From: Bacteroidales bacterium
GTDB taxonomy: Bacteria > Bacteroidota > Bacteroidia > Bacteroidales > UBA932
Direction: 5' to 3'
NCBI GenBank assembly: GCA_017443025.1
Contig: JAFSPG010000006.1
Span: forward strand, 1 to 44,671
Length of the DNA stretch: 44,671 nucleotides
This document shows positions 1 to 44,671 of the stretch, piece by piece; the stretch's first letter is position 1; each line of letters begins with the position of its first letter. The notes under the pieces are model-generated. The model was not told the DNA's origin. It did no database searches and was given only the letters and a program-made list of their open reading frames with translations. Both the position numbers and the translations under genes were made by a program.

Positions 1-118
1 ATTCGGATATGTCCGGATCATTTCCTGTTTGCAGATCCCCGGACCTTTTCGCAGCTTACCACGTCCTTCCTCGCCTCCGGAAGCCTAGGCATCCTCCGTT
101 CGCTCTTGTAACCTTTCT
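1..118 (-). rRNA. rrl: 23S ribosomal RNA, 5' end (partial)
   Basis: Read on the minus strand this is the start of a 23S rRNA. It carries the conserved GGAGGATGCC block (97 down to 88), then GAGGCGAGGAAGGACGTG and TAAGCTGCG, as in domain I of other Bacteroidetes 23S genes. The gene runs off the left edge of the window. The mature 5' end is placed near 118 by counting about 22 bases back from the GGAGGATGCC block, as in E. coli, so it is accurate only to a few bases. No 16S rRNA, tRNA-Ile or tRNA-Ala lies upstream; a promoter and then the divergent rhaD gene follow instead. Confidence 0.9.
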
Positions 119-300
119 TCTCTTGTGAATTCTTGCCTATTTTGAAATTGTAGAATACCACAACCGGTTCTAAAAGAACCATCAATTGTCTATACTCTGC
201 TGATTTCTACTTCTAGTTTCGGACACCACCTCACGGCAGCATCCTTACCTCTAATGCTATCTCTCAATATTGTCAAAGAACTGTCCGTTTTTCACAAACG
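119..300 (-). other. Leader of the solitary 23S rRNA gene
   Basis: About 180 bases between the promoter and the 23S 5' end, transcribed leftwards. It contains no 16S sequence, tRNA or open frame of note. A boxA-like motif (CAGTTCTTTGACA on the minus strand, 283 to 271) lies just inside the transcript, as in rRNA leaders of this phylum. A small inverted repeat, GGTTCT-tttt-AGAACC type, lies near 168-182. The leader probably holds the 5' arm of the 23S processing stem, whose partner lies outside the window. Confidence 0.65.
271..283 (-). promoter_or_regulatory. boxA-like antitermination site in the 23S leader
   Basis: CAGTTCTTTGACA on the minus strand. This resembles the boxA antiterminator (TGCTCTTTAACA in E. 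coli) in the form usually found in Bacteroidetes rRNA leaders. It lies about 25 bases downstream of the -7 box, which fits a dedicated rRNA promoter rather than read-through from another gene. Confidence 0.6.
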
Positions 301-305
301 GGCTG

Positions 306-336
306 CAAAGATACGGACTTTTTCCAAACCTGCAAA
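306..336 (-). promoter_or_regulatory. Promoter driving the 23S rRNA gene
   Basis: The minus strand has TTTG (336-333), a 19-base spacer and TATCTTTG (313-306). This is an exact match to the Bacteroidetes sigma-ABfr consensus of a -33 TTTG and a -7 TAnnTTTG. Transcription would start near 300 and run left into the 23S leader. Confidence 0.8.
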
Positions 337-341
337 TCTTT

Positions 342-372
342 TTTGATTTTTTTTATTTTTTTCCTAATTTCG
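342..372 (+). promoter_or_regulatory. Promoter of rhaD
   Basis: TTTG (342-345), a 19-base spacer and TAATTTCG (365-372), one mismatch from TAnnTTTG. It fires rightwards, with its -33 box only a few bases from the -33 box of the leftward 23S promoter, so the two transcripts diverge from one short region. Confidence 0.6.
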
Positions 373-413
373 TGCCCTGAAACAGATATTTTAACGTAAA
401 ACTGTTCTGTGTT

Positions 414-1223
414 ATGAGTATTCTTGACAAGCGTCCGGCCCTTGCGGCGGAGATTGACAGAGTTGCTGAGGTGGCCGGATATCTTTGGGAAAAAGGTTGG
501 GCTGAGCGTAACGGAGGCAACATCACCGTAAACATCACGGAGTTCATTGATAAGGATATAGAGGCGATGCCGGCCATAACGGAGCCCAAGGAGATAGGCT
601 TTTATCTTCCCGGCCTCGAAGGATGCTACTTTTATTGTAAAGGTACAAACCGCCGTATGCGCGACCTCGCCCGCAAGCCGATGGAGAACGGATCCATCAT
701 CCGTATCCTCCCCGACTGCACATCCTATGTCATCATAGCCGACCACGATATCGCCCCGACGTCAGAGCTGCCTTCCCATCTTGCCGTACACAATCACCTC
801 ATTGAAAGGAAATCCCCCTACAAGGCCTGCGTACACACACATCCCATCGAGCTTGTAGCCCTTACTCATAACAACAACTGGCTCCGCCGCGACGTAGCCA
901 CGAAGGTTCTGTGGTCGATGATTCCCGAAACAAAGGCCTTCGCTCCCAAGGGAGTCGGCATAGTTCCCTATATGCCCCCGGGAAGCAAGGAACTCGCTGA
1001 AGCCACCATCCGCACGATAGACTTCGATTATGACGTGGTTCTTTGGGAAAAACACGGAGTGTTTGCCGTAGATACCGATGTAATGTCGGCCTTCGACCAG
1101 ATTGACGTCCTGAACAAGAGCGCCCAGATTTACATCGCTGCAAGAAACATGGGCTTCATCCCCGACGGACTGTCGGAAGCCCAGATGCGCGAGATTTCGC
1201 GGCTGTTCAACCTCCCGAAGTAA
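414..1223 (+). CDS. rhaD: Rhamnulose-1-phosphate aldolase
   Basis: A 269-aa class II aldolase that splits L-rhamnulose 1-phosphate into dihydroxyacetone phosphate and L-lactaldehyde in the cytoplasm. The substrate-binding NGGN loop is at residues 33-36. The zinc ligands are visible as HTH (H141, H143) and H214 in EKHG, and E118 in SELPSH is the expected catalytic acid. The length fits RhaD (about 270) and not the shorter fuculose-phosphate aldolase FucA (about 215). No rhamnose isomerase, kinase or regulator is nearby, so the rest of the pathway must be elsewhere. Its stop codon directly abuts that of the convergent sugar porter, which may import the substrate. Confidence 0.92.
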   Translation: MSILDKRPALAAEIDRVAEVAGYLWEKGWAERNGGNITVNITEFIDKDIEAMPAITEPKEIGFYLPGLEGCYFYCKGTNRRMRDLARKPMENGSIIRILPDCTSYVIIADHDIAPTSELPSHLAVHNHLIERKSPYKACVHTHPIELVALTHNNNWLRRDVATKVLWSMIPETKAFAPKGVGIVPYMPPGSKELAEATIRTIDFDYDVVLWEKHGVFAVDTDVMSAFDQIDVLNKSAQIYIAARNMGFIPDGLSEAQMREISRLFNLPK

Positions 1224-2525
1224 TTACTCCGCGCCGGTTTTCGTGTGCCTGTAACGGCGCCATCCGTACAAAGTCACCATTACAAAGCAAACCAGCGGCA
1301 GCGCGAAGCTGACGTTCACTGCAGGGTATCCAAATATTTCCTGCATGTCGATTATGCTACCCTGAAGCGGCGGCATAAGGGCACCTCCGACTATGGCCAT
1401 TACAAGGAATGACGCACCGAGGGAACTGTCTTCAGGAGCGACGTTTTCAAGGGCGATGCCGTAGATGGTAGGGAACATCAGGCTCATGAAGGCACTTATG
1501 GCCACCAGGCAGATAAGGCCGGCCATACCCACAAAACATATCGTCCCGATGGTACACAGGGCCGCCAGCGCCCCGAATATTGCCAGCAGTTTCCTGGAGT
1601 TCACATACTTCATAAGGAAGGTGGCGATAAAGCGGAAGCACAGAAACATGGCCATAGCAATGATATTATAGGTCTGAGCCGTGGCTTTGTTGATGCCAAG
1701 ATTATCGGCGTAGTGGATGATGAATGTCCAGACCATTATCTGGGCTCCGACATAGAAGACCTGAGCCAGCACTCCCTCCCGGTATGCGGCATTATGCAAA
1801 AGGCGGCGGAGCGACTCACGGGCCTTCGTTGCAGGGGCAGAACCGACTGCGACCGGCGTCTTCACGCACGCGATAGTAATAAGGACTATCAGCACTATGA
1901 TTCCCAAAGCGACATAAGCATCCCTGATAACCGCGAGGTCGTGGATGCGCTCGGTGGCCTTGACGGCCTCGGGGAGCTCGGAGAAGATAAGTTTTCCGGT
2001 GACATCGCGGTGAGCGTCGCTCATAAGCGAAGGAAGCACGACCATTGAGGCTACCGCCATGCCGGCTAGCGAGCCCATTGGGTTGAAGGACTGAGCCAGG
2101 TTAAGTCTGCGAGTGGCGGTTTCACGGGAGCCGAGCGACAGTATGAAGGGATTGGCTGTAGTTTCGAGGAAGGCCAGGCCGAAGGTCAGGATATAGAGCG
2201 ACAGGCAGAAGAAGGTAAAGCTCTGCTGCGCGGCTGCGGGGATAAAGAGAAAAGCTCCGGTAGCATACAGCGACAAGCCGAAAAGGATGCTGCTCTTATA
2301 GCTGAACCGACGGATGAAAAGGGCCGCGGGAATCGCCATCGTGGCATAACCTCCATAAAAGGCAAACTGGATGAGAGAGGCCTTGGCGGCGGAGATTTCC
2401 ATGATGGTCTGGAATCCGGCAACCATAGGATTGGTTATGTCGTTGGCAAAGCCCCAGAGGGCGAAAAGCGTCGTTATAAGTATGAATGTGACAAGATATT
2501 TCTTTTCTACCAGTTTAGCGGCCAT
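1224..2525 (-). CDS. fucP: FucP-type sugar:proton symporter (MFS)
   Basis: A 433-aa inner-membrane major facilitator protein with about 12 hydrophobic segments. It belongs to the FucP (L-fucose:H+ symporter) family: WGFANDITNP in the first membrane segment and FLETTANPF in the fourth, where E. coli FucP has its essential Glu135. It lies tail to tail with rhaD with no intervening base. Import of L-fucose or L-rhamnose is likely from family and context. Other members of the family carry glucose, galactose or N-acetylglucosamine, so the substrate is not proven and the symbol marks the family only. Confidence 0.8.
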   Translation of the reverse strand: MAAKLVEKKYLVTFILITTLFALWGFANDITNPMVAGFQTIMEISAAKASLIQFAFYGGYATMAIPAALFIRRFSYKSSILFGLSLYATGAFLFIPAAAQQSFTFFCLSLYILTFGLAFLETTANPFILSLGSRETATRRLNLAQSFNPMGSLAGMAVASMVVLPSLMSDAHRDVTGKLIFSELPEAVKATERIHDLAVIRDAYVALGIIVLIVLITIACVKTPVAVGSAPATKARESLRRLLHNAAYREGVLAQVFYVGAQIMVWTFIIHYADNLGINKATAQTYNIIAMAMFLCFRFIATFLMKYVNSRKLLAIFGALAALCTIGTICFVGMAGLICLVAISAFMSLMFPTIYGIALENVAPEDSSLGASFLVMAIVGGALMPPLQGSIIDMQEIFGYPAVNVSFALPLVCFVMVTLYGWRRYRHTKTGAE

Positions 2526-2549
2526 GACGTTTTTTTATCAGTTCAAGCC

Positions 2550-2557
2550 CAAAGATA
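2550..2557 (-). promoter_or_regulatory. -7 box upstream of the fucP-like gene
   Basis: TATCTTTG on the minus strand, an exact TAnnTTTG, 24 bases upstream of the start codon. No TTTG lies at the usual 19-20 base distance, so only the -7 element is supported. Confidence 0.5.
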
Positions 2558-2601
2558 GACGTTTTGGACAGATTTAGACGTCAGTCAAAGCGATTTTTTT
2601 G

Positions 2602-2609
2602 TAAGTTTG
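2602..2609 (+). promoter_or_regulatory. -7 box upstream of the OPT transporter
   Basis: TAAGTTTG, an exact TAnnTTTG, 19 bases before the start codon at 2629. There is no good -33 TTTG at 19-20 bases. It is divergent from the -7 box of the fucP-like gene about 45 bases away. Confidence 0.5.
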
Positions 2610-2628
2610 CAGAAATGAACTTTCAGTT

Positions 2629-4569
2629 ATGGACGATCAATCTTTGAAACTTCCGGAAAACGCGCAGCGTGAGCTGGCCGCCGGAGAAGAGTACAAACCC
2701 ATCCTGCCGGCAGAAAAGAAATTCGCTGAGATTACTCCTTATTCTGTCATCACCGGTATTGCAATGGTGATTTTGTTCTCGGCCGCAGCCGCTTATCTTG
2801 GCCTTAAGGTAGGCCAGGTGTTTGAAGCGGCCATTCCCATAGCCATCATCGGAGTAGGCCTCACGGCCGCCCTCCGCAAAAACGACAGGCTCGGGCAGAA
2901 TGTCATTATACAGTCCATCGGCGGATGCTCCGGCTCAGTTGTAGCGGGCGCCATCTTCACCCTGCCGGCCGTATATATCCTCGGCCTGGATATCAACTAT
3001 ATGCAGATGGTGCTGTCGTCGCTGCTGGGAGGTTTCCTGGGTATTCTGTTCCTGATTCCCTTCCGCAAGTATTTCGTGAAGGAAATGCACGGCAAATATC
3101 CATTCCCGGAGGCAACTGCAACGACACAGGTCCTGGTCAGCGGCGAAGGTGGAGGCAACAGTGCCAAAATCCTTGTTCTGAGCGGCCTTATCGGCGGTCT
3201 CTACGATTTTATCGTAGCCAGCGTGGGCCTGTGGAGCGAAACTCTTACGTCCAGGGTTGTTGAATGGGGCGCCGTCCTCGCCGACAAAGCCAAGCTTGTG
3301 GTCAAGCTCAATACCGGAGCGGCGATTCTCGGCCTCGGCTTTATCATCGGCCTGAAATACGCCCTGATTATTTGCTGCGGCTCCTTCCTCGTATGGTTCT
3401 TCATCATACCACTTATAGGATATGTATTGCCCGAGGCCCAGGCCGCCGGGCTCAGCGCTGAAAATATCTTCACCACCTACGCCCGCCCGATTGGTATAGG
3501 AGGCATCGCCACCGCCGGCATCATCGGCATCGTCAAATCTTTCGGTGTCATAAAATCGGCCCTCGGCCTTGCTGTAAGCGAATTCCGCGGCGGAAAAACC
3601 TCAGAGGAAAAGACACCCAGAACCGACAAGGATTTGAAGATGAAGACCATCGTCTTCGGCATAGCTCTCACTCTCCTTGCCGTGTTTGCCTTCTTCGCCC
3701 TTGGCGGAGTGGTCGAGAACGCCTGGCAGGCCATTGTCGGCTTGCTGGTGGCGGCTGTCATCTCCTTCCTGTTTACGACCGTTGCGGCCAATGCGATTGC
3801 CATCGTAGGGTCAAACCCGGTGAGCGGAATGACATTGATGACTCTGATTATAGCTTCGGTCATCCTCATTGCCGTAGGGCTGAAGGGCAATGCCGGAATG
3901 GCTGCCGCACTCATCATAGGCGGCGTAGTCTGTACGGCGCTGTCGGTGGCCGGTTCGTTCATTACCGACCTTAAGATTGGATACTGGATTGGTTCTACCC
4001 CTGCCAAACAGGAAAAGTGGAAATTCCTCGGCGTCGCAGTTTCGGCCGCCACGGTGTGCGGGGTGATGCTGATTCTGAACCAGACTTACGGCTTCACCGG
4101 TGACGAAGCCCTTGTGGCCCCTCAGGCCAATGCAATGGCCGCCCTGATCGGGCCGCTTATGAGCGGTAACGGAGCCCCCTGGCTGCTTTACGGAATCGGC
4201 GCCATTCTGGCCTTGATTCTGAATTCCCTGAAGATTCCGGCCCTGGCCTTCGCTCTGGGTATGTTCATTCCCCTCGACCTCAACCTTCCGCTGCTCGTGG
4301 GTGGAGGAATCTCCTGGTTCGTAAGTACCCGCAGCAAGGATGCCGCCGTTAACGAGTCGAGGCTCAACAAAGGTACACTCATCGCTTCCGGCTTTATCGC
4401 CGGCGGCGCCCTGATGGGTGTCGTGAGCGCCATCCTCAAATTCGCCGGCGTGGACATCTTCCAGTATTTCAAAGACTGGAACTCCGCCTACGGAGAGGCT
4501 GTCGCCATCATTCCGTTTGTTTTGCTGGTAATCTATATGATTCGCGCTTCGTTAAAATCAAACAAATAA
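2629..4569 (+). CDS. OPT family oligopeptide transporter
   Basis: A 646-aa polytopic inner-membrane protein of the oligopeptide transporter (OPT) superfamily, with about 15 hydrophobic segments. A cytosolic N-terminus of about 40 residues precedes ITPYSVITGIAM. Family features include SNPVSGMT-type sequence (GSNPVSGMT) and a KYPFPEATATTQVL loop, typical of bacterial OPT members. It probably imports small peptides, or metal-peptide complexes in some relatives, using the proton gradient. Peptidase T follows 59 bases downstream on the same strand, with a dispersed repeat but no clear promoter between them. A peptide import and hydrolysis unit is the natural reading. Confidence 0.88.
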   Translation: MDDQSLKLPENAQRELAAGEEYKPILPAEKKFAEITPYSVITGIAMVILFSAAAAYLGLKVGQVFEAAIPIAIIGVGLTAALRKNDRLGQNVIIQSIGGCSGSVVAGAIFTLPAVYILGLDINYMQMVLSSLLGGFLGILFLIPFRKYFVKEMHGKYPFPEATATTQVLVSGEGGGNSAKILVLSGLIGGLYDFIVASVGLWSETLTSRVVEWGAVLADKAKLVVKLNTGAAILGLGFIIGLKYALIICCGSFLVWFFIIPLIGYVLPEAQAAGLSAENIFTTYARPIGIGGIATAGIIGIVKSFGVIKSALGLAVSEFRGGKTSEEKTPRTDKDLKMKTIVFGIALTLLAVFAFFALGGVVENAWQAIVGLLVAAVISFLFTTVAANAIAIVGSNPVSGMTLMTLIIASVILIAVGLKGNAGMAAALIIGGVVCTALSVAGSFITDLKIGYWIGSTPAKQEKWKFLGVAVSAATVCGVMLILNQTYGFTGDEALVAPQANAMAALIGPLMSGNGAPWLLYGIGAILALILNSLKIPALAFALGMFIPLDLNLPLLVGGGISWFVSTRSKDAAVNESRLNKGTLIASGFIAGGALMGVVSAILKFAGVDIFQYFKDWNSAYGEAVAIIPFVLLVIYMIRASLKSNK

Positions 4570-4570
4570 A

Positions 4571-4598
4571 GATCTCTCCACTTCGGTCGAGATGACAT
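4571..4598. repeat. Dispersed repeat A, short intergenic copy
   Basis: Read on the minus strand this is TGTCATCTCGACCGAAG followed by TGGAGAGATC. It is a shortened copy of the repeat that begins TGTCATTTCGACCGA and ends GTGGAGAAATC at 17329-17367 and 22274-22310. It lies in the 59-base gap between the OPT transporter gene and pepT. Confidence 0.6.
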
Positions 4599-4628
4599 AA
4601 AAAGGTCGGAAACTAAATCAATAGAATT

Positions 4629-5849
4629 ATGGAAAAGATATTAGATAAGTTTTTGAGATATATTTCGATTGATACTCAGTCGAACGAGAATTCCGAATCT
4701 CAGCCTTCAGAGGCCAAGGAACTGGATTTACTGAGATTGCTCCGTGATGAGCTCACCGCCCTCGGAATAGAGGCAACGCTCGACGAATATGGCTACGTGA
4801 TGGCTTCCATCCCGGCAAACACCGACAAGAAGGTGCCGGCCATAGGCTTTATCGCCCACGTTGATACTGCCCCCGACGCTTCAGGCAAGGACGTCAAGCC
4901 GCAAATCATCAAGAATTACGATGGCGGAGAAATTCCCCTGAAAGGAGTTCCCGGCCTGGCCTTGAAACCCTCCGAATTCCCGGAGATGCTGCTATACAAG
5001 GGCAAGACGATGATTACTACAGATGGCACAACCCTGCTTGGCGCCGACGACAAAGCCGGAGTCGCCGAGATTATGGCTGCCGCCGAGTATATAATGGAGC
5101 ATCCCGAGTTCAAGCACGGCCCCATCAAGATTGGCTTTACCCCCGATGAAGAAATCGGACGCGGAGTCGTCAAATTCGACGTAAAGAAATTCGGCGCCGA
5201 CTACGGCTACACCATGGACGGAGGAGAAATCGGCGAGCTGGAATTCGAGAATTTCAATGCCGCTTCGGCAAAGATTCACATCCAGGGCCGCAATGTACAC
5301 CCGGGATATGCCAAGGGCAAGATGCGCAATGCCATCCTTATCGCTACTGAGCTGAACGCCCTTCTCCCCGTGGAGCAGAGGCCTGAATTCACCGAAGGCT
5401 ACGAAGGATTCTTCCATATCATCGCCTTCAACGGCAGCGTAGAAGAGGCCGATATCGCCTACATCATCCGCGACCACGACCGATCCCGCTTCGAAGACAA
5501 GAAACGTCTAATCAGCGAGTGCTGCGATTTCATCAACAAGAAATTCGGAGAAGGGACCGTTACCCTGACGCTCAAGGACCAATATTACAACATGCGCGAG
5601 CAGGTGGAGCCTCACTTCCACGTAGTGGAGACCGCCATCAAGGCCATAGAGATGGCCGGCATTAAGCCCAAGGTCCAGCCTATCCGCGGCGGCACCGACG
5701 GAGCGAATCTCAGCTTCAAGGGCCTGCCCTGCCCGAACATCTTCGCCGGCGGGCATAACTTCCACGGCAAGATGGAGTTCCTCCCCCTCGAAAGCATGGA
5801 AAAGGCTTCCGAGGTGATTCTGAACATTATCAAGCTTTACGCAGAGTAA
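4629..5849 (+). CDS. pepT: Peptidase T (tripeptide aminopeptidase)
   Basis: A 406-aa cytoplasmic M20 family dizinc peptidase that removes the N-terminal residue of tripeptides. The metal and catalytic residues are in place: H77 and D79 in AHVDTAPD, D140 in LLGADDKAGV, the general base pair E174-E175 in PDEEIGRG, and a later D in TMDGGEIGELEF. The dimerisation-domain signature NVHPGYAKGKMRNA is present. The length matches PepT (about 408). It follows the OPT peptide transporter and probably hydrolyses its imported cargo. Its TAA directly abuts the TTA (stop) of the convergent lipoprotein gene. Confidence 0.95.
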   Translation: MEKILDKFLRYISIDTQSNENSESQPSEAKELDLLRLLRDELTALGIEATLDEYGYVMASIPANTDKKVPAIGFIAHVDTAPDASGKDVKPQIIKNYDGGEIPLKGVPGLALKPSEFPEMLLYKGKTMITTDGTTLLGADDKAGVAEIMAAAEYIMEHPEFKHGPIKIGFTPDEEIGRGVVKFDVKKFGADYGYTMDGGEIGELEFENFNAASAKIHIQGRNVHPGYAKGKMRNAILIATELNALLPVEQRPEFTEGYEGFFHIIAFNGSVEEADIAYIIRDHDRSRFEDKKRLISECCDFINKKFGEGTVTLTLKDQYYNMREQVEPHFHVVETAIKAIEMAGIKPKVQPIRGGTDGANLSFKGLPCPNIFAGGHNFHGKMEFLPLESMEKASEVILNIIKLYAE

Positions 5850-6749
5850 TTACTTGACGATCAAGACATTTGGGACCGCCCGCTCGCCGGCGTGGTCAAA
5901 GGTCCTGTTGTCGTAAGGGTGGTTGAGTACGCCATCGGTCTTGACCCAGAGCGTGGATGAGCCGCCGCCGTCGAGATTGATGCTCTCATACAGGCCGAGC
6001 GCTACCGACAAGGTCTGCAGCTCGGCTATGCTCATGCCTTCGGCCTGGCCTGGGAAGCGTCCGTCAACTACGATGAAGTACACCCAGCCGGAACGGGTAT
6101 AGCCCGCAAGCGTCCTGGGGTGACGTTTGGAGTAGAATTTCTTGAAATACTTGGGGTTGACGTAACTGTCGGCGACTTCGTTTGAACCCTTGGATGCGTA
6201 TTTGATGACGCGGCCTTCTTCCAGAAGCACAGGGCCGGCGACCATCGCCTCTCTCCAGCGGGCGATTTCCTTGCCATAGCTGAGAGTATCGAGGCTTAGG
6301 ATATCCACCTTAGAGCCATCGATTCTTATAAGGCCATTGCATCTTTTCAGTTCGGAGGGGCGTGTCGAAGCGCATACTACATTCCCTTCGTCTTTGATCA
6401 AGGTTGTTGGCCAGAGGGTTTCCATATCGAAATAACTGCCGTTGATTGCGGCGAGGGCCTCTCCGGCCTCGGCGAGCGAGCTGGTTGCTGCCGCAGCCGG
6501 GCCGCCGGCATCAACAACCGACAGTTCCTGCTTCTTTATGGGGAACCTTACCAGCGAAATACTCTGAGTGCTGCCGAAAACCTTCACGGAGGCCCAGGTA
6601 GCCTCGACGTTTGAGTGTCCTACCTTCCGCCAGTTCCAGCCTGCAGCCTTGATAGCTTCTATGTCGGGGTTGGTCTTTACGGCATTGCGGGTCGATGCGC
6701 AGCTTGCTGCAACGAGGCAGACCGCAAGTATTGAAAGTATGCGTTTCAT
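5850..6749 (-). CDS. Phosphodiester glycosidase family lipoprotein (NAGPA domain)
   Basis: A 299-aa protein with a lipoprotein signal peptide (lipobox ending at Cys17, VAASCAS), so it is likely anchored in the periplasm or outer membrane. The rest matches the NAGPA-type domain (PF09992): FVINGSYF-like AAINGSYFDM, GYTRSGWVYFIVVDGR and the hallmark NLDGGGSSTLWV. Relatives cleave sugar-phosphodiester or N-acetylglucosamine-phosphate linkages, but most bacterial members have no known substrate. It is the last gene of a minus-strand run ROK kinase, HAD phosphatase, NAGPA lipoprotein, separated from the HAD gene by 10 bases. Confidence 0.85.
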   Translation of the reverse strand: MKRILSILAVCLVAASCASTRNAVKTNPDIEAIKAAGWNWRKVGHSNVEATWASVKVFGSTQSISLVRFPIKKQELSVVDAGGPAAAATSSLAEAGEALAAINGSYFDMETLWPTTLIKDEGNVVCASTRPSELKRCNGLIRIDGSKVDILSLDTLSYGKEIARWREAMVAGPVLLEEGRVIKYASKGSNEVADSYVNPKYFKKFYSKRHPRTLAGYTRSGWVYFIVVDGRFPGQAEGMSIAELQTLSVALGLYESINLDGGGSSTLWVKTDGVLNHPYDNRTFDHAGERAVPNVLIVK

Positions 6750-6759
6750 TCTGTGGGTG

Positions 6760-7368
6760 TTAAATTATTCCTTCCTGTCTGAGGCTGTCGAGCAAAGCTT
6801 CGCGCCCCGTAAACTGTATTGCGTTCATTCCTACAGCCCTTGCGCCGGCCACATTGGCGGCATTGTCGTCGATGAAGACGCATTCTTCGGGCTTGAGGGA
6901 ATATCTTTTCATCAGGATGTTGAATATCTGAGCCCCGGGCTTGAGGCAATGTTCTTCACCGGAGACGACCATTCCGTCCATCAAAGCCAGGATGGGATAC
7001 TTGTGGCGGACCAGTTCGAAGGTCTCAGAGGCCCAGTTGGTAAGGCCGTATATGCCATAGCCTTTGGATTTAAGCTGGCTGACGACTTCGTCCATCCCTT
7101 CGATTTGGCCGGCAACCATATCTATCCATCTTTCGTGGTAGAGCTTGATTTCCTTTGCCCACTCGGGATGCTCGGCCGACAGTTCCCTGACTCCCTGCTC
7201 GAAGGGCTTGCCTGCGTCGAGGGTGGAGTTCCACTCCATGTTGCAGATGTTGGCGATAAACCAGTTCGCCTTCTCTACGTCGCCGAAGTAAGGGTCAAAG
7301 ACATAGTGAGGGTTCCAGTCAAGGAGAACGGCACCGTAGTCAAAAACGATATTCCTGATGTTCTTCAT
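6760..7368 (-). CDS. HAD family hydrolase (YihX-like sugar phosphatase)
   Basis: A 202-aa haloacid-dehalogenase superfamily protein with an alpha-helical cap of the subclass IA type. Motif I is VFDYGAVLLD, where D10 is the nucleophile and the usual second Asp is replaced by Gly, as in YihX and related proteins. Motif II is YGLTNW, the motif III Lys lies in CLKPGAQIF, and motif IV is CVFIDDNAANV. YihX dephosphorylates alpha-glucose 1-phosphate; a sugar-phosphate substrate is plausible here because the gene starts 2 bases after a ROK sugar kinase ends, but it is not proven. Confidence 0.85.
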   Translation of the reverse strand: MKNIRNIVFDYGAVLLDWNPHYVFDPYFGDVEKANWFIANICNMEWNSTLDAGKPFEQGVRELSAEHPEWAKEIKLYHERWIDMVAGQIEGMDEVVSQLKSKGYGIYGLTNWASETFELVRHKYPILALMDGMVVSGEEHCLKPGAQIFNILMKRYSLKPEECVFIDDNAANVAGARAVGMNAIQFTGREALLDSLRQEGII

Positions 7369-7370
7369 TC

Positions 7371-8258
7371 CTAAATGAAAAGCGATGCGGCGCCGAGCAT
7401 GGCGGCCTTGTCAAGCAAGATGGAGCCTTTAACCTCAACGGTTAGGCCGGCCTGTCCGTACGCCCTTTGCAAGGGTTGCATAAAGATGGGGAGGCTTCGG
7501 GAGATGTTGCCGCCGAGAACCAGCGTGCGGCTGTCGAACTTCTGGAGCCAGGGGATGGTGAATTCAGCAAGGCGGTATCCGAACTCGGTGAAAAGTTGCC
7601 GTGCGGCTTCGTCGAATTCAATGCGCATAGATACTTCTTTCGCACCCTCGACCTGATGACCGGTGAGTTCTTTGTAGCGGCCTACCACCCAGCGGGTGCT
7701 GAAGGCTTCGTCGACAATTCCTTCGTGGAAGGGAAGGTTCCATACTTCTCCGCCCTCGGGCACGGAGCTGCCGGTGCGGACTACCTTGCCTTTGGCTACG
7801 AATCCGCTGCCAACACCTGTTCCAAGGGTGAGGACTATCACTCTTTCTGTGCCCTTGGCTGCGCCGAAGCTGCTCTCGCCGAGTGCGAAGGCACCTGCGT
7901 CATTGACGAACTTGAACTTCAGGCCGGGGAAATCCAGGAGGCGGGCTGAGAGCGTCTGGCCGATGTCGATGCCGTGGATGGCGGCGAATTTATGTTCCAT
8001 CCAGGAGATGCCCTTGTCGTAATCGAAGGGGCCCGGGAAGGCCATTCCAATCTGGCGTACCTCGTGACCGGCCTCGCTCAGAAGCAGGCGCAGGTTATCT
8101 GTCCAGGCGGAGAAAATGACTTCGGCGGGAGAGGTGTGGTCGACATCCGTAGTTGCGGGCTCGCCGACAATCTGTCCGTTTTCAAGGTCAACTACGGCAG
8201 AGGTGATATGGCTTCCGCCTATATCGACGCCAACGGCGTATTTCTTATTGGTATCCAT
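7371..8258 (-). CDS. ROK family sugar kinase
   Basis: A 295-aa cytoplasmic kinase of the ROK family (glucokinase, fructokinase, N-acetylmannosamine kinase). The phosphate-binding motif YAVGVDIGGSH is at the N-terminus and the second glycine-rich motif LTLGTGVGSGFV is in the middle. The frame stays open upstream for 51 more codons, but that stretch contains the promoter and no conserved sequence, so the start at MDTNKKYAV is preferred. The CxCGxxGC zinc motif common in ROK kinases is absent: the corresponding segment, GGEVWNLPFHEGIVDEAFS, has no cysteines. It is the first gene of a three-gene run with the HAD phosphatase and NAGPA lipoprotein. The sugar substrate is unknown. Confidence 0.85.
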   Translation of the reverse strand: MDTNKKYAVGVDIGGSHITSAVVDLENGQIVGEPATTDVDHTSPAEVIFSAWTDNLRLLLSEAGHEVRQIGMAFPGPFDYDKGISWMEHKFAAIHGIDIGQTLSARLLDFPGLKFKFVNDAGAFALGESSFGAAKGTERVIVLTLGTGVGSGFVAKGKVVRTGSSVPEGGEVWNLPFHEGIVDEAFSTRWVVGRYKELTGHQVEGAKEVSMRIEFDEAARQLFTEFGYRLAEFTIPWLQKFDSRTLVLGGNISRSLPIFMQPLQRAYGQAGLTVEVKGSILLDKAAMLGAASLFI

Positions 8259-8293
8259 GGCAATTATGTGGGCTAACTTTCTTATACCAAGCC

Positions 8294-8301
8294 CAAATAT
8301 A
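8294..8301 (-). promoter_or_regulatory. -7 box of the ROK-HAD-NAGPA operon
   Basis: TATATTTG on the minus strand, an exact TAnnTTTG, 35 bases upstream of the chosen ATG. No TTTG is at the standard spacing. Its position inside the upstream open extension supports the shorter start for the kinase. Confidence 0.5.
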
Positions 8302-8373
8302 GGCATAATATCGTTACAACCCACACCGCCGTGCCACAAAAGTGTCTTCTCCTGGTGTATTTGCCAGCCTCCA

Positions 8374-8451
8374 GTGCAAAAACAGGGGTTTTTTGCACAG
8401 CAGATCTTCATTTATATCCTTTCCGGTGCGCCAGAAGGGGCTTTTTGCACC
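8374..8451. repeat. Tandem pair of palindromic repeats
   Basis: Two similar units start about 51 bases apart. The first (8374-8398) is a palindrome with arms GTGCAAAAA and TTTTTTGCAC around a GGGG core. The second (8425-8451) has arms GGTGC and GCACC around AAGGGGCTTTTT. Both share the core AGGGG, a run of T, then GCAC and GCAG. A weaker third trace, TTGTGCAAG, lies near 8470. They could be terminators, a small RNA or a dispersed palindromic element. Confidence 0.6.
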
Positions 8452-8651
8452 GCAGCACGTGTTATATGCTTGTGCAAGAGATAGCCAGTCGCGAAGAGTG
8501 AAAAAGTTTTCTCGGGCAGAGAAATGCCCTCGAAACTCTTTTCCCCTCTTCTCCACCATTCTCTCGCACCCTGGATGCGCCTGTGACCAAATGCCAAGGA
8601 AGTAGTTTATGTCACATCAAAAGACTATTTCTTTTTTGTTTTCAAAAAACG

Positions 8652-8659
8652 TATATTTG
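8652..8659 (+). promoter_or_regulatory. -7 box before the truncated lipoprotein gene
   Basis: TATATTTG, an exact TAnnTTTG. The nearest TTTG upstream is only 13 bases away, so the -33 element is not standard. Because it lies within the longer open frame starting at 8609, it favours the internal start at 8681. Confidence 0.4.
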
Positions 8660-8680
8660 GCCTTGAAGCAAGATGATGCT

Positions 8681-8878
8681 ATGAAAATACTGGCTTTTTC
8701 GATAAAACTGCTCCTCAATGTTGTCATTGTCCTATCTTGTACCGTCTCATGCGGCAACGGCAGTACAGCACAGCTGTTAGATGATGTTGAATCATATATC
8801 CGCGAGCGTCCGGACAGCGCTGAGGGTAGAAGATTCACAATATCAGGTACCACTCTTATTAATGGAAGTGAATCCTAA
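8681..8878 (+). pseudogene. Truncated TPR-type lipoprotein, N-terminal remnant
   Basis: The 65-aa product starts with a lipoprotein signal (MKILAF..., lipobox near LSCTVSCG) followed by LLDDVESYIRERPDSAEGRRF. The LLD-A/V-ES-ERPDSA segment is the usual start of large Bacteroidetes TPR lipoproteins and TPR-containing regulators, which run to several hundred residues. Here the frame ends after about 20 more residues, and nothing downstream continues it. A frame start at 8609 is also open but would include the promoter. This is most likely a gene fragment; a small functional lipoprotein is the alternative. Confidence 0.5.
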
Positions 8879-8976
8879 TAGTGATTTAGGATTACCAACT
8901 GATGATTTTGGATATTTCACACCTAGTATATCTCTATATCCGAAAAATTAATGATATTTGTATCTAAACACTGAAT

Positions 8977-9456
8977 ATGATGAAAAAAACTATACTCATA
9001 ACGCTTCTTCTGATGCTAATTGCATCGGTACCGGCATTCGCGCAGAAGCCGTATATTGTTGAGAATTTTGACATAAACGGAGTGAAACTCGGAAGCATAG
9101 TTACCGATGATATACTCCTAAGCAAGTTCGGAACTCCCAATCGTGTGGAAGTAGACGAAGCTACTAAGATAGTGTATAACTGTTACGGCGATACGGCAAT
9201 AGGTGTATACGGCGGAAAAGTATATGATATAATGGTTCGTGACAGTAGGTTCCCAGTTCTGACATGCATAATTGCCGGAGGAATTAGAGTTGGTGATAAT
9301 GCTGAGGAAGTTAAGACAAAAATTCGCCAAAATGCTGTAGGCGATATAATTGAAACAGATAAAGGGTTTATGGCTGGCAGCTATGATGTTCATATTAGTT
9401 TTGATGTGTTATTAAGGAAGATCACGGCTATTACTTATTATATAGAAGGTCTCTAA
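8977..9456 (+). CDS. Small secreted protein, tandem paralogue 1
   Basis: A 159-aa exported protein of unknown function; the ATG one codon later is equally possible and fits the paralogues better. A classical signal peptide ends at AFA|QKPYI. The mature part has two related halves: FDINGVKLGSIVTDDIL..KFGTPNR near the N-terminus and GGIRVGDNAEEVKTKIRQ in the middle. The repeated IxxGxxxxx(V/I)xxK pattern followed by beta-rich sequence recalls small periplasmic alpha/beta modules such as SmpA/OmlA or BLIP-like folds, but that is inference. Three further full copies lie downstream at 10101, 10628 and 11145. Confidence 0.75.
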   Translation: MMKKTILITLLLMLIASVPAFAQKPYIVENFDINGVKLGSIVTDDILLSKFGTPNRVEVDEATKIVYNCYGDTAIGVYGGKVYDIMVRDSRFPVLTCIIAGGIRVGDNAEEVKTKIRQNAVGDIIETDKGFMAGSYDVHISFDVLLRKITAITYYIEGL

Positions 9457-9490
9457 CTTAATTGGCCCACGGTTTGACACATTGTATAAT

Positions 9491-9681
9491 ATGAAACGCT
9501 CTATACTCATATCGTTGATGGAATACCAGACACCGCATTCTGTAGTATGTTTGTTTTACGCGGGGATGTTGAAAATATGGAGTTGGATGACACCAATCTT
9601 CGCGTCTTAGCGGAAACTCATGATGTTTTGGAATTCGTATTGATCAGAAATGTTGAATATGGCTCGGATAGTAATCAATAG
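9491..9681 (+). pseudogene. Truncated paralogue fused to a foreign gene fragment
   Basis: ATGAAACGCTCTATACTCAT at 9491 is the signal-peptide start of another copy of the secreted paralogue family (MKRSILIS). Similarity stops at about 9516. In a different frame, 9517-9681 is open for 54 codons (DGIPDTAFCSMFVLRGD through VEYGSDSNQ, then stop) and looks coding. It has no start of its own and resembles the C-terminus of an unrecognised protein. The junction looks like a deletion or recombination scar that removed the body of the fifth paralogue and most of a neighbouring gene. Confidence 0.5.
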
Positions 9682-10066
9682 GATCTTATCCTTCTTTAGC
9701 ATCATAGCTGCTACGATTATTCTTGCGTTGTCTTGCACTAAAGATGATGAAGTCGTTCGTTACTTTTATCCTAGTGAAGTCGGCGATACGCATTCATATT
9801 ACGCCTATATAGATGGGGCCTCTTTGGTGGTCAAGGCTAATGGGGAGACTTATGATGGCTCAGCGTTTTATAAAGACAATTTAAACCCAGAGGATAGTCT
9901 CTGGAATATTGATATCGATTGGCTGCGAGTATATTACATACCTGCTAAGCGTGAGCTTTTCTTGAGCGTTGACCAAAATACGACTGGGATTCACAGAACC
10001 GCCATTGTTATGGGCCAAAGTACTTCCGGCAAATCAATAACTATTATTGTAAGCCAAGCAGGATAA
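9659..10066 (+). CDS. Lipoprotein with a BACON-like domain
   Basis: A 135-aa lipoprotein from the ATG at 9659 (an ATG three codons earlier is possible). The signal peptide ends at LALSC|TKDD. The C-terminal half has the pattern of a BACON domain: a conserved W (DIDWLRVYYIP), an alternating stretch FLSVDQNTTGIHRTAIVMG, and a closing ITIIVSQAG. BACON domains are beta-sandwich modules common in Bacteroidetes surface lipoproteins, where they often space or anchor glycan-binding proteins. No enzyme domain is attached. It stands inside the cluster of small secreted paralogues, and its last bases form part of the 53-bp direct repeat. Confidence 0.65.
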   Translation: MARIVINRILSFFSIIAATIILALSCTKDDEVVRYFYPSEVGDTHSYYAYIDGASLVVKANGETYDGSAFYKDNLNPEDSLWNIDIDWLRVYYIPAKRELFLSVDQNTTGIHRTAIVMGQSTSGKSITIIVSQAG

Positions 10067-10108
10067 CTTATGCAAGGGCCTCCATGTATCAAGACACGCC
10101 ATGAAACG
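10056..10108 (+). repeat. 53-bp direct repeat, left copy
   Basis: Identical over 53 bases to 11691-11743. It spans the end of the BACON-like lipoprotein gene (AAGCAGGATAAC) through to the first codons of paralogue 2 (ATGAAACG). The two copies bracket paralogues 2, 3 and 4. Confidence 0.9.
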
Positions 10109-10577
10109 CTCCATACTCATAACGCTTCTTCTGATGCTAATTGCATTAATCTCAACTTTTGCACAGAAGCCATGTATTACCGAGATATTTGACATTAACG
10201 GTCTCAAAATAGGGAGTGCGGTCACCGACTCAATCATCAAGAGCAAGCTAGGAGCCCCCAGTCGTGTAGAAATAGGATCAATTCCTGGCTACTTGGTGTA
10301 TTACTACGGAGAATCCAGTATTGGTGTAGAGAACGGAGAGGTGATTGCTATCTCAGTTCGAGACAGCAAATTCCCTGTGATGACTTTCATTTTTGAAGGT
10401 GGCATTCGAGTCGGAGATAATGCTGAAGAAGTAAAGGCTAAAATTCTACAAAATACGAGGAGTATTATTACAGAAACCAGTAGAGGCTTTAAGGCCGGGA
10501 ACTACGATGATAACGTCCATTTTAGAGTGTCCAACGGGGAAATCACGGAAATAAGCTACGACAATTTTGATATCTAA
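10101..10577 (+). CDS. Small secreted protein, tandem paralogue 2
   Basis: A 158-aa exported protein of unknown function. The signal peptide MKRSILITLLLMLIALISTFA precedes QKPCITEIFDINGLKIGS. It shares with its neighbours the first-half motif KIGSAVTDSII..KLGAPSR and the central GGIRVGDNAEEVKAKI. The C-terminus (SRGFKAGNYDDNVHFRVSNG) is closest to paralogue 3, while paralogues 1 and 4 share a different version (DKGFMxGxYDVHxSFDV). Its first codons lie inside the 53-bp direct repeat, so its upstream region was copied together with the end of the BACON-like gene. Confidence 0.75.
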   Translation: MKRSILITLLLMLIALISTFAQKPCITEIFDINGLKIGSAVTDSIIKSKLGAPSRVEIGSIPGYLVYYYGESSIGVENGEVIAISVRDSKFPVMTFIFEGGIRVGDNAEEVKAKILQNTRSIITETSRGFKAGNYDDNVHFRVSNGEITEISYDNFDI

Positions 10578-10610
10578 ATATTGTTGATTACCGGCCTACG
10601 CCAGAATAGC

Positions 10611-10618
10611 TATATTTG
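10611..10618 (+). promoter_or_regulatory. -7 box before paralogue 3
   Basis: TATATTTG, an exact TAnnTTTG, ending only 9 bases before the ATG at 10628, so a transcript from it would be almost leaderless. No -33 TTTG is at standard spacing. A TTG-initiated extension at 10616 overlaps this box and is rejected. Confidence 0.4.
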
Positions 10619-10627
10619 AGCCGCGTC

Positions 10628-11104
10628 ATGAAAAAGACAATACTCATACCTCTGATGCTGACACTGATTGCATCGGTACTGGCATTTGCGCAGAAGCCAT
10701 ATATTACCGAGAATTTTGACATAAACGGCATCAAGATAGGCAGTAAGGTTACTCCTGAAATTCTAAAGAGAAAACTAGGGGAACCAACAAGTGAAAGGGA
10801 AACGGTTATTCCGGGCTTAATAGCTTACTGTTATGGAGCATCCTGTATTGGGGTATATAATGGCGAAGTATATGAAGTAACTCTTCGGGACAACAATCTT
10901 TCGGTACTGACAGGATTATTTGAAGGAGGTATTAGAGTGGGCGATAATGCCGAAGAAGTAAAGGCGAAGATACTCAAACAAACGAAGAGTATTATTACAG
11001 AGACTAGCATGGGTTTTAAGGCTGGTAACTTTGATGACAATGTAAATTTTCGTGTGTCTGGCGGAATAATTACAGAGATAGACTATTGTTGCGAAAGTAT
11101 CTAG
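10628..11104 (+). CDS. Small secreted protein, tandem paralogue 3
   Basis: A 158-aa exported protein of the same family; the start is set at MKKTILIP to match its paralogues. The signal peptide ends at AFA|QKPYITENF. It has the two family motifs, IKIGSKVTPEIL..KLGEPTS and GGIRVGDNAEEVKAKI, and the C-terminal type shared with paralogue 2 (SMGFKAGNFDDNVNFRVSGG). It has three mature-region cysteines near YCYGASC and YCCES, more than its sisters. The function is unknown. Confidence 0.75.
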   Translation: MKKTILIPLMLTLIASVLAFAQKPYITENFDINGIKIGSKVTPEILKRKLGEPTSERETVIPGLIAYCYGASCIGVYNGEVYEVTLRDNNLSVLTGLFEGGIRVGDNAEEVKAKILKQTKSIITETSMGFKAGNFDDNVNFRVSGGIITEIDYCCESI

Positions 11105-11144
11105 CCATTATGTTCCTATTCTTTTATTTAGACGTTAACATAAG

Positions 11145-11618
11145 ATGAACCGCTCCATACTTATAACGCTTCTTCTGATGCTAATTGCATCTTTCTCCTC
11201 TTTTGCACAGAAGGCACATATAACCAATAATTTTGATATAAACGGGGTAAAGATAGGTAGTATGGTTACTTGCTCGACCATAAAAAGTAAATTTGGAGAG
11301 CCAACTAGAATAGAAGAAGTAGGCCCTGGATTTATGTTCTTCTACTATGGCAAGAATGAATTATGTGTAATTAATAATGAATTGACTTCCATTATTGTTT
11401 ATGACAACCAATTCCCTGTACTGACATCAATAATCGAAGGCGGCGTGAGAGTCGGTGACAATGCTGAAGAAGTGAAAGCTAAAATACGGCAAAAGACAAC
11501 AGGCGATATCATAGAAACCGATAAAGGGTTTATGGTTGGCACCTACGATGTTCATGTTAGTTTTGATGTATCATTAAGAAAAATCACCTCAATTTCTTAC
11601 CATTTAGAAAGTTATTAG
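11145..11618 (+). CDS. Small secreted protein, tandem paralogue 4
   Basis: A 157-aa exported protein of the family. The signal peptide MNRSILITLLLMLIASFSSFA precedes QKAHITNNFDINGVKIGS. The family motifs are present (MVTCSTIKSKFGEPTR and GGVRVGDNAEEVKAKIRQ). The C-terminal region (DKGFMVGTYDVHVSFDVSLRK) is nearly that of paralogue 1 and unlike 2 and 3. That arrangement suggests a duplicated pair of genes or gene conversion between the outer copies. The function is unknown. Confidence 0.75.
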   Translation: MNRSILITLLLMLIASFSSFAQKAHITNNFDINGVKIGSMVTCSTIKSKFGEPTRIEEVGPGFMFFYYGKNELCVINNELTSIIVYDNQFPVLTSIIEGGVRVGDNAEEVKAKIRQKTTGDIIETDKGFMVGTYDVHVSFDVSLRKITSISYHLESY

Positions 11619-11690
11619 TGACTGTTTTATCCTCAGTTTTCAACATATTCGTAGAGCTCTCCAAATCAAAAAACGCAATTGTTGCAGGCT

Positions 11691-11743
11691 AAGCAGGATA
11701 ACTTATGCAAGGGCCTCCATGTATCAAGACACGCCATGAAACG
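11691..11743 (+). repeat. 53-bp direct repeat, right copy
   Basis: Identical to 10056-10108. Here it runs into the signal peptide of a different lipoprotein (ATGAAACG then GTTTTTTG). The bases just before it (GCAATTGTTGCAGGCT) look like a degraded end of a second copy of the BACON-like gene, as if the right part of an older duplication had been lost. Confidence 0.9.
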
Positions 11744-12086
11744 GTTTTTTGTTCTCATTTCTGTGCTGGCCCTGTGTGGCGTGCTGGTGTCATGTAATAA
11801 AAAAGATGATACCGGCGTTACAAAGTCATACACGAAATACAAGGTGTCATCCGTTCAATTGTATGATGCAAATAACAATTATTCCGGTGAATTTGAGTAT
11901 ACGCCGGGTCATGAGTACGTTTTGCTGATTTGCATCAGGAAATGGACCCCGGACAAGAATCTTGCTGATGATTTCGGTATCTCGTATAGCATCGAGTCTG
12001 TCTTAAGCGACGAAGAGCGCAACACCCCGATGGATCCGGATGACATCAACTACTACATCGACACCTGGTCTCCATTCGGAGGGTAA
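11736..12086 (+). CDS. Small lipoprotein of unknown function
   Basis: A 116-aa lipoprotein starting at the ATG inside the right 53-bp repeat. A longer open frame from 11679 would read through the repeat and is rejected. The signal peptide MKRFFVLISVLALCGVLVSC is followed by the charged linker NKKDDTG. The mature part begins with YKVSSVQLYDANNNYSGEF and ends with an acidic MDPDDINYYIDTWSPFGG. No family is recognised. A 102-bp palindromic element begins 18 bases after its stop. Confidence 0.65.
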   Translation: MKRFFVLISVLALCGVLVSCNKKDDTGVTKSYTKYKVSSVQLYDANNNYSGEFEYTPGHEYVLLICIRKWTPDKNLADDFGISYSIESVLSDEERNTPMDPDDINYYIDTWSPFGG

Positions 12087-12104
12087 ACCCTAAGCCGGAC
12101 CCGT

Positions 12105-12206
12105 GGCGCGTAATGCGCTGAAACATAGCAATTTAATGATTCTTGGTGCCCCGATTTTGGGACACCAAGATTGCTTATTTGCCTCATAGCCAACGATTTA
12201 CGCGCC
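12105..12206. repeat. 102-bp palindromic element, copy 1
   Basis: It starts GGCGCGTAA and ends TTACGCGCC, a perfect 9-bp terminal inverted repeat. At offset 37-66 (12141-12170) is a central hairpin with arms TCTTGGTG and CACCAAGA and a GATTTT loop. It has the same length, the same hairpin offset and the same end motif as 17989-18090, although the stem bases differ. Homology seems to extend a few bases beyond the core on both sides (CCGT on the left, CAG on the right). It lies between a lipoprotein gene and the feoAB promoter. Confidence 0.85.
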
Positions 12207-12232
12207 TCAGACATTGTCCTAATTTCCGTTTT

Positions 12233-12263
12233 TTTGAGAACAAAAAAGAAATCGTTATTTTTG
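12233..12263 (+). promoter_or_regulatory. Promoter of feoAB
   Basis: TTTG (12233-12236), a 19-base spacer and TATTTTTG (12256-12263), an exact Bacteroidetes promoter, 36 bases before the ATG. No iron-regulator operator could be identified with confidence. Confidence 0.75.
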
Positions 12264-12299
12264 CGTGATATATAGTATCGGGCTACATAAAGGGAATTT

Positions 12300-14669
12300 A
12301 TGCTTTTATCGGATTTGAAAACCGGCGAAACCGGAGTGATCGCTAAAGTCAACGGTCACGGCGGATTCCGTAAGCGTCTCATCGAGATGGGCTTCGTGGC
12401 CGGCAAGAAGGTGCGGGTTATTATGAACGCCCCCCTTCGCGATCCGATTGAGTATGAAATTCTGGGCTATAAGCTCTCGCTGCGTCGCGAAGAATCGAGG
12501 ATGATAGAGGTCGTGGGCGAAGAAGAGGCCCGAAAATCCCTCGCCGAGGCTATTCCTCCTATTGTGGAGCCCGAAAGGATTGAATCCGAGATGGTGAGCC
12601 TGGCCGAGGAGCGCCGCCGCGAAATCCGTGTCGCCCTCGTGGGTAACCCGAACTGCGGCAAGACCACTCTTTTCAATGCCGCCACGGGCGGGCACGAGCA
12701 CGTAGGCAACTACAGCGGCGTGACCGTCGATGCCAAGGAAGGCGTATTCCACTACAAAGACTACAAGATAGTTCTGGTGGACCTTCCGGGCACATATTCC
12801 CTCTCAGCCTACAGCCCCGAGGAGCTGTTCGTAAGGCACAATCTCATCGGTAAAACACCCGATGTCGTAGTAAATGTCGTAGATGCCTCGAATCTTGAGC
12901 GCAATCTCTATCTGACTACTCAGCTCATAGACATGAATCTCAGGACGGTCATTGCCCTGAACATGTACGACGAAATGATTGCCCGCGGCGACAGCCTCGA
13001 CACCGTCCAGCTCGGCCGCCTTCTCGGCGTGCCGGTCTGCCCCACAACCAGCCGCAGCGGAGAGGGCATTCCGGAGCTGTTCGACACCGTCCTGGCCATA
13101 TATTCCGGCTCGAATCCATCTCTCTCACGCCACATCCACGTAAATCACGGAAGGGAGCTCGAAAAGAGCATCGAACGCGTGCGCGAGCTGCTCCAGCAGG
13201 ACGACGACCTCCGCTCCAGATATTCCACCCGATACCTTGCAATAAAGTATCTCGAAGGGGACTCTGATATTGAAAAGGTGATGGAGGCCCTGCCTTATGC
13301 CCAGGCCCTCAAGGACGTGCGCCAGGAAGAGGAAGAACGTATAGAGGATGTGCTCGACACCACCTGCGAGAGCGCTATCGTTGATGCCAAATACGCTTTT
13401 ATCAACGGTGCCCTTACCGAGACCTGGAAGGAGCATCGCGAGGCTCGCCCCCGCAGGACTCTCACAGATAAAATCGACGCCATAGTGACCAATCGCTGGG
13501 CAGCCTTCCCTATTTTCATCTTCCTGCTGTACGTGATGTTCCAGGCCACCTTTACCATCGGCCAGTTCCCCGTGGACTGGATTGACGCCGGTGTGAAATG
13601 GATTGGCGGACTCCTGGGCTCGCTTCTTGCCGACGGATGGCTCAAGAACCTCGTGGTCGACGGAGTTGTGGCAGGCGTAGGCAGTGTTCTGGTTTTCCTT
13701 CCGAACATACTTATTCTATACCTGTTCATCTCCCTTCTGGAAGACTCCGGCTATATGTCAAGGGCGGCGTTTATCGTGGATAAGCTGATGCACAGGCTCG
13801 GCCTGCACGGAAAGAGTTTCATCCCCATGGTGATGGGCTTCGGCTGCAACGTCCCGGCCATAATGGCCACCCGCACTATAGAAAGCCGCAAGAGCAGGCT
13901 TATAACCATATTCATCATTCCCTTCATGTCCTGCGCCGGCAGGCTACCGGTATTCGTGCTCATTGCCGGGGCATTTTTCCTGGGCAATGCCCCTCTGGTG
14001 CTGCTGGGAATATATCTTCTCGGAATAGTACTGGCCATATTCTCGGCCATCATCATAAAGCGCTTCGTCAAGGACGACGACCTGCCATTCGTTATGGAGT
14101 TGCCCCCTTACCGGGTGCCGACGGCCAAGGCCGTATGGAGGCATTCATGGGAGAAGGGAAAGCAGTATCTGCAGAAGATGGCCACCACCATCCTGCTTTG
14201 CTCGGTAGTCATCTGGTTCCTGGGATATTTCCCCAGACACGAAGAGGCCGGCCCTGCGCAGATGGAACAATCCTACATCGGCCAGCTTGGCCATGCCATC
14301 GAGCCGGCTCTTGAGCCGCTCGGAATCAACTGGAAGATGGGTGTTGGCCTTCTTACGGGTGTTGCCGCCAAGGAGCTTGTGGTGAGCTCGCTCGGAGTCA
14401 TGTATGCCCAGACCGGCGAGGAAGCTTTGGAAGAGGAGCCGTCGCTCGAAGGAGATACAGCCCTGCAGAAGGCCCTCGTAAACGATATCTCTCCGGCAAG
14501 CGCGCTGGCATTTATGGTATTCGTGCTGCTCTACTTCCCCTGCATCGCCACCTTCATCGCGATAAAACGCGAAACGGGCAGCTGGGGCTGGGCCGCCGCC
14601 ACCTGCGCTTACACTATGTTCATTGCCTGGCTAATGTCCTTCCTTACCTTTACCATAGCCTCGCTGTAA
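12300..14669 (+). CDS. feoB: Ferrous iron transporter, FeoA-FeoB fusion
   Basis: A 789-aa fused protein. Residues 1-75 are a FeoA-type SH3-like domain (MLLSDLKTGETGVIAKV, GGFRKRLIEMGF). A short linker leads to the FeoB G domain: G1 GNPNCGKT (115-122), G3 DLPG (161-164) and G4 NMYD (221-224). The C-terminal half is the membrane part with the gate motifs GFGCNVPAIMATRT and SCAGRLPVFVLIAGAFF and a second gate near GVAAKELVVSSLGVMY. It imports Fe2+ across the inner membrane, with GTP hydrolysis required. Fusion of FeoA to FeoB is usual in Bacteroidales. No FeoC follows. It has its own promoter. Confidence 0.95.
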   Translation: MLLSDLKTGETGVIAKVNGHGGFRKRLIEMGFVAGKKVRVIMNAPLRDPIEYEILGYKLSLRREESRMIEVVGEEEARKSLAEAIPPIVEPERIESEMVSLAEERRREIRVALVGNPNCGKTTLFNAATGGHEHVGNYSGVTVDAKEGVFHYKDYKIVLVDLPGTYSLSAYSPEELFVRHNLIGKTPDVVVNVVDASNLERNLYLTTQLIDMNLRTVIALNMYDEMIARGDSLDTVQLGRLLGVPVCPTTSRSGEGIPELFDTVLAIYSGSNPSLSRHIHVNHGRELEKSIERVRELLQQDDDLRSRYSTRYLAIKYLEGDSDIEKVMEALPYAQALKDVRQEEEERIEDVLDTTCESAIVDAKYAFINGALTETWKEHREARPRRTLTDKIDAIVTNRWAAFPIFIFLLYVMFQATFTIGQFPVDWIDAGVKWIGGLLGSLLADGWLKNLVVDGVVAGVGSVLVFLPNILILYLFISLLEDSGYMSRAAFIVDKLMHRLGLHGKSFIPMVMGFGCNVPAIMATRTIESRKSRLITIFIIPFMSCAGRLPVFVLIAGAFFLGNAPLVLLGIYLLGIVLAIFSAIIIKRFVKDDDLPFVMELPPYRVPTAKAVWRHSWEKGKQYLQKMATTILLCSVVIWFLGYFPRHEEAGPAQMEQSYIGQLGHAIEPALEPLGINWKMGVGLLTGVAAKELVVSSLGVMYAQTGEEALEEEPSLEGDTALQKALVNDISPASALAFMVFVLLYFPCIATFIAIKRETGSWGWAAATCAYTMFIAWLMSFLTFTIASL

Positions 14670-14710
14670 AATAATTGCTAACTTTCGGAGATAAAACTAA
14701 TAATTGGAAG

Positions 14711-14995
14711 ATGGAACTTAAAGAAGCTATTGCGGGTACGCTTGAGTCCGGCGACATAATGGTCCGGATAGGCCCCGCCCAAAGTGGCAGGACCGGCCTT
14801 TCGATTGAACTTGACAGTTCGGTTGCCGCACAGTTCGGGCGGCAGATAAAGGAGCTCATAGCCTCGACGCTTGAAGATTTGGATATTCACAACGCCACTG
14901 TCTCGGCTACCGACAAGGGGGCCCTCGACTGCACAATCAGAGCCCGTGTCACGGCGGCTGCCGTACGCGCTACCGGCAAAGATGTTTGGAAATAG
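14711..14995 (+). CDS. citD: Citrate lyase gamma subunit (acyl carrier protein)
   Basis: A 94-aa acyl carrier protein of citrate lyase. It carries the 2'-(5''-phosphoribosyl)-3'-dephospho-CoA group on the conserved serine, S13 in GTLESGDIMVRIGP. The C-terminal signature DKGALDCTIRARVTAAAVRA is present. The frame is open 12 codons further upstream, but MELKEA matches the normal start. It is the first gene of citD-citE-citF-citX. CitE follows with a strong Shine-Dalgarno sequence overlapping the citD stop. A TAACTTTC box at 14678-14685 could be a weak -7 element. Confidence 0.93.
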   Translation: MELKEAIAGTLESGDIMVRIGPAQSGRTGLSIELDSSVAAQFGRQIKELIASTLEDLDIHNATVSATDKGALDCTIRARVTAAAVRATGKDVWK

Positions 14996-14999
14996 GAGG
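14994..14999 (+). promoter_or_regulatory. Shine-Dalgarno site of citE
   Basis: AGGAGG overlaps the TAG stop of citD (14993-14995) and lies 6 bases before the citE ATG at 15006. Strong Shine-Dalgarno sequences are rare in this phylum. It fixes the citE start despite an open frame reaching back to 14871. Confidence 0.7.
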
Positions 15000-15005
15000 C
15001 CCGAT

Positions 15006-15893
15006 ATGGAAAGACTAAGAAGAACGATGATGTTCGTCCCGGGCAACAATCCCGGAATGATGGCCGACGCCCATATTTACGGCCCCGATTCGATAATGCT
15101 CGACCTCGAAGACTCGGTAACTATGGCCGAGAAGGACGCCGCCCGCATTTTGGTATACAATGCTCTCAAGAGCATTGACTACGGCGGAGTGGAAATGGTG
15201 GTCCGTATCAATCCGCTCAGTACTCCTTACGGAAAGAAGGATGTGGAGGCGGTAGTCAAGGCAGGCGTGGATGTAATCCGCATGCCCAAGACCGAAACCG
15301 CCGAAGAGGTCAAGGAGCTTGAGGCTGAAATCCTGAAGGTCGAAAAGGAAATCGGCTGCGAAGGCCGCACAAAAATCATGGCCGCCATCGAGAGCGCTCT
15401 GGGCGTTGTCAATGCCTATGCCATTGCCACGGCGTCGCCGCGCATGATGGGCATAGCTCTCGGCGCCGAAGACTACAGCGCCAATCTCAAGACGAACCGC
15501 ACCCCCGGCGGAGCTGAGCTTCTCCTCGCCCGCGAGAGCATCGTCGTAGCCGCCCGCGCCGCCGGCATCTGCTGCTTCGATACCGTTTATTCCAACCTCG
15601 ACGATATGGAATCCTTCCGCAAGGAGGTTGAACTTATCAAAACCCTTGGCTTCGACGGAAAATCCATCATCAATCCACGTCAGATAGAGATAGTGAACGA
15701 AGTTTTCACCCCGTCTCCCAAAGAAATCGAGAAGGCGATGAAGATTGTGGCCGCCATCAAAGAGGCCCAGGCAAAGGGCAGCGGAGTCATCTCCGTAAAC
15801 GGCAAGATGGTTGACCGCCCGGTAGTGCTGAGAGCCGAAAGAACCATTGCCCTGGCCGAGGCCGCGGGAGTCTTAAGCAAGGAGGACCTGTAA
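15006..15893 (+). CDS. citE: Citrate lyase beta subunit (citryl-ACP lyase)
   Basis: A 295-aa cytoplasmic TIM-barrel enzyme that splits citryl-ACP into oxaloacetate and acetyl-ACP. It starts MERLRRTMMFVPGNNPGM. The Mg2+-binding and substrate residues of the CitE/HpcH family are visible in DSIMLDLEDSV, MVVRINPL, IMAAIESALGV and LGAEDYSANL. The length matches CitE (about 290-300). The start follows the AGGAGG site, and its stop codon overlaps the citF start by one base (TAATG), so the two are translationally coupled. Confidence 0.95.
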   Translation: MERLRRTMMFVPGNNPGMMADAHIYGPDSIMLDLEDSVTMAEKDAARILVYNALKSIDYGGVEMVVRINPLSTPYGKKDVEAVVKAGVDVIRMPKTETAEEVKELEAEILKVEKEIGCEGRTKIMAAIESALGVVNAYAIATASPRMMGIALGAEDYSANLKTNRTPGGAELLLARESIVVAARAAGICCFDTVYSNLDDMESFRKEVELIKTLGFDGKSIINPRQIEIVNEVFTPSPKEIEKAMKIVAAIKEAQAKGSGVISVNGKMVDRPVVLRAERTIALAEAAGVLSKEDL

Positions 15894-17308
15894 TGAGAAA
15901 TTCGAAAGCAATTACCCTTGAGGAGGCTATACACAAATCCGGACTTAAGGACGGAATGACCATTTCCTTCCATCATCATTTCCGCGGTGGCGACAAAGTG
16001 GTGAACATGGTCGTGGCTAAACTCGCCGAAATGGGCTTCAAGAACCTCCATCTGGCAGCATCCAGCCTTTCTGACGTTCACGCTCCGCTGATTGAGCACA
16101 TCAAGGCGGGAGTTATCACTAAGATATCCACCTCCGGCCTTCGCGGAGAGCTCGCAAATGAGATTTCTCACGGGCTGATGGAAGAGCCTGTCGTATTCCG
16201 CTCCCACGGCGGAAGGGGCAGCGCCATCGCCTCCGGCGAATTGCATATCGACGTTGCCTTCCTCGGGGCTTCTTCGGCCGACGAACTTGGAAACGCCTGC
16301 GGCTATTCGCGGAGTGATAATGCCAAGAGCATCTGCGGCTCGCTGGGTTACGCCCTGCCGGATGCCAGATATGCCGACCACGTCATTGTCATAACCGATG
16401 ATCTGGTAGCCTATCCTAATATGCCGATGTCGATTGCTGCGGCTGATGTGGAGTCCGTCGTAGTGGTAGATTCAGTAGGCGATTCGTCCAAGATATCTGC
16501 CGGCGCCATCCGCGATTCGAAGAATCCGCGCGATATCCTTCTTGCCAAACAGGCTGCCAAAGTTGTGATTAATTCAGGTCTGTTCAACGATGGTTTTTCA
16601 ATCCAGACCGGTACCGGAGGCGCTTCGCTGGCCGTGGTGAAATATATCCGCGAAGAGATGCTCGCAAGGGGAATCAAGGCTTCCTTCGCCCTCGGCGGCA
16701 TCACCGCTCATATGGTCAAACTCCACGAGGAGGGGCTGATTGAGAAGCTTATCGACGTCCAGTCATTCGACAAAGTTGCTGCTGAATCCATCAAGACGGA
16801 TCCTTTCCATCAGGAGGTTTCTTCGGTGGATTATGCCAGCGGGGAGCACAAGGGCTCGGCCGTTCACGCTCTTGACATTGTCATCCTTTCCGCACTGGAG
16901 GTAGATGAAGATTTCAATGTAAACGTGCTCGTGGGCTCCGACGGTATCATTCGCGGAGCTATTGGGGGGCATCAGGATACTGCCGCAGACAGCGCTCTTT
17001 CGATTATCGTCTGCCCGCTTCTTCGCGGACGTATCCCCTGCGTGGTTCCGAAGGTTACGACATTGATTACTCCGGGCAAGTCGGTTGACGTAGTTGTCAC
17101 CGAATATGGTATAGCCGTGAATCCTGCCAGGCCTGAGGTGGCCGAAAGGCTGAGTGCAGCAGGCTTGCCTGTAGTTGATATTCACGCACTGTCGGCCAAG
17201 GCTTCGTCGATTATCGGTACTCCCGACCCGCTTCCTTTCGGAAAGAAGGTGGTCGGCGTGGTGATGAACCGCGACGGCTCGGTGCTCGATAAAATTTTCA
17301 ACATATAA
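15893..17308 (+). CDS. citF: Citrate lyase alpha subunit (citrate:acetyl-ACP transferase)
   Basis: A 471-aa CoA-transferase-like subunit that exchanges acetyl for citrate on the CitD prosthetic group. Recognisable segments are MTISFHHHFRGGD, SGLRGELANEIS, SHGGRGSAIASGE, FSIQTGTGGASLAV, SFALGGITAHMV and VVVTEYGIAVNPARPE. It is slightly shorter at the N-terminus than the E. coli protein (about 510). It overlaps citE by one base. None of the repeats found in the accessory genes citX and citCG is present here or in citD or citE. Confidence 0.95.
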   Translation: MRNSKAITLEEAIHKSGLKDGMTISFHHHFRGGDKVVNMVVAKLAEMGFKNLHLAASSLSDVHAPLIEHIKAGVITKISTSGLRGELANEISHGLMEEPVVFRSHGGRGSAIASGELHIDVAFLGASSADELGNACGYSRSDNAKSICGSLGYALPDARYADHVIVITDDLVAYPNMPMSIAAADVESVVVVDSVGDSSKISAGAIRDSKNPRDILLAKQAAKVVINSGLFNDGFSIQTGTGGASLAVVKYIREEMLARGIKASFALGGITAHMVKLHEEGLIEKLIDVQSFDKVAAESIKTDPFHQEVSSVDYASGEHKGSAVHALDIVILSALEVDEDFNVNVLVGSDGIIRGAIGGHQDTAADSALSIIVCPLLRGRIPCVVPKVTTLITPGKSVDVVVTEYGIAVNPARPEVAERLSAAGLPVVDIHALSAKASSIIGTPDPLPFGKKVVGVVMNRDGSVLDKIFNI

Positions 17309-17328
17309 AGAGAGTCGATAGTCTTTAA

Positions 17329-17367
17329 ATGTCATTTCGACCGAAGCGAAGCGTGGTGGAGAAATCC
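17329..17367. repeat. Dispersed repeat A at the start of citX
   Basis: TGTCATTTCGACCGAAGCGA continues to GTGGTGGAGAAATCC. It is nearly the same as the copy inside citG (22274-22310, opposite strand of the window) apart from short indels in the middle, and related to 4571-4598. The repeat supplies the ATG of citX. Both coding copies read SFRP from the same frame before an indel shifts them. Confidence 0.75.
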
Positions 17368-17997
17368 CTTTCCCTTGAACGTATCCTGCAGAGCCGCGAT
17401 GAACGCGCGCGGCGGCAGCGGGAGCTGCTTGCCGGATATCCCGGCAAGACGCTCATTTGCTTTACCGTCATCCCTCCGGGTGCGGTAAAGCGAAACGACG
17501 GCAGCCTTGCCGTCGCCGCCGCCGGCCGCGCCGCCCTGCACGATGCATTCTCTGCTGCGGACACATCGAGCCCGGAGGTGGCAGTCCGCATAAGACGACA
17601 TTGGCTCCCGAAAAGGGAAGAGGCCCACGAAGTGGGAAGGATCAGCGTTGCGGAGCTGCCATCTCCGGAGCTGTTCGAAGAATCCAGGGATTTGGAGACG
17701 GGGTTCGAGATGTATCTGGTCGTGGATATGCCGGCGGAGGAGGTCAAGCGCATCTGCTGCGATATCGAGGATACACATCCCCTCGGCCGCCTGATGGATA
17801 TCGACGTGATAACGGAGACGCGCCAGGACGGTGCGTTGGCGGAGCCATCCCCGAGGCCCATGACGCGGGCAGAGATCGGGCTGCCGGAGCGGCGCTGCCT
17901 TATATGCGAGCGCCCGGCCAGGGAATGCATCCGGGCCAGGCGCCACACCTCGGACGAACTCCTCGCCCGCTACAACGAAATTCTCCGTGGTGCGTAA
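17329..17997 (+). CDS. citX: Apo-citrate lyase phosphoribosyl-dephospho-CoA transferase, with repeat-derived segments
   Basis: A 222-aa enzyme that attaches the prosthetic group to CitD. CitX features are LERILQSRDERARRQRELL, PPGAVKRN, HPLGRLMDIDVI and the cysteine segment RRCLICERPARECIRARRH. Three parts come from repeats. The ATG and first 13 codons are dispersed repeat A. Residues 85-113 (AVRIRRHWLPKRE to AELPSP) are an 87-nt repeat also found in citG. The last codons (CGT GGT GCG TAA) lie in the end of the 102-bp element. Relatives run from the alanine-rich region almost directly into DLETGFE, so the internal repeat looks like an insertion. A GTG at 17353 or 17356 could be the native start. 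Confidence 0.88.
   Translation: MSFRPKRSVVEKSLSLERILQSRDERARRQRELLAGYPGKTLICFTVIPPGAVKRNDGSLAVAAAGRAALHDAFSAADTSSPEVAVRIRRHWLPKREEAHEVGRISVAELPSPELFEESRDLETGFEMYLVVDMPAEEVKRICCDIEDTHPLGRLMDIDVITETRQDGALAEPSPRPMTRAEIGLPERRCLICERPARECIRARRHTSDELLARYNEILRGA
17581..17667. repeat. 87-nt in-frame repeat B inside citX
   Basis: 87 bases from GCAGTCCGC to CATCTCCG. Aligned by eye without gaps to the minus strand of 21774-21688, the two share 77 of 87 positions. It contains CTCCCGAAAAGGGA and CCCACGAAGTGGG, two small palindromes. It is read as 29 codons in the same frame as in citG, giving WLPKRE, HEVGRI and VAEL in both proteins. Confidence 0.9.
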
Positions 17998-18090
17998 ATA
18001 TTTGTAATTCAGTATTTTAACAAATGTCGGTATCCCAATTTCGGGACACCGACATTTCATATTTATTTTATTATCAATGATTTACGCACC
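17989..18090. repeat. 102-bp palindromic element, copy 2, between citX and icd
   Basis: It starts GGTGCGTAAAT and ends ATTTACGCACC, a perfect 11-bp terminal inverted repeat (13 bp if the flanking GT/AC is counted). The central hairpin at 18025-18054 has arms TGTCGGT and ACCGACA and a loop of about AATTTC; it lies at the same offset (37-66) as in copy 1. The left end gives citX its GGT GCG TAA and the right end gives icd, on the other strand, the same GGT GCG TAA. T-rich sequence follows the hairpin, so it may also act as a bidirectional terminator. Confidence 0.88.
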
Positions 18091-19302
18091 ACAGCCAAGT
18101 CGCTTCTCAAGACGCTCGCGGATAGCCTGCAGGAACTGGAGTGAGGTCAGGCCCTTAGGGGTGATACCTTCTGAAAGATTCACCAGATCCTTGGTCTCGA
18201 GACCCTCGTTAAGGGTATCGAAGCAAGCCTCCTCCAACTGATTTGCGTAATTTACAAGCTCAGGCAGATTGTCGAGTTCTCCCCTCTTGCGGAAAGCACC
18301 ACTCCATGCAAAGATGGTTGCCATAGGGTTGGTGGAAGTCTCCTCGCCCTTGAGATACTTGTAATAGTGACGGGTTACGGTACCGTGGGCGGCTTCGTAC
18401 TCGTATTTTCCGTCGGGAGAAACAAGCACGGAAGTCATCATCGCAAGGGAGCCGAAAGCGGTCGAGACCATATCGCTCATGACGTCGCCGTCGTAGTTCT
18501 TGCAAGCCCAGATGAATCCGCCCTCGCTGCGCATCACGCGGGCAACGGCATCATCAATAAGGGTATAGAAATACTCGATGCCGGCGGCCTCGAAAGCGGC
18601 CTTGTAATTCTCCTCATAAACTTCCTCGAAGATAGCCTTGAACCTGCCGTCGTACTTCTTGGAAATAGTATCCTTGGTGGCGAACCAGAGGTTCTGATTT
18701 ACGTCAAGGGCATATTTAAAGCAGGAGTGGGCGAAGCTGCGGATGGAAGCATCGGTGTTGTGCATACCTTCGATGACTCCGGGGCCTGCGAATTCGTGAA
18801 TCACCATTTCTTCGCGGGCACCAGAAACTCCCTCGAAGACGAGCTTGGCAACGCCGGGCTCGTGTGTCTGGATTTCAACGTCGCGGTACACATCACCGTA
18901 GGCGTGGCGGGCGATGGTGATGGGCTTCTTCCAGAACTTTACTGCAGGATGGATGCTGGGAATGGTGATAGGTGTGCGGAAAACGGTACCGTCGAGCATT
19001 GCGCGGATGGTTCCGTTCGGGCTCTTCCACATCTGGTGGAGATTGTACTCGCTCATACGCTGCACGTTCGGAGTAATGGTGGCACACTTCACGGCAACGC
19101 CGAGGCGCTTCGTAGCATTGGCGGAATCGACGGTTACCTGGTCGGAGGTCTTGTCGCGGTTCTCGAGTCCGAGGTCGTAGTATTCGGTCTTGAGGTCAAC
19201 AAAGGGAAGGATGAGTTCATCCTTGATCATTTTCCAGAGAATCCTGGTCATTTCATCACCGTCCATCTCGACGAGAGGGGTGGTCATCTTGATTTTTTTC
19301 AT
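18082..19302 (-). CDS. icd: Isocitrate dehydrogenase (NADP-dependent, dimeric eukaryote-like type)
   Basis: A 406-aa enzyme that oxidatively decarboxylates isocitrate to 2-oxoglutarate in the cytoplasm. The sequence belongs to the homodimeric type II IDH group shared with eukaryotes: [52 protein letters not shown]-like [13 protein letters not shown] and [11 protein letters not shown]. It starts one base after the aconitase stop and is the last gene of the operon citCG, acn, icd. Its last three codons and stop lie in the terminal repeat of the 102-bp element; the native C-terminus may have been replaced by this insertion. Confidence 0.95.
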
Positions 19303-19303
19303 A

Positions 19304-21550
19304 CTATCTTTTGTTTTTATAATAATTCATGAGGCAGCCGTCGGCGAGAATCTGACGTTCGTCGGCGGTAAGGTTCTGGAAGAAAAGATGGAGCGCCTTG
19401 ACATCTCCGGAGGCAGTGATGACCTTCGCATCGATTTCCTCTTTGCCCGAGAGAATGGCCTGACGGATGCCGGGCACGAAGATGCAGTCGCCGGGAGCAT
19501 AGTCGAAGGATGTTTCAGGGGAGATGGTGAAGGGTACGATTCCCCAGTTGATACAGTTGCTGCGATAGCGTTTGGTGGCATATTCGTAGCAGACATTGGC
19601 GTCGCCGCCGAGGACCTTCTGGCAGGATGCCGCCTGTTCGCGGGCGCTGCCGTCGCCGGGACGGTTGGCAAAGACGCAGGAGCCGAAGGAGGTGTCAGAG
19701 GCTTTTGCCCCGACCTTGGCGAGGGCGGCGGCAACATTTGCCGGTACTTTTCCTTCCCTACGCTCGAGGTCCTGGGCCTGTATACACTTCGACAGGCCTA
19801 CATATTCAGGAACCCTGCGGCTGAGGGCGAATTCGCTGAGCTTTAGGGGATTGGAGCGGTAGCTGGACGTTTCTCCGGAAGGAATCAGCTCGTCGGTTGT
19901 GGTAACGGGGTCGTGAATGACGGCGGCAAGTTCCAGAAGCATGTTCTCTTCCATCGGATACATCTTGGGCCAGTCCTTGATATTGGGGCCGTAGCGGAGT
20001 TCCACAGAAGGGTCGGCCTTGCCGTAGCCATTGTAAACGCGGCTCTTGTAGATGCGACCGTCGAACTCGTAAGGCTTGTGCTCATCTTTGTAATCGATAT
20101 CAGTAGCTGCGGTGATGACTCCGCCGTTTGCTGCCGTTGCGGCAATGCTGCGGGCGTCCATCAGCGCCACCATCGATATCTGGCCCTGACCGGGCTTTGA
20201 ACCCTCGCGGTTAGGGAAGTTGCGGGTGGTATGGCGGATGCTGAGGCCGTTGTTCGAAGGAACGTCGCCGGCACCGAAGCAGGGGCCGCAGAAGGCTGGT
20301 TTGATGACCACTCCGGCTTCGAGAAGTTCCTCTGCAATGTGGTTGCGGGTAGTGGCCAGATACACAGGTGTGCTCTGTGGATAGGCACTCATCGTGAAAT
20401 AATCATTGCCGATGGATTTACCCTTGAGGATGGTAGCTGCCTCTGAAAGGTTGTCGTATGTTCCACCGGAACAACCTGCGATGATTCCCTGGTCGGCAAC
20501 GACCTTGCCATTCTTAATCTTGGAGAGGAGGTCGGGATGGACCTTGTCGCCGAAACGCTTGACGGTATCTTCCTCTATGGCCTTCAGGACTTTCTCGGGA
20601 TTGGCCTGAAGCTCGTGGATGGTTACTGCATTCGAGGGATGGTAAGGCAGGGCTATCATGCTTTCCTGCTTGCCGAGGTCGATGGTAATCATCGCGTCGT
20701 AGTATGCAATCTTTCCGGGCTCGAGCTTCTTGTAAGCCTCGGGGCGGCCGTGCATCTCGAAGTAGTTCTTTACCTCATCATCGGTAATCCAGATGGAGCT
20801 GAGACAGGTCGTTTCGGTGGTCATCACGTCGATGCCGTTACGGAAGTCGATGGGGAGATTTGCCACGCCGGGGCCTGCAAATTCGATGACTTTGTTCTTG
20901 ACGAAGCCGCTTTCGAATACTGCCTTTACGAGGGAGATAGCTACGTCGTGCGGTCCGATTCCCTTGCGGGGCTTGCCTTCGAGCCACACCAGAACGACTT
21001 CAGGGGCATTTATGTCCCAAGTGTTCCTGAGGAGTTGCTTAACGAGTTCGCCGCCGCCTTCGCCTACGCCCATGTTGCCGAGGGAGCCGTAACGGGTGTG
21101 GCTGTCGGAGCCGAGAATCATATTGCCGCAGGCTGTCAGGGCCTCACGGGCATACTGATGGATAACCGCCTGGTTCGCGGGCACATAGATTCCGCCGTAC
21201 TTCTTGGCTGCGGAGAGGCCGAAGACGTGGTCGTCTTCATTGATGGTGCCGCCTACCGCGCACAGGGAATTGTGGCAGTTGGTCATCGCATAGGGCAGGG
21301 GAAAGGTCTCGAGGCCGCTGGCCTGGGCCGTCTGGATGATGCCTACGTAGGTGATGTCGTGCGATACCATGGCATCGAATACGATGTGCATTTTTCCGTC
21401 TTTTCCGGCGCCTTCCCCGGGCTTCTCGTGGGAGCGCAGGATCCCATAGGCGATGGTGTTCTCCCTGGCCTCGTCAGGCGTGAGAGCAGCTTTGTCGGCG
21501 AAGGTTTTGCCGTCAAGCAGATAAATTCCGTGATTTGTTAGTTCTACCAT
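19304..21550 (-). CDS. acn: Aconitate hydratase
   Basis: A 748-aa [4Fe-4S] enzyme that interconverts citrate and isocitrate via cis-aconitate. The cluster cysteines are C360 (GCSGGTYDN), C421 and C424 (CGPCFGAG). Substrate-binding regions include [21 protein letters not shown]-type sequence near the N-terminal third and NFPNREGS. The length and sequence match the Bacteroides-type aconitase rather than AcnB. It sits between the citC-citG fusion (26 bases upstream) and icd (1 base downstream), giving one operon that both matures citrate lyase and oxidises citrate. No citrate synthase gene is present in the window. Confidence 0.94.
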
Positions 21551-21576
21551 TTTTATATGTTTTTCATTTTATATCC

Positions 21577-23616
21577 TTATTGTGGGATGATTCTGTCCAT
21601 AAAAAGCGTCAGGGCCAGCATGTCGGCGGCTCCTCCGGGCGAGATTCCCTCTGCCGCAAATCGCTGGCAAAGTTCCTCTGTTCCTTTCGGAGATGACAGC
21701 TCCGCAACGCCGATCCTCCCCACTTCGTGGGTCCCCTCCCTTTTCGGGAGCCAAAGTCGGCTTTCGCGGACTGCCATCTCCTCAAGCGCAGCCATAGCCT
21801 CCCTCTTGACCTGTAGTGCGCGTTCTTTTCCGGCGCGGCGGATGACGCAGGTGTCGTCGAGGGTGCTCATAATTAGGAGCAGGGTTTTGAGGGCGCTGTG
21901 CTCACGGCGATAGTTCGGGAGCCAGTCGGAGAAGAGTTCGGCGTAGCCGCCGCATGCCATCGCGCGGGCATCCTTAAAATGGGCCGTGGAGCGTATCTCG
22001 CTATGTTCCAATTGTTTACGCATTATTAGTGTGGCGATTTCACCACACCAGAATTGCATAAGTTCTTCTGGATTAGACACTTGCGCTCCACACCCCAAAA
22101 GGCTTGTAGATGCAAATACCGCTATGCCAAGGCTGAAAATGGCTCCGCGGTGCGTATTCACCCCTCCTGTCGCCTCGAGCATCGCCCTTTCCGCCTCCAG
22201 CCCAATCTCAATCAGATTGGCCGCGACATTAATGTCATGTCGAGCGGAGTCGAGACATCTTGATTGTGAGGATAAGATTTCTCCACTCGCTTCGCTCGGT
22301 CGAAATGACAGGAGGGCCAGCATGGCGATTTGGGAGAAGTACGGGCGGATGGCGCGGATGCTCTTTTCCATCAGGGCCAGATCCATATCCTTGTGGGCGC
22401 CGGGGCCGTCGGGGCCGACGAGCCCGGGCTTGCCGGGCGTGTGCAGTTCCTCTTCGAGCGCCCTGCAGGCCAAGTCTGCCAGAAGGTACGGCAGCGTAGT
22501 GGTGGGAACGAGTCGGCTTATGCGGACTGCTGTTCCGGAACAATCAAGAAGTTCCCGGACGGTGGAGGCGGAGACGGGAGCGCCGTCCGCCTCGAGGCGA
22601 GGAATCTCGACGACCTCGATTCCGCGGGCCGGCAGGATTTCCTTCATCATCCTGTTGTATTCAGCCGTGAGTGCGTCAGTGGGCTCGCTGCCGACAAAAC
22701 GAACAGCCGCTCCATAGGAAGGTGCGACGCTACGGCAGAACAAATCCAGGTCGAGCGCCATCTGCGTGGGAGCCGCGTCGGACAGGTCCTTCAAAAAGTA
22801 TGTAGGGAATACCGAGCGGGATATCACATCGGAGCCGCCGTCGCAGACGAAGACATTGGGAATGTCGGCCAGGCCGGCCTGCACCATGGCGAAGCGCTCC
22901 TCGAAGGGAAAGCGCGGCGCTTCTTCGCGTACCACCAGCACATAAAGCCTCTCGCAGCGGCCTGCCGCCTGCTCCGCCAGATACCGATGCCCCAACGTGA
23001 ACGGGTTCGCATTCATCACTATGATGCCGGTAGAGGACAATGGGGCGTCCTCCGGCAGGAGACACCCGGGCCTGTGGTCGCCCGTGACCACCCCCGTAAG
23101 GGCAAGTGTCCCCTCCGGGGACTCACAGGGGGTAGGACAAACTCCCGGCTCGCCGGGAGGGGTCCAACCTTTGGTTGGGAGGAATGGAGCGAAGCGGAAG
23201 GATCCGGGTGCCTCCTGTCGGGGAACGCTAATCCCGGAGACCAGGAGGATGGCTTTGGGGGCGGAGGCGGCGAGGTGGAAGCCGAGGCTCTCGAAAATCT
23301 TGCGGTTTTCGGGCTTGGTGAAGACGCGGAGCGAAGTAAAACCGCGATCCGCGCCCAGCGCAATCAGGCGCGAAATCAAGGGCGTGGCAAGCCCGCGGGC
23401 ACGGGCCTTTTCGGATACTGCCACGCACTTTATGGTGTCGCGCCAGAGCCCGCCGCCAGCAAGGATGGAGCCATCGGAATCGCACGCCGCCAGATACAAA
23501 TCAACTTCCTCAAGGGCCAAACCGTTGTCCTTAAGGAAGCTTTCAACTTTATTCCTGAAGCGCGGAACGCCAAGAGGCAATTCCTCTATTTCAATTCCTT
23601 CAAATGTTTCCATCAT
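21577..23616 (-). CDS. citC: Citrate lyase ligase / triphosphoribosyl-dephospho-CoA synthase fusion (CitC-CitG)
   Basis: A 679-aa bifunctional protein. Residues 1-115 are a GNAT-like domain (ARARGLATPLI). Residues 195-360 are the CitC nucleotidyltransferase (IIVMNANPFTLGHRYL, VSASTVREL), which acetylates the citrate lyase prosthetic group. Residues from about 370 are CitG (KPGLV, GAHKDMDL, GGVNTHRGAIFSLG, SPGGAADMLALTLF), which makes the prosthetic group precursor. Three stretches look like inserted repeats: about 137-189 in the CitC linker (repeat C), 435-461 (repeat A) and 614-643 (repeat B). All keep the frame open. It has its own promoter. Whether the protein still folds and works with these insertions is unknown. 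Confidence 0.88.
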   Translation of the reverse strand: MMETFEGIEIEELPLGVPRFRNKVESFLKDNGLALEEVDLYLAACDSDGSILAGGGLWRDTIKCVAVSEKARARGLATPLISRLIALGADRGFTSLRVFTKPENRKIFESLGFHLAASAPKAILLVSGISVPRQEAPGSFRFAPFLPTKGWTPPGEPGVCPTPCESPEGTLALTGVVTGDHRPGCLLPEDAPLSSTGIIVMNANPFTLGHRYLAEQAAGRCERLYVLVVREEAPRFPFEERFAMVQAGLADIPNVFVCDGGSDVISRSVFPTYFLKDLSDAAPTQMALDLDLFCRSVAPSYGAAVRFVGSEPTDALTAEYNRMMKEILPARGIEVVEIPRLEADGAPVSASTVRELLDCSGTAVRISRLVPTTTLPYLLADLACRALEEELHTPGKPGLVGPDGPGAHKDMDLALMEKSIRAIRPYFSQIAMLALLSFRPSEASGEILSSQSRCLDSARHDINVAANLIEIGLEAERAMLEATGGVNTHRGAIFSLGIAVFASTSLLGCGAQVSNPEELMQFWCGEIATLIMRKQLEHSEIRSTAHFKDARAMACGGYAELFSDWLPNYRREHSALKTLLLIMSTLDDTCVIRRAGKERALQVKREAMAALEEMAVRESRLWLPKREGTHEVGRIGVAELSSPKGTEELCQRFAAEGISPGGAADMLALTLFMDRIIPQ
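21688..21774. repeat. 87-nt in-frame repeat B inside citG
   Basis: Second copy of the 87-nt repeat, read on the minus strand from 21774 (GCAGTCCGC) to 21688 (CATCTCCG). It matches 77 of 87 positions of 17581-17667 with no gaps and is translated in the same frame (AVRESRLWLPKREG, HEVGRIGVAEL). It sits just before the last conserved CitG block (GISPGGAADMLAL). Confidence 0.9.
22233..22310. repeat. Composite repeat A inside citG
   Basis: On the minus strand, TGTCATTTCGACCGAGCGAA to GTGGAGAAATCTT (22310-22274) is a near-identical copy of the repeat at the start of citX. Next to it on the plus strand lies ATGTCATGTCGAGCGGAGTC (from 22233), a related unit in inverted orientation. The pair adds about 30 codons (SFRPSEASGEIL..CLDSARHD) between the PYFSQIAML and GLEAERAML blocks of CitG. 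Confidence 0.75.
23049..23205. repeat. Repeat C cluster in the CitC linker
   Basis: A run of hairpin-forming units: CTCCCGGC-TC-GCCGGGAG (23142-23159), CCAACC-TTT-GGTTGG (23164-23178), and GTCCCCTCCGGGGAC followed by AGGGGGTAG. The last resembles GTCCCCC..GGGGAC followed by AGGGGGTAG beside tRNA-Gly (40515-40557). It encodes a Pro/Gly-rich stretch of about 50 residues between the GNAT and nucleotidyltransferase domains of CitC. Exact ends are uncertain. Confidence 0.55.
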
Positions 23617-23662
23617 TCAGCAGGCTTTCCAATACTCCCGGTTCCACCTGCAATCGGAGACG

Positions 23663-23694
23663 CAAAATTATATCTTTTTTGCTATTCTAGCAAA
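23663..23694 (-). promoter_or_regulatory. Promoter of the citCG-acn-icd operon
   Basis: The minus strand has TTTG (23694-23691), a 20-base spacer and TAATTTTG (23670-23663), an exact Bacteroidetes promoter about 47 bases before the citCG start. Confidence 0.7.
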
Positions 23695-23722
23695 TAAATG
23701 AAAAATGACCTCTGGGGCGGAT

Positions 23723-23753
23723 TTTGATTTTCCTGAAAATTTTGCGACATTTG
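23723..23753 (+). promoter_or_regulatory. Candidate promoter of the RND efflux operon
   Basis: TTTG (23723-23726), a 19-base spacer and GACATTTG (23746-23753), one mismatch from TAnnTTTG, about 50 bases before the adaptor gene. It is divergent from the citCG promoter. Confidence 0.5.
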
Positions 23754-23805
23754 TAAGATTAGTGCGCTTGCGCAACATTTTTTAGTATTTAATAATCAAT
23801 ATCAT

Positions 23806-24822
23806 ATGAAACGAATTCTTTCCATTTGCCTGCTTGCCGCGCTGGCATTACTCTCAAGTTGCGGGAACCGGCAGGAGAACAAGACAAAAGCCCCTATCAG
23901 AGTCAAGACAGAAATCGCCGGAACATCAAGCGAAGCCGTTGCCAAAACATACGTCGGCGTAGTCGAGGAAAATGAAGCCACTGCAGTAAGCTTCACCGGA
24001 ATGGGCGTAGTTAAACGCGTCCTTGTAAAGGAAGGCCAGGCCGTAAATAAAGGCGACCTCCTTGCCGAGATGGACGACACCCAGGCCCGCAGCCTCCTCG
24101 ACGCAGCAAAAGCCACAAAAGACCAGGCTGACGACGCACTCGCCCGCTATACAAAGTTACACAACGCAGGGAGTCTCTCCGAAGCCCAGTGGGTTGAGAT
24201 TCAGAGCAAAGTCGCTCAGGCCGAATCGCAGTACCAGATGGCCAAAAAGAATCTTGAAGACTGCCGGCTCACAGCCCCGTGCCGCGGTATCATCGGCCAC
24301 AAATATGTTGGCGCCGGCGAGACCGCCATGCCTTCACAAGCCATAGTCACCATCTTCGACATCAGTGAAATCGTTGTGAAAGTAGCGATTCCCGAAAAGG
24401 AGATGAATTCCATAAAGGCCACAACGCCCACCCAAATTTCGGTAGTCGCCGCCGATAAAACCGTACGCGGAGGACATATCGAGAAAGGAGTATCGGCCGA
24501 TGCCCTCACCCATACCTACGAAGTCCGTATCCATGCGGCAAATGCCGGCGGCAGCCTTCTCCCCGGTATGGTTGCAAATGTTATTTTCGGGCACGACGAC
24601 AATACAGGCATAACCCTGCCCGTATCCTGCGTCCAGAAGAGGACTGACGCCTCGCTTTTCGTGTGGAAAATCGACGAAAACAATGCCGCCCGCCGCACAG
24701 AAGTTAAAATCGGCTCTCCCGCAGGCAACCGCGTAATTATCGCCGGAGGCCTCTCCGAAGGCGACCGCATCGTCACCGAAGGCTGGCAGAAACTCAGCGA
24801 AGGAACCATAGTAATCTATTAG
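23806..24822 (+). CDS. RND efflux periplasmic adaptor lipoprotein
   Basis: A 338-aa membrane fusion protein that bridges the inner-membrane pump and TolC. The lipoprotein signal MKRILSICLLAALALLSSC places it on the inner membrane facing the periplasm. Domains follow in the usual order: lipoyl half (VLVKEGQAVNKGDLLAEMD), a helical hairpin (about 85-145, SLLDAAKATKDQADDAL), the second lipoyl half (LTAPCRGIIGHKYVGAGE), a beta-barrel (SEIVVKVAIPEKEM) and a membrane-proximal part ending in SEGDRIVTEGWQKLSEG. It is the first gene of an adaptor-pump-TolC operon, 4 bases before the pump. The efflux substrate is unknown. Confidence 0.92.
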   Translation: MKRILSICLLAALALLSSCGNRQENKTKAPIRVKTEIAGTSSEAVAKTYVGVVEENEATAVSFTGMGVVKRVLVKEGQAVNKGDLLAEMDDTQARSLLDAAKATKDQADDALARYTKLHNAGSLSEAQWVEIQSKVAQAESQYQMAKKNLEDCRLTAPCRGIIGHKYVGAGETAMPSQAIVTIFDISEIVVKVAIPEKEMNSIKATTPTQISVVAADKTVRGGHIEKGVSADALTHTYEVRIHAANAGGSLLPGMVANVIFGHDDNTGITLPVSCVQKRTDASLFVWKIDENNAARRTEVKIGSPAGNRVIIAGGLSEGDRIVTEGWQKLSEGTIVIY

Positions 24823-24826
24823 GACC

Positions 24827-27800
24827 ATGGCTCAGAAATCTTCCTGGCTCAGCTGGCCGCTTGAGCATTATCCAATATCGATCCTCATTATCGGCATCCT
24901 GTTCTTCCTCGGAATATTCGGGATGTACGATATGCCAAAGGATGAATTTCCTCCGTTTACAATCCGTAAAGGAGTCGTAGCCGCCGTCTATCCCGGAGCA
25001 ACCAGCGAAGAGGTAGAAGCCCAGGTGTCGAGGCCCCTTGAAAGATATCTTTTCACGTTTGAGGAAGTCAACCGCGAAAAGACCACGACCACAGCCGAGA
25101 ACGGCCTGTGCATCGTGATGGTCACCCTCAACGACAACATTTACAACAAAGACGAAGTCTGGAGTAAAATCAAGCACGGCTTGAACGCCTTCAAGCCCAG
25201 CCTTCCGGCCGGAGTCCTCGCCCTCGTAACCAAGGACGACTTCGGAAGCACGTCGGCCCTGCTGATTTCAATTGAAAGCAAGCAGCGGAGCTACCGGGAG
25301 CTTCAGGACTACAGCGACCGGCTGTCAGACCGCCTGCGCCGCATCGAATCGGTGGCAAACGTACGCGCCTTCGGCGAGCAGAAAGAGCAGATTTCACTTT
25401 ACGTCGACAGGCAGCGCCTTCAGGCCTACGGAGTGGGCCAGCAGTTGCTCTTCTCAAGGCTTCAGTCGCAGGGCATAACCTCCATCAGCGGCTCAATCGA
25501 CGAGCTTGGCCACCAGTTCCCCATCTATGTGGACTCGACTGAAAAGAGCGAGGAGGAGATTGCCAACCAGATAATATTCTCCGAGCCCGCCATGGGCAAG
25601 ATAGTCAGGGTCTGCGACATAGCTGATATCGTCAGGGAATACGACAACAATAATGGCTACATCGAGCAGGACGGGCACCCCTGCATACTGCTTTCGCTGG
25701 AGATGATTCCCGGAAACAACATCGTCGCCTACGGAAGAGAGGTCGATAAAGTCCTGAATGAATTCCGCCGCAGCGAACTCCCCGAAGATGTCACCATCAC
25801 CCGTATAGCCGACCAGCCCAGGGTTGTGAGCCTCAGCGTAACCTCCTTCCTGAGGGATCTGCTGATCTCAATGGCTATCATCATCCTCGTGATGATGTTG
25901 CTCTTCCCCCTGCGCTCGGCAATCGTAGCCGCCATTACCATCCCCTTGAGCACCTTCATCTCCGTGTCGGGCATGTTCATCATGGGCATTGAGCTGAATA
26001 TCGTTACACTCGCTGCCCTGATTGTAGTCCTTGGTATGGTGGTGGATAATTCCATCGTCGTCATCGACGGCTATCTGGAATATCTCGGCAAGGGAATGGC
26101 CCCGAAGGAAGCCGCCATCAAATCGGCGAAACAGTACTTTATGCCGATGATGCTGGCCACGATGTGCATCTGCATCATCTTCTTCCCGCTGCTGCTTACC
26201 ATGAAAGGCGCTTTCCACGACGCACTGGAAGATTTCCCGATGACCATCACCATCAACCTGATGGTATCGCTGATGCTTGCCGTGATGGTTATTCCTTTCC
26301 TTGAGGTGCTGATTATCAAGCCGGAGAAGATGGCAAAGAAGGACAAGGAAAAGTTCACCGATAAAGTCCAGAGACTATATGAAAAAGTCCTCGGATGGAC
26401 ATTCCGCCGCCCCTGGCTTACGATATGCATAGGCATTGCATCGGTGGCAGTTACCTGTCTCCTTATTCCGGCGCTTAAATTCCGCCTCTTCCCTTACGCC
26501 GACCGCGACCAGTTCGCCGTGGAGATTTTCCTCCCCGACGGAAAAGGCCTCGGCGACACCCGCGAAGTCTCCGATTCTCTCCGTAACGTACTCCTCAGGG
26601 ACGAGAGAGTTAAATGCGTCACCAGTTTCGTGGGCTGCTCATCGCCTCGCTTCATGACCTGCTACGCTCCGCAGATTGCAGGCAAGAACTTCGCACAGTT
26701 TATCGTTAATACCACCTCACAGGATGCCACACTGAGCCTGCTGGCCGATTACCAGCCCACCTGGGCCGAGGCCTTCCCTCAGGCCTACATCCGCTTCAAG
26801 AGACTCGACTACCTTGAAGTCCCCGAGTTGGAATACCGCTTCTACGGCGACAATCTCGATTCGCTTCATACAGCTTCCGAAAGGATGATGGAGAAGATGC
26901 GTAGCATGCCGGATCTGGAATGGATACACACGGACTTCATGACTCCCTATCCGATTGTCAATGTTGAACTCGACCCTGTCACCTCCGCGCAGCTTGGCAT
27001 CACCCGCACTACTGCGGCAATGGCCCTCAGCGTAAGCACCAACAGCCTTCGAGTAGGTCAGATCTGGGAAGGCGACTATGAACTCCCGATTGTTGTCAAG
27101 GACACATCTGCCCTGACTTTCAGCGATATAGAGAATATTGGCGTCACCACGCCGATGGCCATAATGTCGGCAAGGGTTGGAGCCGCCTTCAAGTCCAGCA
27201 GCATCAATAAAACCGTTCCTCTGAGGCAAATCGCAACGGTTACTCCCAGGTGGAGCGAGAGCAAAATCCAGCACCGTGGAGGAGAACGCTGCATAACCGT
27301 CACGGCACAGTTCGCCCAGGGCGTTTATGCAAAGGGAGTCGAAGATAAGTTGGCTGAACTCCAGGAAGAAATCGACATCCCCGAAGGGGTACGCACCGAA
27401 GTCGGCGGCGAAATCGAATATAACAATCACGCCGTTCCTCAGATTGTCGGCGGCATCGCCATCGCGATGGTAATTGTATTCTTCTTCCTGCTGTTCAACT
27501 TCAAGAAGTACGGAATATCCATTATCTGCATCGTTGCCCTGGCCTTCATGGTACCAGGAACGATGATAGGCCTTACCATTATGAACCGAACACTCGGCCT
27601 CACCTCCGTTCTCGGACTTATCACCCTGATGGGTATGATAATGCGAAACGAAATCCTGATTTTCGAGCACGCCGGCGACGTAGTGAAGAAATTCACCGAT
27701 TCGCATCCCGATGCATCGGTAGATGAATACAACAATGCCGTCAAGGAAGCCGCCTTCGACGCCGGACGCCGCAGGATGGTGCCTATCTTCCTTACTACCG

Positions 27801-27961
27801 CCACAACGGCAGTGGGCGTCGTGCCGATGATTATCGCCGCAACATCCTTCTGGATGCCCGTAGGCGTAACCATCTTCGCCGGAGGTATCGGCGCACTTAT
27901 CCTGGTAGTAACGATGCTGCCTGTAATTTATTGGAAAATCAGTTCGAAGAAGAAAGTATGA
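24827..27961 (+). CDS. RND superfamily efflux pump, inner-membrane subunit
   Basis: A 1044-aa AcrB-type proton-driven pump with 12 membrane segments, a large periplasmic porter domain after the first and another after the seventh. It starts with a cytosolic stretch and the first helix (YPISILIIGILFFLG). The proton-relay site in the fourth segment is GMVVDNSIVVIDG: D407 is kept while the second Asp of AcrB is Asn, as in many relatives. Other marks are AAVYPGATSEEVE and LLMGMIMRNEILIFEH-like LITLMGMIMRNEIL. It ends overlapping the TolC gene start (ATGA). The substrate cannot be told from sequence. Confidence 0.93.
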   Translation: MAQKSSWLSWPLEHYPISILIIGILFFLGIFGMYDMPKDEFPPFTIRKGVVAAVYPGATSEEVEAQVSRPLERYLFTFEEVNREKTTTTAENGLCIVMVTLNDNIYNKDEVWSKIKHGLNAFKPSLPAGVLALVTKDDFGSTSALLISIESKQRSYRELQDYSDRLSDRLRRIESVANVRAFGEQKEQISLYVDRQRLQAYGVGQQLLFSRLQSQGITSISGSIDELGHQFPIYVDSTEKSEEEIANQIIFSEPAMGKIVRVCDIADIVREYDNNNGYIEQDGHPCILLSLEMIPGNNIVAYGREVDKVLNEFRRSELPEDVTITRIADQPRVVSLSVTSFLRDLLISMAIIILVMMLLFPLRSAIVAAITIPLSTFISVSGMFIMGIELNIVTLAALIVVLGMVVDNSIVVIDGYLEYLGKGMAPKEAAIKSAKQYFMPMMLATMCICIIFFPLLLTMKGAFHDALEDFPMTITINLMVSLMLAVMVIPFLEVLIIKPEKMAKKDKEKFTDKVQRLYEKVLGWTFRRPWLTICIGIASVAVTCLLIPALKFRLFPYADRDQFAVEIFLPDGKGLGDTREVSDSLRNVLLRDERVKCVTSFVGCSSPRFMTCYAPQIAGKNFAQFIVNTTSQDATLSLLADYQPTWAEAFPQAYIRFKRLDYLEVPELEYRFYGDNLDSLHTASERMMEKMRSMPDLEWIHTDFMTPYPIVNVELDPVTSAQLGITRTTAAMALSVSTNSLRVGQIWEGDYELPIVVKDTSALTFSDIENIGVTTPMAIMSARVGAAFKSSSINKTVPLRQIATVTPRWSESKIQHRGGERCITVTAQFAQGVYAKGVEDKLAELQEEIDIPEGVRTEVGGEIEYNNHAVPQIVGGIAIAMVIVFFFLLFNFKKYGISIICIVALAFMVPGTMIGLTIMNRTLGLTSVLGLITLMGMIMRNEILIFEHAGDVVKKFTDSHPDASVDEYNNAVKEAAFDAGRRRMVPIFLTTATTAVGVVPMIIAATSFWMPVGVTIFAGGIGALILVVTMLPVIYWKISSKKKV

Positions 27962-29298
27962 GAAAGTTACTGATATGTGCCGTGTGGCTGGCGCTCTGCT
28001 TCGCCTCCCAGGCCCAGACAAACTATACGCTTAGTCAAATCCTCGACTCTGCAAGGGTAAACAACATTACCCTCGGCAATGCCCGTCTGGACGTCGAGGC
28101 CGCAAGGCAGCAGCGCCTGGAGGCCTTCACCAACTTCTTCCCTTCAATCAGCGCCACGGGTATGCACTTCAACGCCAACAAAGGAATGATGCAGACAGAC
28201 ATCAATCTTGCCGACGGAATTTCTCCTGAAATTGCAGCCGTCCTTGCCCAGATTCTGCCTCCCGAAGCCCTTGCTTCGCTTTCCAATCCTATCAGCATCG
28301 AGATGCTGAAAAACGGGACCGTGGGGGCCGTGACAGCCGTCCAGCCCGTATTCGCCGGAGGAAGGATTGTCAACGGCAACAAACTTGCCCGCGTCGGCGA
28401 GGAAGCCGGCCGTCTTAAGCTCAAACTGGCCGAGAACAAGGTAGATGAGACTGCTGAGCAGTATTTCTGGCAGCTTGCCTCACTTCTCGAGAAGGAGAAG
28501 ACGGTCGAGACTGTCGAAAGCCTCCTCGGTGACATCAGCAAGGATGTCAACGTTGCCGTCGATGCCGGAATCGCCATGCGCAACGACCTCCTTCAGGTAC
28601 AGCTTCGCCAGAACGATATCGCCAGCCAGAAGCTGAAAGTGAATAATGGCATCAGGCTCGTCAAGATGCTCCTGGCCCAGTATTGCGGCCTGCCGGACGA
28701 GGATTTCTCCATAAGTTATGACTCTTCGGAGGATATCACCCTCGTGGAGCGCAGCGACGGAGATGCCGCCGTAGCGGGGACCGTCGAGTACAAACTCCTC
28801 TGCAAACAGCTTGAGGCCGCCCGCCTGCAGCACCGCATGGAAGTCGGAAAATATCTTCCTACGATTGCAGTAGGCGCAGGTTACAATTACCACAATCTCC
28901 TCGACAAAGACCATCATTTCGGGATGGTATTCGCAACCGTGACCATTCCCATCTCCGACTGGTGGGGAGGCTCCCACGCCATCAAGCGTAAAAAGATTGC
29001 AGTTCAGCAGGCCCAGAACCAGCTTAACGACAATTCAGCCCTGCTCAGGATTAAGATTCAGAGTGCCTGGAATGATGTTGAGGAAGCTTCGGAGCAGCTT
29101 GTCATTGCCCGCCGCGGCATTGAGCAGGCCGCGGAGAATCTTCGCCTCAACCGCGACTTTTACAACGCCGGAACTTCCAGGATGACGGATTTGCTCGAGG
29201 CCCAGATGCTGTACCAGCAGGCCCTTGACAAGCAGACCGACGCCTTTGCAGCTTACCACAACAAACTTGCCGCATACCGACACGCCATCGGACAATAG
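27958..29298 (+). CDS. TolC family outer-membrane efflux protein
   Basis: A 446-aa TolC-like channel. The start is set at MRKLLICAVWLALCFASQAQ, a clean signal peptide; its ATG overlaps the pump stop codon. The rest is rich in long helices with the internal duplication typical of the family: VEAARQQRLEAFTNFFPS in the first half and LLEAQMLYQQALDKQTDAF near the end, preceded by NLRLNRDFYNAGTSRMTDLL. It completes the tripartite efflux system. The GH3 gene starts 11 bases after its stop, so transcription probably continues into the glycosidases. Confidence 0.9.
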   Translation: MRKLLICAVWLALCFASQAQTNYTLSQILDSARVNNITLGNARLDVEAARQQRLEAFTNFFPSISATGMHFNANKGMMQTDINLADGISPEIAAVLAQILPPEALASLSNPISIEMLKNGTVGAVTAVQPVFAGGRIVNGNKLARVGEEAGRLKLKLAENKVDETAEQYFWQLASLLEKEKTVETVESLLGDISKDVNVAVDAGIAMRNDLLQVQLRQNDIASQKLKVNNGIRLVKMLLAQYCGLPDEDFSISYDSSEDITLVERSDGDAAVAGTVEYKLLCKQLEAARLQHRMEVGKYLPTIAVGAGYNYHNLLDKDHHFGMVFATVTIPISDWWGGSHAIKRKKIAVQQAQNQLNDNSALLRIKIQSAWNDVEEASEQLVIARRGIEQAAENLRLNRDFYNAGTSRMTDLLEAQMLYQQALDKQTDAFAAYHNKLAAYRHAIGQ

Positions 29299-29309
29299 AA
29301 CCACATAAC

Positions 29310-31640
29310 ATGCTGAAACTAATACCAACCATTTCTTCCTGCCTTGTAGCCATGGCAGCGTTGTCTGCCTGCAGCAGCGGCCCTATATACAAAGATTCAG
29401 GCCGCTCGAGCGCAGACAGAACCAAATCCCTCCTTTCGCAGATGACGCCGGAGGAGAAAATCGGACAGCTGATATGCCCTCTCGGATGGCCGATGTATGA
29501 AAAAGTATCCGCCGATTCGGTTACGATAACCGACGAGTACCGCCATTTCGTGGACTCCCTTGGCGGAGGCATGCTCTGGGCGGTATTCCGCGCCGACCCC
29601 TGGACCAGAAAAACTCTTGAAAACGGCCTTAATCCATCTCTGGCCGCAAAGGTTTATAACAAGCTTCAGAGATACAGCATAGAGCACAGCCGTCTGGGAA
29701 TTCCCGTCATCATAGCAGAGGAGGCCCCTCACGGCCATATGGCCATAGGCACCACCGTATTTCCTACGAGCATAGGCCTGGCATCGACCTGGAACCCCGA
29801 GACCATGGAAGCTGTCGGGCACGTCATCGCCTCCGAGCTGCGCGCCCAGGGCGGACATATTTCCTACGGCCCGGTCATCGACCTTGCCCGCGAGCCAAGA
29901 TGGTCGCGCGTAGAGGAAACTTACGGAGAGGATGTTTACCTTACCAGCCGGATGGCCGCCGGAATGATGAGGGGCACAAGCCCTAAATACAACGGCTTCG
30001 ACAAAGGAGTGATTTCCACCCTCAAGCATTTCATAGCATACGGCATCCCCGAAGGGGGACATAACGGGAATCCTTCATTTGTCGGGAAGAGGGATTTGTT
30101 CGAGAACTTCCTTCCTGCATTCAAGTCTGCCATAGACGCCGGAGCCCTGTCGGTAATGACTTCATACAACGCCATCGACGGAGAGCCCACTACCGGTAAC
30201 CGCGAGATGCTCACCGACCTTCTTCGCGGGCAGTGGAACTTCGACGGCTTCGTGGTGAGCGACCTTCAGAGCGTTGACGGCCTTGCAAACGACCATCACA
30301 TAGCCGGAAGCCTCCAGGAGGCCGGCGAGATGGCGCTGAAGGCAGGCGTCGACGTTGACCTCGGAGCAAATTGCTTCAGTCTCCTCAAGAAGAGTTACGA
30401 CGAAGGGAAGATCAGCGACGAAGACCTCGATATCGCAGCAGGACGTGTCCTGAGGCTGAAATTCGAACTCGGTCTCTTCGATAATCCTTACATCCCGGAA
30501 GAAGTCACTACGGTGCGCAGCGCCGAAAATATCGCCGTAGCGCGCAAGGCTGCCCTCGAAAGCGTCACTCTGCTTGAGAACAACGGCGTACTCCCGCTGA
30601 AAAAGAATCTCACGGTGGCCGTCGTAGGGCCCAACGCCGACAATATGTACAATCAGCTCGGCGACTATACTGCGCCCCAGGACGAAGACAATATAGTTAC
30701 GATGCTCGAGGGCATCAAGGCCAAGATTGGGAGTTCCAACGTTATATACGCCAAGGGTTGCGCCGTGCGCGACGCTTCTGAAAGCGGTATCGCGCAAGCC
30801 GTGCTGGCGGCTCTCAGGGCCGATGTTGTAGTGGCTGTCGTGGGAGGCTCGAGCGCCCGCGATTTCAAGACTCAATATAAGGATACCGGCGCGGCCGTAG
30901 TCGATTCCAAGGCAGTAAGCGACATGGAGGCCGGAGAGGGTTACGACAGGGCCAGCCTCTCGCTTCTCGGAGTTCAAGACAAACTGCTCCGCGCCCTGAA
31001 AGCAACGGGCAAGCCCCTTGTAGTGGTGCACATTGAAGGCAGGCCTCTTGAAAAGAACTGGGCCAAGGAAAACGCCGACGCCCTGCTTACGTTATGGTAC
31101 CCCGGCCAGGAAGGCGGCAACGCCCTGGCCGACGTACTCTTCGGCGACTACAATCCCGCCGGCCGTCTGCCCATTACCGTACCCCGCAATGTCGGTCAGA
31201 TTCCGGTATATTATAACAAAAAGTTCCCTCGCGGACACGATTATGTGGAGATGTCCGCCACCGGACTTTATCCCTTTGGATACGGTTTGAGCTACACCAC
31301 ATTCGAATACTCCGACCTCTTCGTAAAGCAGACTGGGCCCGAGAGCGCCAGCGTTTCCGTCACCGTTGCCAATACCGGAGAGCGCGATGGAGAGGAAGTG
31401 GTGCAATTGTATATCACCGACCGACAGGCCTCGACGGTCAGGCCCCGCAAGCAGCTGAGGGGCTTCAAGAGAGTAATGATCCCCGCCGGAGAGTCCGCAC
31501 GGGTTTCGTTTGAACTCGACCGCGAGAGCTTCCTGGTATACAATAAGGAAATGAAGCCCGTGGTTGAGCCCGGAGAGTTCCTCATTGCGGTAGGAGCATC
31601 GTCCGAAGATATTCGCCTTAAAGAAATAATAACACTCTAA
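29310..31640 (+). CDS. GH3 beta-glucosidase-type lipoprotein
   Basis: A 776-aa glycoside hydrolase family 3 enzyme with a lipoprotein signal (MAALSAC|SSG), so anchored in the periplasm or outer membrane. The N-terminal barrel starts at LLSQMTPEEKIGQL; the nucleophile is D318 in GFVVSDLQSVDG. The alpha/beta sandwich contains NGVLPLKKNLTVAVVGPNA, and a C-terminal fibronectin III-like domain starts around FGYGLSYTTFEYS. The layout and length match BglX (about 765). It would remove terminal beta-linked glucose or a related sugar from oligosaccharides. It is the first of three glycosidases in a row and directly follows tolC, an unusual neighbour. Confidence 0.9.
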   Translation: MLKLIPTISSCLVAMAALSACSSGPIYKDSGRSSADRTKSLLSQMTPEEKIGQLICPLGWPMYEKVSADSVTITDEYRHFVDSLGGGMLWAVFRADPWTRKTLENGLNPSLAAKVYNKLQRYSIEHSRLGIPVIIAEEAPHGHMAIGTTVFPTSIGLASTWNPETMEAVGHVIASELRAQGGHISYGPVIDLAREPRWSRVEETYGEDVYLTSRMAAGMMRGTSPKYNGFDKGVISTLKHFIAYGIPEGGHNGNPSFVGKRDLFENFLPAFKSAIDAGALSVMTSYNAIDGEPTTGNREMLTDLLRGQWNFDGFVVSDLQSVDGLANDHHIAGSLQEAGEMALKAGVDVDLGANCFSLLKKSYDEGKISDEDLDIAAGRVLRLKFELGLFDNPYIPEEVTTVRSAENIAVARKAALESVTLLENNGVLPLKKNLTVAVVGPNADNMYNQLGDYTAPQDEDNIVTMLEGIKAKIGSSNVIYAKGCAVRDASESGIAQAVLAALRADVVVAVVGGSSARDFKTQYKDTGAAVVDSKAVSDMEAGEGYDRASLSLLGVQDKLLRALKATGKPLVVVHIEGRPLEKNWAKENADALLTLWYPGQEGGNALADVLFGDYNPAGRLPITVPRNVGQIPVYYNKKFPRGHDYVEMSATGLYPFGYGLSYTTFEYSDLFVKQTGPESASVSVTVANTGERDGEEVVQLYITDRQASTVRPRKQLRGFKRVMIPAGESARVSFELDRESFLVYNKEMKPVVEPGEFLIAVGASSEDIRLKEIITL

Positions 31641-31643
31641 GAT

Positions 31644-34600
31644 ATGAAAAAGATTCTGCTATTCCTATGCCTCGCATCTGCGCCGGCACTGGCCCAGATA
31701 TCGGCACACCTCGACAAGAATGTTCTGCACGTAGGAACTGAAAGCCCACGCACGGAGCTCTTCTTCTACCACTCCGAAGCCGAGGCTGTCAATGGCCTTA
31801 CAAACGGCCCTGCAGGGAGCCCCGATTACCTATGCCTCAACGGCACGTGGGATTTTGCCTACTTTGCCGACGGCCGCGATATTCCTGCAGATTTTAAAGC
31901 CATAAAGAACTGGAGCAGCATCAAAGTCCCCGGCAACTGGGAAGTACAGGGCTTCGGCTACCCCATCTATACCAATACGACTTATGAATTCTGCCCGATA
32001 AATCCTGTGCCGGGCAAACTGCCGGAAGTGATTGAGGCAGGTGTTTACCACCGTAAATTCAACCTGCCCGCATCCTGGAAGGACAAGCCGGTTTATCTCA
32101 CTCTTGCGGGAGCATCGGCAGGAGTATCAGTTTACCTTAACGGGTGGCCCATCGGCTATGCGGAGGACTCGAAAGACCCGGCCAGATATGACATCTCCGA
32201 ATATGTAAACGACGGAGAAAACGAACTCCACCTGAAAATCTTCCGCTGGTGCACGGGCTCCTTCCTCGAGTGCCAGGATTTCTGGCGTATCAGCGGCATT
32301 GAAAGAGATGTTTACCTGACCGCCGAAACTACCCCTCAAGACTTCGATATTAGTATTATTTCTACCTTCGGACCTGATTTGAAGGATGGCATCCTAAAAG
32401 TCAGCCCTCTCGGTTTACCTGACAATATTCCATTCAAGGTAAAACTAATTGATGCCGCTACCGGAAAAGTAGTCTTTGAAAAGAGCGCGAAGTTGTCTGA
32501 CGGGCCCGTTGAGGGAATCGTCGCCAATGCAAAAAAATGGACGGCAGAGACTCCTTACCTCTACACCCTCGTCTTGAAGGTTGCCGACAAATATACAGCC
32601 TTCGACGTCGGTTTCCGCCGCTTCGAAATGGGGAAGGTTAAAAAAGACGGCAAAGAGTATCCTGTATTCCTCGTGAACGGCCAGCCGGTCAAGTTCAAGG
32701 GCGTCAACTATCACGAGCATAATCCCGAGACCGGACATTACGTTACGAAAGACCTTATCCTCAAGGATTTGCTTCTGATGAAGCAGATGAATGTCAATGC
32801 CATAAGGACCTGCCACTATCCCCAGTCCCGTGAATTCTACGAGCTCTGCGACCGCCTCGGTTTCTACGTTTACGATGAGGCCAACATAGAAACTCATGGA
32901 ATGGGCTATAATATTACCCGCACCCTCGGTAATAATCCCGAATGGGGCATTCACCATTTTGACAGGCTGATGGCCATGTACCACAGGACGGCCAATTATC
33001 CCTGCGTCACCATCCTTTCGCTTGGCAATGAATCAGGCAACGGAGTAAACTTCTACGACTGCTACCGTCACCTCAAGGCTATCGAATTGAAGGAAATGAA
33101 CCGTCCAGTCGTCTATGAGCGGGCACAGGAGGAGTGGAATACCGATATTCTGGTGCCCATGTACCCCGGCGCCAACTGGTTCCAAAGGATTGGCGAGACC
33201 ATCCCCTCGCGCCCCGGCATCCCCTGCGAATACGCCCACGCTATGGGAAATTCCACCGGTTCGCTCGACCTGCAGTGGGAGCAGATTTACAAATATCCCA
33301 ATACCCAGGGCGGCTTCATCTGGGACTGGGTGGACCAGGGCCTCAAGGAGGTTGATGCCGATGGAAAGGTGTACTTTACCTATGGTGGCGACTATGGCAA
33401 AGGGCTGCCCAGCGACGGCAATTTCCTTTGTAACGGCATAGTAAATCCCGACAGGAATCCCCATCCGGCTGCAGCCGAGGTAAAATGGAACTATCAGAAT
33501 ATCAAGGTCTCCGCCACTGATGATGGAGGATTTGAAGTTTTCAACCGCTTCTATTTCACATCGCTTGACGGCTATACGCTAAGGTGGGCCCTTGAGGAAG
33601 ATGGCATCCGTCGCATCGGCGGAAATATCGCCCTTTCGGCCGGACCTCAGACCTCGGAAAAGGTTGTCCTCGCCCTTCCCAAACTTCGCAAAGACTGCGA
33701 AAGCCGCCTGCGCTTCGAAACTATCGACCCCTCCGGGGCTGTGGTTGCAACGGATGGAGTACTTCTTGAAAATGGCGCCAGGGCTAAATATGCTTACAAG
33801 TTTGGTGGAGCCTCCTACACGGATGATGGGGCTGTCGTAACCCTTTCAAACGGCCAGGCTAAACTTGTCTTCGACAAAGCGGCCGGCATCGTCAGCTCAT
33901 ATACCTACAAGGGAAAATCTCTTATCGACAAGGCCTTTGGTCTGCGCCCCAATTTCTGGAGGGCTCCTAACGACAACGACTACGGCAACGGCTGGCCGCA
34001 GCGCACTCAGATTTGGAAGAGCGCCTCGAACAGCTTTACCGCAAAAGTATCAAAGGATAAGGATACGGAGGCTCTTATTGTCGATTATAGTCTGCCCGGA
34101 AACGGCCATTATATAGTGCGCTACACCCTGGATGCTCACGGAGTCCTGCAGGTTGAAGCCTGCTTCACCGGCTGCAATCTTGACTACAGCGGAAAGGCTT
34201 CGCATAAGGGTAACACTATTAAACAGGTGGTCGAGCTGCCGAGGATAGGATTCCGTTTCAGGATTCCCGGTGCTGATGCATTCAGCTACTTCGGCCGCGG
34301 CCCGGAGGAGAATTACTGGGACCGCTACGAGGGTATGCTCCCCGGAGTTTACACGAGTTCTGCCGCCGCAGAGTGCTATCCTTACGTAAGGCCGCAGGAA
34401 ACCGGACACCATACCGGCGCACGCTGGCTGGATATACAGAAGAATCTTACCGTGGTCGGCTCTGAGTTTGAATTCAACGTTCTGCGATGCTCGGTTGAGG
34501 ATTTGGATTCCGAGGAGGCTGATGCACCTTATATGTGGCACAACTCATCCCCGGATGAAGACCATAGCATTGAGGCCGGACGAAACATTTACCGCAAGCA

Positions 34601-34805
34601 TCAGCATATAAACGACATCAAGGTCAGGGAATATGCCGAGGTCTGCGTCGATTACAAGATGACCGGAGTCGGAGGATACGACAGCTGGGGCGCCAGGACA
34701 GAGCCCGGGCGCACTCTCTGGAGCGATGAATCATATTTATTCTCATTCTCAATCGTACCCGATAATTCACCTGCATATAAAAAAGCCAAAACCCAGTCGT
34801 TTTAA
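31644..34805 (+). CDS. GH2 beta-galactosidase
   Basis: A 1053-aa family 2 enzyme with a signal peptide (APALA|QISAH), so exported to the periplasm. It has the full LacZ layout: sugar-binding jelly roll (CLNGTWDFAY, VPGNWEVQGFGYPIYTN), immunoglobulin-like domains, a TIM barrel, a further Ig domain and the large C-terminal Bgal_small_N domain (GFRFRIPG, SYFGRGPEENYWDR). The acid/base is E463 in SLGNESGNG and the nucleophile E529 in PCEYAHAMGNS. It removes terminal beta-galactose. It is spaced three bases from both neighbours with the same junction, TAA-GAT-ATGAA. Confidence 0.93.
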   Translation: MKKILLFLCLASAPALAQISAHLDKNVLHVGTESPRTELFFYHSEAEAVNGLTNGPAGSPDYLCLNGTWDFAYFADGRDIPADFKAIKNWSSIKVPGNWEVQGFGYPIYTNTTYEFCPINPVPGKLPEVIEAGVYHRKFNLPASWKDKPVYLTLAGASAGVSVYLNGWPIGYAEDSKDPARYDISEYVNDGENELHLKIFRWCTGSFLECQDFWRISGIERDVYLTAETTPQDFDISIISTFGPDLKDGILKVSPLGLPDNIPFKVKLIDAATGKVVFEKSAKLSDGPVEGIVANAKKWTAETPYLYTLVLKVADKYTAFDVGFRRFEMGKVKKDGKEYPVFLVNGQPVKFKGVNYHEHNPETGHYVTKDLILKDLLLMKQMNVNAIRTCHYPQSREFYELCDRLGFYVYDEANIETHGMGYNITRTLGNNPEWGIHHFDRLMAMYHRTANYPCVTILSLGNESGNGVNFYDCYRHLKAIELKEMNRPVVYERAQEEWNTDILVPMYPGANWFQRIGETIPSRPGIPCEYAHAMGNSTGSLDLQWEQIYKYPNTQGGFIWDWVDQGLKEVDADGKVYFTYGGDYGKGLPSDGNFLCNGIVNPDRNPHPAAAEVKWNYQNIKVSATDDGGFEVFNRFYFTSLDGYTLRWALEEDGIRRIGGNIALSAGPQTSEKVVLALPKLRKDCESRLRFETIDPSGAVVATDGVLLENGARAKYAYKFGGASYTDDGAVVTLSNGQAKLVFDKAAGIVSSYTYKGKSLIDKAFGLRPNFWRAPNDNDYGNGWPQRTQIWKSASNSFTAKVSKDKDTEALIVDYSLPGNGHYIVRYTLDAHGVLQVEACFTGCNLDYSGKASHKGNTIKQVVELPRIGFRFRIPGADAFSYFGRGPEENYWDRYEGMLPGVYTSSAAAECYPYVRPQETGHHTGARWLDIQKNLTVVGSEFEFNVLRCSVEDLDSEEADAPYMWHNSSPDEDHSIEAGRNIYRKHQHINDIKVREYAEVCVDYKMTGVGGYDSWGARTEPGRTLWSDESYLFSFSIVPDNSPAYKKAKTQSF

Positions 34806-34808
34806 GAT

Positions 34809-36251
34809 ATGAAGTCTTCCCTGATATTGCTTGCCTGGGCCGCACTCGCCGCTGCAGGGTGCAGTGCAGGCACCGAGCCCGAGGCCTTCGGCCCGGTACC
34901 CACTCCAGCCCAGCTCCGCTGGCAACGCTCCGAAATGAATATGTTCGTGCATTTCGGACCGAACACCTACTCCGGACTTGAATGGGGCAGCGGACGCGAG
35001 AGCAGCAATCTTTTCAGCCCCGACAGTCTCGACTGTGCCCAGTGGGCAGGTCTGGCTAAAGAGACTGGTTTTGGCGGAGTAATCCTGACGGCAAAACATC
35101 ACGACGGCTTCTCGCTCTGGAACAATCCGTCCAGCAAGCATTCAGTAGCGTACAGTGCCTGGCGCAGCGGGGCGGGCGACGTTCTTGCAGAACTGTCGGC
35201 CGCCTGCAGCGAGGCAGGAGTTGGATTCGGAGTATATCTTTCGCCCTGGGACAGAAACCATCCTTACTATGGCAGCGACAAGTACAATGCCGCTTACGCC
35301 GAGGCACTCGAGAGCGTTCTGACGGGCTATGGTCCCCTGTTCGAAATGTGGTTCGACGGGGCCTGCGGCGAAGGGCCGAACGGCAAGAAGCAGGTATATG
35401 ACTGGAACCTCTTCCTCGGCAAGGTACGCGAGCATCAACCCGATGCCGTTGTTTTCAGCAATGTAGGCCCCGGCTGCCGCTGGGTCGGTAACGAAGAGGG
35501 CCGGGCAGCCGAAACCAACTGGAATACTTTCACGCCCGAGGCTCACGACGCCAGCCGCAGCAGCGTCCCCGGCGATTATGAAAAATATCTTGGCGAAGGC
35601 GACGAAGGCGGACAGTACTGGATTCCTTCCGAGGTGGATGTTTCCATAAGGCCGGGATGGTTCTGGAGGGCCTCGGAAAACGACAAGGTTAAATCGCCTG
35701 AAGAACTTGTTAAAATTTACGAAGAGAGTGTTGGGCGTGGAGGCGTTCTGCTTCTGAATGTGCCTCCTACAGTTTCGGGAAGAATTCATCCCAATGATGT
35801 AGCCTCGCTTAAAGGTTTCAGGGCGGCGCTCGACAGTATATATGCGGTAAATCTCGCGCTGGGCGCGAAAGTGTCCGTTTCCGACAGTCGCGGCAGGAAT
35901 TTCAGCGGAGCAAAGATTGTCGATGGCAATCCCGACACCTATTGGGCCCCCTGCGACGACTGCGCCAGCCCATGGACAGCTACTCTGACATTTGAGAAGC
36001 CTGTAAGATTCAGCCGCATTGTTCTCGGAGAATATATTCCGCTTGGGCAGCGCATTGCCGAGTTCCGAATCGAGGCTCTGCAGCCGGACAGCGCGGATGC
36101 TCCCGAGAGCTGGATTCCTGTTGCCGACGGCACCACCATCGGCAACAAACGCATCCTTAATCTCGGCGCCACCGTCAGCACCACAGCCCTTCGCCTCACC
36201 ATAACCCGCTCTCTGGCAATACCTCTCCTGGCTGAACTGGGGCTGTATTAA
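34809..36251 (+). CDS. GH29 alpha-L-fucosidase
   Basis: A 480-aa lipoprotein (AALAAAGC|SAG) of family 29. Barrel motifs are MFVHFGPNTYSG, GGVILTAKHHDGFSLW and YLSPWDRNHPYYG; the nucleophile is D183 in FEMWFDGACGEG. A C-terminal discoidin/F5-8-type module (ISDSRGRNFS-like VSDSRGRNFSGAKIVDGN, LTFEKPVRFSRIVLGEY) probably binds sugar. It releases alpha-linked L-fucose and ends the GH3-GH2-GH29 run. Fucose then has a possible importer in the FucP-type gene 32 kb away. Compact GH29 enzymes without a Glu acid/base at a fixed position are common, so its linkage specificity is open. Confidence 0.92.
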   Translation: MKSSLILLAWAALAAAGCSAGTEPEAFGPVPTPAQLRWQRSEMNMFVHFGPNTYSGLEWGSGRESSNLFSPDSLDCAQWAGLAKETGFGGVILTAKHHDGFSLWNNPSSKHSVAYSAWRSGAGDVLAELSAACSEAGVGFGVYLSPWDRNHPYYGSDKYNAAYAEALESVLTGYGPLFEMWFDGACGEGPNGKKQVYDWNLFLGKVREHQPDAVVFSNVGPGCRWVGNEEGRAAETNWNTFTPEAHDASRSSVPGDYEKYLGEGDEGGQYWIPSEVDVSIRPGWFWRASENDKVKSPEELVKIYEESVGRGGVLLLNVPPTVSGRIHPNDVASLKGFRAALDSIYAVNLALGAKVSVSDSRGRNFSGAKIVDGNPDTYWAPCDDCASPWTATLTFEKPVRFSRIVLGEYIPLGQRIAEFRIEALQPDSADAPESWIPVADGTTIGNKRILNLGATVSTTALRLTITRSLAIPLLAELGLY

Positions 36252-36257
36252 CGGGGG

Positions 36258-36710
36258 TTAAAGGTCGCGCTCGAGGGAGCGGCGGATGTCTTTTTCTCGG
36301 ATTGTCTGCCGCTTGTCGTACTCTTTTTTACCCTTTGCAAGGGCTATGACAAGCTTGGCGTAGCCGTTGTCGGCGATGAAGAGCTTGACGGCGACGATAG
36401 TGTTGCCTTTGAGCTTGACTTCCTGGCGTAGATGCCTCAGTTCGCGCTTGGTAAGAAGGAGCTTGCGGTCGCGGACCGGCTCGTGCTGGCCCCAGGAGCC
36501 CCAGAAGTATTGGGAGATATTCATTCCCTTTACATAGAGCTGACCGCGGGTATCGAAGTAACAGAAAGCATCAACGAGTGAAGCCTTGCCGGCGCGGATG
36601 GATTTGATTTCCGTGCCGACAAGCTGAATACCGGCCGTGAAGGTCTCGAGGAACTCATAGTCGAACGAGGCCCGGCGGTTGCTTATCTGTACTTTACTCT
36701 TCGCTTTCAT
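36258..36710 (-). CDS. smpB: SsrA-binding protein SmpB
   Basis: A 150-aa RNA-binding protein that loads tmRNA onto stalled ribosomes for trans-translation. The start is placed at [20 protein letters not shown] rather than eight codons upstream, because the -7 promoter box lies at 36732. Family features are the beta-barrel [21 protein letters not shown], the central [10 protein letters not shown] and the basic tail [15 protein letters not shown]. It is convergent with the fucosidase gene (6 bases apart) and divergent from miaA. Confidence 0.95.
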
Positions 36711-36728
36711 TACTGAGTCACAAAAGGA

Positions 36729-36759
36729 TTGCAAATATACATAAAAATAGTCATCTTTG
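36729..36759. promoter_or_regulatory. Overlapping divergent promoter boxes of smpB and miaA
   Basis: Minus strand: TATATTTG (36739-36732), an exact -7 box for smpB, 22 bases before its ATG, with no clear -33. Plus strand: TTG (36729-36731), 20 bases, then CATCTTTG (36752-36759), one mismatch from TAnnTTTG, for miaA. The two boxes overlap, so the promoters may compete. Confidence 0.45.
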
Positions 36760-36775
36760 TAGAAAGCGTAAGGTG

Positions 36776-37825
36776 ATGATGCAGAATCTCAAAGAAGGTA
36801 AGCCGCACATAAATGCCACGGAATTGCTGCCTGACCGCGCGGGCGTGCCGCCGATGGCGGAGCTGCCGGAGGCTGAGGCCGCACCCGAGCCGGCCGCCCT
36901 TCTGGCGGCCTGGCAACGGCGAGAATTCGACCTCGTCTGCATTCTCGGCCCCACCGCCTCCGGCAAGACGGCCTACGCCGTCCGCCTCGCCCGCGCCTTG
37001 ACTGCCACTGCATCAGAGGATGGAATGGCAGCTCCATCCCATCCTGTAGCCGAGATTATCTCGGGCGATTCGAGACAGGTTTACAGGGGTATGGATATCG
37101 GCACGGGGAAGGATTTGAGCGAATACGGCGGGGTGCCCTATCATCTTATCGACATCGCTCCGGCGGGCTCCCGTTACACAATTTACGAATATCAGCGCGA
37201 TTTCGAGGCCGCCTATAAAGATATTGTCTCCCGAGGTGCTATACCAATCCTCTGCGGCGGCTCCGGCCTTTACATAGACGCCGCGACCTGCGGATACCAT
37301 CTTCCCGAAATTCCCCCGGATGAAGAACTCCGCGCCTCCCTTGAGGCCCTCGATACGCCGGCGCTACAGGCCCGGCTCCTCGCCCTCAACCCCGCCGCAG
37401 AAGAATCCACGCTCGAGTCCAGGCGCAGGATAATCAGAGCTATCGAGGTGGCGGAATATGAAGCATCCCACCCTGTCAACCGTTCCAATTATCTTCCGAA
37501 AAAGGTTTATTACATAGGGACTCTTGTCAGTCGCGAGGAGCGGGTAGCGCGGATAGACGCACGCCTCGACGCGCGCCTTAAGGAAGGCCTTGTAGAAGAG
37601 GTCCGGCGACTCCTGAATGAAGGAGTAAAGGCTGAAGACTTTGTGTATTACGGACTGGAATACAAATATGTAACCCAATATGTCCTCGGCATACTGAGCT
37701 ACGACGAAATGCGTACGCTGCTTGCCAATGCCATCCATCAGTTTGCCAAGCGGCAGATGACCTGGTTCCGCGGCATGGAGCGCCGCGGCGTCCAAATCCA
37801 CTGGATAAATCCCGATAACTTCTAA
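36776..37825 (+). CDS. miaA: tRNA dimethylallyltransferase MiaA, with N-terminal extension
   Basis: A 349-aa enzyme that adds dimethylallyl to A37 of tRNAs reading codons that begin with U. The P-loop is LGPTASGKT, the catalytic and binding region is [18 protein letters not shown], and later blocks are [21 protein letters not shown] and [12 protein letters not shown]. In most MiaA proteins the P-loop is within the first 15-20 residues. Here about 55 residues precede it, with no conserved motif (acidic and alanine-rich, [15 protein letters not shown]). The frame opens with a GTG at 36773; the ATGs at 36776 and 36779 are preferred. No alternative ATG lies close to the P-loop except at residue 27. 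Confidence 0.92.
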
Positions 37826-37836
37826 ACAAACATATT

Positions 37837-38451
37837 ATGCGCAGAATCATCATTTTAGCAATAAGCCTGCTCATGGGGCTGACGATGAAAGCTCAGCCCG
37901 TACAGGGCAAGCAGCCGGAGCATTTCGAATTTGACGGAGTGCCGATGGACCGCACAATCGTCCAGTTCAAGATTAATATGTCGGTGCGTGGATACAGCAT
38001 CGACAAGGAAGCATCCAATGAGCAGGAAAACATGATTGCCTTCCAGGGCGCCTATTCCGGATATCACGTATGGGTATATACCTTTTACGCACCCGGCACC
38101 AAACACGTTTATGAGGCCCAGGCCGAGTTCCCTTATACCAGCCGCCAGATGGCCGAGTCCCAGTGGCAGTGGTTCAAGGACCAGTTCGAGCGCAAGATAG
38201 TTTCGGCGAACCTGGGATATTCCCAGACAAACGGAGTCGGGGTAGGCCCAGGTGGAAGGGTTTATTATATGATGGTCAACCGCCAGCCCAAGCCCCGCTT
38301 CGCCGATGGTCCGGCAACCCTGGGAACGGTATATATGTATGTCGATAAAATGAGCTCAAGCAGCCCTTACTATACCGACGAAGACCACGCCTATAACCTC
38401 GTAATGGGCTTCATTGACACGATCCACGACGCAGAGAAATCCGGAAGGTAA
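37837..38451 (+). CDS. Exported hypothetical protein
   Basis: A 204-aa protein with a signal peptide (MRRIIILAISLLMGLTMKA|QP), so periplasmic or secreted. The mature part contains HFEFDGVPMDRTIVQFKINM, a region that recalls a small alpha/beta stress or interaction domain of Bacteroidetes, but no family can be named. It lies 11 bases after miaA and 52 before ispF on the same strand and may be co-transcribed with them. The function is unknown. Confidence 0.75.
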   Translation: MRRIIILAISLLMGLTMKAQPVQGKQPEHFEFDGVPMDRTIVQFKINMSVRGYSIDKEASNEQENMIAFQGAYSGYHVWVYTFYAPGTKHVYEAQAEFPYTSRQMAESQWQWFKDQFERKIVSANLGYSQTNGVGVGPGGRVYYMMVNRQPKPRFADGPATLGTVYMYVDKMSSSSPYYTDEDHAYNLVMGFIDTIHDAEKSGR

Positions 38452-38503
38452 TTGGAATTGACGGGATTATTTCCTACTTTAGTGAATTCAAGCATCATTT
38501 AAG

Positions 38504-38986
38504 ATGAAAGATATCCGCATTGGAAATGGTTATGATGTTCACGCTCTTGCTGAGGGACTTGCAATGTTCCTCGGTGGCGTCAGGATTGACTGCCCCTTCG
38601 GCTTTGTCGCCCACTCCGACGGAGATGTAGCCATTCACGCCCTGTGCGACGCCATTTTAGGAGCCTTGGCAAAGGGCGACATCGGCAAGCATTTCCCCGA
38701 CAAGGACGACGCCTGGAAAGGCATCGACAGTAAGATTCTGCTCTCAAAGGTGTGTGAAATGGCAGCTACCGATGGCTGGAAGGTCGGGAATGCCGATATC
38801 ACCATCGCTCTTCAGCGACCTAAGCTCGCGCCGTACATCCAGGCCATGCGCGAAACCCTCGCCGGCGTCATGGACATTGCCGCCGACAGAGTATCCGTCA
38901 AGGCCACCACGACCGAACATCTCGGTTTCGTAGGCCGCGGAGAAGGCTGCGAAGTCTGGGCAAGCGTAATCCTTATCAAAGAATAA
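38504..38986 (+). CDS. ispF: 2-C-methyl-D-erythritol 2,4-cyclodiphosphate synthase
   Basis: A 160-aa trimeric zinc enzyme of the non-mevalonate isoprenoid pathway, which cyclises CDP-methylerythritol 2-phosphate. The zinc ligands D11, H13 and H45 have the exact spacing of the E. coli enzyme (D8, H10, H42). Other signatures are AHSDGDVAIHALCDAILGA, GDIGKHFPDKD and the C-terminal VKATTTEHLGFVGRGEG. It starts 52 bases after the exported hypothetical gene and is followed by the phosphatase after 13 bases. Confidence 0.96.
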   Translation: MKDIRIGNGYDVHALAEGLAMFLGGVRIDCPFGFVAHSDGDVAIHALCDAILGALAKGDIGKHFPDKDDAWKGIDSKILLSKVCEMAATDGWKVGNADITIALQRPKLAPYIQAMRETLAGVMDIAADRVSVKATTTEHLGFVGRGEGCEVWASVILIKE

Positions 38987-38999
38987 ATAGTTATATCAT

Positions 39000-40277
39000 A
39001 TGAAAATCAGAACGTTCATTCTATCTATTGTAACGCTCTTAGTTACAGCCAGCTTCGCTGCGGCTCAGGAAGATACTCCAGTCAATAAGTATCTCGCCGA
39101 GAATATCTTCAGGGCCTCGTTCAACCTGCATTGCTACGAGTTCCTGCCTATTCACGACACCCCCGCGCCGAAGGGATACAAGCCCTTCTATATCAGCCAT
39201 TACGGCCGTCACGGCTCAAGGTCGAGCAGCGACGAGCATTACATTCACGTCCGTGATGTCCTTCAGAAAGCCAAGGAGCAGGATTTGCTTACTCCTGCTG
39301 GCGACACCCTGCTTGACGTAACCCTCAAAATGATTGAAGTTTACAACGGCATGGAAGGACGCCTGACAGCTCGCGGAGCAAGGGAGCACCGCACCATCGC
39401 CCAGAGGATGTATAAGAGATTCCCCGCGCTATTCAAAAAGGGGAACAAAAAGGTCAGGGCTATCTCGAGTATGGTCCCCCGCTGTATAATAAGCATGAAC
39501 GCTTTTACCTGTGGTCTTACAGCGATGCAGCCAGACCTTGATATCTCCTTTGATACCGGAGAAGTATTCCACAAATACATAGCCAGGGGCAGCGGAGACA
39601 AATTGAAGGATAAGGTAAAGGATTATATGAAAAAGAATTACAAGGAGAAAACGCCAAACACGGCCTATACTCTTGGCAAGATTTTCAAAGATCCTGAGGC
39701 CGCAAAAGAAATTATCAAGCATCTCAAAGGCTTTCAGTGGGCTATTTTTGGCGTGGCCCGCAACATCGAGGCTTTCGATCTTGATTACAATCTCTTCGGG
39801 TACCTTACTTTCGAAGACATCTGCAACTTCCACGAAAAGAGCCGCATCAGTGCCTATCTCCGCCAGTGCAATTCGGAGGTTTTCGGCGACGAGAGGATGA
39901 AGAGATCCAAACGCCTGGTTGACACTATGGTATGCCGCGCCAATGAAGTTCTGGAAGGGAAAGACGTCAGGGTTGCCGATTTAATTTTCGGCCACGACTG
40001 GCCCTTCCTCGGGCTTGTATCATATATCGGCCTCGAGGGCGTAGGCGACAGGATGAGCATCGAGGAGGCGGCAGTCAGATGGAACGGCACCGCATATACT
40101 CCATTTGCAGCCAATGTGCAGATAATCTTCTACCGCAAGGGGGGCTCCAACAAGGATGTCCTGGTGAAGTTCCTCTTGAACGAGAAGGAAACTGCCATCC
40201 CGGCCCTCACCCCCGTTTCAGGACCATATTACCGCTGGAGCGACGTCGAGAAACATCTGAAAAGAGATTTCGACTAA
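39000..40277 (+). CDS. Exported histidine-type (acid) phosphatase
   Basis: A 425-aa protein with a signal peptide (VTASFAAA|QED) of the histidine phosphatase superfamily, branch 2. The catalytic RHG is in YISHYGRHGSRS (R70, H71) and the proton-donor motif is HD at 332-333 in IFGHDWPFLGL. Relatives include phytases, glucose-1-phosphatase and multiple-inositol-polyphosphate phosphatases; this one probably frees phosphate from an organic phosphate in the periplasm. The length fits (about 420). The substrate is not determined by what can be seen. Confidence 0.85.
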   Translation: MKIRTFILSIVTLLVTASFAAAQEDTPVNKYLAENIFRASFNLHCYEFLPIHDTPAPKGYKPFYISHYGRHGSRSSSDEHYIHVRDVLQKAKEQDLLTPAGDTLLDVTLKMIEVYNGMEGRLTARGAREHRTIAQRMYKRFPALFKKGNKKVRAISSMVPRCIISMNAFTCGLTAMQPDLDISFDTGEVFHKYIARGSGDKLKDKVKDYMKKNYKEKTPNTAYTLGKIFKDPEAAKEIIKHLKGFQWAIFGVARNIEAFDLDYNLFGYLTFEDICNFHEKSRISAYLRQCNSEVFGDERMKRSKRLVDTMVCRANEVLEGKDVRVADLIFGHDWPFLGLVSYIGLEGVGDRMSIEEAAVRWNGTAYTPFAANVQIIFYRKGGSNKDVLVKFLLNEKETAIPALTPVSGPYYRWSDVEKHLKRDFD

Positions 40278-40308
40278 ATATTCAAACTTGCAATATTTTA
40301 AAAAAAAA

Positions 40309-40339
40309 TTTGCAGTTGTTGAATTTCTCCTTATCTTTG
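40309..40339 (+). promoter_or_regulatory. Promoter of tRNA-Gly
   Basis: TTTG (40309-40312), a 19-base spacer and TATCTTTG (40332-40339), an exact Bacteroidetes promoter, 34 bases before the tRNA. Confidence 0.8.
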
Positions 40340-40373
40340 CAGTCCCGTTTCACCAAATGCGGGACAACATAAC

Positions 40374-40446
<73 letters not shown>

Positions 40447-40454
40447 CTTAAGAC

Positions 40455-40481
40455 AAACGACGGTCCTTGTGGCCGTCGTTT
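40455..40481 (+). terminator. Terminator after tRNA-Gly
   Basis: Hairpin AAACGACGG / CCGTCGTTT with a TCCTTGTGG loop, ending in a run of T. It immediately follows the tRNA. Confidence 0.7.
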
Positions 40482-40495
40482 TGGCTTAAATGCCA

Positions 40496-40608
40496 GAGAC
40501 TCGACGAGCGACCCTTGTCCCCCAAGGGGACCGCCGCTCATGCGGCGAGGGGGTAGTTAACAGTCGCGAGTCGCCCGCGTAGCGGGCTCGAGTCTCGTTT
40601 TCCGCTCT
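40496..40608 (+). repeat. Palindromic insertion carrying a partial tRNA-Gly duplicate
   Basis: The 3' part of tRNA-Gly is repeated: GTCGCGAGT (40563-40571) and TCGAGTCTCGTTTTCCGCTC (40588-40607, continuing to 40608). They are interrupted by a 16-base palindrome, CGCCCGCGTAGCGGGC, placed in what would be the T loop. The duplicate is preceded by a repeat C unit (GTCCCCCAAGGGGAC, GCCGCTCATGCGGC, AGGGGGTAG). GAGACTCGA at 40496 pairs with TCGAGTCTC at 40588, so the whole block can fold back. It ends just before the stop of the convergent MG2 gene. Confidence 0.75.
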
Positions 40609-40612
40609 CGGC

Positions 40613-42988
40613 TTATTCAGGGGTAACGAGGCTGTGGCGGGAGAAGGGGCGGCCGTCGGCGCTCATTCCCTCAATACGAATCACATAGGGATAGTCCGGC
40701 TTATCGCTGTTGCAGAACTCGATTGTCGCACTGCCGCCGGCAATAACCACCTCTGGCGCCCAGAGTACGGTGTTACGATTGTCATATCCGCCATCCTCAC
40801 CCCTATCATAACGGGGAGCCTCGAAATATCTTGGAACCTGATGCCCGAGAGGTATAAAATACAACAGCGAAGGGTCGCGGTCAACGTCACGGCGTATGCC
40901 ACCTGGCTTAAGGGTAATATGTACTACTCCGCCGTCGCCGCCATAAATGGGGTCGGCCTGCGTTGAGATGCTAAGCGTACGAAGATCTTCAAGGCGAACC
41001 AAATCATAACTCCACCAGGCCTCCTCTGTGTCGTCCACGATAAGTATGACCTTTCCGGTTTCATCTTCCTCGGTATCCGCATTTTCATCGGAGTCATCAG
41101 AGAGCAAGGAGCCTCTTCGTTTGTTACGGTTGTACATATTTTCACCGTCATACTCGAACGCAGCCTTTGTCATGGTTATGTACTCAAGGAGAGTCCAGTC
41201 CTTGTATGTGCTAAGATCTTCTTTGTAACTCCGGCCAAAGACAAGAACGTCTTTATCTCCATAAGACGCCACGATGACGGCCGCCTGCAGAGTGTCGCCG
41301 GAGGCCATATCACTCAGCGTGGGTGATATGAGCCTTGCTTCCGCCGAAAATCCGGGGGCCGGCTTGTAAATATGCGAATCAGCCACAGCGTCGCCGTCCC
41401 ATTTCGGATAATAACGTTTCCCTCTCGGGAGTTTGCCGATATTTATCAGCATTTCCGTGTTTTCCTGGAAATCGAGGCTGTCGATGATGAAATACTTGCC
41501 CCGCTCTACCGTCATGTAATGCAGAATTTTCTGCTTGGGAATCATGAAGGTGAAGGAATAGTTCTCAGGCATCTTGGAGGAGCGCTTGCGCGAAACGCTC
41601 CCTCGAATCTCCTGAGTCAATTCCCTGGAGTGCTTGATTTTGAAATCCCCGCCTGTTGTGCCGGCAATTTTTTCCAAATCATAGAAGCGCCAGCCCTGAA
41701 TCATCATAAGGAGGTCGAGCGCCGCATCTCTCTCCTTCTCCGGAATATCGGGGTCGAAATAATAATATGGCTTGTTGATATTGCCTTTCAATTCACTGCT
41801 CAGGCCCATATAGGAGGCTATTCCGTCGCTCTGCTGCCAGCTCTTGAGGGCTCCTCTGACGACCGATACCGAACAGTTCCCGTCAAGGGGAGTTCCGTCG
41901 GGCTTCTTCAGGGAAACTACGGCCCTGGTAAGCGCCCTCGGCGCAGGAATGAATGTCTCCATATCCAACTTGCAGAGAGGTGCTTCATCATCACGGACAA
42001 AGAACAGCCTTTCGGCCAAGATTTGCCCCCGAGAATCAACTATGAGAAAATGATTTATCCCCGGGTGAAAGAAAGATTTATCCATCACGAATGTCGATGC
42101 CTTGCCGTCAAGGGTGATGTTTGAGAGGGGCCGCAGTTCGGAAGCGTCGCGGACCAGAAGGCTTGCCACTCCGCCACCATAGCCAAGAGTGCTTATATAA
42201 TATCTGCCGGAGCGGATGTGGAGTTGCAGCAAGGCCCCATCTTCGGAAGATGGCGGCATTGGATATATCTTGCCGGAATCATCCATTATACTGTAAGTCT
42301 TTCCCTTCTGCGGCAGGAAGGAGAAGGAGCCCATGCCATCATACAGGGTATGGACGGGTTCCAGGGTTTCACCTTCTTCGTTTACCAGGAAACCGCTGAA
42401 ATCCACGCTCTTTCCGAGCTTATCAACCACCTTGAAGCCTATTACCGAATTCTTGCCGGCGAAATACCGTCCTCCTTCGGGCCAAAAACTGATTGCAATT
42501 TCGGAAGATGAAGATTTTGGAGATTTTTCCTTTTTCTTATTGCTGCCTACGATGCGGATTCTGTCGTTAAAGAGATAGTCTTTCTGGTTGTTAAGTTGCC
42601 AACGCGTGTAGGCTCTGATGGTGTAATATCCCGTCTCCAGATGGTCTGGGAGCTCGATGCGGCCGGGAAAGGCATCATTTGTCCGCTTGATTTTCACCCT
42701 GACTACAGCCTCGCCGCGCTCATCGAGCAATTCCGCATAGATGAAGTTGCTCGGAGGGAGCAGCGACAGGCTAGAGGCCTCCTTGATCCAGCCCCGGAAC
42801 CATATAGTTTCTCCGGCCGTATAGCAGCTGCGGTCGTAATGCAGATATACCTTTTCAGGGGAACGCAAGGCCGAATATGACTCGAAACGCAGCAAAAGCG
42901 AATCCGGCGCCTGCGCCACCGCCGCTCTCTCCGCAAGCGGAGATATCAGCAAGAGCGCACCCAGCGCGATATTACGTAAGCATTTCAA
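40613..42988 (-). CDS. MG2-domain exported protein with a plug-like C-terminus
   Basis: A 791-aa exported protein. The best start is a TTG at 42988 giving the signal peptide LRNIALGALLLISPLAE..AVA|QAP; the nearby ATG at 42993 is out of frame. Near the N-terminus KVYLHYDRSCYTAGETIWFRG is the macroglobulin-like MG2 pattern, followed by a second beta domain (LETGYYTIRAYTRW). The last quarter (ILIVDDTEEAWW, LEDLRTLSIS, YGGDGGVVHITLKPGG) recalls the plug of TonB-dependent receptors. Such proteins are common in Bacteroidetes and probably act at the outer membrane, but no function is established. An acidic stretch (DDSDENADTEEDE) precedes the plug-like part. A TATATTTG -7 box lies just upstream on the minus strand (43017-43010). 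Confidence 0.75.
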   Translation of the reverse strand: MKCLRNIALGALLLISPLAERAAVAQAPDSLLLRFESYSALRSPEKVYLHYDRSCYTAGETIWFRGWIKEASSLSLLPPSNFIYAELLDERGEAVVRVKIKRTNDAFPGRIELPDHLETGYYTIRAYTRWQLNNQKDYLFNDRIRIVGSNKKKEKSPKSSSSEIAISFWPEGGRYFAGKNSVIGFKVVDKLGKSVDFSGFLVNEEGETLEPVHTLYDGMGSFSFLPQKGKTYSIMDDSGKIYPMPPSSEDGALLQLHIRSGRYYISTLGYGGGVASLLVRDASELRPLSNITLDGKASTFVMDKSFFHPGINHFLIVDSRGQILAERLFFVRDDEAPLCKLDMETFIPAPRALTRAVVSLKKPDGTPLDGNCSVSVVRGALKSWQQSDGIASYMGLSSELKGNINKPYYYFDPDIPEKERDAALDLLMMIQGWRFYDLEKIAGTTGGDFKIKHSRELTQEIRGSVSRKRSSKMPENYSFTFMIPKQKILHYMTVERGKYFIIDSLDFQENTEMLINIGKLPRGKRYYPKWDGDAVADSHIYKPAPGFSAEARLISPTLSDMASGDTLQAAVIVASYGDKDVLVFGRSYKEDLSTYKDWTLLEYITMTKAAFEYDGENMYNRNKRRGSLLSDDSDENADTEEDETGKVILIVDDTEEAWWSYDLVRLEDLRTLSISTQADPIYGGDGGVVHITLKPGGIRRDVDRDPSLLYFIPLGHQVPRYFEAPRYDRGEDGGYDNRNTVLWAPEVVIAGGSATIEFCNSDKPDYPYVIRIEGMSADGRPFSRHSLVTPE

Positions 42989-43101
42989 GACATAAATGTT
43001 TGATGACTACAAATATATTAAAAAATGGAAATATGAGCGAATCACTGCAAAGGAAGAAAAATCATTCACCTTGTTTCTAACGTCTTAAAATGTGATTATT
43101 T

Positions 43102-43117
43102 TAAACAAATTTGTTTA
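43102..43117. promoter_or_regulatory. Palindromic operator candidate for the toxin-antitoxin pair
   Basis: TAAACAAATTTGTTTA is a perfect 16-bp palindrome that contains the -33 TTTG (43110-43113) of the promoter of the HTH gene. A dimer of the encoded HTH protein binding here would block its own transcription. Confidence 0.5.
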
Positions 43118-43141
43118 GTAATTTTGAATTATTTATATTTG
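43110..43141 (+). promoter_or_regulatory. Promoter of the HTH/AbiEii operon
   Basis: TTTG (43110-43113), a 20-base spacer and TATATTTG (43134-43141), an exact -7 box, 24 bases before the start codon at 43166. Confidence 0.7.
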
Positions 43142-43165
43142 CCGATGATGTAATAGAGAAAGTTT

Positions 43166-43714
43166 ATGGCTGAATCGGCAATTGAAATAATACAGCATAA
43201 AATCTCTGAACTTGGAATGAGCCAGTCAGAGCTGGCAACCATGTGCGGGGAGCATGCGCAGACGATATCGGCCATAATGCACGGCCGGAGAGATATTCCA
43301 ATATCGTTGAGTATTAAGATGGATGTTGCTTTGGGGCTTGCAAAAGGGGCCATTGCCAAAGCACAAACCGCCGACTTAGTCGCAAAAGAGATTATGCACA
43401 TTCGGCTTCAGGATATACAAAAACGGAAAATCAGCATCTTAGAAAAGGTCAAAGCGGCTGGGGGCCTGTGGTCCTATCAGGGCATCCCTGAGCATTTGGA
43501 TGACGATTCCATCATAGAGGCAGCCCTTATTCATCTGGAGATTGAGGATATTCCGATGCTTTTCCAAATCTGGAGCCGGGCCCATATTAAACGGGTATGG
43601 AAGGAGCGCCTTGTGAGCCAGGGGCGGAGGATGAATATCCTCAATTACATCCTTGCAGTCAAAGTATTCAGTGTCAAACATCCAGATAACTATATTGCAC
43701 GCTATGCACGATAA
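43166..43714 (+). CDS. HTH (Xre-type) antitoxin-like protein
   Basis: A 182-aa two-part protein. Residues 1-75 form a HigA-like helix-turn-helix (LGMSQSELATMCGEHAQTIS, then MHGRRDIPISLSIKMDVALG). Residues about 95-180 contain LWSYQGIPEHLDDDSIIEAA, LFQIW and IKRVWKERLV, the pattern of a domain often found upstream of AbiEii-type nucleotidyltransferases (DUF6922-like). It overlaps the toxin gene by 11 bases, so the two are co-translated. By analogy with AbiEi it is the repressor and antitoxin; this is inference from order and domain. Confidence 0.8.
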   Translation: MAESAIEIIQHKISELGMSQSELATMCGEHAQTISAIMHGRRDIPISLSIKMDVALGLAKGAIAKAQTADLVAKEIMHIRLQDIQKRKISILEKVKAAGGLWSYQGIPEHLDDDSIIEAALIHLEIEDIPMLFQIWSRAHIKRVWKERLVSQGRRMNILNYILAVKVFSVKHPDNYIARYAR

Positions 43715-44369
43715 TATTATTCCAGGATTAACTCCGGCAACACGGGAGGTCTTCGACCACGTCTCCCGACTAAATTGCATCAAAGATTTATTCTTGTGCG
43801 GCGGCACGGGCCAGTCTATTCAAATGTGCCATCGCCTTAGTGAGGATATGGACTTTGAATTATTGGGGCTCCGTAAAGAACGCCCTGAGCTGGATTTCGG
43901 AGGCATCATCGGCGAGATAAAAAGTACATTCCCTGATGCCAAAGAGGAGATTCTTGGCGACGATCATTTCTTGGTCTTTATCAATCAGGGGAAGGTAAAA
44001 TTATCATTCTACCGGCCCGAGAATCCGGTAAAGACGATGACGGTGGGATTACAGTATAATAACATTAAGGCCCCCACGCTGCAGGAATTGTTGGGAATGA
44101 AAGTATATACAATCTGTCTTCGAACTGTATTCAGGGACTATTATGACATTTATTGCCTTCTTGAAAAAGGAAGCAATCTTGACGAAGCTATCAGCTATGC
44201 AAGTTATTTGTCCAGGCATACGATTCGTTCCAAAACTATGTATTCCAGACTTCTCTCACCTCAGTTGTTCCGCAAAGACGAAGACTTCCTGCGGATGTCT
44301 CCGAAATATGACATTTCTGCAGAAGATATCAGGGATATGATCAAGCTGAAGATGGAATCATCTATATAA
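43704..44369 (+). CDS. AbiEii-type nucleotidyltransferase toxin
   Basis: A 221-aa protein of the AbiEii/AbiGii toxin family (type IV-like toxin-antitoxin systems and abortive infection). The start is set at MHDNIIPGLTPATREVF, which overlaps the HTH gene. The nucleotidyltransferase signature is FLCGGTGQSIQMCHRLSEDMDFEL, with acidic residues E and D in SEDMDF as metal ligands; the later family block is MKVYTICLR and FRDYYDIYCLL. Family members transfer nucleotides to tRNA or another acceptor and stop growth, which can abort phage infection. The sequence appears intact. Confidence 0.85.
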   Translation: MHDNIIPGLTPATREVFDHVSRLNCIKDLFLCGGTGQSIQMCHRLSEDMDFELLGLRKERPELDFGGIIGEIKSTFPDAKEEILGDDHFLVFINQGKVKLSFYRPENPVKTMTVGLQYNNIKAPTLQELLGMKVYTICLRTVFRDYYDIYCLLEKGSNLDEAISYASYLSRHTIRSKTMYSRLLSPQLFRKDEDFLRMSPKYDISAEDIRDMIKLKMESSI

Positions 44370-44372
44370 AAT

Positions 44373-44400
44373 AAAAAACCATCACAAGGAATTGTGACGG
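44373..44400 (-). terminator. Terminator, minus strand
   Basis: Hairpin TCACAA-GGAA-TTGTGA (44382-44397), extended by a CC/GG pair beyond one mismatch. On the minus strand it is followed by a run of six T. It would end transcription coming from tRNA-Met and lies right behind the toxin gene. Confidence 0.55.
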
Positions 44401-44486
44401 GTATATAGAGAGTTTTGTCTGTGAAATTGAGCGTAGTCAATCAAGACATATGAAATGTTTCCGGAGCGAAGCGACCGAGGGGATCT

Positions 44487-44502
44487 GGGGGATTCGTCCC
44501 CC
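44487..44502. repeat. GGGGG hairpin near the window end
   Basis: GGGGG-ATTCGT-CCCCC, preceded by CCGGAGCGAAGCGACCGAGG, which resembles the core of dispersed repeat A. It is part of a gene-free stretch, 44401-44540, with no open frame of note. Confidence 0.4.
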
Positions 44503-44540
44503 GGTATTAAACCACTCGCTCAAAATTTGCAAAAATTTTG

Positions 44541-44614
44541 TAGCGAGAGTGGGTCACGATCCCACGACCTCCGGATTATGAATCCGACGCTCTAACCAGC
44601 TGAGCTACCTCGCC
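44541..44614 (-). tRNA. tRNA-Met (CAT)
   Basis: A 74-base cloverleaf on the minus strand. The acceptor stem pairs GGCGAGG with TCTCGCT (two G-U pairs), the D arm is TAGCTCAGCTGGTTAGAGC, the anticodon loop is TTCATAA with anticodon CAT, and the T arm is GTGGG-ATCGTGA-CCCAC. It looks like an elongator Met tRNA; a lysidine-modified Ile tRNA also reads as CAT and cannot be excluded entirely. CCA is not encoded. Confidence 0.92.
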
Positions 44615-44619
44615 ATTTT

Positions 44620-44667
44620 AAGGATTCCGCTCGCTACGCTCGCGCTATCCTTCCTGCCTCCGGCAGG
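44620..44667. repeat. Two palindromes upstream of tRNA-Met
   Basis: AAGGAT...ATCCTT (44620-44652) encloses CTCGC-TAC-GCTCGCG, and CCTGCC-TCC-GGCAGG follows (44653-44667). They sit just upstream of tRNA-Met where its promoter would be expected. They look like another dispersed palindromic repeat running off the right edge. Confidence 0.5.
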
Positions 44668-44671
44668 GTTA

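Follow-up and report, generated by a model that had tools for sequence, protein, structure and literature searches.

We describe a dispersed DNA unit that lies in frame within several genes of a Bacteroidales genome and consists of a 43-nt head conserved in sequence, capping two arms conserved mainly in their complementarity to each other. It was found in a 44,671-nt stretch of contig JAFSPG010000006.1 (the window) from a genome of the Cryptobacteroides genus (G000; 1.66 Mb in 19 contigs). The initial annotation of the window had noted an 87-nt repeat shared by citX and citG, at 17581-17667 on the plus strand and 21774-21688 on the minus strand. We confirmed the match, which shows 89% identity over all 87 columns, in agreement with the 77 of 87 bases first counted, and for which chance is ruled out (E = 1.4e-26 within its own genome). 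The same reading frame is open in both copies, giving AVRIRRHWLPKREEAHEVGRISVAELPSP in CitX and AVRESRLWLPKREGTHEVGRIGVAELSSP in CitG. Ten base changes separate them and 7 of 29 residues differ; therefore most of the base differences are amino acid-changing, as had been proposed.

The hairpin unit and its genomic setting

The 87-mer itself did not hold up as the unit. Each copy is instead a palindrome around a 43-nt core (extents were converted by us from locus to window coordinates). The first copy (about 17569-17672, plus strand) lies in frame inside citX, the holo-ACP synthase gene (17329-17997, plus strand; TIGR03124, E = 3.9e-39, matched in two stretches flanking the insert). Its stem has 25 Watson-Crick pairs and one G-U pair, with one mismatch and six gap positions, and its core, placed by a 58-copy alignment at 17599-17641 on the plus strand, comprises two small hairpins. 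The second copy (21688-21781, minus strand; stem of 22 Watson-Crick pairs and one G-U; core at 21714-21756, minus strand) is in frame in the CitG part of a citC-citG fusion (21577-23616, minus strand; TIGR00124, E = 3.9e-79, together with TIGR03132, E = 2.4e-49, and TIGR03125, E = 4.9e-40, both of which fall below their curated cut-offs). A covariance model of the core (R1) matches the two copies at 17591-17649 (65 bits) and, on the minus strand, at 21706-21764 (84 bits). In the surrounding region, 14871-23616, the plus-strand genes citE, citF and citX precede three on the minus strand, namely those for an isocitrate dehydrogenase and an aconitase-like hydratase and the citC-citG fusion. Near the CitC/CitG junction, 22512-22530 (minus strand) matches the left arm of the element over 19 nt (read as AVRISRL; E = 0.067); orthologues carry a segment of similar length there, and the match may be a remnant, a conversion tract or chance.

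A nucleotide search of the whole genome with the repeat returned ten matches at E <= 0.001, and the R1 model identified nine full copies in six contigs. A tenth, degenerate copy (17.8 bits with R1) adjoins a clpX-like gene, where the core fragment caps a long AT-rich inverted repeat (L010). Seven of the nine full copies are in frame within identified genes, and the hosts are unrelated: citX, citG, trmB (family match PF02390), truB, namZ and the genes for a 4Fe-4S protein and a SpoU methylase. Of the other two, one lies just 5' of queC (L007) and one is in no identified gene (L003). The idea that a single gene conversion copied the segment between citX and citG draws on their being neighbours and is refuted by the nine full copies in six contigs and by the many more in relatives. 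The frame common to citX and citG, with its WLPKRE string, did not extend to a rule: four of the seven in-gene copies use the WLPKRE frame, whereas three are on the opposite strand of their gene and use other frames. The element is thus translated in several frames on both strands, which bears out the view that the peptide itself is not conserved, and we rejected a conserved peptide or domain on the same ground.

Stems were analysed in 121 rows out of 149 R1 matches (about 50 bits or more, with repeats of one place removed), which gave 119 distinct copies; the set includes 40 stretches selected from the R1 matches across the genus. The arms differ from copy to copy, and pairing between them has a median of 28 Watson-Crick pairs; in 97.5% of the 119 copies the stem exceeds the 95th percentile obtained when left arms are paired with the right arms of other copies. 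Most stems are 20-35 bp long, and five (L019, L033, L034, L035 and L050) run for 29-31 bp without mismatch, wobble or gap. The palindromes measure about 94-105 bp in G000, and 93-104 bp in the seven in-gene copies.

Paired changes were apparent on alignment. Among the nine own copies, 14 of 32 pairs have changed on both sides, a count reached in 0 of 500 shuffles. In the alignment of 58 copies, 50 of them chosen by an exact 39-base core pattern, the core is nearly invariant, whereas variation is seen at each of the eight inner stem pairs. Pairing holds in 86% of cells, and covariation scores 0.358, compared with a mean of 0.098 in shuffles. Neither the score nor the share of paired cells was reached in 500 shuffles, and the same was true of the nine own copies. 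Two of the five covariation measures were not above shuffles in the 58 copies, namely pairs changed on both sides and further pair types (227 and 455 of 500). The consensus core is free of stop codons in all six frames, a property shared by 11% of shuffles and kept in 90 of the 119 copies.

With R1, the element was detected at E <= 0.01 in 50 of the 121 genus genomes (at E < 1e-10 in 25 of these), with a maximum of 14 matches in one genome. The genus includes Candidatus Cryptobacteroides avicola, whose locus L045 matches part of G092, another member of the genus, without a difference over 3059 bases. An order-wide draw of 295 genomes yielded it in two (E <= 1e-6), both of the same family as the source. 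In one-genome-per-species contigs the 39-base core pattern gave 54 matches in 52 stretches, with record titles naming Bacteroidales (one Bacteroidia), some of them Candidatus Cryptobacteroides or Coprenecus. Viral contigs held no exact match to a 26-base piece of the core, phages held no match to the citX core, and plasmids matched that core only over 27 nt in Azospirillum; on these grounds carriage by phages or plasmids was rejected. The 27 bases recur exactly at 22 places in 15 Azospirillum records, five of which were listed. On two Azospirillum plasmids (L291 and L292) the match follows a gene and lies beside another hairpin, which may reflect relation or G-rich coincidence.

By a rough gene call, 29 of the 119 copies are within open reading frames and 8 at contig edges; the other 82 are intergenic, with convergent neighbours in 55 cases, tandem in 23 and divergent in 4. 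Under a stricter rule, 22 copies lie in open reading frames of at least 150 aa, antisense frames included. For 14 of the 119 the host gene could be assigned, either from its family or because it aligns with a gene so assigned. Seven of these are in G000; the others are in miaA from three species (as a tandem pair in one of them), in a GH92 gene from two and in truB from another. The tandem pair consists of two copies in frame inside one miaA gene (L037, 777-925).

This setting raises the possibility of a family of structured RNAs or bidirectional terminators, conserved and vertically inherited at fixed sites between convergent genes, with the in-gene copies as side products. The 82 intergenic copies are mostly convergent (55, with 23 tandem and 4 divergent; raw counts with no gene-orientation background), several of them fill the whole gap between two convergent stop codons, species with flank identities of 75-98% have it at the same sites, and the covariation in the 58 copies would also fit. 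Such an origin sits poorly with the position of seven of the nine G000 copies inside genes and with the sharing of arms, in some genomes, by copies at unrelated sites. Just 17 of the 82 intergenic copies have a run of four or more T on either side, against about 10% expected for two sides (5.2% for a random 18-nt window). In the 11 loci searched, Rfam gave no family above threshold for the element; a tRNA and a single hit well short of its gathering score were all that it returned. We therefore regard this explanation as unlikely, while use of the intergenic copies as terminators is possible.

Empty sites and the origin of the arms

Comparison with orthologues showed that the element is an insertion. 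In CitX of the window, 45 residues separate motif F from RDLETG, compared with 7 or 9 in nine aligned orthologues of the genus (counted by hand; nine of the ten other genomes with a match were used, G017 CitX being left out). The net insert is 36-38 residues (108-114 nt), and the palindrome of this copy is 104 nt. AlphaFold, run on an alignment of nine sequences, gave the insert region low confidence (residues 83-113, pLDDT < 50, against 126 of 222 residues at 90 or above) and placed a helix (57-78) before it and a strand (116-122) after it. The element segment of CitG is likewise absent from 13 aligned orthologues, taken from 42 other genomes with a match. The aligned orthologues, then, do not carry the segment in either protein. 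For the 4Fe-4S protein and TruB the net insert size was not scored because orthologue linkers vary strongly in length.

A further pair of filled sites is found in MiaA of G023 and G071, where the element follows the first conserved motif region and precedes EIISADSRQ. The distance between these motifs is 61 codons in filled genes and 25-29 in six aligned empty relatives, a net gain of 32-36 codons (96-108 nt); three more relatives (L235, L243 and L245, with linkers of 32, 48 and 56) were left out of the DNA alignment. The palindrome of the miaA copy L118 is 102 nt, and for L221 the stem routine reaches 138 nt by admitting gaps. The net insert in MiaA approximates the whole palindrome, and therefore the palindrome came with the insertion or arose at it. 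No target-site duplication was recognised; none was seen in the alignment of filled and empty MiaA sites, where the relatives have diverged.

Other in-frame insertions occupy the same permissive sites in other species, in TrmB (L129, L130 and L132) and in the 4Fe-4S protein (L167 and L170), with recurring strings such as GPPSY.AEGG and AGNDASAGND, and these suggest that the genus has more than one family of in-frame elements, probably several. CitG also holds a second, unrelated repeat in frame at 22238-22314, read as SFRPSEASGEIL; the 13 aligned orthologues have neither of its two repeats. This second repeat is found again at 17330-17366, where it overlaps the start of citX and codes for the first CitX residues, and it has 29 matching places in G000 at E <= 0.01, some of which are halves of one copy.

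The arms themselves gave mixed indications of their origin. Copies within a genome have arms in common in 16 of 36 pairs in G000, in all 10 pairs in each of G136 and G013, and in 1 of 11 in G077; no arms were common between copies in G129 or G026 (0 of 28 pairs each), and therefore plain copy-and-paste does not explain those two genomes. Some of the arm-sharing copies in G013 and G136 lie 0.2-4 kb apart, so local duplication contributes to the sharing there.

Alternatively, the arms may derive from target DNA: on insertion of the core, alone or with its inner stem, the flanking sequence would be duplicated in inverted form, giving every copy a palindrome of its own. L005 and L006, for example, are identical over 44 of 44 core positions and over 13 and 12 bases of the inner arms. 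Further out, 8 of the following 17 bases and 10 of the following 18 are different, yet either copy still forms its own stem. In G129, stems of 30-35 bp that are unique and perfect, or almost so, are found in L019, L025, L207 and L211. In TrmB the left outer arm codes for SEDM where the relative G097 has GSDM, which suggests that one outer arm may be native to the host. Against arms of this origin, CitX (108-114 vs 104 nt) and MiaA (96-108 vs 102 nt) have gained roughly the whole palindrome rather than a core and one arm, and arms are common to copies in G136, G013 and partly G000; we consider it rather improbable. Pre-existing palindromes, or one native arm, were rejected as a general rule, being unsupported at MiaA and CitX, but may apply to TrmB and G129. 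We read the data as whole hairpins that spread and whose arms are renewed, with target-made arms also possible.

Over 15 orthologous pairs, 281 arm columns were unchanged, 26 had changed in both arms with pairing kept, 48 in one arm, and 17 in both arms without pairing, 11 of the last supplied by L015/L222 alone. One-arm changes outnumber paired changes, and arm homogenisation is therefore at best incomplete. Symmetric insertions or deletions in both arms had been suspected by eye and were discarded, as the alignment fits ungapped paired substitutions.

Orientation of the core in related genomes

We compared sites shared by relatives (excluding repeated G077 loci and self-pairs of L037 and L029), mostly in metagenome assemblies. 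Fourteen shared sites could be aligned on both flanks, and seven of them show the core inverted: L065/L100, L026/L052, L015/L222, L017/L103, L196/L108, L214/L117 and L221/L118. The other seven have the same orientation (L028/L053, L058/L059/L210, L029/L041, L040/L050, L194/L105, L206/L113 and L046/L056). Pairs aligned on one flank were inverted in four cases (L047/L014, L039/L063, L048/L045 and L060/L197) and not in five (L038/L016, L048/L023, L052/L198, L201/L209 and L202/L205).

The arms are also shared at three of the seven inverted sites. Unchanged arm columns number 25 of 26 in L196/L108 (flanks 91%), 22 of 26 in L214/L117 (a GH92 gene; flanks 98%) and 20 of 25 in L065/L100, with the core inverted in each. 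At the other four the arms are not clearly shared, and independent insertion in the opposite orientation is possible. In miaA and GH92 the frame is open in either orientation of the core, giving ATLTPEEGGDPLAGRV or TLPASGSPPSSGVKV. As represented in these assemblies, then, the core appears to have been turned round between relatives while the flanks, and in three cases the arms, stayed in place.

Two other explanations of this pattern were weighed. Arms near k-mer length might let an assembler walk the loop either way, making the inversions artefacts; the compared sequences are mostly metagenome assemblies and most stems measure 20-35 bp. A hairpin of about 100 nt nevertheless fits within a single usual read, and the final k-mers of common assemblers exceed the arms in length, so we hold this explanation to be quite unlikely. 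Alternatively, the core could be a programmed invertible switch that alters host peptides. Inverted repeats surround it, it is inverted at half of the two-flank sites, and it is in frame in the miaA and GH92 genes; yet the arms of different copies share little that a recombinase could recognise, and most copies lie outside genes, which makes a programmed switch very unlikely.

We think it probable that the element is a non-autonomous mobile palindromic hairpin that works like the Rickettsia palindromic elements (RPE), with flipping of the head and joint change of the arms brought about by template switching. A trans-acting enzyme would recognise the head or the folded hairpin and copy the element to new sites. 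Copies in genes would survive where the frame stays open and the host protein has a flexible loop, and the stop-free head would ease an open frame in any frame or orientation. Copies between convergent genes would persist where they are harmless, and there they may act as two-way transcription terminators. Template switching between the arms during replication could account for head inversion and paired arm changes in one process; published reports on inverted repeats credit such switching with making the arms alike and turning the spacer round (PMC8604942), and with forming and mending perfect stems (PMC8794818).

Mobilisation by a Y1/RAYT transposase was rejected for want of any association between PF01797 and the element. 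PF01797 matched in 58 of 121 genomes and its presence was unrelated to that of the element (odds ratio 1.0, p = 1); for strong carriers of the element the count was 11 of 25, against 47 of 96 others (odds ratio 0.82). The copy-rich genomes G129, G077, G136, G029 and G013 are not among the listed PF01797 carriers.

A variant, which we hold to be doubtful, is that the 43-nt head travels without arms of its own and that template switching, on landing or soon after, writes neighbouring host DNA into a perfect inverted repeat, goes on re-copying the arms from each other and flips the head. If this were true, one insertion could give a host gene two alternative in-frame peptides.

Relation to known elements and implications

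Rickettsia provides the best-known cases of palindromes inserted in frame in conserved genes, and their mode of movement has been uncertain. The likeness to RPE raised in the initial annotation is supported: the element is palindromic, dispersed, in frame in conserved genes as well as intergenic, as RPE are described (PMC2229807), and the in-frame insertions are absent from aligned orthologues in CitX, MiaA and CitG. RPE are given there as about 100-150 bp (105-146 bp), and the seven in-gene copies of G000, at 93-104 bp, fall just below that range. A reference title in PMC2229807 also points to similar elements in Wolbachia. The present element differs from RPE in belonging to another phylum, in its conserved apical 43-nt core, in arms that are largely copy-specific complements, and in the inversion of the core between relatives. 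We compare the two by description rather than by sequence, and for that reason regard the element as one that works like RPE without classing it as one.

Small size, long stem-loops and, in several families, in-frame positions in genes are also features of the MITE-like Correia/NEMIS, ERIC/IRU, RUP and YPAL repeats, as summarised in PMC2229807. As far as such summaries describe them, most MITE-like repeats have family-wide terminal inverted repeats, several with target duplications, whereas the arms here are shared only within some genomes and no duplication was recognised. The short hairpins of the REP/RAYT system are scattered between genes. The present core consensus, in contrast, lacks GTAG and shows no association with Y1 transposase matches.

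Invertons and intragenic inversions also have inverted repeats that flank an invertible segment. Here, by contrast, no arm sequence is common to the copies, the spacer is only 43 nt, and both orientations were found only between assemblies of different species (the seven two-flank sites, three with shared arms). The inverted repeats attributed to template switching resemble the element in their arm homogenisation and spacer inversion, as outlined in PMC8604942; that work and PMC8794818 concern yeast coding DNA and RNA genes, whereas here the process would act on a mobile element family. A full-text search of open-access papers found no published literature on such an element in these bacteria; because it covered open-access papers only, it is weak evidence of novelty. 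The kind of element is already known, and the family and the flipping of its core look new.

These observations have consequences for annotation and for the reading of sequence alignments. Strings such as WLPKREGTHEVGRI in unrelated proteins are derived from the element and are not domains, and covariation by itself is no proof of a functional RNA. Where the core is turned round in relatives, the host genes there carry a different stretch of protein. In this family from gut Bacteroidales, copies are numerous, empty sites and relatives are available for comparison, and the conserved head, the changing complementary arms and the inversion of the head can be told apart. It thus becomes possible to test which feature is recognised, how the stem originates, and whether its perfection requires selection or template switching only.
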